49,009 nucleotides of DNA. Source: Candidatus Woesearchaeota archaeon. Its GTDB lineage: Archaea; Nanobdellota; Nanobdellia; SCGC-AAA011-G17; JACQNH01. Positions 1 through 49,009 of the stretch are shown here, piece after piece; position 1 is the stretch's first letter, and each line of letters opens with the position of its first letter. Location of the stretch: NCBI GenBank assembly GCA_023246445.1, contig JAHFIJ010000005.1, forward strand, positions 1 through 49,009, in the 5' to 3' direction. Below the pieces are notes generated by a model, which was given only the letters and a program-made list of their open reading frames with translations, did not search any database and was not told where the DNA came from. The position numbers were made by a program, and so were the translations under genes.

Positions 1-2
1 GG

Positions 3-110
3 ACAGAAAAAGGTGCAATGGTAATGGGGATCATAATGTCAGTATTAGCCACATGGAGATTAAGAGGGCTAAATACATATAGCTTACTTAGGCAAACCCT
101 AAGTAGCTAA
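3..110 (+). pseudogene. C-terminal fragment of IS66-like transposase (truncated by window edge)
   Basis: Frame 3 translates TEKGAMVMGIIMSVLATWRLRGLNTYSLLRQTLSS*, resembling the C-terminus of IS66-family transposases. Confidence 0.5.
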
Positions 111-122
111 CCAGTTACCTTC

Positions 123-524
123 CTACATTACAAATTCTACATTTTCCAGGTTTTCAAATGCACTATCTCCAGTTAAAAATTTTAAATTATTGTTCAATGA
201 AATCACATAGCCAATACAATCTGCATAAGACATTCCCAACTTCTTATGCTTAAACCGGAAGAAAGATGCTTCAATCGCTGTAGTTCTAGTAATCTCAATA
301 AAATCGATATTAAGATTATTAACAATTTTATCTACTGTTTTTCCCCCATATTTCAACAACAAGGCATAATAAACTTCAGCAAGATTCAACACTGTCGTAA
401 TAATTATTTTATCCTTAAACCTCAAATAACTTTCTCTTCCATTAATAATTTCTATAATAGCATAAGAATCAAAAAAATATTCCATATTAACCATCCTTCG
501 GCCATAATGCTTGATCAACTTCAC
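123..524 (-). CDS. PIN-domain toxin, VapC-like
   Basis: 133 aa, YFFDSYAIIEII N-terminus, MSYADCIGYV and LTGDSAFENL motifs; overlaps an AbrB-like gene. Confidence 0.75.
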   Translation of the reverse strand: MKLIKHYGRRMVNMEYFFDSYAIIEIINGRESYLRFKDKIIITTVLNLAEVYYALLLKYGGKTVDKIVNNLNIDFIEITRTTAIEASFFRFKHKKLGMSYADCIGYVISLNNNLKFLTGDSAFENLENVEFVM

Positions 525-735
525 GCATTAATTCAGCAGTCTCCATCTTTTTTCTCCTCTTTAAGATACCAAAAATATCTTTAACTCTGGTTTTTCTGCT
601 CGTTTGGATAGTTACTTCTATATCTGAACCCTCTTTAAGATCTTCTTTTTTTACAATTTCCATAGGCACAACCACCCCAAAGGAATTCCCCCATCTTTTG
701 ATTTTAGCTCTCATCTTTTCCATCAAGTTATACAA
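487..735 (-). CDS. AbrB/MazE-type antitoxin, VapB-like
   Basis: KIKRWGNSFGVVVPMEIVKKEDLKEGSDIEVTI swapped-hairpin motif; overlaps the PIN gene. Confidence 0.8.
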   Translation of the reverse strand: MYNLMEKMRAKIKRWGNSFGVVVPMEIVKKEDLKEGSDIEVTIQTSRKTRVKDIFGILKRRKKMETAELMREVDQALWPKDG

Positions 736-988
736 GTATAACTTATATTTAAAACTTATTGTTTTAACTTAAGGTATCAAGGTTATTAATTAAATCTTCA
801 CTCTAAGACAAAAACTGTAAACTTTCTAATATCCCAAAAATAAATAACAGAAACAAGGCTCATTTTTGAAAATTCTTCAGAAAAAATAGATAAAATTACA
901 TATAAGTTTTGATTATAGTCCTCTCTAATTACAAACATAAAAATTTTGGATAACTTTAAAAACAATTTTTACAGCATTAATTTAGCAA

Positions 989-1077
989 GGATCTGTAGCT
1001 CAGCTTGGATAGAGCACCAGCCTTCTATATTATGAGGAGACAGCTGGGGGTCGGGGGTTCAAATCCCCCCAGATCCG
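989..1077 (+). tRNA. tRNA-Arg(TCT) with a 14-nt intron (1028-1041) at position 37/38
   Basis: Acceptor GGATCTG/CAGATCC, D-arm, anticodon stem CCAGC/GCTGG, T-arm GGGGGTTCAAATCCCCC; loop CTTCTA[TATTATGAGGAGAC]A. Confidence 0.85.
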
Positions 1078-1299
1078 TTTCTTGGATAAATAGTTAATAT
1101 TTTAAGATATTCTAACCAAGAAATCTCATTCCTTTAGGTCTGAATTGGCAAAGCCAATATCCCCAGCGTGGGAGATGAATTGCGTATTTTTGACAAAAAT
1201 TCGTAAATATTATGACTTTTCTGTAAATATTACAGAAATATTGTAAAAACTAAGAGGTTACTAAACCGTGAAAAGAAAAGATTAAATATTAGTTGTGTT

Positions 1300-1515
1300 T
1301 CTTAAAATAGGTTTATTTACTTACAAGGCTGAAAGTGCTGGTAAGTAAATAATAAAAAACAATACGACAGGAACTGTCGGAATTCAAGCTTGTGGAGATA
1401 CCACTGACGGCGGAACTAGAAACTAGATTTACGAGTTATGTATCAATGAAGCAAGAAACTCAAGAGCGTCTTTCATCAGACGCTCAGGCCATCTTTAGGT
1501 CTGAGTAGTTCACAC
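1300..1515 (+). pseudogene. Degenerate 3' end of an IS200/IS605-type TnpB gene with right-end hairpin
   Basis: Frameshifted peptides TTGTVGIQACGDTTDGG and VEIPLTAELETRFTSYVSMKQETQERLSSDAQAIFRSE*; perfect hairpin GAGCGTCT-ttcatc-AGACGCTC followed by TTTAGGTCTGAGTAGTTCAC. Confidence 0.55.
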
Positions 1516-1541
1516 TAAGCCTTTCATAAAATCATTTATCT

Positions 1542-1613
1542 GCGCCATTAGCCAAGCGGTAAGGCAATCGCCTGCAGAGCGATCATGCGGGGGTTCGAAT
1601 CCCTCATGGCGCT
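1542..1613 (+). tRNA. tRNA-Cys(GCA)
   Basis: Acceptor GCGCCAT/ATGGCGC, anticodon loop CTGCAGA, GGGTTCGAATCCC T-arm, U73. Confidence 0.9.
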
Positions 1614-1622
1614 AATCTAAAA

Positions 1623-2240
1623 ATGAAAGAATATCCACCTAAAAAACCTAAAAAGAAAGATTATCGAGTTTATCATTTAGGGAATACTATTTTATCCACG
1701 ATCTCTTCATACATGCAACAAAAAGACAAGGGATCTAAAGAGAAAGGATTTATTGAAATCCATCTTGGATCAACAAAGATTAGTATTTTAATTCAAAAAG
1801 CATGTGAAGTTAAAGCCATTAATTTAGAAGAAAAATTAAAAGAACAAGAAAAATCAAAAACAACATTAGAGGAAATTGCTTTAAATGAAAAGAATATAAC
1901 TGAATTCCCTTACAACCCAGAAGATCATTATATTAATGACAAATACAAAATAACAGAAATATATCCAATAACCAACAATCAAAGAGATTTAGATCAGTCA
2001 AGTGGTGCCTCAGTAAGATATGTTTCTCCATCACAATTACCCTCAGGCTATGGATGGAAAGCTTTAGGCATGTATGATCCTTCAACGCACACAATATATA
2101 TTGCAGATAATCTACCGCCCGATATAGAAAGATTTGTATATCACCATGAAGTTGCCCACGCAAAAGGAATCAGAAACGAATCCCAAGCAGATGCTTATGC
2201 ATCTTCTGTTGTAGGTTATAATATAAGAAACGCTGCTTAA
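1623..2240 (+). CDS. Putative zinc metallopeptidase-like protein
   Basis: 205 aa with HHEVAHAKG (HExxH) and downstream acidic ESQADAYASS. Confidence 0.5.
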   Translation: MKEYPPKKPKKKDYRVYHLGNTILSTISSYMQQKDKGSKEKGFIEIHLGSTKISILIQKACEVKAINLEEKLKEQEKSKTTLEEIALNEKNITEFPYNPEDHYINDKYKITEIYPITNNQRDLDQSSGASVRYVSPSQLPSGYGWKALGMYDPSTHTIYIADNLPPDIERFVYHHEVAHAKGIRNESQADAYASSVVGYNIRNAA

Positions 2241-2248
2241 AAGAAAAC

Positions 2249-3844
2249 TCATTTATTTAAAGATTGCAAATAATCGTTTCTATACTTTTCAGGATTCTTC
2301 TTAATAGTCTTTTCTAACTCAATAAGTTCATCTCGGGTTACAAATCCATCTTTATTCCCCGAATCATCTGCATCAGTCAATATTTTTTCAACCGCCTTTC
2401 TTTCAAGATTTTGAACATCTCCGGTAAATAAAGCATCATTTCCAATTTTTTCTAATTTCATATCCCCTTTTAAATAAAAACCTGCTAAATCAGTAACTTT
2501 CCTGTCCGCAACTATCTTATCTCCCCGATTTAAATTAGATGTTGAGGGAACTCTAATTTTTCCAGCACTTTCTCTCCCAATATTCACACTACTCTGAAAT
2601 CCACTTTCGACTCTGCTCTGAGACACAGTTGTTGCTGATTCTTGTTTATTAGAAGGTTTGTAGCTTTCACCAAGTGCTTCTGCATACACCTTTCTCATCA
2701 CTTCAGTATACTCCCCCCTGTCTATTATACCGTCTCCATTTTCATCGGCCAAATCCACTACTTCCTTAAACTGTTGTCCAACCTGCTCACGACTAATCAA
2801 CCCACCCTCAAGTTTATATTTAAATCCATGAGCCCCTTCTTCATTGATCTCCTCTCGGACTACTTTATGCTTACCTGCTTTCACCGCTGCTAGTTCTGTT
2901 AATTCAGCTACAAAAGGAGTAAATATATTTTTATCAGAACCAACATTTTTAATCTTCCTATAATCCTCTTTATTTAACTTCTCAGCCGCTTCTTGAATCG
3001 ATTCAACCCTTTTAACTTTTTTTAGTTTCAACTTATCCGCCCTATTTCTTAAACCAGATAAAGTCTCAGACGCATCAGATTTTTCTTTCTTTAAATCCAT
3101 AGATACAACTTCACCTTCTTTTGTAATAACATTTTCTTTACCAATTTTAGCATCATCGTTAACTCCAACAATCGTCATTTTATCTTTATTATCCATCTCT
3201 ACTGAAAAACCACCTTGCATTTTATTTTGTTTTATAGCTAAATCCAAATCCTCAGCATATACACCCCCCGCAACAATGATTAATGGAACAGCTTCAAACC
3301 TAGCAAATACAACCCCTTTATTAGGATCATCTTTTTTAAGTATTTTATTAAAATTTTTTAGGTAATTAGGATTACTATTTCTCAACTGCTCATAAGAAGC
3401 TTCAACATTATTAGAAAGAATTGTCATTTCCAATGAATCAAACTGCCCACCTTTATGACGACTAAATGAAATCAATTGCCCTTGTATTAAAGGGATATTA
3501 ATCTCTTTTTCTTCCCCCTTTTCTGAAAATTTAACAACTGCAAAATTTTTATCATTCTTAGAAACAAGACTAAAGCCGGTAATTATTGGTTCCTGAAATG
3601 AAGTTTTAGCAAATAGCTCTTCTGAATCAATTTTAATTTTACTACCTCCAACAAGAATAATAACCTTCTTACCATCATTATTTAAAGAATATTCAATATC
3701 CTTATTTCCCTTATCAGATAGTAATTTACCATCTTTAAAATCAAAAGAAACACGTTTTTCTTCTTGAGAAATAACAAAAACACTAAATAAAAGCAGGATT
3801 ATTACCCACATAATTAAAATTACAATTCTTCCTCTCTTTTTCAT
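2249..3844 (-). CDS. Membrane-anchored/secreted protein with EF-hand-like calcium-binding loops
   Basis: N-terminal hydrophobic segment; loops DENGDGIIDRGEY and DADDSGNKDGFVTRDEL. Confidence 0.65.
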   Translation of the reverse strand: MKKRGRIVILIMWVIILLLFSVFVISQEEKRVSFDFKDGKLLSDKGNKDIEYSLNNDGKKVIILVGGSKIKIDSEELFAKTSFQEPIITGFSLVSKNDKNFAVVKFSEKGEEKEINIPLIQGQLISFSRHKGGQFDSLEMTILSNNVEASYEQLRNSNPNYLKNFNKILKKDDPNKGVVFARFEAVPLIIVAGGVYAEDLDLAIKQNKMQGGFSVEMDNKDKMTIVGVNDDAKIGKENVITKEGEVVSMDLKKEKSDASETLSGLRNRADKLKLKKVKRVESIQEAAEKLNKEDYRKIKNVGSDKNIFTPFVAELTELAAVKAGKHKVVREEINEEGAHGFKYKLEGGLISREQVGQQFKEVVDLADENGDGIIDRGEYTEVMRKVYAEALGESYKPSNKQESATTVSQSRVESGFQSSVNIGRESAGKIRVPSTSNLNRGDKIVADRKVTDLAGFYLKGDMKLEKIGNDALFTGDVQNLERKAVEKILTDADDSGNKDGFVTRDELIELEKTIKKNPEKYRNDYLQSLNK

Positions 3845-4003
3845 AAATTTTATTAGTTGATACTATATTTAAATATTTCTTTATCCCAAATTTAATGTTG
3901 AGTCCTGATATTTTTTCGTTTTTTCATTTGAACATCACACCTATCAGACATTCAGGTCTTAACTTAAAGAAAAAATTAAAAAAAGAAATAAAAACCTAGA
4001 AAC

Positions 4004-5725
4004 TTAAAATGCTCTAGGTTGTGGCTTTCTGAAGAACAATATCTTAATCAAGATTATAGCAATTACTACCAGGATTATATCTACTATAACCCATATTGCT
4101 GTGCTGTTCCTGCTAAAAAAGTCACTTGCATTGCCAGTTGTTGCTTCACTAGCCTCCACATTAACATTTACTGCCTGGCTGTTTAATACTAAATCTCCAG
4201 CTTTAACCTCTACAACAGCTGAATTCTGCCCGACAATTGCACCACTCTTGGCAGCTAAATTAAATACAACACTTGAGCTTGCACCAGGATCTAATGTTAC
4301 TGTCTTGCTTGCAACACTTGTAGCCCAATCAGCATCAACATCAACTGTAAATGTTGCCTTCTCGCTTCCGCTATTAACAACATTAACGCCTAAGTTTGCA
4401 TTTCCGCCATACTTAACATTTAAGCTGCTTGTTGCCAAACTTAACGTTGCTGATGGTTTATTTCCAGTTACTATTGGAGTTGCACCTTTCTTCTCACATG
4501 TAGAAGTCAATACAACAACAGTATTATCAGTTAATTTGCTTTGATCATAGTAGGTTCTTATTTCAATTGGATAGGTTCCAACCTCTAAATTTGCTCCAAT
4601 TGGAATATTGAACACACTGCTGTCCCCATCATCCTGATCTAATTGTATATCCGTCAATTTTTGATTGAAATTAAACTTAGGTGCATCAACTTCAATTGCT
4701 ACCTCATCCTCATCAGACTTGCCAATATTTACATAACTTACAACTAATCTGGCATTAACTGACTCACAACCAACCTTTTCAGGGCTCAGAGTTAGGGATT
4801 TAATTGCTATTTCATGGCTTTCTCTTTCTACCTTAAATCTTATTATTGCCTTCTCACCATGTTTAGCACCAAGTTCATCCTTTCCACTTAAAGTAATTTG
4901 AACATTAAATGTCCCATCATTAGTGTCTTCATCAAGATCAAACTCAAAGGCATTATTCTCCTTATCATCAGAGCTTATATCTCCTAAATCTTCATCTTCA
5001 TCTATGTCTAGATCATTATCCAAACTCTTAATTTTAAATTCAACATCTTCCATATCTACATTAGAACTGGCACTGTATTCATTTTCAACCTCAAACTCAA
5101 CTCTTACATTTTCGCCAGGCTTAACATTCTCAACTTCATCATTATCTTCATCTGCTGTCTGTGTTTTTCCACTTATTCTCCATTTAACAGATTTAATTGT
5201 TAATTGATTCTTTCTCTGCATATTCAGATCAACTTCAGTAGCTGTTATTACCTTAGTGCTACCAGAGCTCTCAGTTGCATTCAGCTTAAAACTTCCAACC
5301 TTAAATGCACTTGCTATCAAGTTAGAATTAATAGCATCTAAGCTCTTAGGCCCCTTAGCCCTTATTGTTAAAACTGCAGTTGTATTAGAATTTGCAGCTA
5401 CACTTACAGAAGTTGATGCACTTTCAATTCCAACAGTGTTTAATGCTATATCAGAACCAAAAGCTGAAACAGCTGTAACACTTTCTATACCAAAATTTGA
5501 AAAAGTAACTGCTGTTGCTTGATCATTTACTAACTTTAATGTTACTGTTCCTGTTAAATTAACTGTTCTTGAACCTTCGCTATCATGATTTGGATTACTA
5601 ACAACCCCACTTGCATCACCCATAGTCATGCTTGTTCCAACAAACTCTATGCTTGGAGTAGCACTGACACTGGTTGCTAACAAAACTAAAACAAACAAAC
5701 TCAATATTATCAATTTATTATTCAT
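4004..5725 (-). CDS. Putative S-layer/surface protein with C-terminal TM helix
   Basis: 573 aa; signal peptide, beta-sandwich-like Ig/CARDB/NEW3-style repeats, C-terminal IWVIVDIILVVIAIILIKILFF + RKPQPR. Confidence 0.65.
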   Translation of the reverse strand: MNNKLIILSLFVLVLLATSVSATPSIEFVGTSMTMGDASGVVSNPNHDSEGSRTVNLTGTVTLKLVNDQATAVTFSNFGIESVTAVSAFGSDIALNTVGIESASTSVSVAANSNTTAVLTIRAKGPKSLDAINSNLIASAFKVGSFKLNATESSGSTKVITATEVDLNMQRKNQLTIKSVKWRISGKTQTADEDNDEVENVKPGENVRVEFEVENEYSASSNVDMEDVEFKIKSLDNDLDIDEDEDLGDISSDDKENNAFEFDLDEDTNDGTFNVQITLSGKDELGAKHGEKAIIRFKVERESHEIAIKSLTLSPEKVGCESVNARLVVSYVNIGKSDEDEVAIEVDAPKFNFNQKLTDIQLDQDDGDSSVFNIPIGANLEVGTYPIEIRTYYDQSKLTDNTVVVLTSTCEKKGATPIVTGNKPSATLSLATSSLNVKYGGNANLGVNVVNSGSEKATFTVDVDADWATSVASKTVTLDPGASSSVVFNLAAKSGAIVGQNSAVVEVKAGDLVLNSQAVNVNVEASEATTGNASDFFSRNSTAIWVIVDIILVVIAIILIKILFFRKPQPRAF

Positions 5726-5779
5726 TTTTTAATCCCCCAACACCTCTTCAGATTACCATTGTAGAGTTGTAACCCATAT

Positions 5780-7345
5780 TTAAACCTTTCTGTTAATTAA
5801 CTCTAATAATAGTAATAATATTAAAACAAGAATTATCACAATGCCAACAATCAAATTATAGTTAATTTCTGTTTTTTCAATCTTATCTATATTAACATTA
5901 AACAAGACACTATCTAAGCTTCCTTCATTTAATTCTATAAATCCATTAAATCTGCCATTAACCTCATCTCTAACCTTAATATAGAAATAAACTGTCTTGC
6001 TTTCTCCTGCTTTCAATTGTATTAAATTATCTCCAGAAATCAAATCCCCAAAACTTTCTATTCCATTAAGATCAAGCCTTATAGCTTTACTATTCCCTTC
6101 ATTCTTTAAATTCAAAACTAAACTAAAACTGCTTCCAGGATTAACATTAATATTATTTTCAACTAAATTGCTTTTAATACCTTTAACAACTTCAGATTCT
6201 ATTTTTTTAATTTCCTTATCACAAATTACTCCAAAATTCTTGCTTGTTTTTTTGCTTGAGCCATCAAACACAACCTCTCCATCTAATATGTAACTGCCAG
6301 GCTTAGCATCTTTTGGTATTTTAACATCAAAGCTTACAACTGCCTCATTTTTAGGATCTTTCTCTTCCTTATCAGCATCTCTTAATCTTATTTGATTTGA
6401 TACTTCACTTATGCTTAGAATATTATTATAAATCTTAACGCTTGCATCTTGATCCTTTTTCCCTATATTCTCAACATCTATCTTAACACCTATTACTTGC
6501 CCACACTCAACTATATCCGGGGTTATGCTCATCTTATCAATAATAACATCGCTTGATCTCCTATCTAAATCTATTTTAACAAAATCCTGTTGGCAGTTTA
6601 AAGTCTCTCTATCTGGATCCTCAAAAGCCTTGACAAATAATATATATTCATCCTCTTCATCAATTTCAGTTGTAGGAATCTTAACAGTAAACTCAAACTC
6701 CTCTCTTGTTCCATCTCTTATCTCTTTTACTTCACTTCTTGCTCTTGCAATATCATCATTCTCATCCACATTAAATAATATTGCCTCAACCTGCGTGTCT
6801 AAATCCTTATTTCCTGTATTTTTCACTTTTGCTTTTACCTTAATCTCTTCTCCAGGATTAAAATCATCATTGCTGTCCGGATCTTCTATACTTAACGCTA
6901 AACTCCCCTTAACTCCGCTGTCGCATTTATCCAACCTTGTTGCATTTAATTTCCTGTCATCTATTTTTAGGATATATGCTTGCGTTAAGGAATCAGTTGA
7001 AACTGCACTATTAGTAAAAACAAAGCTTCCTTTATAATCTCCTAAATCTATTTTTTCAGGGATATTAATCTTAAATGTAAATTCCTTTTGTTCATTCGGA
7101 TTAAGATTTATATCACTAAAGCTTCCGGGGCTTATAATACCGTTATTATTGCTTAAGTCTGTTCCACTTACTTTTAAAGTTAAAGCGTTATTATTTGGAT
7201 TATTTATATTTGCAGTAATCTTGGCTTCTTCACTTCTAAAAGCAGTATCAGCATTAAAATTAGTTATTGTAAAACTAGCAGCACTGGCTGATAAACTAAA
7301 TAAAATACTTAAAAAGAATATTAAAGCTGTAAATCTTATTTTCAT
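5780..7345 (-). CDS. Putative S-layer/surface protein, tandem relative of the neighbouring gene
   Basis: 521 aa; signal peptide, CARDB/NEW3-like repeats, C-terminal TM + NRKV. Confidence 0.65.
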   Translation of the reverse strand: MKIRFTALIFFLSILFSLSASAASFTITNFNADTAFRSEEAKITANINNPNNNALTLKVSGTDLSNNNGIISPGSFSDINLNPNEQKEFTFKINIPEKIDLGDYKGSFVFTNSAVSTDSLTQAYILKIDDRKLNATRLDKCDSGVKGSLALSIEDPDSNDDFNPGEEIKVKAKVKNTGNKDLDTQVEAILFNVDENDDIARARSEVKEIRDGTREEFEFTVKIPTTEIDEEDEYILFVKAFEDPDRETLNCQQDFVKIDLDRRSSDVIIDKMSITPDIVECGQVIGVKIDVENIGKKDQDASVKIYNNILSISEVSNQIRLRDADKEEKDPKNEAVVSFDVKIPKDAKPGSYILDGEVVFDGSSKKTSKNFGVICDKEIKKIESEVVKGIKSNLVENNINVNPGSSFSLVLNLKNEGNSKAIRLDLNGIESFGDLISGDNLIQLKAGESKTVYFYIKVRDEVNGRFNGFIELNEGSLDSVLFNVNIDKIEKTEINYNLIVGIVIILVLILLLLLELINRKV

Positions 7346-7494
7346 AGTATTTTTCCCTGCTTAGATCTCTTAAATATAACAACTTTCAAGTAGTATCTCC
7401 CTATTTAAAACTTTCGGAACTATGAGCTGTAAAGTTAAAGAGAGCTAAAATGACTAAAAGAAAGTTTTATAAATATTAGATTTATGGTTAAAAT

Positions 7495-7578
7495 ATGAAA
7501 AGCATATTATCCGAAATTAGAATAGGAAATGTTTTCTCTAATGATAATTCTAATAATAACAATAATTTGGATTGCTAA
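7495..7578 (+). CDS. Possible 27-aa microprotein
   Basis: MKSILSEIRIGNVFSNDNSNNNNLDC*-type ORF with TATA-like tttataaatatt about 25-30 nt upstream; not in the ORF track. Confidence 0.25.
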   Translation: MKSILSEIRIGNVFSNDNSNNNNNLDC

Positions 7579-7632
7579 GTATCCCTTCATTGTTTTTTCT
7601 TAGCGAATTTATTTAAATTTACTATTAAACAA

Positions 7633-8931
7633 ATGGAAAGAACAAAAATAAACGGATTGAAAGAGAAGATCGGGAAGAAAGTCCTAATTAAAGGTTTCAT
7701 TCATGAAATAAGAGACCAAAGTAAAGTCAAATTTATTCTTATAAGAGATAATTCTGGAATAATTCAAACTGTAACAACTTCAGATAAAAAAGAGATATTT
7801 GAGAGTATAGCAAAGATATCTAAGGAGTCAGTTATATCTATAGAGGGTATTGTAAAATCAGAAAAACAAGCCCCATCTAGAATAGAGATTCAAGTAGAAA
7901 AATATGAGATATTGTCTGAATCTGCTAATGATTTACCTATCTCGGTTGTAGAAAAAGGCAAACCGCCAGAATTACCAACAAGATTAGATTATAGATGGTT
8001 AGATTTAAGAAAACCTAAGAACCTTCTTATATTTAAAATTTGGACTGATATGGAAGCAGCTATGAGAGAATATTGGTTGTCTCACGGATTTATACAAATT
8101 TATACACCAAAATTTGTTGCTGGAGCTACAGAATCTGGAGCAGAACTTTTTTCTTTAGATTATTTTGGAAAGAAAGCGTCACTTGCTCAATCGCCACAGT
8201 TTTATAAGCAAATGGCTATGGCTTCAGGATTTGAAAGAGTATTTGAAATCGGTCCAGTTTTTAGAGCAAATAAATCCCACACTGTTAGACATGACACTGA
8301 ATTTACATCTGTTGATATTGAAGTTTCTTATATCAAGTCTCATGAAGATGTAATGAAAATTGAAGAAGAATGGATGGGTCATATATTTAAAAGAATTAAA
8401 GAAAAATACGACAAAGAAATTAAAGAAACTTTTGGTGTTGAGATTATAATTCCTAAGATACCTTTTCCAAGAATAACTATGGCTGAAGCTTTAGCTTTAC
8501 TAAAAAAGGAATATAAACATTCATGTATTGGGGATTTAGACCCTGAAGGAGAAAGACTACTTTGTGAGCATTTTAAAAAGATTCATGGAAGTGAATTTGT
8601 TTTTGTAAAAGATTGGCCCATTGAAGTAAGACCATTTTATCACATGAGGGAGAACGGACTTTCAAAAAGTTATGACTTATTATGGAAAGGAATGGAAATT
8701 ACCACTGGAGCACAAAGAGAACACCGATATGAAATTTTAAAGGAACAAGCAAAAGAAAAGAAAGTTCCTTTAGAAGGAATTAAAGAATATCTTAAATTTT
8801 TCAGATACGGTTGTCCACCTCACGGAGGATATGCATTAAGCCCAACAAGAGTTTTAATGTTGATGTTGGGTATTAAGAATGTAAGAGAAGTAACATTCCT
8901 GCCAAGAGATAATGAGAGATTAAATCCATAA
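7633..8931 (+). CDS. aspS: Aspartyl-tRNA synthetase (archaeal/eukaryotic-type, class II)
   Basis: OB-fold N-terminus, LPTRLDYRWLDLRKP, FRANKSHTVRHDTEFTSVDIE, GCPPHGGYALSPTRVLMLMLGIKNVREVTFLPRD. Confidence 0.95.
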   Translation: MERTKINGLKEKIGKKVLIKGFIHEIRDQSKVKFILIRDNSGIIQTVTTSDKKEIFESIAKISKESVISIEGIVKSEKQAPSRIEIQVEKYEILSESANDLPISVVEKGKPPELPTRLDYRWLDLRKPKNLLIFKIWTDMEAAMREYWLSHGFIQIYTPKFVAGATESGAELFSLDYFGKKASLAQSPQFYKQMAMASGFERVFEIGPVFRANKSHTVRHDTEFTSVDIEVSYIKSHEDVMKIEEEWMGHIFKRIKEKYDKEIKETFGVEIIIPKIPFPRITMAEALALLKKEYKHSCIGDLDPEGERLLCEHFKKIHGSEFVFVKDWPIEVRPFYHMRENGLSKSYDLLWKGMEITTGAQREHRYEILKEQAKEKKVPLEGIKEYLKFFRYGCPPHGGYALSPTRVLMLMLGIKNVREVTFLPRDNERLNP

Positions 8932-9027
8932 AATTATCTATAATAATTTGTTATGCTCAATAAAATTTCCGTTTCTAAAATACAAAAATGGGTTTCCTAA
9001 AAAGTAGACGGGGAAAAATCTTAGATG

Positions 9028-10272
9028 CTATTCTGGTTGAAAATTTCTAATAGCTTTAGCCAAAATTTGATAACCAACTATCGTTCCTTCTGCTTTAACT
9101 ATACTTCCATGATTATGAGTCACATTGAAAGCGTCCATCCCTGGTGCATCATTAACCTCTAGAAAATGGAAATTACTTTTTCGATTCATTATCCAATCTT
9201 GTCCAAGGTAAGATGATCCATACTTTGACAATAATGTTCCGACTTTCTTTGCCAAACCTACCAATTTTGTAGGCAATTCAGGATGATTTGGATTTATCCC
9301 ATGTTCTTCAATAATTGTCCTTTCATAATCAGTTATCTCTCTTGAATCAGAAGTTAATGTAATAGGTATTTGAGTGGAACCCGCTACATGATTTGATACA
9401 ATTTGTTTCCATCCTAGATACATAGGGCTTTCTGGAGCAGTTGTCCAATTTAGCATTCTACCTGGAATTCCTCTTCCATACTCCTCATTCATTCTTGATT
9501 CATCAGATTTTTTGTTTGATGAATAATTTAATACTGCAACTAGGATTTGATCTTTAAAAGTTAATATTCTAAAATGAGTATAATGGTCGCTTGGACTATC
9601 TATGAATTCACTAACATGATAATCTTCAGAATCAGGTAGAGTATTATCATACATTTCTAATGAACCTCCTAGGCTCACTCTTACCCCTTTCCTATAAAAT
9701 TTTCTGTCAAAATAATTTACTAATTGCTCTAATCTTTCTACAAAGAAAATATTTTCTCCCCTACTCCACCCATTAACTTTTAGAACAACTGGAACAGGTT
9801 TTTCTCCTTCTAAATATTCCCTTACGCTTTGTGTTTGGGGAACAGGAATTCCTTGCTGAGCCAAGTATTCAGCAGTTTGGACTTTATTCATAGAACTTAA
9901 GAAGTCTCTTATACCATGAGAATATGGAAGTTTTCCATTATCTCGTATGATTTTACAAATTGCTTGCACTTTCCTTTCGGGGGCTTCACGATCTACACCA
10001 AATTCAGTTCCTAATTGCCGATAGAGTAAATTAAAATTATGCCATACAAATTCTGCTGCAGCAACCTGAGATGCTATGCCTTCCAAACCTCTACTATGAT
10101 CTGCTTCTTCAATGATAATGCCCTCATTCTCTAGAGCATCTCTAAAAACCCTATCAATTTTGATTAATTCTTGTATAGAAGCTGCCAAAAAATATTCGGT
10201 CATGTCTCCAGCTGCAGCTACTCCATCCATTACTTTATCAGGATTGTATGTTAATAATACACGATTTACCAT
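9028..10272 (-). CDS. ATP-grasp-like protein
   Basis: 414 aa; VPVVLKVNGWSRGENIFFVE, QDWIMNRKSNFHFLEVNDAPGMDAFN. Confidence 0.6.
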   Translation of the reverse strand: MVNRVLLTYNPDKVMDGVAAAGDMTEYFLAASIQELIKIDRVFRDALENEGIIIEEADHSRGLEGIASQVAAAEFVWHNFNLLYRQLGTEFGVDREAPERKVQAICKIIRDNGKLPYSHGIRDFLSSMNKVQTAEYLAQQGIPVPQTQSVREYLEGEKPVPVVLKVNGWSRGENIFFVERLEQLVNYFDRKFYRKGVRVSLGGSLEMYDNTLPDSEDYHVSEFIDSPSDHYTHFRILTFKDQILVAVLNYSSNKKSDESRMNEEYGRGIPGRMLNWTTAPESPMYLGWKQIVSNHVAGSTQIPITLTSDSREITDYERTIIEEHGINPNHPELPTKLVGLAKKVGTLLSKYGSSYLGQDWIMNRKSNFHFLEVNDAPGMDAFNVTHNHGSIVKAEGTIVGYQILAKAIRNFQPE

Positions 10273-10459
10273 TGTTAGTATTCCTCGTTATATAAGAGTA
10301 AAAAGTAGTATTTAAAACTTTCTATTTATTACTATTATAAAGATACAACATATATGGTATGGTAGTTAAAAACTAATTTCTTTTTAGTTAATAACACTTG
10401 AAGATGTAATAATACACTAGATTAACAACCTTTAAAAACAATACTTCTAAATTTTACAG

Positions 10460-11755
10460 ATGAAATCATGGAGTAGAAAAAAACATGTATTGGCTTTAGC
10501 ATATCCTAACACAGAATACTGCGGAGTTTATTCTCTAGGCTTAAGAATAATATCAAACATAGTTAATTCAAATGAAAAATGGTTTTCTACATTGCATTAT
10601 ACAGACAAAAACAACTTAAAAGCAGAAAATTTCATTGGTTTCTCTTTCCAATACGAGCCAGATTACTTAAATTTTTTTAATATGCTAAAACAAAATAATA
10701 TCCCCCTGGAAAAAGGACCTCGTCAGCAAATAATCTTCGCAGGAGGCCCTTGCATTAATCAAAATCCATTCACATTGCAAAAATACTTGGACTTTATGGT
10801 ATTAGGAGATTCAGAAATTGTAATGCCAAAAATTTTAGAAGCTTATGAAAATACAGAAACTAAAGAAGAATTTTTAAATGAAATTTCAAAAATAATTGGA
10901 GTTTTCATTCCGGATATAAACAAACCAACTTATGCTGTTCTAAACAATTTGGATGATTCTCCTTATCCAATAAAACAGGAATATCCTAAAAATTTAGATA
11001 AAAGTTTTGTTTTCGGAAAAGCCTTGCTATTGGAAACAGAAAGAGGCTGTCCCTACAAATGTAAATTCTGTGTTATCCCTACAACATACCCAAAAATAAG
11101 ATACAGGTCTTACGAAAATATAATAAGAATAATTGACGAAGGAATAAAAATGAATAAAGCAGATAAAGTTGCCATCTACGCAGCTTCTTTCACGCATCCC
11201 AAAAGAGCAGAATTCTTAAACTACATGCTAAAAAAAGGGATTAAATTTATTGTCCCCTCTACAAAAGTTGAATTCTTAAACGAGGAAATAATGAAATTAA
11301 TAAAAGAAAATGGCCAGACTTCTTTAACGATAGCCCCCGAAGCAGACGAAATAACAAGAAGAACAGTTAATAAATTCACAACAGACAATAGATTTTTTGA
11401 ATTTGCAGAACTAGCCAGGAAATTAAACTTTAAAAAAATAAAAATGTATTTGCTATATGGAATTCCAAACCAGGAATTAAAAGACTTGGAAAAAACCATA
11501 GATTTCATAAAAAAAATGAAAGATATTTTCCCCAATATATATCCTTCCATAAATCCTGTGGTCCCAAAGCCTAAAACACAGTTTGATGGTCTGCCATTTA
11601 ATAAGAAAATTTTAAAGCAGCAGGCTAAATTTTTAAAACATGAATTAAATAAATTAAATATAGATTATAAATTAGAATCTATACACACAGCTTACAATGA
11701 ATATCTACTAGCCAATTCAAAAGATTTAACTCCGGATTTTTTTAGAAATAATTAA
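10460..11755 (+). CDS. B12-binding-like radical SAM protein
   Basis: ERGCPYKCKFCVIPTTYP (CxxxCxxC) preceded by a cobalamin-binding-like N-terminal domain. Confidence 0.8.
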   Translation: MKSWSRKKHVLALAYPNTEYCGVYSLGLRIISNIVNSNEKWFSTLHYTDKNNLKAENFIGFSFQYEPDYLNFFNMLKQNNIPLEKGPRQQIIFAGGPCINQNPFTLQKYLDFMVLGDSEIVMPKILEAYENTETKEEFLNEISKIIGVFIPDINKPTYAVLNNLDDSPYPIKQEYPKNLDKSFVFGKALLLETERGCPYKCKFCVIPTTYPKIRYRSYENIIRIIDEGIKMNKADKVAIYAASFTHPKRAEFLNYMLKKGIKFIVPSTKVEFLNEEIMKLIKENGQTSLTIAPEADEITRRTVNKFTTDNRFFEFAELARKLNFKKIKMYLLYGIPNQELKDLEKTIDFIKKMKDIFPNIYPSINPVVPKPKTQFDGLPFNKKILKQQAKFLKHELNKLNIDYKLESIHTAYNEYLLANSKDLTPDFFRNN

Positions 11756-12296
11756 ATTTCTTCAAACTCAAATAACCAATTAAATATCCGATTAATCCGC
11801 CAAATAAAACATCGCTTAAATAATGGAATCCTGTATAAATCCTTGCAAATCCTATTAGTATAGAAATTGCAATCCATAAATATCCCAGCTTCTTATTAAA
11901 ATAAAAAACAAAAGGCAATAACGAAAAAGCAGCAGCAGTATGCCAGCTTGGAAAACTAGTATTAAAAGAAGCAAAAGAATAATCAAATATATTTAATTTA
12001 GAATTTAAAATAACTTCAAAGGGTCTTGGTCTATTAATGAAATATTTTAAAATAGTTACTACAAAACCTGTTAAGAAAAATCCAATAACTGCATTTATAA
12101 TCTTCTTCTTATCCTTAAAATACAATATAATAACGCTAAAAATTAATAAAATATACTCTTTTAAAATCAATAATGTATAATAAACAAATGAGCTAAGAAA
12201 TCCAGATCTTATACTAAACATGAAACTGCTAAAACTCTTATCTACAAACAGGCTTATTATCCCAAACATTATTAATAAAATCAGGTAAATCATCAA
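11742..12296 (-). CDS. PAP2-superfamily membrane phosphatase
   Basis: KYFINRPRP, SFPSWHTAAAFS, RIYTGFHYLSDVLFG: the three PAP2 motifs. Confidence 0.85.
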   Translation of the reverse strand: MMIYLILLIMFGIISLFVDKSFSSFMFSIRSGFLSSFVYYTLLILKEYILLIFSVIILYFKDKKKIINAVIGFFLTGFVVTILKYFINRPRPFEVILNSKLNIFDYSFASFNTSFPSWHTAAAFSLLPFVFYFNKKLGYLWIAISILIGFARIYTGFHYLSDVLFGGLIGYLIGYLSLKKFNYF

Positions 12297-12354
12297 AATA
12301 GCTTAAAATAAGGATATAAAAATATTTTTATAGTTTAATTTCATCAAAAACACC

Positions 12355-13395
12355 ATGATAAGCAACATTTTAACAACTTTAAGATTAATCCTGTCACCTA
12401 TTATATTATACCTGTTAATAAAATCCCAGTTTAAATTAGCCTTAATTTTAACAATAATTGCAGCTATAACTGACCTTTTAGATGGTTATTTGGCAAGAAA
12501 ATTAAAAAAAACAACAGCCTTAGGAAAATTTTTAGACCCTTTAGCAGATAAAGTCCTGACAGTTTTTGTATTACTTGCCTTGCTCTTAATAAATAAAATT
12601 ACTTTATTGGAATTATTAATATTAAGTTTTAGGGAAATAGTAATTGCACTTTTTACTTTAATAGCCTTAATAGATAAAAACAAAAGAATGAAAGAGTGGA
12701 CAAGGAACAATCTTGGAAAATTCGCAACAGTAGCGCAATATACATTCATTTTGATTATCTTGTTAAACATAAGCATTCTAAGAAATATTTTTCTTTTAAT
12801 CACCGCAGTATTATCCATTGCTTCAACTATAAGCTACTTAAGAATATACAAGCATCATTTAAAAACCTTAAAATCAACAACAATAGAATTATTAAAATTT
12901 ATTTTAGTTTTATTATTGGGAATTTTTTATGAAATCTTTTACATAATTTTTACGCCTTTAACAATTTATCCAACGTTTATAATTTCAAATATTTTCTTCG
13001 ACGCAGCTTTAATAGAAAACGCTTTGATTATAGATTCAACAATATTCAAATTTATTCCCGCCTGTATCGCAGCCTCAGCATATCTATTATTAGCAATCTT
13101 AATACTAACAACTAAAGGAATTAATTTCGGGAAATGTTTAAAGCTGTTTATCATAGGCTCATTATTAATATTATCCGCAAATATATTAAGATTGGAATTC
13201 TTGATTTTTTTATATAGAAATTTCTCAATAGAATTGTTTAACACCATTCATTTATTTATATGGAAAGTCTTATCTTCCATCTATGTTGTCTTAGTATGGC
13301 TATTCATAACAAAATATTTTAAAATAAAAGAAATACCAATATATTCCACTTTAAAAGAGTTTTATAATTTATCACTATTCAAAAAAAGGCGTTAA
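12355..13395 (+). CDS. CDP-alcohol phosphatidyltransferase fused to archaeosortase-like domain
   Basis: N-terminal DGYLARKLKKTTALGKFLDPLAD (DGx2ARx8Gx3Dx3D); C-terminal PACIAASAYLLL, NILRLEFL, HLFIWK giving Cys-Arg-His order of exosortase/archaeosortase. Confidence 0.75.
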   Translation: MISNILTTLRLILSPIILYLLIKSQFKLALILTIIAAITDLLDGYLARKLKKTTALGKFLDPLADKVLTVFVLLALLLINKITLLELLILSFREIVIALFTLIALIDKNKRMKEWTRNNLGKFATVAQYTFILIILLNISILRNIFLLITAVLSIASTISYLRIYKHHLKTLKSTTIELLKFILVLLLGIFYEIFYIIFTPLTIYPTFIISNIFFDAALIENALIIDSTIFKFIPACIAASAYLLLAILILTTKGINFGKCLKLFIIGSLLILSANILRLEFLIFLYRNFSIELFNTIHLFIWKVLSSIYVVLVWLFITKYFKIKEIPIYSTLKEFYNLSLFKKRR

Positions 13396-14060
13396 ACTAA
13401 ATCTCTTTCTAATATTCTTTCATACCGACCCTTTTGATAACTATAACCAAGCGCACTAAAAAACCCCATCCATCCTCTACTCCCGGATTCCCTTCTTAAA
13501 GTATCAAAAGCAATAATAAAACTTCTTGCAACCAGAAATCTCTTTTCTCTGCCGGCTCCTTCATATATTTCACCGTTAACATATTTTTTACCAAAGTTTA
13601 ATGCTTCTTCTAAATAGCTGACACCTTCCCCATTCTTACCAGTTTTCAATAAAGCGATTCCCATCCCGCTTAATGCAGGAACATTATGTCTCCATAAACC
13701 AAGTGATTCTTTAAAACAGTTTTTAGCAGGTTCATAAGCCTCCATTTCATGAAATATCCACCCTAAACAAGCCAAATCATCTATGCAATACCATCTCTGC
13801 CTACGAAGTTCATCAAGTTTAATTCTTTTTATTTTCAGCAAAGATTCAAATAAAGATTTAGCACTTCCAAGCCTGCCCCCATGTTCATCGGGATTCAAAA
13901 CAGCAGTCTTAAAATAAAAAAATCCAAGCGCCCACAAAGCCATTGAATTATCTTTTTCCTTCCGTAAAATTAGCTCATACTTCTTAATAGCAGATTCATA
14001 GTCCCCACTATCAACACTCTTAGCAGCTTCATGAAATAACATATCTATATCTTCTACCAT
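13392..14060 (-). CDS. TPR-repeat protein
   Basis: Repeated helical A/G/A/F pattern, e.g. DYESAIKKYELILRKEKDNSMALWALGFFYF and NVPALSGMGIALLKTGKNGEGVSYLEEAL. Confidence 0.65.
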   Translation of the reverse strand: MVEDIDMLFHEAAKSVDSGDYESAIKKYELILRKEKDNSMALWALGFFYFKTAVLNPDEHGGRLGSAKSLFESLLKIKRIKLDELRRQRWYCIDDLACLGWIFHEMEAYEPAKNCFKESLGLWRHNVPALSGMGIALLKTGKNGEGVSYLEEALNFGKKYVNGEIYEGAGREKRFLVARSFIIAFDTLRRESGSRGWMGFFSALGYSYQKGRYERILERDLV

Positions 14061-14095
14061 AAAATTTCAAAAATAGATTTGTTTTATATTTAAAA

Positions 14096-14686
14096 CTAAT
14101 GCACTAGGGATTTTTTCTTTTTATACTTCCTGTAAAACCACCATATTATTAACAATAAAACCACTACAACCAAAGTCCATAAATCAAATCTATCCAAATA
14201 ATCCATAAATCTCTGACCAAAATACATTACAAATCCAGCTACTATAAAAAATCTTAAGCCTCTGCTTATAAAACTCATTAAAACAAAATTCCAGAATTTA
14301 ATATAAAAAACGCCTCCTGCAATTGTAAACACTTTATAGGGTATTGGTGTAAATCCTGCAATAAAAATAGCCCAGCTTTCATATCTGTTGAATAAGTCAT
14401 GCACTTTCCTAATCTTCTCTTCTGAAACAAATCTTTTCAAAACTGCCTCTTTTCCCGTATAACCGATTAAATAGCCAAACATCCCCCCTGTAACGCTTCC
14501 AATAGCGCAGACTAATGCAAAAAACCACCACTTGCTTGGTTCAGCAAAAACTAAAACAGCCAATAATAAATCAGGCGGAATAGGAAAAAAAGAGCTTTCA
14601 ATAAATGCCAGTATAAATAACCCAATCCATCCTAATGGGCTAAAAACTCTTTCTGTCCATGTAACTAAATTACTTAACATCATCAA
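14096..14686 (-). CDS. DedA/VTT-family membrane protein
   Basis: FIESSFFPIPPDLLLAVLVF, GSVTGGMFGYLIGY, GFTPIPYKVFTIAGG. Confidence 0.85.
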   Translation of the reverse strand: MMMLSNLVTWTERVFSPLGWIGLFILAFIESSFFPIPPDLLLAVLVFAEPSKWWFFALVCAIGSVTGGMFGYLIGYTGKEAVLKRFVSEEKIRKVHDLFNRYESWAIFIAGFTPIPYKVFTIAGGVFYIKFWNFVLMSFISRGLRFFIVAGFVMYFGQRFMDYLDRFDLWTLVVVVLLLIIWWFYRKYKKKKSLVH

Positions 14687-15557
14687 CCTCTCTTAATACT
14701 AATAAATCATCTCCAGTTAATTTTAACCCCTTCTTTATCTTATCTTCAACTATAGCTGCCTTTTTATTTATTATATCTCTCTCTTTCTTAAGCTTTAACT
14801 CTTTCTTTCTGACTTTCACTCCTTCTACAGATCTGATTATATTATCTAATTCTCTTCTTTTATTATTAAACAATCCCAAATTAGCAGTAAAATTCGTTTT
14901 ATGTTTTTTATATTCATTAAAAAAGCTTCTCTCACTTTTCCTTAAATCATTAATCCTTTTTATAATTGAAAAAAACTTATCATATTCATTTTTATTTTTA
15001 TCTCTCATATCCAAAAATTTATTATGCACCTCATCAGCCTTTAATCTTGAATCCTCAATCTGTTTGCTCAATAATTGTATTTCAGAATAAATTTCGAATA
15101 ATTCCCTATTGCCTTCATATTCCCTCTTTAAATCCTTTATTTTCAGCATAACCTTTTGTTCTTTATCAAAGCTATATCCCTCAGTTTCAATTTTTAATTC
15201 AAAATCTTTAATATTATTTAAAATACTATTAGGATTAACTAAATCTCTGCTGCCGCCAAATTTTTTATACTTCTGTCTTAATTCTTTTATTTGTAATATT
15301 AATTTCTTAACCTCTTGATTACATTTGTTCCTTTCATTCCTTAATTCAAAGAAATTCAAATTGCTTTTATCATTTTCAGACTTTAAATTCTTAACTTCTT
15401 CGTTTAATTTTTTGATTTCTGTCTGCACTTCTTTTAATTTTTTGAATTCTATTTCTTTTAATTTCTCAGAATTATTTATATGTCCATTTAATTCATTCAA
15501 CTCTCTTCTTATCCTTTTTTCTTCATTAAATAACAGACTATTTTCTTTTTTATACAT
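14670..15557 (-). CDS. Coiled-coil protein
   Basis: 295 aa, almost entirely charged heptad-rich helix. Confidence 0.6.
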   Translation of the reverse strand: MYKKENSLLFNEEKRIRRELNELNGHINNSEKLKEIEFKKLKEVQTEIKKLNEEVKNLKSENDKSNLNFFELRNERNKCNQEVKKLILQIKELRQKYKKFGGSRDLVNPNSILNNIKDFELKIETEGYSFDKEQKVMLKIKDLKREYEGNRELFEIYSEIQLLSKQIEDSRLKADEVHNKFLDMRDKNKNEYDKFFSIIKRINDLRKSERSFFNEYKKHKTNFTANLGLFNNKRRELDNIIRSVEGVKVRKKELKLKKERDIINKKAAIVEDKIKKGLKLTGDDLLVLREVDDVK

Positions 15558-15645
15558 AAATTAGAAATGCTTTATTCAATTTTTAAGCATTGTGGTAACT
15601 AAAAAACAATTTCCTAAATAATTAAACTATGTTCAAAATGTTTGT

Positions 15646-15972
15646 TTAAGCCCCCGGAGGTAACTTTGTTATCCCTCTTGTATACTCACCACCTTCTTTA
15701 AATTCATATTCTGAAGAAGGACTAATTACCTTAATATCGTGATAGTCTTTTCCCAAACCGAAAAAAATATGATCGAAAACTACAGGATCATTTTTCAAAC
15801 GATTAAATATTGCAGCAGCTTCTCCAAACTTTTCTGAAGTTCTACTAACCCAGCTGGCTTTTAAAAATTCTGGATAAAGTTCATCTAATAGAATAGCCAA
15901 CAACATTTTATCTCTAGTAAAAAACTCTTTCTCAGCCTTTTGCAATTTCTCAATCAAATCAGATATTTTCAT
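15646..15972 (-). CDS. Hypothetical protein
   Basis: 108-aa ORF between coiled-coil gene and rpl12. Confidence 0.4.
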   Translation of the reverse strand: MKISDLIEKLQKAEKEFFTRDKMLLAILLDELYPEFLKASWVSRTSEKFGEAAAIFNRLKNDPVVFDHIFFGLGKDYHDIKVISPSSEYEFKEGGEYTRGITKLPPGA

Positions 15973-15987
15973 ATTAAAAAAACAAAA

Positions 15988-16296
15988 TTATCCAAACAAA
16001 GAGGATAATCCTGCACTTGCTTTTTCTTCCTCAACCTTTTTATCAGCTTCACTAGGTCCTTCCTTAGCTTTTGGTTTTTCTCCAGCCTGAACACTAGGAG
16101 CAGTCTGAACAACCTGAGCCATAGAAGCTTGTTTTATAACCTCATCAATATTAACATCATGTAAAGCAGCAACTAAAGCCTTTACTCTTCCATCATCAGC
16201 TTTAACACCTGCACTTTCTACAATTCTTTTTAAATTGGATTCATTAATTTCTTTTCCAGCCTTGTGAAGCAATAATGCACTGTATAAATATATCAT
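15988..16296 (-). CDS. rpl12: Ribosomal protein P1/L12 (archaeal)
   Basis: [30 protein letters not shown]; ends SSLFG. Confidence 0.95.
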
Positions 16297-16316
16297 TTTA
16301 TTTTTCCTCCATAAGA

Positions 16317-17648
16317 TTATGATTTTTTACTTTGACTCTTGATTTTTATATCTGTTACCTTCCTCAAAAAATCAGCTGCAACCCGTGAATCTCTTTCGAA
16401 ATTAACTGTAGCCTGATTTTGAGCCTCTCTTAATTTTGAAGGCTTGCTTGTAACTTCAAAAGCCTTTGAATTAGTATTTAAAGTTTTCCCCCCAATAATG
16501 TTTGTAACTGTCTGATTAACCAAATTCATACCAGCTATCTTACCGATATCTACAGCCTTCTTAGCCTCTTCTTCTATAACTCTCTCCACATCGCCAACTA
16601 CTGTCTCAGACCCACTTTTAATCTCTTCTTTAAACTCTCTAACTGGCTTCTGATAAATCTCAGCCTTTTTATCAGCTTCAGGTTTAACCTTTTGGATTTC
16701 ATGTTCTATCTTGTCTTCAATTTTAACCTCGGGCTCTTCTATCTTTTCTTTTATCTCGATTTTAGGTTCAGCCTCTTCATGTTTAACTTCAGCTTCTATT
16801 TTCTCTTCTTTCTTATCTTCTTTCCTAACATCTTCAGGTTTAGCTTTTATTTTAGCATCTTCTAAATTACTTTCAATCTTTAATCCTTTTCCTAAATCAT
16901 CTGCATTCCTATAACCTTTTATAATCATTAACTCTACAGTCTCTTTAGTTGCATATCCAATCTCAACTCCAAACAATAATACTTCTCTGGCTATACTAAT
17001 TAAAGAACTAATTATCTCTTCCTCATTTACATTTAAAACATCTCTGCTTAAAATTTCACCATCGCTATAAGTTAAAGTTAATCTTAATCCAACTTCCATA
17101 GGCTCAACACCAAACTTAGTTAATAAATCAGAATTTACAGCATTAATTATTTCCCCCTTCTTAACTAATAATTTATCCTCCTTAATTACTATTTTTCCGG
17201 CTTCAACACCTGTTTTCAATCCAACTCTTCCTAATTCCCCGATCATTGGCCCAGCCATAAAATTAGTCAAACCCACCTTAATCTCTATATCATTAGGTGC
17301 AATTTGTCCGGCCTTAGCCTTAGTATATGCAATATTCTTTTTCAAAACTTTAAAAATTTTAAATGCATCTTCATTTGTAAATAATAATGCAGCTTTTCCC
17401 TGAATATTTTCTATCATCTTATCAATATTTGGCTTTCCAATTTCTTTCAATGCCAATTTAATTAAATTCTTTCTCGCCATTTTTAATTCAGCAATTCCTT
17501 TTAATCCTGATTTTATTTTCAACAATTGAAAAGCAGGTAATCCACTCATATCTACTATTCCAATTAATTTATATCTGGAAGCTAAATCCTTGATTACCTG
17601 AACTTCTTTTTTCTTCCATTCCGCAGCTCTGGTTTCTGGCTTATCCAT
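16317..17648 (-). CDS. rplP0: Ribosomal protein L10/P0 with extended charged C-terminal tail
   Basis: N-terminus [42 protein letters not shown]; upstream of rpl12; about 180-residue Glu/Lys-rich extension. Confidence 0.92.
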
Positions 17649-18363
17649 TCTTTACCTCAGCCTTAGGTTTTTTCTCTTTAGGCTTTTCCAATAAAGGCTT
17701 TTTTTCAATGATTTTGAAGCCACTGCCAATTTTATAAACCGGTCCCATTGTTAATTTCAATAAAACACTTCTGATATTATTTTTTCCTTCAGGTAATAAG
17801 CTTAAGACATAATCATAAATCTCTTTTACATTTTCAATTAAATTTTCATCCTTCATATCTTCCTTGCCAACACAAACTCTTATAGCTGATTCACTTTTAG
17901 TTTGAATCTTTTTTAAAAATTGCAATTTATTTTTCAAAGCTTCTAAATCTGCATTTGGTAAAAAAATACAGCCTGCAGCAGGATTTGGCATTTTTCCCCT
18001 CGAGCCTAAAAACCTGCCTAATTTACTTGCTATTAAGGGCATTAAATCTGCCTGAGCTACAAAATAATCATATTCTTTTGCTAATTTTTTTATTTCTTTT
18101 TTATCCCCCATTAAACTTAACTGGCTTTTGCTTATTACTCTATCAAATATTTTCTCAATCTTAGCTCTTAGAGATTCATCAGAAAAGCAGCAGATCTTAA
18201 TCTTCTTAAAATTATGTTTTAAGGGATGATATGCAGATATAGGGGTTTTCTTAATATCCATATTCCTAAGATTAATTACTAAATCAATGCTCTGATTAAA
18301 ATTCCTTTTGGGGCCTCTAGCCTTTACTTCTTCTATTGCCTTCTTGATATCATTAATTTCCAT
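17641..18363 (-). CDS. rpl1: Ribosomal protein L1
   Basis: NFNQSIDLVINLRNMDIKK, LGRFLGSRGKMPNP, SVLLKLTMGPVYKI. Confidence 0.95.
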   Translation of the reverse strand: MEINDIKKAIEEVKARGPKRNFNQSIDLVINLRNMDIKKTPISAYHPLKHNFKKIKICCFSDESLRAKIEKIFDRVISKSQLSLMGDKKEIKKLAKEYDYFVAQADLMPLIASKLGRFLGSRGKMPNPAAGCIFLPNADLEALKNKLQFLKKIQTKSESAIRVCVGKEDMKDENLIENVKEIYDYVLSLLPEGKNNIRSVLLKLTMGPVYKIGSGFKIIEKKPLLEKPKEKKPKAEVKNG

Positions 18364-18484
18364 TCAGCCCTCCTACATCAGTAGTTTAACGGGTAATTTT
18401 TACCTTTTTTAGCCATTTAAATAACTTTCGTTAGGGTTTACTAAATCAATAACATTTTTATATTAATCCAATGTTTAATAATGC

Positions 18485-19657
18485 ATGGTAAAAAGAGGTA
18501 TTTTATTCGCTATGATTATTGCATTAACTATAATCTCAATTAATTCAAACGCTCAAAATCTATTCTTTACAGGCGTTGTCCTAAATCCTAAAGTTATTAC
18601 TGTCAATCAAGCAATAAACCTTACAATAGAGGCAGATAAATCCTTTAAATTCTTTGAAAAAGCTTTTCTATGTGGTGGGACAGGAAAAAAAGAAATTTCA
18701 TTAAATGGTAAAAGATTTTCAAGGGCAGTAATTCAAAATAATACTTGTATAAGAAATTGTCAGCAAGAACAATGGTATGAAGGTTCAATAAACTCTACTT
18801 TCAAATTCCCCTTAGATACTCAAGATGGAACATATTCAATAAATGTTTATGGCTGTAGAATAATAACTAGCGCATGGAACTGCACATGGTTTTCAGGCAT
18901 AGTCCAATACGCAAGTGATATTATTCCTCCTGAAATTTTAACATTAACTCCGGATAATAATGCAGTTGTTACAAATGGAAAAAATCTAAAATTATCCATG
19001 ACATTTAATGATCAGGGTGCTGGCATAGACCCAAACAAAGTTTTATTTATATTAACAGGAAAAAACACAGTTCAGGAATCCAGCATCAAACCTTCATCAG
19101 TTACTGCAACATCTGCAACAGCAACTTTAACAGAGGGATTATTGAAAGGTCATTATTCACTAACCGGAATTATAGTTGACAAATCAGGGAATAAGGCAAC
19201 AAAGACAAATATAATTGACGTAGGCATAGCAAAAGAAACTACCTTAATTATAAAAGACCTAATCCCTGATAATGGCGCAGCATCCTCATCACCAAAAGCA
19301 TTATGGTCCATTAAAACTCTAGTCCATGGCCTGCAGGAAATTGAATTAGGTAAATTAACAAACAATGTTTTCACAGACATTAGTAGTGGTGAAGGCATAT
19401 TATTATTTGATTCTGTTGGAAACACAAATTGGGATGCGCAGAAAATTATAATTAAAACAGAGCGTGGAACATTTGATATCTTCCTTCCATCAGATTCAAA
19501 TATTGGATGCGGTCAGGGTAATCAGGGCAGGGTTAAATATTATATTGCAGCAGATGGCTCAAGCTATTATGCAGATTCTCTGAATAATGGATGTGGCTCA
19601 TTATCAGAACCTGAAGCAGCCTTAATACCATCTCACTTAGCAAGGGGTTCATCATGA
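18485..19657 (+). CDS. Secreted Ig-like-domain protein
   Basis: Signal peptide; PPEILTLTPDNNAVVTNGKNLKLSMTFNDQGAGIDPNKV. Confidence 0.5.
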   Translation: MVKRGILFAMIIALTIISINSNAQNLFFTGVVLNPKVITVNQAINLTIEADKSFKFFEKAFLCGGTGKKEISLNGKRFSRAVIQNNTCIRNCQQEQWYEGSINSTFKFPLDTQDGTYSINVYGCRIITSAWNCTWFSGIVQYASDIIPPEILTLTPDNNAVVTNGKNLKLSMTFNDQGAGIDPNKVLFILTGKNTVQESSIKPSSVTATSATATLTEGLLKGHYSLTGIIVDKSGNKATKTNIIDVGIAKETTLIIKDLIPDNGAASSSPKALWSIKTLVHGLQEIELGKLTNNVFTDISSGEGILLFDSVGNTNWDAQKIIIKTERGTFDIFLPSDSNIGCGQGNQGRVKYYIAADGSSYYADSLNNGCGSLSEPEAALIPSHLARGSS

Positions 19658-20574
19658 AAAGAAAAATAACGATAATTATTGCACTTATTTTATTACTTAC
19701 AACTACTGTTTATGCTATTCCTGTCGAATATACTGCTTATGGTTTTGGTCCCTCGCAGTTAATTGAAATAGGCACCGGAAAAGAAAATATTCAAAAAAAA
19801 ATATCTGCTCCAGAAGACTCAATAATAACCGGTGCGGGATTAGGTTTTACAAATGAAAGAGTTACTAATCTTGGTATCTGGTATAAAAAGATAGAACATG
19901 GCGGGCCAGGTGCTGAAACTTTCAAATCATTAAACACACTAAACATGGGAATTGCTGTTATGGGCAAAGATTCATTCAGCGGTCTCTTGCCAGGAACAGA
20001 AGAATCATGTAAGAAACTAAAAAAAGACAAAGAGAAACTGGCAAACATAATCAAAAATGGGAATCGCCAGGAAAGAACCAAGATAGCTGATTTTCTCTTA
20101 AATAATGTAAAACCTATAAATGAAGAAGAAGAAAATTTGAAGGCAATTATAGATGTGTTCTATGACATTAAAAAAAGAGATGAGTGTGGGATCGGATCAT
20201 CAGAAAGTTGTTTCACCAATGAAAATGAGTTAGCTATACATATAAAAACAGATGATAGGACTGATGAAAGGGAAGAAATCACAGAGGGGATTAGGAATTT
20301 GGATTGCCAAAAAAAACCACCAAATATATACAGAATAGATTCTCCAAGATACTTCCTGTCTAGATTATCTTTTATGGTATGTGAAACTTTACAATTTTTC
20401 TACCAGGAATATGATGATAAAGGAATGTTCAAATCAGAATCTGAAGAGCAAGAGACAAGAGGTTCAGGTTATCCTGGATTCCATAAAAAATGTGCAGATT
20501 CTGAAAAAGCAAATAGATTCCCTTCAGGCAATGTAATAACTGGAATAGGAGTAGGAATTGAAATTGACAGTTAA
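19654..20574 (+). CDS. Secreted hypothetical protein
   Basis: Signal peptide MKRKITIIIALILLLTTTVYA; start overlaps upstream stop. Confidence 0.5.
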   Translation: MKRKITIIIALILLLTTTVYAIPVEYTAYGFGPSQLIEIGTGKENIQKKISAPEDSIITGAGLGFTNERVTNLGIWYKKIEHGGPGAETFKSLNTLNMGIAVMGKDSFSGLLPGTEESCKKLKKDKEKLANIIKNGNRQERTKIADFLLNNVKPINEEEENLKAIIDVFYDIKKRDECGIGSSESCFTNENELAIHIKTDDRTDEREEITEGIRNLDCQKKPPNIYRIDSPRYFLSRLSFMVCETLQFFYQEYDDKGMFKSESEEQETRGSGYPGFHKKCADSEKANRFPSGNVITGIGVGIEIDS

Positions 20575-22426
20575 CTTAAATAAAATAAAATTATGGTTCT
20601 TGTTCATTCTTACAGTTATCTTCATAATAAGTTGTGGTGATGAAGGGGATGTTCAAGTAAGAATAGTTACTCAATTAAATATGTCACAGTTTGCTTTCGA
20701 AACTGGAAACCTGACAGTAACCTTAGAAGATGCATTAAAATCCGTAACACCTAATTTAAATCTTCCATCAGGCTCAAAAGTAAAATTATTATTTGGTTCT
20801 CCTCTGCCTAAAGGAAGAGAAAGCAAGGTCAAGGGTTTCTGGGCTAAAACTAATACAGGAACATCAATATGGCCGGACACTTTTAATGTTTGCACAGACT
20901 TAAATGAAAATGATCTTTGTGACTTTTTTGAAAATTTTGATTTCAATGAAGAGAGATGCAAAAATGCTGGTTACGTTTGGATTGATAATGATGAAATCTT
21001 TAACACATATTATGATAATTGCTGCGGCGATGATGCTGGAGAATTTGGATTAACAGGTATAGATGCATCAATATCTTGTTGTAATTCCCTAGATTCATGC
21101 GTTATCCAGGGGGAATGTTTCGAAAAAACCCGGTGCAACACTCAAGGGCAATATTGTAATGATGGCAAATTTGAAAAAGTTGATGGAAACCTTGATCAGA
21201 TTGATGACAGATGCACAAATTTTATTGCTTGTAATTTAGAACCGAATATGGCAGAGCCTTGTAGGGATGAATGGCAGTGCTCGGAATGGTCTAATTGCAC
21301 AGAAATAAAAGGATTCAGAACAAGATCCTGTATAGATCTTAATAATTGTGGGACATCTTATAATAAGCCAGATCCATTTGATAAGCAAAGTTGTTTGCAA
21401 TTATTGGATTGTGTAGACAAAGACAGTGATGGCTATGGCAAAAATTGTTTCTTAAATGTAAGTAATGTAATAGCCTACAAAGAAAATGATTGTAATGATA
21501 ATAACATAAATATAAACCCAAATTCAACAGAAATCTGCGACGGTCAAGATAATAATTGTGATGGTGTAACTGATGAAGGCTGTCCTTGTATCCATGGCCA
21601 AACAAGATTCTGCGGTTCTCAAAATGGCGAATGCACTAAAGGAATCCAGATATGCTCAAGAGGCTTATGGACTATTTGTTTCGCAAGTAATGCAGCATCA
21701 CCTGAAATATGTGGTGATGGTTTAGACAATGATTGTGACGCTCAAACAGATGAAGGATGCCCTTGTAATGAAAATCAAACTCAGGAATGCGGAAAAAATA
21801 TAGGTATATGTAAAAAAGGAACTCAAAAATGCTTTCAGGGACAGTTTACAGTCTGTGAAGGATCAGTAGAAGGATCAGTAGAGATATGCAATGATGGTTT
21901 GGATAATGATTGCGACAGCAAAGTTGATGTCTTCGATGAAAACTGCAACCAAGATCTTTTGTCAGGAGAAGATAAAAAAAATACTTGCACAAATAAAGTT
22001 TGCGATAAAGAAGAAAGCTGCACTCAAAATAAAAATTTACCAGCTGACTGTGGGGGCCCATGTCCTAAATGTCCAGGGGATGAAATTGTAATTAAAACCG
22101 CTGCAACACCAAAAAAAGAGCCTATAGTAACGCAGGAAATAGAACCAGAAACAACAACTACTAAAGAAGAAAGTTCATTCATTACACTATTAGCAATAAT
22201 CATTTTAATCATACTTATTTTATTGGGGATCTTGGTATTTTTTAAAAAAAGAATAAAAACAAAATTAGAAACAAAAACTAAAGAGATAGAAAATGAAAAG
22301 AAAGGATTAAGCCCAGAAACAAAATTATTCAGGCCTTTAAAACCAATCCTTAAAAAGAAAAGTGATAAAGTTGAATTAGAATTAGAAAAGAGTTTCAAAG
22401 AAGCTGAAAAAGCATTTAAGGATTAA
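20558..22426 (+). CDS. Cys-rich secreted protein with MopE-like metal-binding repeats and C-terminal TM
   Basis: DKDSDGYG...DCNDNN.NINPNSTEICDGQDNNCDGVTDEGCPC repeats; LLAIIILIILILLGILVFF helix. Confidence 0.7.
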   Translation: MKLTVNLNKIKLWFLFILTVIFIISCGDEGDVQVRIVTQLNMSQFAFETGNLTVTLEDALKSVTPNLNLPSGSKVKLLFGSPLPKGRESKVKGFWAKTNTGTSIWPDTFNVCTDLNENDLCDFFENFDFNEERCKNAGYVWIDNDEIFNTYYDNCCGDDAGEFGLTGIDASISCCNSLDSCVIQGECFEKTRCNTQGQYCNDGKFEKVDGNLDQIDDRCTNFIACNLEPNMAEPCRDEWQCSEWSNCTEIKGFRTRSCIDLNNCGTSYNKPDPFDKQSCLQLLDCVDKDSDGYGKNCFLNVSNVIAYKENDCNDNNININPNSTEICDGQDNNCDGVTDEGCPCIHGQTRFCGSQNGECTKGIQICSRGLWTICFASNAASPEICGDGLDNDCDAQTDEGCPCNENQTQECGKNIGICKKGTQKCFQGQFTVCEGSVEGSVEICNDGLDNDCDSKVDVFDENCNQDLLSGEDKKNTCTNKVCDKEESCTQNKNLPADCGGPCPKCPGDEIVIKTAATPKKEPIVTQEIEPETTTTKEESSFITLLAIIILIILILLGILVFFKKRIKTKLETKTKEIENEKKGLSPETKLFRPLKPILKKKSDKVELELEKSFKEAEKAFKD

Positions 22427-24906
22427 GTTCTAAAAAACACTAATAAATCATCGGATACTACATTATTGGAATCCATGCAGTTTACTATATAAAAATAAAA
22501 TTTACCAGCTTGTAAATTAATATCTAATTTGCACTCAGACTCATCCAAAGCACTGATATAGCTGCATCTCCCGGGATAAACATTTGAAGGCGGCGGCACA
22601 TTAATAAAATCATTTATTTTACCCGGATCCCTTACTAAATTTTCAGATATATCAATGAAATTGCAGCCTAAAACAGATTTATCAATCCTGACTTTTAATT
22701 CTTTTTCATTCACATCAACCTTTTTATTCTGTAGATTTATATCTTCTATAATTGGCAAAGCGCTATTTGGCTTTTTCTCAACTAAAATTGTTAAAAATTC
22801 TGTCTTAACTCCGCTATTTTCTCCCAAGCAGGCAATTGTAGCCCTTAATATTCTGTCATTGGGATTATATGGTATTAATAAATTTCCACTATGGCTCAAA
22901 CCAAAATCCTCACTTATCTTTAACATATCCTTAAACTGATCATCCGCATTATAGCTGTATCTGCATATTGCATTTTTAGAAGTTGATATTGATATTGGCA
23001 CAGAAATTGTATTCCAGCTTACTAATTGATTTTGTAAAGGAGAATTAATTATTACATCTAATTCATCTTCATTATCTCTAACACAGTTTACAGCCCCATT
23101 AAATATGAATTTGCACATTGGATTTAAAGCCTTGCAGGAATCTTCAGTGCATCTTTCAAATTTATTAAGCCTGTTTACACAATCATTGCATTCTTTCATT
23201 GAAAACAGTTCTTTCTTGCATTCATTAGTATCTTTTTTAGAGAACATCTTAAATAAATCCTCATTATCAACGTTACAGTTGGCATTAAAAAGATTAGCAG
23301 CATCGGGATTTAATACAGAAACATAAATTAATCCTGCGCATATAGATGATTGTTTTAAATTATTCAGAATTAAAGGTTTTTTAGAAGCTGAACAAGCACC
23401 AAGGGATTCACATTCTTCTTTATTGCATGCATTAGCCCTTTCATCTTCACCCCTCCCACAATCATTACAATTCAATGGATTATTAGGTGGATATAAAGGC
23501 AAACAATCTATATTGCTGTTTATACTGGCATCAGACTGAATAGCCTTGCATAAACCTTTATTCAAACATTCACTAATGCCACATTGAAAACTTGTAACTA
23601 CCCTGTTGCTTGGATCTAAATATAATAATACATCACTTTGCAAACTAACCCCCCCGCAGGTTTTGCAATCTTGATAACTATTAAATGTTTTTTTGTTGTT
23701 ATGGCAAACTCTTAATCTATCAATGCCAAGTGCCTCAGCTTTCAATTCTCCATCCTGGCAAGAAAGCAAATAATGCTCTCCATCCTGGCTGGACCTAAAA
23801 GAGCATTCATTAGTATAAGGATTCATATTTAAATTTCTTAAGCCCTTATCATCATTAACAGTTAAACTACAACCCTTATCAGAAATTCTAACATTGCATT
23901 GTCTTAAATTATCTTCGCTTAATAATGAGTGAATATCTTTTCCAAAACTAGAAAAACTATTTCCAATTCCCGTGCTTAATCTTACTAAACATTCATCCTT
24001 GCCTGTTATTTTAAATTCAGAGCCCTGTGCCACAGAACAGCAACCCAAGTTGCATTCTTCTATACTATTGCAGTCATATGTAGAAGACTGCCCATCACAA
24101 TTTAAAAAGTTCTGTCTGCACATTCCATCTTTTGAAATGCAGCAGCCATTTTTCGGTTTACTTAAGGAAAGAACAGGATCATAAACTGCAAACAAGAAAG
24201 TTTCACTTTTAGACTCTAATTTAAAAACCTCATAATCACTTATAGTCTCATCATATTTTACATAATATCCCTCGCCTTTCACATTCTCAAAACCTTTCAA
24301 AGTCATAGTTAAATCAAAATCTTCCCCATTAATTAAAGAATTTACTCTCTCATTTGCTATTTTAATAAAATTTCTTAGCTCGCTTTGTATTGTAATTCTA
24401 AAACTCTTAACTTCATTAACAATACCTTTTGCTAAAATTAAATCTTGGAAATAATCAAAATCAACATTCCATTCATTAACAGTTACTTTTACATTATAAT
24501 CGCTGAAATTAATTTCAAAACCAGCACTTCTAAAATCTTTAATTTCTTCATAACAATCCTTAACACTTTGATTATCTTCTATTTCATTTTTTAAAGCATT
24601 CTCAATAAGGCTAATCTGCGGCACTTTACTTGAATAATCTTTCGTTAAAAACAGGCTGATTTCCTTATTCCCGTATAATATTTTTTGATCTAAATTTCCC
24701 CCATTATTCTCCATAACATTAAAGATATCTCTGGTTCTTTTCTCTACACAGCTCTTCAAAAATGCTTCAACCTGCTCTGTTGTAGTTGCAGCCAGTAATT
24801 TAGCAGGCTTATCATTTGGTTTTTTGATAAAGAACAAAATAGACAGGATAATTAACACTATTAATCCTAAAGCTACAAATATTGTTAATTGCCCTCTTTT
24901 TTGCAT
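22423..24906 (-). CDS. Large Cys-rich exported protein with pilin-like N-terminus
   Basis: MQKRGQLTIFVALGLIVLIILSILFFIKK N-terminus; many Cys. Confidence 0.55.
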   Translation of the reverse strand: MQKRGQLTIFVALGLIVLIILSILFFIKKPNDKPAKLLAATTTEQVEAFLKSCVEKRTRDIFNVMENNGGNLDQKILYGNKEISLFLTKDYSSKVPQISLIENALKNEIEDNQSVKDCYEEIKDFRSAGFEINFSDYNVKVTVNEWNVDFDYFQDLILAKGIVNEVKSFRITIQSELRNFIKIANERVNSLINGEDFDLTMTLKGFENVKGEGYYVKYDETISDYEVFKLESKSETFLFAVYDPVLSLSKPKNGCCISKDGMCRQNFLNCDGQSSTYDCNSIEECNLGCCSVAQGSEFKITGKDECLVRLSTGIGNSFSSFGKDIHSLLSEDNLRQCNVRISDKGCSLTVNDDKGLRNLNMNPYTNECSFRSSQDGEHYLLSCQDGELKAEALGIDRLRVCHNNKKTFNSYQDCKTCGGVSLQSDVLLYLDPSNRVVTSFQCGISECLNKGLCKAIQSDASINSNIDCLPLYPPNNPLNCNDCGRGEDERANACNKEECESLGACSASKKPLILNNLKQSSICAGLIYVSVLNPDAANLFNANCNVDNEDLFKMFSKKDTNECKKELFSMKECNDCVNRLNKFERCTEDSCKALNPMCKFIFNGAVNCVRDNEDELDVIINSPLQNQLVSWNTISVPISISTSKNAICRYSYNADDQFKDMLKISEDFGLSHSGNLLIPYNPNDRILRATIACLGENSGVKTEFLTILVEKKPNSALPIIEDINLQNKKVDVNEKELKVRIDKSVLGCNFIDISENLVRDPGKINDFINVPPPSNVYPGRCSYISALDESECKLDINLQAGKFYFYIVNCMDSNNVVSDDLLVFFRT

Positions 24907-24982
24907 ATAATTTTTATAATTTCTTACTTTATATAAATTACTAAAGAAAACTTTATAAAATCCTAACTATTGCTAAAGGCTT

Positions 24983-26065
24983 ATGTCCAATATAAAATTT
25001 CATAGCACTATCCAGACATTAGAAAAGGAAAACTTAGCCTCTTGTTCAGGTGAATTTCCTGAAAACTTAAAAATGAAAGAAGCCTTAAGGAATTATCTAA
25101 ACAAAAATCAGCCAACAGATATTGACTTAGATGCAAGAAAAAAAGAATTAATCAGCCAAGGTTACAGATTAATAGGCAATCATTCTGCAATCAAAGTCTG
25201 CCATTACTGTAAAGAAGCCATAAGAGGCAAAAATGTCTGCTACAAAAATACTTTCTACGGAATAAAAAGCTGGCAATGTATTCAGGCCTCAGTTACCTTG
25301 GATTTTTGTAATCTAAGATGTGAATGGTGCTGGAGAAATATAGAATATAACTTTCCAAAAAATACAGAATTCAAAGATCCACCAGATCTCATAATTGATG
25401 GTTTTATCAAGGCGCATATTGAAATTCTAAAAGGCTTCAAGGGGAATATAAATGCAAATCAATCAAGAGTTAAAGAATCCCAGAAGCCTAAGCATGTAGC
25501 CTTAAGTTTAACAGGTGACGCCTGCATGTATCCCAGACTACCAGAATTAATAGAAGAGATTCACGCAAAAAATATGACCTCTTTTCTGGTTACAAATGGA
25601 ACTTTCCCGGATATGATCCAAAAATTAATTTCACATCAGCCAACTCAAATTTATGTTACATTGCCTGCGCCAAATGAAGAAATGTATAATAGTGTTTGCC
25701 GCCCGTTTACAAAAGATGGATGGCAAAAAATTATGAAATCTTTAAATTTATTAAAAAATTTCAAAAGAAGCGTTATCCGATTAACATTAGCAAAAGAGAT
25801 GAACATGTTTTATCCTGAACAATATGCTGAAATTATAAAAGACATAGATTTTGATTTCTTGGAACTAAAAGCTGCAATGCCAGTTGGCCCAGCCCAATAC
25901 AGAATGACTCTAGCCAACATGCCCTATCATGGGGGAATAGTAGATTTTGCAGAAAGAATTGGAAAAATTACAGGTCACAAAATTATAAGTGAAAAAAAAG
26001 ATTCGAGAGTTGTTTTAATGGCTAAAAAAAACAAAGAAAGAAAAAGATTTTTAGATTTAGTTTAA
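24983..26065 (+). CDS. taw1: TYW1/Taw1-like 4-demethylwyosine synthase (radical SAM)
   Basis: WQCIQASVTLDFCNLRCEWCWRN, HVALSLTGDACMYPRLPELI, TNGTFPDMI. Confidence 0.88.
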   Translation: MSNIKFHSTIQTLEKENLASCSGEFPENLKMKEALRNYLNKNQPTDIDLDARKKELISQGYRLIGNHSAIKVCHYCKEAIRGKNVCYKNTFYGIKSWQCIQASVTLDFCNLRCEWCWRNIEYNFPKNTEFKDPPDLIIDGFIKAHIEILKGFKGNINANQSRVKESQKPKHVALSLTGDACMYPRLPELIEEIHAKNMTSFLVTNGTFPDMIQKLISHQPTQIYVTLPAPNEEMYNSVCRPFTKDGWQKIMKSLNLLKNFKRSVIRLTLAKEMNMFYPEQYAEIIKDIDFDFLELKAAMPVGPAQYRMTLANMPYHGGIVDFAERIGKITGHKIISEKKDSRVVLMAKKNKERKRFLDLV

Positions 26066-26153
26066 TAAATACTTTTTAGGATCTAAATAATCTCTTGCTA
26101 ATTTAGGATTCACTTTAATCTCTGCCAAATAATCTACTTTTGAATTTTCCTCT
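26057..26153 (-). pseudogene. C-terminal part of an interrupted minus-strand ORF (other part near 26880-26946)
   Basis: Joining the flanks across one 14-bp repeat copy gives LVALKKITQEPYSEIGFKPEENSKVDYLAEIKVNPKLARDYLDPKKYLLN*. Confidence 0.45.
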
Positions 26154-26893
26154 AGTGGAGAGGCAAACCACTGAGCCGAGCTGAAAATTCAATTTGACAT
26201 AAGCCCGAGCGACTACAAGGAGTGAGCGTTAAATTCCGCTGTTATACGTTTTTCCTGCAAGAAAAAATGCCGAAGCGAAACGTAGGCACAGTATGACGCA
26301 GGGCGGGCTTCAATAATCTTTATAAATCTCCGTAAAATTCTTTATTATATGGGGTTATCTGAATTAACAGAATTTCAAGATAGAAAGCGAAAAGAATTTG
26401 AGAAAGCTGTAAGTCGCAAGGCTAAAAAGTTAAGTTTTGCCGATATAATAAAAGAAATTCATTTGGATACTTGGAACTTTGTAAATAGAAATTGGGAAGA
26501 TGGGCAAAAATTAGAATTTTTTTTGTCCCAAGGCAATTATAGTGTAATTGTTTGGAGAGATAGTTTAGTTCTTATGGGAAATTATGGTATTGAAATAGCA
26601 AGATTTGCCGGTAATGAAATTAAAGAGTATTATGAATCTCTATCAACAACAATCTTAAAGGCAAAACAAGAATATTTAGAAAACCTACCTTTTTAGCTTA
26701 ATTTATTCTATAAGCACGCCCGAGTAATATTGCATATAATATTGACATTTACAGAAGTCGCTCACCAAACTGAAATTATAGAATAATTGAGCGATTTGGG
26801 TCGAACAAGTGCAACGCAGAGAGCCTGTAAATGTCTCAGCCTGTCCCACAATTTCATATAACATCAGAATTTAACGAAGTTGAATTTTCCTCT
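26140..26893. mobile_element. Putative 740-bp insertion flanked by TTGAATTTTCCTCT direct repeats, with palindromic ends and one ORF
   Basis: 14-bp exact direct repeat at 26140-26153 and 26880-26893; inverted repeats at 26201-26310 and 26744-26835. Confidence 0.5.
26349..26696 (+). CDS. Hypothetical protein inside the insertion
   Basis: 115-aa ORF. Confidence 0.5.
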   Translation: MGLSELTEFQDRKRKEFEKAVSRKAKKLSFADIIKEIHLDTWNFVNRNWEDGQKLEFFLSQGNYSVIVWRDSLVLMGNYGIEIARFAGNEIKEYYESLSTTILKAKQEYLENLPF

Positions 26894-27108
26894 GGCTTGA
26901 AACCAATCTCCGAATAAGGTTCCTGAGTAATTTTTTTTAATGCCACTAAATAAAAAGTTCAAGGGAGTATAGGGGGGAAGATGTAGAATTTACCCCGATG
27001 GAATGAGTTTGACCTTATTAATGTAATTATTAAGTAGTTACAAATAGAAAGGTTTATAAATTACATTTATTCAAAAGATTATTAGATAAAGATTGTAATA
27101 AACTTGAA

Positions 27109-27912
27109 ATGCAGAAGGAAATGAGTAAACTAACAATTGATATAAACGGAATTTGTAATGAAAGATGCGGATTCTGTTATCAAAACTTAGACGGTTCTAT
27201 ATTGCCTGAGGAAGAGATAATGAGATTAATTGATAGTTCTGACTCTGATGTTGTTGAGATTGGTGGAGGCGAACCATTCTTAGATAAAAGAATTGTTAGA
27301 ATCATAAGAGAAATAAGAGCAAAAGATAAAGGAGTTCATGTTTCAACAAACGCTACTGTAATCCCTAAAGAACTTTTAGATTTAGAGCAAATGGCAAAAG
27401 AAGGAACACAAATACAGGCAAGTTTACATGCTTCGAATCCTGCTCTGTATGAACATATTACTGGTAAAAATCTTTTTGATGAAGCAGTTAGAAACATAAG
27501 AAATCTAAAACCTCATTTTCCTATGTTAATGACTTCTGCTGTTTATCAAGATAATGTTAATGATGTTCCAAGACTATTAGACTTAGCCGAAGAGCTAGGA
27601 TTGCCATTAAGAGTTAATCTCGTTTTTCCAGTAGGTAATGGGAGAAATGTAAATCGTTTAAATTCTCAACAAGTTAATCAATTAAGAGGCTACTTGCTTC
27701 AGCAAAGAGTTATTAAAGGAGACAAAATAGATTCTCCATTAATACACTCTAATAATTGTTATGCTTTATCTGATGGTTATGGATTAGACAAAGAAGGAAT
27801 TTGTCCTTTTGATTGTGGAAAAGTTTATGTTTCCCCAAACGGAAAAAAATCTGGTTGTGAATTTTATAAACCATCTAAATTAGTGCGATTAAATACAGGA
27901 GAAAGAAAATGA
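27109..27912 (+). CDS. Radical SAM protein with C-terminal Cys-rich (SPASM/twitch-like) region
   Basis: DINGICNERCGFCYQN (CxxxCxxC), EIGGGEPFLD; C-terminal C...CPFDC...GC. Confidence 0.85.
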   Translation: MQKEMSKLTIDINGICNERCGFCYQNLDGSILPEEEIMRLIDSSDSDVVEIGGGEPFLDKRIVRIIREIRAKDKGVHVSTNATVIPKELLDLEQMAKEGTQIQASLHASNPALYEHITGKNLFDEAVRNIRNLKPHFPMLMTSAVYQDNVNDVPRLLDLAEELGLPLRVNLVFPVGNGRNVNRLNSQQVNQLRGYLLQQRVIKGDKIDSPLIHSNNCYALSDGYGLDKEGICPFDCGKVYVSPNGKKSGCEFYKPSKLVRLNTGERK

Positions 27913-29504
27913 ACGGAGAAGGAACAAGATTCAAAATAAGAGATAACATGGCACAGAACAGGCAAATTAAATCAATTCAGCCAGAGGTTACAGAAGAAAA
28001 ATATTATATTCATCCAAAATTAAAAGAAGATTTGGAAGGTATAGCAGCAACTGTTCAACATTTAGATAGATTTGGAACTGAAATGGGACATAGAAACTAT
28101 CTTTTTGTTGGCCCTCCTGGAACAGGTAAAACTTTGGGTGTCCAGTATCTAGCTACAAAATTACATTGTCATTTGTATGATGCTAAAGGAGTTTCAAATC
28201 CTCAACAGATAAGTTGGTTATATCAACAATTGAGAGAGATTGCAAAAAATGGAGATCAAAAAGTAATCTTAATGTTAGATGAAGTTGATAAGTTTTCAAG
28301 TAGAGAAGAAATAGTCGACCCAACTCAACAGCAAACACTTAATCAATTGTTAGCAGAAATGGACGGAGTAGATTCTAATAATGGAATTTTTGTATTTGGA
28401 ATGACTAATAAAGCAGACAAATTAGACAATGCACTAAGAAGACCTGGAAGATTTTCTAAAGAAATAGAATTTATGCCACCAGACAGAGAAGGAAGACTTG
28501 CAATATTAAGAATTCATGCGAACAGAAAAGGGGGACACATGTTCCGAGTAGGGGATGAAGACTTGCAATATGCTGCAGGTTTAACATTCGGTTATACTGG
28601 GGCTGACCTAAGAGGATTACTAGATGAAGCATTTACTTTAAATGTTTTACGTGGGGATGATAAACTTGTTGTAGATAGAAATGATATCGATAAAGCCTTG
28701 AAGAAAACAAAACCTTCTGCTTTAAGAGATATGCCATTTAGAGAGCCACAAAAGAAGCTTGATAGTATTGGTGGATATGAAAGTCATAAAGATGTTATGA
28801 GAAGAGTATTTGATAGAAGTAATGGGAGCATGGTTTTATTTTATGGCCCTGCTGGAACTGGTAAAACTGAATTTGCTGAAGCTCTTGCTGGTGAATATGG
28901 TTTTAATTATATTATTATATCTGGTTCAGAACCAGAAGATAAGTTTGTTGGAGAAACAGGAAAGAAAATAGAAAAATATCTTACAAGAGCAAGACAACTA
29001 TCACCATGCGTTTTACTTTTTGACGAAGTGGATGCTCTTGTTGAAAAGAAATATGCACAATCTTGGAAATCAAGCTGGACAGGACTATTGCAGAGCAAAT
29101 TGAGTAAACCAATAGAAGGAGTTTATATAATTGGGACTATGAATAGACCAGATTTAATTAATGACACTTTTGTTCAAAGATTTCCACATAGATTATACTT
29201 CGGAATGCCAAATCCAACTGAACAAGAAGCTATATGGGGAAAATATTTGCCTGATGGAATTGAAGCTAAAGCACTAGTTGAAGCTAATGGAAAATTAACA
29301 GGAAGAAATATTGCTCATGCCTCTCTTGTTGTAAGAGATTATGGTTTAGAACCATTTGTTGATATATACAAAAATCTTATAGCAAATATCCGACCTGCTG
29401 ATGGAGTAGATTATGAAGAAATAAGAAACATGGTTGGAGATTCAATAAGAGATTATGATAATGTAAAAAAGTTTTTAGCTGAACAAGCAGGAGATAAAAA
29501 ATGA
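27909..29504 (+). CDS. Tandem AAA+ ATPase (CDC48/VPS4/FtsH-like modules)
   Basis: Two Walker A (GPPGTGKT, GPAGTGKT) and two Walker B (VILMLDEVDKF, VLLFDEVDAL); RRPGRF in D1. Confidence 0.9.
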   Translation: MNGEGTRFKIRDNMAQNRQIKSIQPEVTEEKYYIHPKLKEDLEGIAATVQHLDRFGTEMGHRNYLFVGPPGTGKTLGVQYLATKLHCHLYDAKGVSNPQQISWLYQQLREIAKNGDQKVILMLDEVDKFSSREEIVDPTQQQTLNQLLAEMDGVDSNNGIFVFGMTNKADKLDNALRRPGRFSKEIEFMPPDREGRLAILRIHANRKGGHMFRVGDEDLQYAAGLTFGYTGADLRGLLDEAFTLNVLRGDDKLVVDRNDIDKALKKTKPSALRDMPFREPQKKLDSIGGYESHKDVMRRVFDRSNGSMVLFYGPAGTGKTEFAEALAGEYGFNYIIISGSEPEDKFVGETGKKIEKYLTRARQLSPCVLLFDEVDALVEKKYAQSWKSSWTGLLQSKLSKPIEGVYIIGTMNRPDLINDTFVQRFPHRLYFGMPNPTEQEAIWGKYLPDGIEAKALVEANGKLTGRNIAHASLVVRDYGLEPFVDIYKNLIANIRPADGVDYEEIRNMVGDSIRDYDNVKKFLAEQAGDKK

Positions 29505-30388
29505 GTCTTGATGAACATTTTCAACAGCAAAGAAAAATAGTAGTAAGAAGATACCCTTCAGCAGAAGCTTTAGCACAAGTGGAAAGAGGAAACAAATTTA
29601 TTGTTGTGCAAGATGATTTTGACCCTAGTCATGTCCCCCAAGGATACACTTTAATCAACATGAAGCATAAAACTAATTCATTTAGGACTTTAGTCCCACA
29701 ATCACTTTTATTTTATATGGCAAATCCGGGAGAAGGCGAACCCGAAGGAGCTTTAGAAGAAATTGCAAATTTCTATGGAGAGACTAAAGATTTTGAAGAT
29801 GACTTAATTGAAAACGGAGATACTTCTGTTCAAGAAGCTAACTGGGCAAATCTTGCAAGAGGAAGTTATCAAACTTATCTTATTAACCGATTAGTAAAAA
29901 ATGGGAAAGGAGAAAGAGATGGAGAAGGCGAACCAGTTCCAGAATTTAATCCCGAAGTTTTATCTCAATTAGACTTAAGTGACCCTTATGTTTATCAAAG
30001 AGTTATAGCAATAGCAGCTTTAGCTTTAGAAAAAACTGCTGACCAGATTAAAGCTCATGAAGTAAAAGATGTTTTGAAGCATATAACCTTAAATTATAAA
30101 GAATGTGTAAGAACAGAGGTTAAATGCTGGGCAGGAAGTCACTATGAAATTAAACATGAATATAGAATTGAAGATAAGCAACAGACATATTCGGCATTAA
30201 ATACTCAAATAGGAGAATTAGAATCCCAGATTGATACATATCGTAAACAGAAACATGGCGAGGGTATAGGAAGACATGACCATGCTTTGATTAGACAATA
30301 TGTAAATTTAGCACATATAACTCCTGAAAATCCTCGTGCACAATTAGATATTTCACCACCAGAAAAAATAGTGGAGAAACAAAAATGA
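29501..30388 (+). CDS. Hypothetical protein (operon gene 3)
   Basis: 295 aa; ATGA overlap with upstream gene. Confidence 0.6.
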   Translation: MSLDEHFQQQRKIVVRRYPSAEALAQVERGNKFIVVQDDFDPSHVPQGYTLINMKHKTNSFRTLVPQSLLFYMANPGEGEPEGALEEIANFYGETKDFEDDLIENGDTSVQEANWANLARGSYQTYLINRLVKNGKGERDGEGEPVPEFNPEVLSQLDLSDPYVYQRVIAIAALALEKTADQIKAHEVKDVLKHITLNYKECVRTEVKCWAGSHYEIKHEYRIEDKQQTYSALNTQIGELESQIDTYRKQKHGEGIGRHDHALIRQYVNLAHITPENPRAQLDISPPEKIVEKQK

Positions 30389-32004
30389 ATCAACCACCAT
30401 CTACAATGACTATTGAACTAGAAGAAAAAGATGTAAGAAATGATTTGCCAGAAGTAGTTAATGCTATGTCGAAGATGAGAGCTGAAACTATTAAAGATAG
30501 AAAATTAACAGACAAACAAAAAGATGAATATTTACATATGTCTTATCGTTTAGCTTCCGGGATACAAGCTGTTGCAGATGAACCAATGACAAAAAGAATG
30601 CAGGTTGTTGCTGATAGATTAAACAAAAATCCAACTCTTTTAAAATATGACCCCATGCAAGACGGATATTGGAGAAAACAAGAAAGTAGATTTGCAGAGG
30701 CTTTAGATGACTTGCTTATTGCTACTGTTAGAGATGATTTTCATTCTGTTGATGCAAAACATCATGTTTTACAAGCAGTGAAATATCTTGGTGTTGGAGA
30801 TACTCCATCAAAAGAAAGAGAAAAAGTTTATGATACAATATTGCCATTTCATGGACCAGTGCCATTAGGGACTAGAGAAAATTTACTAAAGAAACTTTTT
30901 GGTAGATTACTTGGAGATCAATATAAACTTTCAAACCTAGAAGAACTTGCATTAAACATTGATGCTACAAGTAACGGGTTTACAGATGAATTTTTAGCAA
31001 TGGCAAGAGACAGAGGATATACTACTTTAATAGTTAAGATGACTGACAAAGATTTCGAAAAAGCAAAGGCAAAATTAAAAGATATGCAGGTTGTTGGTCC
31101 TAATAACGTTCAACCCAATCAAAGATTAGTAAACACTGCAAATAGTATTGTTAGATATACTAAACCCTTAACTTACCCCTTACTTGGTGCTTTACCACGA
31201 AGCTTACAAGATAGATTAGGTAGAACTCTGCCTACATTTAGTGCTGAATATGCATGTCTTGCTTCAAATTGGACAGAATTTGCAACCGCTGTTATGGGAA
31301 CTATCGGAATTTGTATAGCCCAAAAAAATTTTTTGCCTTTATTGGCGGCTATTCCGTTTGTAGCAGATGCAATAACTAGAGGACTCATTGGTTGGCCAGA
31401 TCAAAATCAATCATTCTCTCATCCCGTCGGTTCAGCATTCTTTAAGCCCATTTTCTATCCATTAGAAAAACATCTTAATGAGAAACCGAGAAAAACAGTT
31501 ACAGTTGAACTTCCAGTTAGGAAAATTGAAGCATCACAACAGGTGCCAAATCCAATTGCATTTTATGATGCTATAGGAAAAATGGAAGTTCCAGAAGAAG
31601 CAGAAGGAAATTTAGTTTGGAATAATGAAAATCATCATCAATTTGGAAAATCTTTTATGGCTTATGTTAAAGAACATGCTGGAGCTCAACCACAAGGAAT
31701 AGAAATAGCAACTGCAATAAATAAACCAAATCAAGCAGTAGTTTATAATCATGAACTCCCAGTTGATGGATATAGAAAATATTCTTCTTTGTTCTGTTTT
31801 AATGGAAGAAGGTATCTTGTAACAGCAGTTAAACCAAACAGAGGAACTAATAATTTTGTTGAAAATGCATCAACAATTCTTTCAAGTGATACTGACAATC
31901 AAAAAAAATTAGAAAGACTAGGAAAAGAATTGGATGCGAGATATGTTCACTTAAGAGAATATAGAAACTGGCAAGTAGCAAGTGATATGGAGGGCTTTGG
32001 TTAA
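30385..32004 (+). CDS. Hypothetical, possibly membrane-associated protein (operon gene 4)
   Basis: 539 aa; hydrophobic segment FATAVMGTIGICIAQKNFLPLLAAIPFVADAI; ATGA overlap. Confidence 0.55.
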   Translation: MNQPPSTMTIELEEKDVRNDLPEVVNAMSKMRAETIKDRKLTDKQKDEYLHMSYRLASGIQAVADEPMTKRMQVVADRLNKNPTLLKYDPMQDGYWRKQESRFAEALDDLLIATVRDDFHSVDAKHHVLQAVKYLGVGDTPSKEREKVYDTILPFHGPVPLGTRENLLKKLFGRLLGDQYKLSNLEELALNIDATSNGFTDEFLAMARDRGYTTLIVKMTDKDFEKAKAKLKDMQVVGPNNVQPNQRLVNTANSIVRYTKPLTYPLLGALPRSLQDRLGRTLPTFSAEYACLASNWTEFATAVMGTIGICIAQKNFLPLLAAIPFVADAITRGLIGWPDQNQSFSHPVGSAFFKPIFYPLEKHLNEKPRKTVTVELPVRKIEASQQVPNPIAFYDAIGKMEVPEEAEGNLVWNNENHHQFGKSFMAYVKEHAGAQPQGIEIATAINKPNQAVVYNHELPVDGYRKYSSLFCFNGRRYLVTAVKPNRGTNNFVENASTILSSDTDNQKKLERLGKELDARYVHLREYRNWQVASDMEGFG

Positions 32005-33301
32005 AATGGCGAAGATAAGTATTATTAATAGAAATAGTACAATGAGAAAAGTAAAAAGATTTATTAAATTAGGAATAGCTGCTGCTGTGATTTATGGTGC
32101 TGTTTGGACTGCTCCTAAAATAACCAATCAATATAATTTAAGTTCAAACAGAGCAGAAATAACAAAACGTGTTAATGCTCGAGATTATGGAGGAGCTTTA
32201 GAATTAGATAAAAAGCTTAGAAATATTGGATTTTTTATTCCATACACTGCTGAAAAGCAGAAAATTCTAGTTTCAGATTCTATAAGAACTAGAAAAACAA
32301 CAGAACTAGAAGAAGCAGTTAAAGGATATGATTATGATTCCGTATCAAAACTTTTAACTCAATTTAAAGGCGAGGAGTTTTTCTCTGCTGATGACATTAA
32401 AAAATTTGAAGAAAGAGTTCAAGAGATAAGTCCTAGAAGTTTAATGAAACAAGCTGAAAGTGCTGATGAGCCATCTAAACAAGTAGAGCTTTATGAGACA
32501 GCTCAAAGAGAATTTGGGAAATCTGGGGAGCAAGAACCAACTTTAAGAGGAAAATTAATTACAGCTTCTTTAAGAGATATTGGTGTATCTTATGATAAAA
32601 AAGAACTAACAGCATTAAATAAAATTGATAGATTAGCTAATTATCTTAAAGCACAAAAAGAAACTTCTACTCAAATTGGAAGTGAAGAAATAGATAGATT
32701 ATTTGATACTTCTAATATATTTATGAGGCAAGCTTTACTCGAAGGAACACCAAGATTAGACCAAGCAAAGGAATACTTAGCAAAAATTGATTCTCTTGCA
32801 GGACTACTAGGAATTAAAGATAAAGAGCAAAGAGTAAGAGCTCTTGCTCAACTTGCAATAAAACAAACTGAAACAGGAATAGGAAGTAAAATACAATATC
32901 AAGCAAGTGATGTTATAGATTTAGATAGAATTGCTGAATTAAGTCAGACTTATAGCCCCGAAAGTCTTGGAAATATAGTTGAACTTTATTTAGTTGCACA
33001 GGGAAAAGTTCAGAAAGACCCACTATTAACAAAGAACTTTTTGGATTCGGGATTAATACAAGCTGAATTGCTACCTGCTGAAAGACAAAGAGAAGTTAAA
33101 ACAAGAATAGCTGATAGTTATGTTGGACTAGCTAGAACAATTAGCGATACTGCAAGAAAAGATGCTTATCTAATGTTACAAACAGCAAGAGGATTATATT
33201 TTGATGCTGGATTAAAACAGGAAGATAAAAAAATAACTGAATTAGATTCTTTGGTTCATAGCAATTTTGGAAATAAAACCGAGAGTGAAGCAAAGAATTA
33301 A
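31982..33301 (+). CDS. Membrane-anchored helical repeat-like protein (operon gene 5)
   Basis: Single TM LGIAAAVIYGAVWTA then about 390 aa of helical sequence; true start may be ATG at 32041. Confidence 0.55.
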   Translation: MIWRALVKMAKISIINRNSTMRKVKRFIKLGIAAAVIYGAVWTAPKITNQYNLSSNRAEITKRVNARDYGGALELDKKLRNIGFFIPYTAEKQKILVSDSIRTRKTTELEEAVKGYDYDSVSKLLTQFKGEEFFSADDIKKFEERVQEISPRSLMKQAESADEPSKQVELYETAQREFGKSGEQEPTLRGKLITASLRDIGVSYDKKELTALNKIDRLANYLKAQKETSTQIGSEEIDRLFDTSNIFMRQALLEGTPRLDQAKEYLAKIDSLAGLLGIKDKEQRVRALAQLAIKQTETGIGSKIQYQASDVIDLDRIAELSQTYSPESLGNIVELYLVAQGKVQKDPLLTKNFLDSGLIQAELLPAERQREVKTRIADSYVGLARTISDTARKDAYLMLQTARGLYFDAGLKQEDKKITELDSLVHSNFGNKTESEAKN

Positions 33302-33347
33302 TTCTTAAAAACACAAATTCTTTATAGCACGATTTTATTGGTTTATC

Positions 33348-33557
33348 ATGGATAGTATCAACTTAAATGAGAAGGGTTTCTGGAAGGAACTAGGCATAAA
33401 ACCGTCCAGAGATTTAGACACAAATATAGAAAAATTTTATAGCAGATATTCTAAGGAAATAGGTTATTCTTTAAACTCCAGAAATAAAGGACATAATAAA
33501 TTTCTAAAAATTTTAAAAACCCCCTTCAGATTAAAATACTTCATAAAATTTAATTAA
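33348..33557 (+). CDS. Small hypothetical protein
   Basis: 69-aa ORF with ATG. Confidence 0.35.
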   Translation: MDSINLNEKGFWKELGIKPSRDLDTNIEKFYSRYSKEIGYSLNSRNKGHNKFLKILKTPFRLKYFIKFN

Positions 33558-33574
33558 AAAATAATTATTTAAAT

Positions 33575-34177
33575 CTATTCCTTAGGCTTCAATACTACAA
33601 TCCTTCCAACAGGACCTGGATTTAATATTAAAGTATTATTATATAACTGCTTTTTACCCCAGGTTTCATGTAAATGCCCACAAATATGTATTAAAGGATT
33701 ATATTTATCAATGAATTTCTTAAAAGACTTGCATCCCTTATAATCCGAATTTATTTTATCCACTTCAGTTCCATAAGGTGGTCCATGTGTCACCAATATT
33801 ATTTTCTTATTTTTCAATTCCTCTTTCACATCTTCAACAAAATCTTCAAAACCTTCTTCTCTCTGACTAAAACCACCACCACCATAACCTATAATTAAAA
33901 AATCATCAACTTTTAATAATCTTTTATGGGCATAACTTAAATTCTTGAATTCTCTGCAAAAACTTTTTAATTCTGCATCACTCTCATGATTTCCAGGAAT
34001 TATAATAAATGGCTTCTTTAATGAATTAAACTGTCTTAATATTGATTCCTGTGCTTTACCCCATACTGAAAAATCCCCTGCGCAGATGATTATATCCGAA
34101 TTCTCTGCCTTTTCTTTAATCTTCTTAAAGGCATTAACACTTCCATGCATATCCACAAAACTTAAAATTCTCATCAA
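33575..34177 (-). CDS. Calcineurin-like metallophosphoesterase
   Basis: FVDMHGSVNAF, ICAGDFSVWG, IPGNHES, LVTHGPPYG, HICGHLHE. Confidence 0.9.
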   Translation of the reverse strand: MMRILSFVDMHGSVNAFKKIKEKAENSDIIICAGDFSVWGKAQESILRQFNSLKKPFIIIPGNHESDAELKSFCREFKNLSYAHKRLLKVDDFLIIGYGGGGFSQREEGFEDFVEDVKEELKNKKIILVTHGPPYGTEVDKINSDYKGCKSFKKFIDKYNPLIHICGHLHETWGKKQLYNNTLILNPGPVGRIVVLKPKE

Positions 34178-34267
34178 TTCTAATCAAAAAACCGTATTTT
34201 TATTGCTTTTGGTTTTCTATTCTCTACAACAATAAAACTTATTAACTTTCCCGCTGTCTAATCTGCT

Positions 34268-34513
34268 ATGAAAAGAATATTATTGATTATAATGCTTATG
34301 ATCTTAGCATTAGCTACCTTACAGTCTGCCTCAGCTTATGCTTATAGATACAGCTACAAAGACTATAATGACCCACACAATTATTACAGCTTTAGATATT
34401 ACGAAAGTCCTTATAGTTATTCGCATTTCCATTCTCCATATTATTCTCCAATGTATAACTATTATGGTATACCCGTGTTTATTCATCACAGATCCGGTTA
34501 TATGATCTATTAA
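34268..34513 (+). CDS. Small secreted Tyr/Ser/His-rich protein
   Basis: Signal peptide MKRILLIIMLMILALATLQSASA followed by YAYRYSYKDYNDPHNYYSFRYYESPYSYSHFHSPYYSPMYNYYG. Confidence 0.6.
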   Translation: MKRILLIIMLMILALATLQSASAYAYRYSYKDYNDPHNYYSFRYYESPYSYSHFHSPYYSPMYNYYGIPVFIHHRSGYMIY

Positions 34514-34519
34514 CTAAAA

Positions 34520-35644
34520 ATGCGAGATTTATTAATTGTAGGTGTTGATCCTGGAACTACTCTAGCCTATGCTATCTTAGATTTAGACAGAAACCTGATA
34601 AAACTAAAAAGCAGTAAGCAATTAAGTTTAAGTTCCTTAACGACCGAAGTTACAAACGAAGGAAAAGTTTTGATTGTCGGCTGTGATGTCTCAAACATTC
34701 CAAGTTTTGTCTATAAATTTGCCACGAAATTAAATGCAGTTATAGTCAAGCCTGATTTTGATTTTAAAGTTGGCCTAAAACAAAGAATGACAAAAGAATT
34801 CAAAGTTCGTGATGATCACCAAAGAGACGCTTTAGCAGCAGCATTAAATGCTTTCTCAGAATTTAAAGAAACATTTAAAAAAATAGATGATGAATTAAAA
34901 AATATTGGTAAAGAGCACCTTAATTCGCAAGTTAAGGAAATCTGCATAAAAAATAAGTTAAATGTTATAGATGCAATAAATCTCTTGGAAACAACTGAAG
35001 AAAAACCTAAAGAGAAAAAAAGAAAAAACCGCTTCTTGAATGATAATGGCACTAATGAGTTGATAAGAATTCTTAAAAAACAGAACGATGATCTGCTAAA
35101 AAATCTAAAATTTCTTGAATTAAAATACAAAGACTTATCATCTTTAATAGATAAGAGAGTAGAAGAAAGAATTAAAAAATTAAATGCAATCTCTGGCTTG
35201 AATATTAAATCCTTTACAAATGATATTTCTAGAAAAGAAGCAGAAATAATTGGTTTAAAGCAAAAAATAGCCGAATTAAATAGTCTTCTGCTGGATTTAA
35301 ATAATAAGGTTATAGTTAAGAAATTCCAAAACTTAAACTTTAATGAGAATTTTAGTTCATTAATTTATGTGGAAAACCCAAATGTTTACACTGAACAATG
35401 TTTAAATTTTTGTCAGGGAAAAATAATAATATATAAAGAAAGACCATCTAATCATTTAATCAAAAAAAATATTGTTTTCATCAATAAGGAAGATTGTTTT
35501 ATAGATGAGATAGGCAATTTAGCAATAATAGATAAATCTAAACTTGAATCTTCAATAAATTCCTTAACTCTGGTGCAGAACTTAATTGAAAGTTACAGGG
35601 AAGAAAGGCAAAAGGAAGCCTCAGAAAAGCTATTAAAACCATAA
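34520..35644 (+). CDS. DUF460-like RNase H-fold protein with coiled coil
   Basis: IVGVDPGTTLAYAILDLD, VRDDHQRDALAAALNAF, long coiled-coil. Confidence 0.75.
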   Translation: MRDLLIVGVDPGTTLAYAILDLDRNLIKLKSSKQLSLSSLTTEVTNEGKVLIVGCDVSNIPSFVYKFATKLNAVIVKPDFDFKVGLKQRMTKEFKVRDDHQRDALAAALNAFSEFKETFKKIDDELKNIGKEHLNSQVKEICIKNKLNVIDAINLLETTEEKPKEKKRKNRFLNDNGTNELIRILKKQNDDLLKNLKFLELKYKDLSSLIDKRVEERIKKLNAISGLNIKSFTNDISRKEAEIIGLKQKIAELNSLLLDLNNKVIVKKFQNLNFNENFSSLIYVENPNVYTEQCLNFCQGKIIIYKERPSNHLIKKNIVFINKEDCFIDEIGNLAIIDKSKLESSINSLTLVQNLIESYREERQKEASEKLLKP

Positions 35645-35707
35645 AACAACGAATCGTCATCTTTATATATAAGCTTCATTTATCATCTTAAACGAGGTGG
35701 AAAAGGA

Positions 35708-35956
35708 GTGGCAATTGGTGATTGGTTTTTAGCAAGAAGTGATGCGTTCAGGTATATCTTATCAAAATTTTCAGAGCATAAATCAGAAACTATCGGATCT
35801 TTCAATAGAGTAAAGAATGAAAATAAAGAAATCATAAAGAAAGTAAAAGAGCATGACGAAGCAATTAAAACATTTGAAAAGGCTTTAAAAGAGTTAAGAT
35901 CCAAGGGGATTATCTTAGAAGAGTCAGCCTCAAGAATTATAAAAAGGAAGAATTAA
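35708..35956 (+). CDS. Small hypothetical protein
   Basis: 82-aa ORF after cgaggtgg region; GTG starts possible upstream. Confidence 0.4.
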   Translation: MAIGDWFLARSDAFRYILSKFSEHKSETIGSFNRVKNENKEIIKKVKEHDEAIKTFEKALKELRSKGIILEESASRIIKRKN

Positions 35957-35980
35957 ATATAAGTCTTATACTACATAAGT

Positions 35981-36391
35981 ATGAAATGGTATTTTGCTGC
36001 TAGGACAAAGCATAAATTAATCTTAAATAAAATTATTAAATTCTACCTAAGAGAGAATCACAAAGTAGTTTTTGATTGGACATCATTGGAGGATTTAGAA
36101 CCTTACAGTAAAAATGCAGATAAAAGTAAGGAAATAGCTAGTAAAATATCTTTAGCGATTCATAACACAGATATTTTTGTTTTAATAAGTGATCCTGCAG
36201 GCACAGACATGTTTGTTGAATTAGGCATTGCGATAGCTTGTTGGATGCAAAATCAAAAATTAAGGATCTATATAACTGGAGAATACAACAAAAGATCACT
36301 AATGCATCTTCATCCAGCCATAATCCATGTAAATAATCTAAAAGAAGTTTTCAAAAAAGAATGTCCGGAACTATTCGAAAATATTATTTAA
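35981..36391 (+). CDS. Nucleoside 2-deoxyribosyltransferase-like fold protein
   Basis: WYFAARTKHK, TDIFVLISDPAGTDMFVELGIAIA. Confidence 0.45.
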   Translation: MKWYFAARTKHKLILNKIIKFYLRENHKVVFDWTSLEDLEPYSKNADKSKEIASKISLAIHNTDIFVLISDPAGTDMFVELGIAIACWMQNQKLRIYITGEYNKRSLMHLHPAIIHVNNLKEVFKKECPELFENII

Positions 36392-36617
36392 TTTAACATT
36401 TTTACAAAATTTCCAGAAAATCTTTAAAACCGTATTTAAACTAACTAAAAGTATAACTATAATTCTTGTTAAAACTGCTAAGAAATTGGTAAACACATTG
36501 TTGTCTTTAAACGAGAAAACAAAGAAAGAGCTGAATAGTGTAGTTATTTACTAGAAAGGCTAAAGATTTGAAGTTAAGATATGGGAACAGTCTCAGTAGA
36601 GGGATATTCTGGATAAT

Positions 36618-37260
36618 GGCAATTCCGACTTTGCACAAATAGTCTATAAAAAGTAATATTTATTGTGCAGTTTCCTGACTTATTGTGTAACAGAAACAAG
36701 ATTTTTTAAACATTCAAAGGTGGTAAGATATGCTTAAATATGGTTTAGTTTATATACTTCTAAAAGGGGAGGTATCTTTTATGGGTCTATATTTAATACT
36801 TTATTGGGTAACATTTTTTATTACAGTTATTTTTTATATAATTTATAGAAGAAAAAGAAAAGAAATATTTTCTAATTTATCTATGTTTTTTGGTATATTA
36901 ATGATGTTTTTTCTTCTATTTGCCTTAGCCACTAAAGACCCAATAGATGAATTAGTTACAACCATACCTGTTTTTTGGCAGTTTATGCTTACAGCCTTGA
37001 CTGGGGCTGGAGCTATCTGGAAATTATATCTTGCTCCACTGAAAATTAAGGTATATGGCATTGACAGAGAAGTGGGAGAACTTAAAACATCAATAAATAA
37101 AGTAGAAAAAAATGTTGATATTTTAATAGACAGTATAATTAAAAAGAAAAAATAATCATCAATTGGATAGTAAGGAGAAAATAAGACTTTTTGTGCAGAA
37201 ATTAGACTTATTATGCAACCATTACTTTTTGTCTACTTTATGTGCAAAGTCGGCAATTCC
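36618..37260. mobile_element. Non-autonomous transposon-like element with TIRs and 9-bp target duplication
   Basis: TSD GGCAATTCC at 36618-36626 and 37252-37260; 31-bp TIRs 36627-36657 / 37221-37251, 26/31 identical, both beginning GACTTTGCAC. Confidence 0.85.
36730..37155 (+). CDS. Small multi-pass membrane protein carried by the TIR element
   Basis: 141 aa (ATG also at 36781); three hydrophobic segments then EVGELKTSINKVEKNVDILIDSI. Confidence 0.6.
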   Translation: MLKYGLVYILLKGEVSFMGLYLILYWVTFFITVIFYIIYRRKRKEIFSNLSMFFGILMMFFLLFALATKDPIDELVTTIPVFWQFMLTALTGAGAIWKLYLAPLKIKVYGIDREVGELKTSINKVEKNVDILIDSIIKKKK

Positions 37261-37341
37261 ATATAATTTACCTACCCAACAACCATTTCCAAACATGTAT
37301 AGAAAGCTTTAAATAATCCAATAGTTATATAAAATTGGACT

Positions 37342-38682
37342 ATGGATAAAACACTATATAAAGCTATATTACGAGAATGGGAAGAGAAAAATCTTCCAAA
37401 AATAATAGATAGAACTATATCTTTAGAAGAATATCTGAATATGAAAATAAATAAGATAATTGTTTTAACAGGTTTTAGAAGAGTTGGTAAGACTTATATG
37501 ATGTTAAATCTTGCTGGAAAAAAATTAAAAAATAAATCTCGGGAAGAAATAGTTTATATTAACTTTGAAGATGAAAGAATTCCATTGAAAGCAGAATTTT
37601 TAACTGAATTAATCCCAGCTATAAAACAGACCTTCAAAATGGAAACAAAAATTTTATTTTTAGATGAAATTCAAACTATTCCTAATTGGAGTAAATGGTT
37701 GAGGAGGATACATGACAATGAAAAATTCATAATTTTTGTTTCTGGTTCAACTTCAAAAACATCAAGCAGGGAAATTCCAACTGAACTGCGTGGAAGATTT
37801 TTGGAGATTAAAGTCTTCCCGCTTTCTTTCAAAGAATTTTTAGATTTTAAAGGACTTAAATTTAATTTAAAACAAATTCAATATTCTTCAAATGAAAAAG
37901 CAAAGTTGATAAGGGCATTGGAAGAATACTTAAAATTTGGGGGTTTTCCAGAGATAGTTCTTACAGACTATACAAAAAAGCAGGATATTGCTCAATCATA
38001 TTATCAGACAGTTGTAAGAAGGGATATTATTGAAAGATACAATATAAAAAATGAGGGTGCATTAAAAGCATTATTATTGCTTCTATTGAATTCAACACAC
38101 TATTCTTCAACAAAACTCTATAATACTATAAAGAGTATGAATTATGAAGTAGGAAAATCGACTATTCAGAGTTATATTAATTATATTGAAAACTCTTATT
38201 TGATGTTTAGTGTTCCTATTTTTTCGTATAAAATAAAAGACCAATTACAATATCCAAGAAAAGTTTATTTTATTGATAATGTCTTTATTAATTCAATATC
38301 TACAAAATTTTCAGGAAACCATGGGAGATTATATGAAAATTTAATGGCAATAGACCTAATAAAAAAATACGAAGATATTTACTATTGGAAAAATCAACAG
38401 GGGGAAGAAGTTGATTTTGTTATAAAAAAAGGTATTAAAGTTAATTGGTTGATTCAGGTTTGTTATGATATTAACGATGGGGATACAAAACAAAGAGAAA
38501 TTCGTTCTTTATTAAAAGCAGGAAAAGAACTAAAATGCAAAAATCTTATTATTATAACGGATGACTACGAAGCTGAAGAAAGGGTTAAATGGTTTAATAA
38601 TAAAACAAATATTAAGTTTATCCCTCTTTGGAAATGGCTTCTTGAAAAACATAGTATTAATTCTAAATCCTCTGCATTATGA
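37342..38682 (+). CDS. Archaeal AAA+ ATPase with DUF4143-like C-terminus
   Basis: IIVLTGFRRVGKTYMM, ILFLDEIQTIPNWSKWLRRI, FPLSFKEFL, YYWKNQQGEEVDFVI. Confidence 0.88.
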   Translation: MDKTLYKAILREWEEKNLPKIIDRTISLEEYLNMKINKIIVLTGFRRVGKTYMMLNLAGKKLKNKSREEIVYINFEDERIPLKAEFLTELIPAIKQTFKMETKILFLDEIQTIPNWSKWLRRIHDNEKFIIFVSGSTSKTSSREIPTELRGRFLEIKVFPLSFKEFLDFKGLKFNLKQIQYSSNEKAKLIRALEEYLKFGGFPEIVLTDYTKKQDIAQSYYQTVVRRDIIERYNIKNEGALKALLLLLLNSTHYSSTKLYNTIKSMNYEVGKSTIQSYINYIENSYLMFSVPIFSYKIKDQLQYPRKVYFIDNVFINSISTKFSGNHGRLYENLMAIDLIKKYEDIYYWKNQQGEEVDFVIKKGIKVNWLIQVCYDINDGDTKQREIRSLLKAGKELKCKNLIIITDDYEAEERVKWFNNKTNIKFIPLWKWLLEKHSINSKSSAL

Positions 38683-38721
38683 CGTATTTCAAATAATACA
38701 AAATTTATCTTCCAGAAGAAA

Positions 38722-39177
38722 TTATTTCACAGCATTAAAATATTCTTTAACTCTTTCAATTATATTAGGAATCAAATATTTCTCCAATCTTTCCTTAAAT
38801 ATTTCTTCTAAGCTTAAATTCTCATATAATCTATAACCCTCTAAAGTTTTCTCTATCAGTCCAATATCTTTCAGCCTTTTTAATTGTCTTCTTATATTGC
38901 TTTCAGCCACACCCAACAAAGGCAATTTATTTAAATTTCTTAATTCAATTACTTTACTTGCTACATCTTCACTTTTTACAATTTTATTATTAACTAACAG
39001 CATTAAAATATCAACAATTATATCTCTGCTATCACCTGACTGCAATAAACCAATGCTCAAACACAATTTCTTGATTAAATTCCTTTTATCAGTCATATCT
39101 GGTTTTTCATACTTTCTTAATGTTATCTCCGCTAATGGAATATCCTTAGATACCTTGCCCATATTTATAAATTTCAA
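38722..39177 (-). CDS. Winged-HTH transcriptional regulator
   Basis: VAESNIRRQLKRLKDIGLIEKTLEGYRLYE. Confidence 0.6.
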   Translation of the reverse strand: MKFINMGKVSKDIPLAEITLRKYEKPDMTDKRNLIKKLCLSIGLLQSGDSRDIIVDILMLLVNNKIVKSEDVASKVIELRNLNKLPLLGVAESNIRRQLKRLKDIGLIEKTLEGYRLYENLSLEEIFKERLEKYLIPNIIERVKEYFNAVK

Positions 39178-39221
39178 AGGTTAACTATATAAACCTTTTT
39201 TATCTAAATCCCCATTATAAA

Positions 39222-40301
39222 ATGGTAACTAAATTAAAAGAGCATCCAGTAATAATACACACTGCAAGATCAAGGCATACAAGATTTTTAGCTCTGTTAT
39301 GTATTATTTTATTAATTATAGTCGCAATATTAACAATAAATTTCTTATCCATAAACAAAAAAATAAAGTCTTCAGACAGTCTGGAAACAGAATATCTTGG
39401 CATAGTTGATGCAATAAGAGACTCAGTAGTATCCATAGGGACAGAAAAGGCAGCCGGCTCTGGCATTATTATTAAAGAAGATGGTTTAATATTAACAAAC
39501 TATCACGTAATCTCAGAAATAAAGGAAAATGATAAAATTCAGGTTTTGCTGACAGATAAAAGAATTTTTAGCGCTAAAATCTTGGGAACAGATGATAAGG
39601 CAGACATAGCCATATTAAAGATAAACACAACAAAACTGCCAGTCGCAAATCTGGGTAATTCTGATGATATAAAAGTTGGAGAAAAGGTTATTGCTATTGG
39701 AAATCCATTTGGTTTTGAATCCACAGTAACCTTGGGGATTATTAGTGCCATGCATAGAGACAGGGGCCCAACAGAGTATAAGGATTTTATTCAAACAGAT
39801 GCTTCTATAAATCCGGGTAATTCTGGTGGTCCTTTAATAAATGCGAGGGGGGAAGTCATAGGTCTAAACACGTTTATAGTTGGTGGAGAAAAATTCATAG
39901 GTCTAGGATTCGCAATCCCTGTTAATCTTGTAAAAAAAGTTATTGAACAGCTGTTAACCAAAGGAGTAGTAGTTAGGGGTTTTATTGGTATGTCTGTCTT
40001 GGACATAATTGAATTAGACAGTAAAGGAAATGGAAGAATTCAGGAAGGTGTAAAAATAGGCTCTATAGCTAGTAATTCTCCGGCTTCAAGAGCAGGCTTA
40101 AAAATAGACGATATTATAAAAGAAATCAATAGCATAAAAGTTACCTCTTCCAATCAATTAAGAAATTATGTTGCATGGCTGGTTCCTAATGCCGAAATTA
40201 AAATAAGAATCATGAGAAATAATACAGAATTAATAATCCCTTTAATAATAGAAGAAAGACCTGATATCAAAGAAGAAGCTAATCAAACAGAGAAAAAATA
40301 A
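39222..40301 (+). CDS. HtrA/DegP-like serine protease with PDZ domain
   Basis: LTNYHVIS (His), ADIAILKI (Asp), NPGNSGGP (Ser); PDZ SPASRAGLKIDDIIKEIN. Confidence 0.9.
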   Translation: MVTKLKEHPVIIHTARSRHTRFLALLCIILLIIVAILTINFLSINKKIKSSDSLETEYLGIVDAIRDSVVSIGTEKAAGSGIIIKEDGLILTNYHVISEIKENDKIQVLLTDKRIFSAKILGTDDKADIAILKINTTKLPVANLGNSDDIKVGEKVIAIGNPFGFESTVTLGIISAMHRDRGPTEYKDFIQTDASINPGNSGGPLINARGEVIGLNTFIVGGEKFIGLGFAIPVNLVKKVIEQLLTKGVVVRGFIGMSVLDIIELDSKGNGRIQEGVKIGSIASNSPASRAGLKIDDIIKEINSIKVTSSNQLRNYVAWLVPNAEIKIRIMRNNTELIIPLIIEERPDIKEEANQTEKK

Positions 40302-40355
40302 AATAGCTATTGCCTTCCATAAATCTTTATATAAACCAATTCAATTTCAAAAATA

Positions 40356-40712
40356 ATGGTAGTCTTAATAGCCTCTTTATCAACTGGAAAAGGAACATGG
40401 GCTGAAGTTTCAAAGCTTATAGGAATGGAACAATGGTCTAAAGTAGTTCTAATTGGAAATACATTCGCAAAAGACAATTTTCAAAAACCAAATAATGCAG
40501 AGCTTATAGAAATAGATCCTTTAAAGCCCTTGCCTCTAATAAAAAAAATTATTATTGATAATTTAAAAAATAAAATTGAAGATCCAGAAGTATTGCTTAA
40601 TTTAACATCAGGTTCAGGTAAAGAGCACATGGCGATTATTTCAGCTTTATTATCCTTAGGCTTAGGCATCAGGTTTATTACCCCGGGGGCAGAAGGCTTG
40701 GAAGAATTATAA
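40356..40712 (+). CDS. Small Rossmann-like protein, possibly CARF-like
   Basis: 118 aa; MVVLIASLSTGKGTW and LLNLTSGSGKEHMAIISALLSLGLGIRFI. Confidence 0.35.
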   Translation: MVVLIASLSTGKGTWAEVSKLIGMEQWSKVVLIGNTFAKDNFQKPNNAELIEIDPLKPLPLIKKIIIDNLKNKIEDPEVLLNLTSGSGKEHMAIISALLSLGLGIRFITPGAEGLEEL

Positions 40713-40762
40713 CAACTACACCATAGAAATCTATTAAAATCTCTTCAATTACATAAGCCTTA

Positions 40763-41803
40763 ATGGCAAGCCTATTTGACAATATAAAAACATCGGGCAG
40801 CTTAATTACTGACTCATCTGCATTAGATCTTGATTATCTGCCTAAATTGCTTATCTTTAGGGAATCAGAGCAGATATATATAGCAGACTGTATTAAGCCA
40901 TTATTCAATAATATTTCTGGCAAAAATCTTTTAATTACAGGTTCTCCGGGGATAGGAAAATCCGCAGCAGTCAGATTTGTCCTAAGAGAACTAGAAGAGC
41001 AAGGCTTAGATGAAGAAATTTTTTCCTTGTATATCAACTGCTGGAAAAACAACACAGAACATAAGCTATTGCTTGAAATTTGCAGCCTATTAAAATATAG
41101 ATTCACTTCAAACAAAACTTCATCAGAGCTATTAACAGTCATCTCAAAAATAATAAATAAAAAATCCGCAGTTATCTGCTTGGATGAAGTGGATAAGTTA
41201 GAGGATTATTCAATATTATACAGCCTAGTAGAAGAGATCTATAAAAAAACAATAATATTAGTAACAAACAATACTAATTTCTTAGCAGCTTTAGATAAAA
41301 GGATTTACTCAAGACTAACCCCTGAGATTATTAATTTCAAAAAATATAGCTATGAAGAAACTAAAAAAATATTAAATCAAAGGATTTCATTAGCATTTCA
41401 AAAAGACTCTATAGAGCAGGAAGCATTTGAAGAAATTGCAGTTAAATCTTCATTCGAAAAGGATATTAGAATTGGCCTAACCTTATTAAAAGAATCAGCA
41501 AATCTAGCAGAGCTAAAAAACAGTTTTAAAATAAAAAAAGAGCATGCTCTGGAAGCTATCCAAAAATTATTTCCTTTGCCAACTGCAGGCCTGGAGCAAT
41601 TCATAGTCTCTTTATTGAAGGAGAACAAGGAATTATCCACAAAAGAAATTCTAGAAAAACTCAACAACCCGGATATTAGTTATAGGCAGATTACTAGACT
41701 AATTTCAAAATTAAAAAACAAAAACTTAATCTCAACTAAAATACTAACAAAGGGTGCAAAAGGCAATATTCCTGTTTATTTTCTAAAACAAACCACACTA
41801 TAA
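40763..41803 (+). CDS. Orc1/Cdc6-like replication initiator AAA+ ATPase
   Basis: IFRESEQIYIADCIKPLF, ITGSPGIGKSAAVRFVL, VICLDEVDKL, C-terminal winged-helix. Confidence 0.75.
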   Translation: MASLFDNIKTSGSLITDSSALDLDYLPKLLIFRESEQIYIADCIKPLFNNISGKNLLITGSPGIGKSAAVRFVLRELEEQGLDEEIFSLYINCWKNNTEHKLLLEICSLLKYRFTSNKTSSELLTVISKIINKKSAVICLDEVDKLEDYSILYSLVEEIYKKTIILVTNNTNFLAALDKRIYSRLTPEIINFKKYSYEETKKILNQRISLAFQKDSIEQEAFEEIAVKSSFEKDIRIGLTLLKESANLAELKNSFKIKKEHALEAIQKLFPLPTAGLEQFIVSLLKENKELSTKEILEKLNNPDISYRQITRLISKLKNKNLISTKILTKGAKGNIPVYFLKQTTL

Positions 41804-41958
41804 CTCCTACAGTAAGCATACCGTGCAATGTGTTTTATATTTATAGCCATTATACTATCCAAATTTTAAGGAATTTAATCGCACTGTATACTGTTTTTCC
41901 GTGATGTGCGTGAGGTATATATACTAATTCCACTTTACAACTCAAGGAGGTGATTGAT

Positions 41959-42087
41959 ATGAAAATCGCAAATTTGTTTCGAAGAAAATACATGGGCTGG
42001 AATGAATATTTGGATATAGCAAAAGAGAGGGCTATTTTCCTAAATAAAGAAGAACTAATAGAAAGGAGGTGGGACTATGTATTATGA
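41959..42087 (+). CDS. 42-aa microprotein
   Basis: MKIANLFRRKYMGWNEYLDIAKERAIFLNKEELIERRWDYVL*; strong SD AAGGAGGTG. Confidence 0.55.
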   Translation: MKIANLFRRKYMGWNEYLDIAKERAIFLNKEELIERRWDYVL

Positions 42088-42193
42088 TGTATACAGCTTA
42101 AAGGCCAGAAAAGAAATGCTGGAGAATGATGAAATAGACTCATCAGAAGAAGGCTTCATGCAGGGTTATATGGATTACAACGAGGAAGAATAA
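42077..42193 (+). CDS. 38-aa acidic microprotein
   Basis: MYYDVYSLKARKEMLENDEIDSSEEGFMQGYMDYNEEE*; SD AAAGGAGGTG inside the upstream ORF. Confidence 0.6.
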   Translation: MYYDVYSLKARKEMLENDEIDSSEEGFMQGYMDYNEEE

Positions 42194-42266
42194 TTGATAA
42201 AAGATGGCTGTGGGACAGTAAAACTAAGGGCAAAATATATAAGCTTAGTAAGTTTGCTTTAATAAT

Positions 42267-42905
42267 ATGAATAAAAAAATTGAAAAATTTGAAGATATTT
42301 ATTCAAAACCCAATAATGCACCATGGACATATTCACAAATTCCAAAAGAATTGTCTGAATTAATTAAAAATGAAATTATTTCGCCACTAGGTAAGGTTCT
42401 CGAGATTGGATGTGGTGAAGGTCACCAAGCAATTTTTCTTGCGAAATCAGGATTTGATGTAACTGCAATTGACAAATCTAAAAACGCAATTAAATTTGCA
42501 AAACAAAACGCAAATGAAAAAAAAGTTTCCGTCAATTTTAGAGTTCAAGAGTATCATCAAATTGGCATATACCAAGAAAAATTTGATTTCATTTTTGATT
42601 GGCGATTTTTACATGAAATAACTGATGAAACGGAGCGTGATGAATATGTCCATTCAATAAAGAGATTACTCAAACCAAAAGGAAGATACCTTTCTATTTC
42701 ATTTAGTGGAGATTCAGACTTTATGGGTGCGGGTAAAATAAGAAAATCTCCAGCAGGGATAGAAATCTATTTTTCAACTCTTGTTGGTTTGAGAGATTTA
42801 ATAGGAAAATATCTTCAAATTTTAGATTCAAAAATAATCACCGTTTCACAGAAACCTAATCTAAATATTAAAGCAAACTATATTCTTGCACAAAACAACC
42901 CTTAG
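42267..42905 (+). CDS. Class I SAM-dependent methyltransferase
   Basis: GKVLEIGCGEGHQAIFLAKSGFDVTAIDKSKNAIKFA. Confidence 0.85.
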   Translation: MNKKIEKFEDIYSKPNNAPWTYSQIPKELSELIKNEIISPLGKVLEIGCGEGHQAIFLAKSGFDVTAIDKSKNAIKFAKQNANEKKVSVNFRVQEYHQIGIYQEKFDFIFDWRFLHEITDETERDEYVHSIKRLLKPKGRYLSISFSGDSDFMGAGKIRKSPAGIEIYFSTLVGLRDLIGKYLQILDSKIITVSQKPNLNIKANYILAQNNP

Positions 42906-42965
42906 TTGGTTACTCCTTCGCCCCCATTGGTCACTCGGGGACGCTACGCTTCTCACTTCAGTCGA

Positions 42966-43091
42966 CCACATTACACTCTCGCTTCACTTCGTTACGCTCA
43001 GGCCGCCCAACAAGCGTTATGAAGAAAATTGCTCTGCTCGCAATTTTCCCAAATTTTGGCTTCGCCGAAACTTCTCATAACATCATGTTAA
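42966..43091. repeat. 126-bp repeat copy A, attC-like (core 43005-43093)
   Basis: Identical to 44283-44408; GCCCAAC...GTTAAAT ends with internal GTTATGA-A-GAA / TTC-TCATAAC stem. Confidence 0.85.
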
Positions 43092-43179
43092 ATCCAATTG
43101 AGAAAGGCTTTTTTATTTTGATAGGCGGAATTTCTTTTTTAGCAAACTTTATTAAAACATTTAATTCTATCACTGGTAT

Positions 43180-43599
43180 ATGGCAAAGATAATTTTAATC
43201 TCATGTGTAAGCAAAAAACTTAATCATAAATCCGAAGCTCGAGACTTGTATGTAAGCCCACTTTTCCAAAAAAATTTAAAATACGCAAAATTGCTAAATC
43301 CTGATAGAATTTTCATTCTTTCTGCCGAATATGGTTTGCTTAACTTGAATAAAGAAATTGAACCATACGACAAAACATTAAACAAAATGTCTTCCGATGA
43401 AATCAAAGAGTGGGCAAATTTTGTATTAAAACAACTACAAGAAGTTTTTGATTTAAACAAAGATGAGTTTGTATTTCTTGCTGGGAATAATTACAGGAAA
43501 TTTTTACTCCCACACATCAGAAATTATAAAATTCCTATGCTTGGCTTGGGAATTGGAAAACAACTTAAATGGCTAACGGAGAAGATTAAAAATGAGTAA
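43180..43599 (+). CDS. DUF6884-like protein
   Basis: KIILISCVSKKLNHKSEARDLYVSPLFQKNLKYAK...IFILSAEYGLLNLN. Confidence 0.6.
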   Translation: MAKIILISCVSKKLNHKSEARDLYVSPLFQKNLKYAKLLNPDRIFILSAEYGLLNLNKEIEPYDKTLNKMSSDEIKEWANFVLKQLQEVFDLNKDEFVFLAGNNYRKFLLPHIRNYKIPMLGLGIGKQLKWLTEKIKNE

Positions 43600-44230
43600 A
43601 AATTGTCATATGATTCATCAATGGTTTAATGGAATGAAAAAATTTACTTTTCCATTTGACAAAAAAGAAATTCCAGAAAATGGGATTTATATTTTATTTG
43701 AAAAAAGTGAATTTGCCCACTCTACAAATAGAATCGTCAGAATTGGAACGCACACTGGTAATAACCAACTTCGCTCTCGCTTGTTTCAGCATTTTTTAAA
43801 TGAAAACAAAGATAGAAGCATTTTTAGAAAAAATATTGGAAGGACTTTATTGAATAAAGATAAAGACTCTTTCCTCGAACAATGGGAGATAGATTTAACA
43901 ACAAAAAATGCTAAAGACTTGCATTCCAATTCTGTTGATTTCATAAAGCAGAAAGAAACTGAAAAAAGAGTGACAAAGTATATTCAAAATAATTTTTCTT
44001 TTGTCGTTTTTCAGGTTGATGATAAAAATAAAAGACTTGAAACTGAATCAAAAATTATTTCCACCGTTTCTCTTTGTGAAGAATGCAAACCATCTGAAAA
44101 TTGGTTAGGCAATTTCTCTCCAAAAGAAAAAATACGGAAAAGTGGGCTTTGGTTAGTTAATGAGCTTTGGAAAACTCCTTTATCTGATGAAGATATGATA
44201 GAATTAAAACAGATTTTAAAGATAAAGTAA
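43592..44230 (+). CDS. GIY-YIG-like nuclease-family protein
   Basis: ENGIYILFEKSE...RIVRIGTHTGNNQLRSRLFQHFLNENKDRSIFRKNIG; overlaps upstream gene. Confidence 0.6.
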   Translation: MSKNCHMIHQWFNGMKKFTFPFDKKEIPENGIYILFEKSEFAHSTNRIVRIGTHTGNNQLRSRLFQHFLNENKDRSIFRKNIGRTLLNKDKDSFLEQWEIDLTTKNAKDLHSNSVDFIKQKETEKRVTKYIQNNFSFVVFQVDDKNKRLETESKIISTVSLCEECKPSENWLGNFSPKEKIRKSGLWLVNELWKTPLSDEDMIELKQILKIK

Positions 44231-44282
44231 CGAAACTCCGCCTTAATGTTAAAAGCCTTTCTCAACTCTGAAATTTTCCTTG

Positions 44283-44408
44283 CCACATTACACTCTCGCT
44301 TCACTTCGTTACGCTCAGGCCGCCCAACAAGCGTTATGAAGAAAATTGCTCTGCTCGCAATTTTCCCAAATTTTGGCTTCGCCGAAACTTCTCATAACAT
44401 CATGTTAA
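44283..44408. repeat. 126-bp repeat copy B, attC-like (core 44322-44410)
   Basis: 126/126 identical to copy A; divergence begins inside the GTTAA(A/G)T heptamer. Confidence 0.85.
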
Positions 44409-44446
44409 GTGCAATAATGCCTAGAAAATTTTTGCCTACAGAATTC

Positions 44447-44776
44447 TTATTTTTTGGTTGATATTTTCCCTATATATCCAGCAATAAAAAATGTAACAAG
44501 TAGTGTTAAATATTTTAATCCAATATCTTCAATGCTCCCATGCGCATCTGCTGTTATAAATAATGCAATAAATGCGATCATTCCGATTATTCCACTTGAT
44601 TTGAACGAAGATAATTCAGAATATTTTCTTGAGAATATAATTATTGATAGAAGTGCAATTACTATCAACAGAATTATATGATACAAATCATTTGTTGTAA
44701 ATAATCCTAATACAAAAAATAGAATTGAAGATATTATTGCTGTTCCTATAGCCCAACTGAATAAATCAACCTTCAT
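44447..44776 (-). CDS. Small multi-pass membrane protein
   Basis: 109 aa, about four hydrophobic segments. Confidence 0.5.
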   Translation of the reverse strand: MKVDLFSWAIGTAIISSILFFVLGLFTTNDLYHIILLIVIALLSIIIFSRKYSELSSFKSSGIIGMIAFIALFITADAHGSIEDIGLKYLTLLVTFFIAGYIGKISTKK

Positions 44777-44869
44777 ATAAATATAATAAATTTATATATT
44801 TATAAATACTTCGTTAACGGCAAAAATTTTTCTGCGTCTTACTCTGCGGAAAATCAAAGATTTTCCTTG

Positions 44870-44921
44870 CCACGTTACACCTTTACTTCGCTACACTCGG
44901 GCCGCCCAGCAAGCGTTATAC
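44870..44921. repeat. Partial, diverged copy C of the repeat's left half
   Basis: ccacgttacacctttacttcgctacactcgggccgcccagcaagcgttatac versus ccacattacactctcgcttcacttcgttacgctcaggccgcccaacaagcgttatg. Confidence 0.7.
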
Positions 44922-44959
44922 ATAAAAAAGATCATTCCTCTTGCATCGCCCCAAAGCTA

Positions 44960-45070
44960 TCGACTGAAATAGATCAACTAGCCCAAAAGAGAGAATTTGC
45001 AAAATAGAAATAGGAAGCTCAAGAGCGTCTTTTATCTATGGTTCTATTAAAGGTTCCAAGTAGTTCACAA
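44960..45070 (+). pseudogene. Relic of TnpB 3' end / IS605-type right end
   Basis: LSTEIDQLAQKREFAK*K*EAQERL; shares CTCAAGAGCGTCTTT and AAGTAGTTCACA-like ends with the 1300-1515 relic. Confidence 0.45.
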
Positions 45071-45144
45071 GAGTATTAAAATTAGATATAAATCTTGAGG
45101 AATCTTTTTGCATAGTTGAAAATCATCATATAAAAGTAATTCAA

Positions 45145-46137
45145 TTATTTAACTAAAACAGCAATTATAACCAGAATAATTTCAAATAAATATAAAGAGA
45201 AAACAACTTTTAATTCTGTTACCTTTGTTTTAAGCTTGGACAATATTAAAATTGCTAAATGCTCAATACCATATAATTTTTTTTCAGGCAATGATAAAGA
45301 ACCGTCTGGATTTAAAGAGCCAAAGCTTTCTTTTTGCATTAAGCCCCTAAGCTTTAAGAAGAACTCAATAAGATAAGGAATAAATAAAATTAAGGCTGCT
45401 TTTTCTATATTTGCTAAAATAGCTATACAGGCGATCAATGTCCCTATAGAATATGTCAGCATATTTCCGGGGAAAATTTTTGCAGGATGTTTGTTGAAAA
45501 TATAAAAAGCTAACAAGGCGAATACCATTGCTAGAGCTACAACTGCGATCCATGCAACTCCTGAACTCCATGCTATAAATCCTAATGTTGATAATATAAT
45601 AATTCCTAGCCCGGATTCCAAACCATTATAGCCCCCAATCATGTTAAAGCCATTTGATGCGCCAACAATTCCAATTGGGATTAATAAAAAAGGATAAAGC
45701 AAACCAAAATCTATTGGGCCTATAAAAGGAAGGACCATTCTTGAATGCCCTGCGTTAATCACTATTATAGGCAATGCCCCAAGTAAGGTGAATATCGGCT
45801 TTTGATACTGCCTTAAGCCAATTTTCCACCCTAAAATATCATCTATTAATCCCATTAAAGCAATGATTAATATTGAGGATAGCAAAGCCATAATCTGTAA
45901 ACTTCTTGAAACATTTTTGAAATAATATGTGGATAAGGCGATATAGGATAATAGACCTAAAATAAAACCAAACAAAACCGGAATCCCACCAATTTCAGCA
46001 ACTTCTCTTTTGTCTAGCTTGTGCATATCTTTTCCAACTAGACCAGAATGCTTTGCCCTGTTAATCCAATGGGGGAGGGCTGTTAAAGTCGCTAAAAAAC
46101 TTATTATTAATGGAATGAATAAAATTTTCTGAACCAT
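45145..46137 (-). CDS. Glycosyltransferase family 4 (MraY/WecA/AglH-like) phospho-GlcNAc transferase
   Basis: Multi-TM; KLDKREVAEIGGIPVLFGF, GLIDDILGWK, NGFNMIGGYNGLESG. Confidence 0.85.
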   Translation of the reverse strand: MVQKILFIPLIISFLATLTALPHWINRAKHSGLVGKDMHKLDKREVAEIGGIPVLFGFILGLLSYIALSTYYFKNVSRSLQIMALLSSILIIALMGLIDDILGWKIGLRQYQKPIFTLLGALPIIVINAGHSRMVLPFIGPIDFGLLYPFLLIPIGIVGASNGFNMIGGYNGLESGLGIIILSTLGFIAWSSGVAWIAVVALAMVFALLAFYIFNKHPAKIFPGNMLTYSIGTLIACIAILANIEKAALILFIPYLIEFFLKLRGLMQKESFGSLNPDGSLSLPEKKLYGIEHLAILILSKLKTKVTELKVVFSLYLFEIILVIIAVLVK

Positions 46138-46203
46138 TATTTTAATATTTAAGAATTGTTTTTAAGGTTTATGTATTAAAGTAATTATTTTTGTTTTGTC
46201 ATA

Positions 46204-47139
46204 ATGCTCAAAGAAACTGTTATAAAGGCTGCTTTTAATTTATATTGCATGGAGGACAATCTAAAAAATTGGATAATAGCACTTCTTGTTATACAAATAG
46301 TATTAATGGGTTATGTTGGATATGGGAGCAAATATATTTATGACAGGTTTAATAATCTTCAGGAAAATTTTAACAGCTTTAAATTAGAAACTAATAAGAA
46401 CTTGCAGGAGGTTAATAATAAGCTTGGCAGTGTGGAACAGGATTTTAAAAATAGTGCCAGCAACTTAAGCAGCTCTATACAAAAACTAGAAGTTACCGAC
46501 AAAAAATTAGAGAAAGGATTGAAAGATGTTCAAATTAAATCCCAGGATTTTTCTGGTATTATAGAAGAAACTTTAGAATCTGTTGTAAGTTTACAGACTA
46601 ATAAGGGATTAGGCAGCGGTGTAATAGTTGCAAAAGAAGGATATCTGGCAACAAACTATCATGTTGTGGAAGGAATAAATGCGGCTGTAGCTATAACCTA
46701 CAAAAAAGGGAATTTTCCAATAAGATTAATTAAAGTAGATCCAAGATTAGATCTGGCTTTGATAAAAATTGATGGGGAGTTTAGACCATTAGATTTTGCT
46801 GATTCTGATCTGGTAAAGGTCGGGGATAAAGTAATTGCCTTAGGAAATCCGAATGGCTTGAGTTTCACTGTAACTGAAGGGATTGTAAGCCAGATTAACA
46901 GGGAATTAAATGGCGTTCCTTATAATTTACTACAAACTGATGTGTCAATAAATCCCGGTAATTCTGGAGGCCCATTAGTAAATATTCAGGGGCAGATTGT
47001 TGGCATTAACAGATTAAAGATAAAGGATTTTGAAGGATTAGGATTTGCGATTCCTGCAGATATAGTTAAGAAATTTGTTAGTATAGGGATAAAAGAAGAT
47101 AAGGAATTATTAGATAAAATAGAACAACAAAATAGTTAA
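46204..47139 (+). CDS. Membrane-anchored trypsin-like serine protease without PDZ
   Basis: LATNYHVVEG, LDLALIKI, NPGNSGGP; N-terminal TM and coiled coil. Confidence 0.85.
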   Translation: MLKETVIKAAFNLYCMEDNLKNWIIALLVIQIVLMGYVGYGSKYIYDRFNNLQENFNSFKLETNKNLQEVNNKLGSVEQDFKNSASNLSSSIQKLEVTDKKLEKGLKDVQIKSQDFSGIIEETLESVVSLQTNKGLGSGVIVAKEGYLATNYHVVEGINAAVAITYKKGNFPIRLIKVDPRLDLALIKIDGEFRPLDFADSDLVKVGDKVIALGNPNGLSFTVTEGIVSQINRELNGVPYNLLQTDVSINPGNSGGPLVNIQGQIVGINRLKIKDFEGLGFAIPADIVKKFVSIGIKEDKELLDKIEQQNS

Positions 47140-47174
47140 GATATTAAATTTTTAAAACAGTTTAAAGTTACAGT

Positions 47175-47200
47175 AGCGTAGCATCAACGCTACGCTTTTT
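47175..47200 (+). terminator. Hairpin followed by T-run
   Basis: AGCGTAGC-atcaac-GCTACGCT then TTTT, 36 nt downstream of the protease stop codon. Confidence 0.55.
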
Positions 47201-47221
47201 CTTTATTTTTTGATTAGAAAT

Positions 47222-47334
47222 AGATTTCGGTTAGCCACCAGTCAATAGACTAGGTGGAAATCTTTTGTATTATAAAGCTTATTGTTGTATCGGTAGCTTT
47301 AAGCCAAAAGTTATATGTTGTATCGGTAGCTTTA
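47222..47334. repeat. Structured intergenic region: hairpin plus 19-bp direct repeat
   Basis: Hairpin CCACC-AGTC-aata-GACT-a-GGTGG with outer AGATTT/AAATCT; TGTTGTATCGGTAGCTTTA at 47283 and 47316. Confidence 0.6.
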
Positions 47335-47346
47335 GAGAGCTCTAAA

Positions 47347-48093
47347 TTAGGATATTAAGATTTTAATTAATTCTTTTGTTTCTTTAGTTCCTGAAACCTG
47401 CAAACAATCAATACCAGTTGATTTTACGGGATAATCATTTCCACCCTCAAATAAGGCATCCCCAATAAATAACATCTCTTTTTTGGAGACTTTAAGTATT
47501 TTCTTTATTTGTTTTACACCATAAGCCTTGTCTATGCCCTTTTTGGTAACATCTATAGAAGTGGTTCCTGCGACTCTTATTTCAAATTCTGGAATATATT
47601 TTTTCAATTCATTAACTATTTCTAATCTCTTTTTTTGATCTGGATCCCATATTTGTTTTATTTCTAAAGGAGCTAATTGCCCAAAAGCTGAAAATGTAAT
47701 CTGTGTTTCTCTATCTTCAACAATAACGCCATAAACTTTTTCTGGATGTTTGTAATTCAAATTTTTAAAAGCTGATTCGAATGCATTAAAGATTTTTTCT
47801 TTTTGCTTTCTTAATAATGTTTTTTTATAAACTGGAACCCAATCATTTTCAAATTTATAAAAACTAGTTGAACATGTTGGGAACAGAAATAGGTTTTTGA
47901 ATAAGGCTTTATCACAAGTTAAGATTTTTAAAAACTGATCCTGAAACAAATTAAAGCCTTTTCCTGATGTAACTGCCACTAGTTTCTTTTCTAATAATTT
48001 AGGGAATAATTCAGCCATTTCATTGTCTATTGGTAATTTAGATTCATTTAGGGTTCCGTCTAAATCGAAAATTATAAGTTTCTTATCTTTCAT
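47347..48093 (-). CDS. HAD-superfamily (PMM/Cof-like) phosphatase
   Basis: IIFDLDGTLNESKLPID, AVTSGKGFNLFQ, FIGDALFEGGNDYP. Confidence 0.75.
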   Translation of the reverse strand: MKDKKLIIFDLDGTLNESKLPIDNEMAELFPKLLEKKLVAVTSGKGFNLFQDQFLKILTCDKALFKNLFLFPTCSTSFYKFENDWVPVYKKTLLRKQKEKIFNAFESAFKNLNYKHPEKVYGVIVEDRETQITFSAFGQLAPLEIKQIWDPDQKKRLEIVNELKKYIPEFEIRVAGTTSIDVTKKGIDKAYGVKQIKKILKVSKKEMLFIGDALFEGGNDYPVKSTGIDCLQVSGTKETKELIKILIS

Positions 48094-48146
48094 TTTAAAA
48101 TTTTTGAAAATTTCTTTTAAATTAATTATGGATTAGGATTCTTTAT

Positions 48147-48872
48147 TTAAAATTTCAGATTTTTTCCGTTTTCTTTCAGCCAATTTATTTTTTCTTTGTA
48201 GTTAGGCATGGCATTTTCCACTAGCCTCCAAAAATCTTCAGAATGATTCGGTTCTATTATGTGAGCTAACTCGTGGATAATAACATAGTCTATAACCTCA
48301 GAAGGTGCAAATAGAATACGTGTCGAAATGTTTATGTTTCCGTCTGACGAACAGCTTCCCCAATTAGAAGCGTTATTTTTCAGAAATATTCTATTGATTT
48401 CTTTATTGAAGCTTATGCTATTTAATTCTTTTACTCTCTCTTTGAGTTTTGGTAACTTTTCTTTTGCAATACAACGGCTTATTAATACTGAGATATGTTT
48501 ATCTTGTTCCTCTTTTGAAATTTTTGAGGATATTAAAAGATTTATTATGTTATCTATAATCCTTGCAGAACTGCCTTCATTTTCCTTGAAATTTATCCTT
48601 ATTAAATATTCTTCATTGCCAACTTTTAAAATTTCTTTATCTTTATATTCTTTCTGTTTAGATTTAAATCTTTCTGGGTTTTCCTGTAATTTCTTTATTA
48701 GCCAGGATTTCATTTTTGTTAATTGTTTAGACTGTTCTTCTCTATCTATACAAAGTGGTATTCTTATGTTAATAAACTTTTTTCCGATGCTGGCTTTGGT
48801 ATTATTCCTATTTTCAAAATGTATATTAATTAAATATTTTTTTCCATTTATTTCAATAGTTTCAGTTTTCAT
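48147..48872 (-). CDS. YgjP/DUF45-like zinc metallopeptidase
   Basis: NNASNWGSCSSDGNINISTRILFAPSEVIDYVIIHELAHIIEPNHSEDFWRLV. Confidence 0.88.
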   Translation of the reverse strand: MKTETIEINGKKYLINIHFENRNNTKASIGKKFINIRIPLCIDREEQSKQLTKMKSWLIKKLQENPERFKSKQKEYKDKEILKVGNEEYLIRINFKENEGSSARIIDNIINLLISSKISKEEQDKHISVLISRCIAKEKLPKLKERVKELNSISFNKEINRIFLKNNASNWGSCSSDGNINISTRILFAPSEVIDYVIIHELAHIIEPNHSEDFWRLVENAMPNYKEKINWLKENGKNLKF

Positions 48873-48907
48873 TATTTGAATTATTGTCTTTACAAGATTA
48901 AAAAGAT

Positions 48908-49008
48908 TGCGGGAGTAAGGATTTGAACCTTAGTAGGCACTAAGCCATCAGGTTACTTAATTTTGAAATACCTAAGCCTGACCCGTTTGGCCGCTCCGGC
49001 ACTCCCGC
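48908..49008 (-). tRNA. tRNA-Leu(TAG) with a 17-nt intron (48954-48970)
   Basis: Acceptor GCGGGAG/CTCCCGC, anticodon stem TCAGG/CCTGA, loop CTTAGG[TATTTCAAAATTAAGTA]A, long variable arm, A73. Confidence 0.88.
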
Positions 49009-49009
49009 A

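Follow-up and report, generated by a model that had tools for sequence, protein, structure and literature searches.

A CDP-alcohol phosphatidyltransferase of probable PgsA type is joined to a pacearchaeosortase in a single ORF of one archaeal genus

The window (the whole stretch of DNA analysed, 49,009 nucleotides) encodes one polypeptide in which a complete CDP-alcohol phosphatidyltransferase (CAPT) is followed by a complete pacearchaeosortase, with both sets of catalytic residues intact as judged from sequence. Both halves are known families; the architecture that combines them is new and limited to one genus. Two explanations of the fusion, functional coupling and a tolerated accident, are nearly equal on present evidence. 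The explanation favored here, at a little short of an even chance, is that a PgsA-type CAPT and a pacearchaeosortase are co-located in one membrane protein so that the CAPT lipid serves as the surface-protein anchor.

Domain architecture and catalytic residues

The fusion is found in the genome that holds the window (G000) and in G068, another assembly of this genus. Its ORF starts with ATG and runs without interruption through 346 codons. The features are as follows:

12355..13395, + strand: fusion ORF, 346 aa, CAPT (N-terminal) and pacearchaeosortase (C-terminal); same architecture in G068
12358..12819, + strand: CDP-alcohol phosphatidyltransferase domain, putative PgsA type, residues 2-155 (Pfam PF01066, TIGR00560, PDB 7drj)
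12472..12549, + strand: CAPT catalytic motif D40..D43-G44..A47-R48-x8-G57-x3-D61-x3-D65, invariant in 20 aligned CAPT proteins
12889..13368, + strand: pacearchaeosortase domain, residues 179-338 (NF033505)
13063..13065, + strand: presumed catalytic Cys237, invariant in 72/72 homologues
13189..13191, + strand: presumed catalytic Arg279, with invariant Asn276; invariant in 72/72 homologues
13249..13251, + strand: presumed catalytic His299, invariant in 72/72 homologues

The N-terminal half belongs to the CAPT family by a match to Pfam CDP-OH_P_transf (PF01066) across the whole domain (E=1.8e-31, 110 bits, cutoff 22) and by the stretch DLLDGYLAR-x8-G-x3-D-x3-D, within which the full D-x2-DG-x2-AR-x8-G-x3-D-x3-D motif is found. 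The C-terminal half has no Pfam match, and its assignment as a pacearchaeosortase rests on NCBIfam model NF033505 (E=3.5e-36, 124.8 bits, cutoff 80; 127 bits in the genome-level search of G000 and 122.0 bits for the G068 fusion). It also passes the general exosortase/archaeosortase signature TIGR04178 (30.5 bits, cutoff 23) and carries the ordered Cys/Arg/His of that superfamily as C237, R279, and H299. The earlier note had read the ORF as a single CAPT-archaeosortase frame with an N-terminal CAPT signature and an ordered C-terminal Cys/Arg/His triad. This reading is borne out, including by the profile searches of both halves that the note had proposed.

Conservation, selection, and the junction

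In G068, the same fusion lies at L091:10055-11110 (351 aa). The two proteins share 66% identity in an alignment almost without gaps, and the same genes flank the fusion on both sides in both genomes. The fusion is therefore not an assembly accident, which the earlier note had named as a possible refutation. The G000 genome is fragmented (46 contigs), as might be expected if an assembly or sequencing artefact had joined two genes, but an independent genome with kept synteny on both sides and a synonymous divergence of about 1 makes an artefact practically inconceivable.

Both halves are held by purifying selection, as dN is well below dS in each (Nei-Gojobori, G000 versus G068). The N-terminal half shows a dN of 0.33 and a dS of 1.32 (dN/dS about 0.25), and the C-terminal half a dN of 0.13 and a dS of 0.93 (dN/dS about 0.14). 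The N-terminal half diverges faster (56% identity compared with 78%), which would fit the decay of one half to a mere membrane tether. With all motif residues of CAPT and sortase intact in both genomes and with these dN/dS ratios, such a decay is very hard to credit.

The two halves meet where standalone sortases have their start Met (position 172, a Leu in the window protein), and no linker is added. A simple loss of a stop and a start thus explains the fusion. This speaks for an accident that has been tolerated, in which the genus' only PgsA-like gene came to lie ahead of the sortase and its stop codon disappeared, while the halves remain independent. That the fusion has stayed unsplit through divergence to 66% protein identity (dS about 1), however, argues against it. 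No ATG or GTG start is found near the junction, only TTG188, which makes a separate sortase product unlikely; an internal start yielding one was rejected on these grounds. Arg181, which is near-invariant in standalone sortases, is a Lys in both fusions.

Type of the CAPT half

Sequence profiles and structure models assign the N-terminal half to the PgsA type, whose head group is glycerol phosphate; the missed TIGR00560 cutoff leaves this head group uncertain. With this pgsA model, the half scores 94.2-97.5 bits in G000 and 78-86 bits in G068, below the equivalog cutoff of 109.1. The models of PssA and archaetidylserine synthases give about 19-34 bits, and NF038086, which describes a sorting-linked archaetidylserine synthase, gives 27-34 bits against a cutoff of 200, which does not support a PssA assignment. 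The only sequence match of solved structure is PgsA from S. aureus (7drj, E=4.5e-9 for G000 and 9.6e-11 for G068). The top PDB matches in Foldseek are the same S. aureus PgsA structures, with phosphatidylserine synthase (PSS) far weaker; the closest solved relative and fold are thus PgsA and not PSS, PIPS, or DIPPS. The AlphaFold2 models have mean pLDDT values of 82 and 85, with most of the C-terminal half above 90 in one and most of the N-terminal half above 90 in the other.

Residues common among PgsA-like relatives (RE/RD and GK..T..Q) are kept, and RE and GK..T are also present in S. aureus PgsA. In a CAPT-domain tree of the class, the domains of the two fusions group together in a single clade (SH-aLRT 99). 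By path length, the rows closest to them belong to DPANN relatives in family f49, a sister grouping without strong support. The fused CAPT is the only PgsA-like CAPT of G000, and the two other CAPT genes of this genome look archaetidylinositol-phosphate-synthase-like.

An analogy to the haloarchaeal PssA/PssD pair, proposed in the earlier note, was rejected on the profiles (94 bits with TIGR00560 versus 19-31 bits with the PssA and archaetidylserine-synthase models), on the PgsA structures and folds, and on the absence of PssD. The PssD profile (PS_Dcarbxylase) is missing from 101 of the 103 genomes of the order, both fusion genomes included. The completeness of G000 (91%) bears on absences in its own genome; the same picture is seen in G068 and across the rest of the order. 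It is improbable that the CAPT half makes another head group (serine, inositol phosphate, or another alcohol), which would render it a direct parallel to haloarchaeal PssA. Such a product is suggested by the TIGR00560 score under the cutoff, by a CAPT motif that is common to all subfamilies, and by the 34 bits of the G068 half with NF038086, whereas scores with PgsA models are two to three times higher, and the PDB and Foldseek matches, the retained residues, and the missing PssD all point away from it.

Membrane topology

With loops assigned by hand from helix boundaries, the two sides of the membrane carry 0.27 and 0.10 K+R per residue (positive-inside rule). The CAPT motif is predicted to be cytosolic, and C237, R279, and H299 are predicted to be extracytoplasmic, near the outer helix ends. 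With the active sites on opposite membrane faces, the lipid product of the N-terminal half would have to be flipped before use by the sortase. The earlier idea of an anchor lipid made in situ is weakened by the predicted placement of the two sites.

Sortase substrates and neighboring genes

The pacearchaeosortase and its S-layer substrates (PACE-CTERM) are an already known pair. The genes considered around the fusion are as follows:

4004..5725, - strand: PACE-CTERM putative S-layer protein, likely sortase substrate (NF033506, 135.7 bits, cutoff 110)
5780..7345, - strand: second PACE-CTERM putative S-layer protein, with CARDB domain (NF033506, 130.3 bits, cutoff 110)
11742..12296, - strand: PAP2 lipid phosphatase, divergent neighbor; candidate AGP or polyprenyl-PP phosphatase (PF01569, E=2.1e-24)
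14096..14686, - strand: VTT/DedA-family protein, undecaprenyl-phosphate flippase-like; candidate lipid flippase (PF09335, E=4.8e-17; 30-32 bits with UptA models, under cutoff)

The two PACE-CTERM proteins are encoded about 5 kb upstream of the fusion, and four matches are found in G000, so that cognate substrates occur in the same genome. In a sister lineage, the gene immediately upstream of the sortase is S-layer-like. Among the 59 sortase loci longer than 8 kb, the PAP2 family is found near the sortase in 27, and at least one PAP2, VTT/DedA, Sm_multidrug_ex, or CTP-transferase-like gene flanks it in 44. In the family f7 (G039-G051), the sortase is missing from all 13 sampled genomes, and in several of these the ribosomal-block/VTT/PAP2/S-layer neighborhood persists. 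This synteny is therefore no evidence for a sortase-lipid link, and the PAP2, VTT, and CTP-transferase neighbors were dropped as proof of one. All 13 (e.g. L178, L181, L184) retain PACE-CTERM-like S-layer proteins, which have a membrane helix at the C-terminus, a natural sortase-loss or pre-sortase state. As substrates are present in sortase-less genomes, PACE-CTERM proteins are not strictly dependent on the sortase.

Distribution of the fusion

The pacearchaeosortase is present in 80 of the 103 genomes of the order and is fused in G000 and G068 only; the others are standalone, with about 165-220 aa in the sampled members. An exosortase search over 378 genomes of the class gave no further CAPT fusion among the matches listed, and a CAPT search of the same sample gave no other sortase fusion. 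Nor was a further fusion found among the matches listed when 371 genomes from across the phylum were searched at full length, or in a genome-contig scan that may not cover the records of the window's own genome. A separate CAPT gene was not found within about 6 kb of the standalone sortase at some 70 loci, scanned with a CAPT profile that was built from the two fusions and could miss very divergent CAPTs. The survey of fused versus adjacent genes that the earlier note had suggested thus returned the fusion, in two genomes of one genus, but no adjacent pair at these loci. In the order, CAPT and sortase functions are normally located in separate, non-adjacent genes. In the literature search, no paper mentioning pacearchaeosortase or PACE-CTERM was found, and the only paper found naming both archaeosortase and CDP-alcohol phosphatidyltransferase was a review.

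Lipid pathway in the order

Only a minority of the order's genomes have PgsA-like genes (10 of 103 at E 1e-8), and in nine of these 10 they co-occur with CarS, the CDP-archaeol synthase (Fisher p=4e-8, uncorrected for phylogeny). A CarS-PgsA-PHP cluster is present in G046 and a PAP2-PgsA cluster in G030 and G037; the fusion genus retains the PHP-CarS pair without PgsA (CarS was labeled by search, PAP2 and PHP by eye). A PHP-domain phosphoesterase gene lies beside CarS at L144:3196-4520, L145:3220-4553, and L138:3030-4982 and is a candidate lipid-phosphate phosphatase. Most sortase-bearing genomes of the order have neither a PgsA-like gene nor CarS, so in general the sortase does not depend on this lipid enzyme.

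GGGPS (PF01884), the enzyme of the first committed step in making archaeal lipids, is absent from every one of the 103 genomes. Sixteen of them keep CarS and hence late lipid steps without the first committed one. The absence of GGGPS suggests that lipid precursors are scavenged. A DPANN symbiont has been reported to take lipids from its host (PMC11035636).

Functional coupling or tolerated fusion

If the halves are coupled, the N-terminal half would most likely act as an archaetidylglycerophosphate synthase that uses CDP-archaeol from CarS, encoded elsewhere in the genome, and the C-terminal half would cleave the C-terminal anchor of PACE-CTERM S-layer proteins. The fusion would be one membrane protein in which both active sites function, held at one membrane spot. 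A glycerol-headgroup archaeal lipid would be made on the cytosolic side, perhaps dephosphorylated by the neighboring PAP2 enzyme, and then flipped, perhaps by the neighboring VTT/DedA protein, to act as acceptor for the cleaved surface protein. In this explanation, we infer the identity of the product, the topology, the flipping, and the use of the lipid as an anchor.

Coupling is favored by the domain identities, the PgsA-type fold and sequence, and the invariant catalytic residues. It also draws on the near gap-free alignment with G068, the purifying selection on both halves, and the lack of an ATG or GTG by the junction. Further support comes from the co-occurrence of PgsA-like genes with CarS and the CarS-PgsA-PHP and PAP2-PgsA clusters of relatives, from the PACE-CTERM proteins on the same contig and upstream of the sortase in a sister lineage, from the need for a CAPT (PssA) in haloarchaeal archaeosortase processing (PMC7157517), and from other CAPT fusions of the class, which join lipid-pathway partners. 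The many sortase-bearing genomes with neither a PgsA-like gene nor CarS, confinement to one genus, sites on opposite faces, the persistence of the PAP2/VTT/S-layer neighborhood in the sortase-less family f7, and the missed TIGR00560 cutoff count against it.

A tolerated accident is a serious contender. The N-terminal half would then be a general archaetidylglycerophosphate synthase, and the sortase would use another acceptor or only cleave. Besides the junction, this agrees with a fused gene that is the sole PgsA-like CAPT of its genome, with the sortase being present without PgsA in most relatives, and with the restriction to one genus. The choice of partner is suspicious, however, as a CAPT is functionally required for the haloarchaeal archaeosortase (PMC7157517).

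A bifunctional lipid-anchoring machine, in which this one protein both synthesizes an archaeal phospholipid with a glycerol head group and attaches it to S-layer proteins, in host-dependent archaea without the early lipid pathway, is rather unlikely. If it existed, the PACE-CTERM anchor lipid of the genus would be of the archaetidylglycerol type and not archaetidylethanolamine.

Comparison with known systems

The fusion resembles the pacearchaeosortase/PACE-CTERM system (NF033505, NF033506) in passing the curated cutoff, in keeping the catalytic residues, and in having two substrates in the window. It differs from the standalone sampled sortases by the preceding CAPT and by the Arg181 to Lys exchange. 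Archaeosortase cleavage in Haloferax depends on PssA and PssD, and loss of PssA abolishes covalent lipid attachment; in Methanosarcina, artA and pssA are adjacent (PMC7157517). These systems share with the fusion a genetic link between archaeosortase and CAPT and the S-layer substrates. In Haloferax, however, the genes are separate, and PssA is predicted to make archaetidylserine, followed by PssD (PMC7157517), whereas the fusion is of the PgsA type, lacks PssD, and forms one polypeptide. It is thus a second type of CAPT-archaeosortase link. S. aureus PgsA (PDB 7drj/7drk) has the CAPT motif, the six-helix fold, and the RE/RD and GK..T residues in common with the N-terminal half, which is archaeal, scores 94 bits against the cutoff of 109 bits of TIGR00560, and is followed by a sortase.

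The fusion bears on which lipid archaeosortases attach and why cleavage needs a head-group enzyme, for which the evidence so far is genetic and comes from Haloferax (PMC7157517). As a natural fusion, it unites both activities on a single chain and points to a lipid class that can be tested. It also suggests that enzymes other than PssA can be the partner, and that DPANN archaea that appear to scavenge precursors keep a late head-group step near surface-protein processing. It is plausible that the lipid product of the fusion would be the anchor. The genus consists of tiny, probably host-dependent archaea, in which the fusion hints that lipid and protein anchor may be made together.

Other fusions and further observations

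CAPTs are likewise joined to functionally related partners in Archaeoglobus IPCT-DIPPS (PDB 4mnd), in tandem CAPT-CAPT proteins, and in CAPT-lipid-kinase-like proteins. Their partner is a cytidylyltransferase, a CAPT, or a lipid-kinase-like domain, but never a sortase in the sampled genomes. The long CAPT frames examined have a second CAPT, a lipid-kinase-like domain, or another domain as partner and no sortase. Other long archaeosortase frames of the class are longer archaeosortases, one flippase-like fusion, and two exosortase-like proteins, none with a CAPT.

Tandem CAPT-CAPT proteins (342-363 aa) with both motifs intact occur in families f49 and f76 (L148:937-2007, L150:1471-2538, L151:1480-2571, L157:970-1998). 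In family f48, a CAPT is followed by a C-terminal domain resembling a diacylglycerol/lipid kinase (L169:481-1953, L193, L194, L195; about 490-510 aa), and in L192 a different C-terminal domain follows the CAPT. An ORF of 719 aa at L126:887-3046 (- strand, G249:C32) combines an archaeosortase-like N-terminal half with a C-terminal half judged by eye to be polysaccharide-flippase/MATE-like. Two exosortase (EpsH-like) proteins on one contig (L127 and L130, G126:C3) are unlike other archaeosortases, and the contig is possibly a contaminant. Two pacearchaeosortase genes stand in tandem at each of L057:3553-4694 and L068:4581-5692 (G102 and G101, respectively).

In both g15 genomes (genus g15; G017:C16:3300-3965, G018:C43:35459-36142), a single in-frame TGA lies within the match to ribosomal L1, which may reflect a frameshift, an end effect, or recoding. 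In the window, a compact run of genes at positions 27109-33301 (+ strand) looks like an operon: besides a radical-SAM protein and a double-AAA+ ATPase it encodes several large proteins that are uncharacterised, and the ends overlap.
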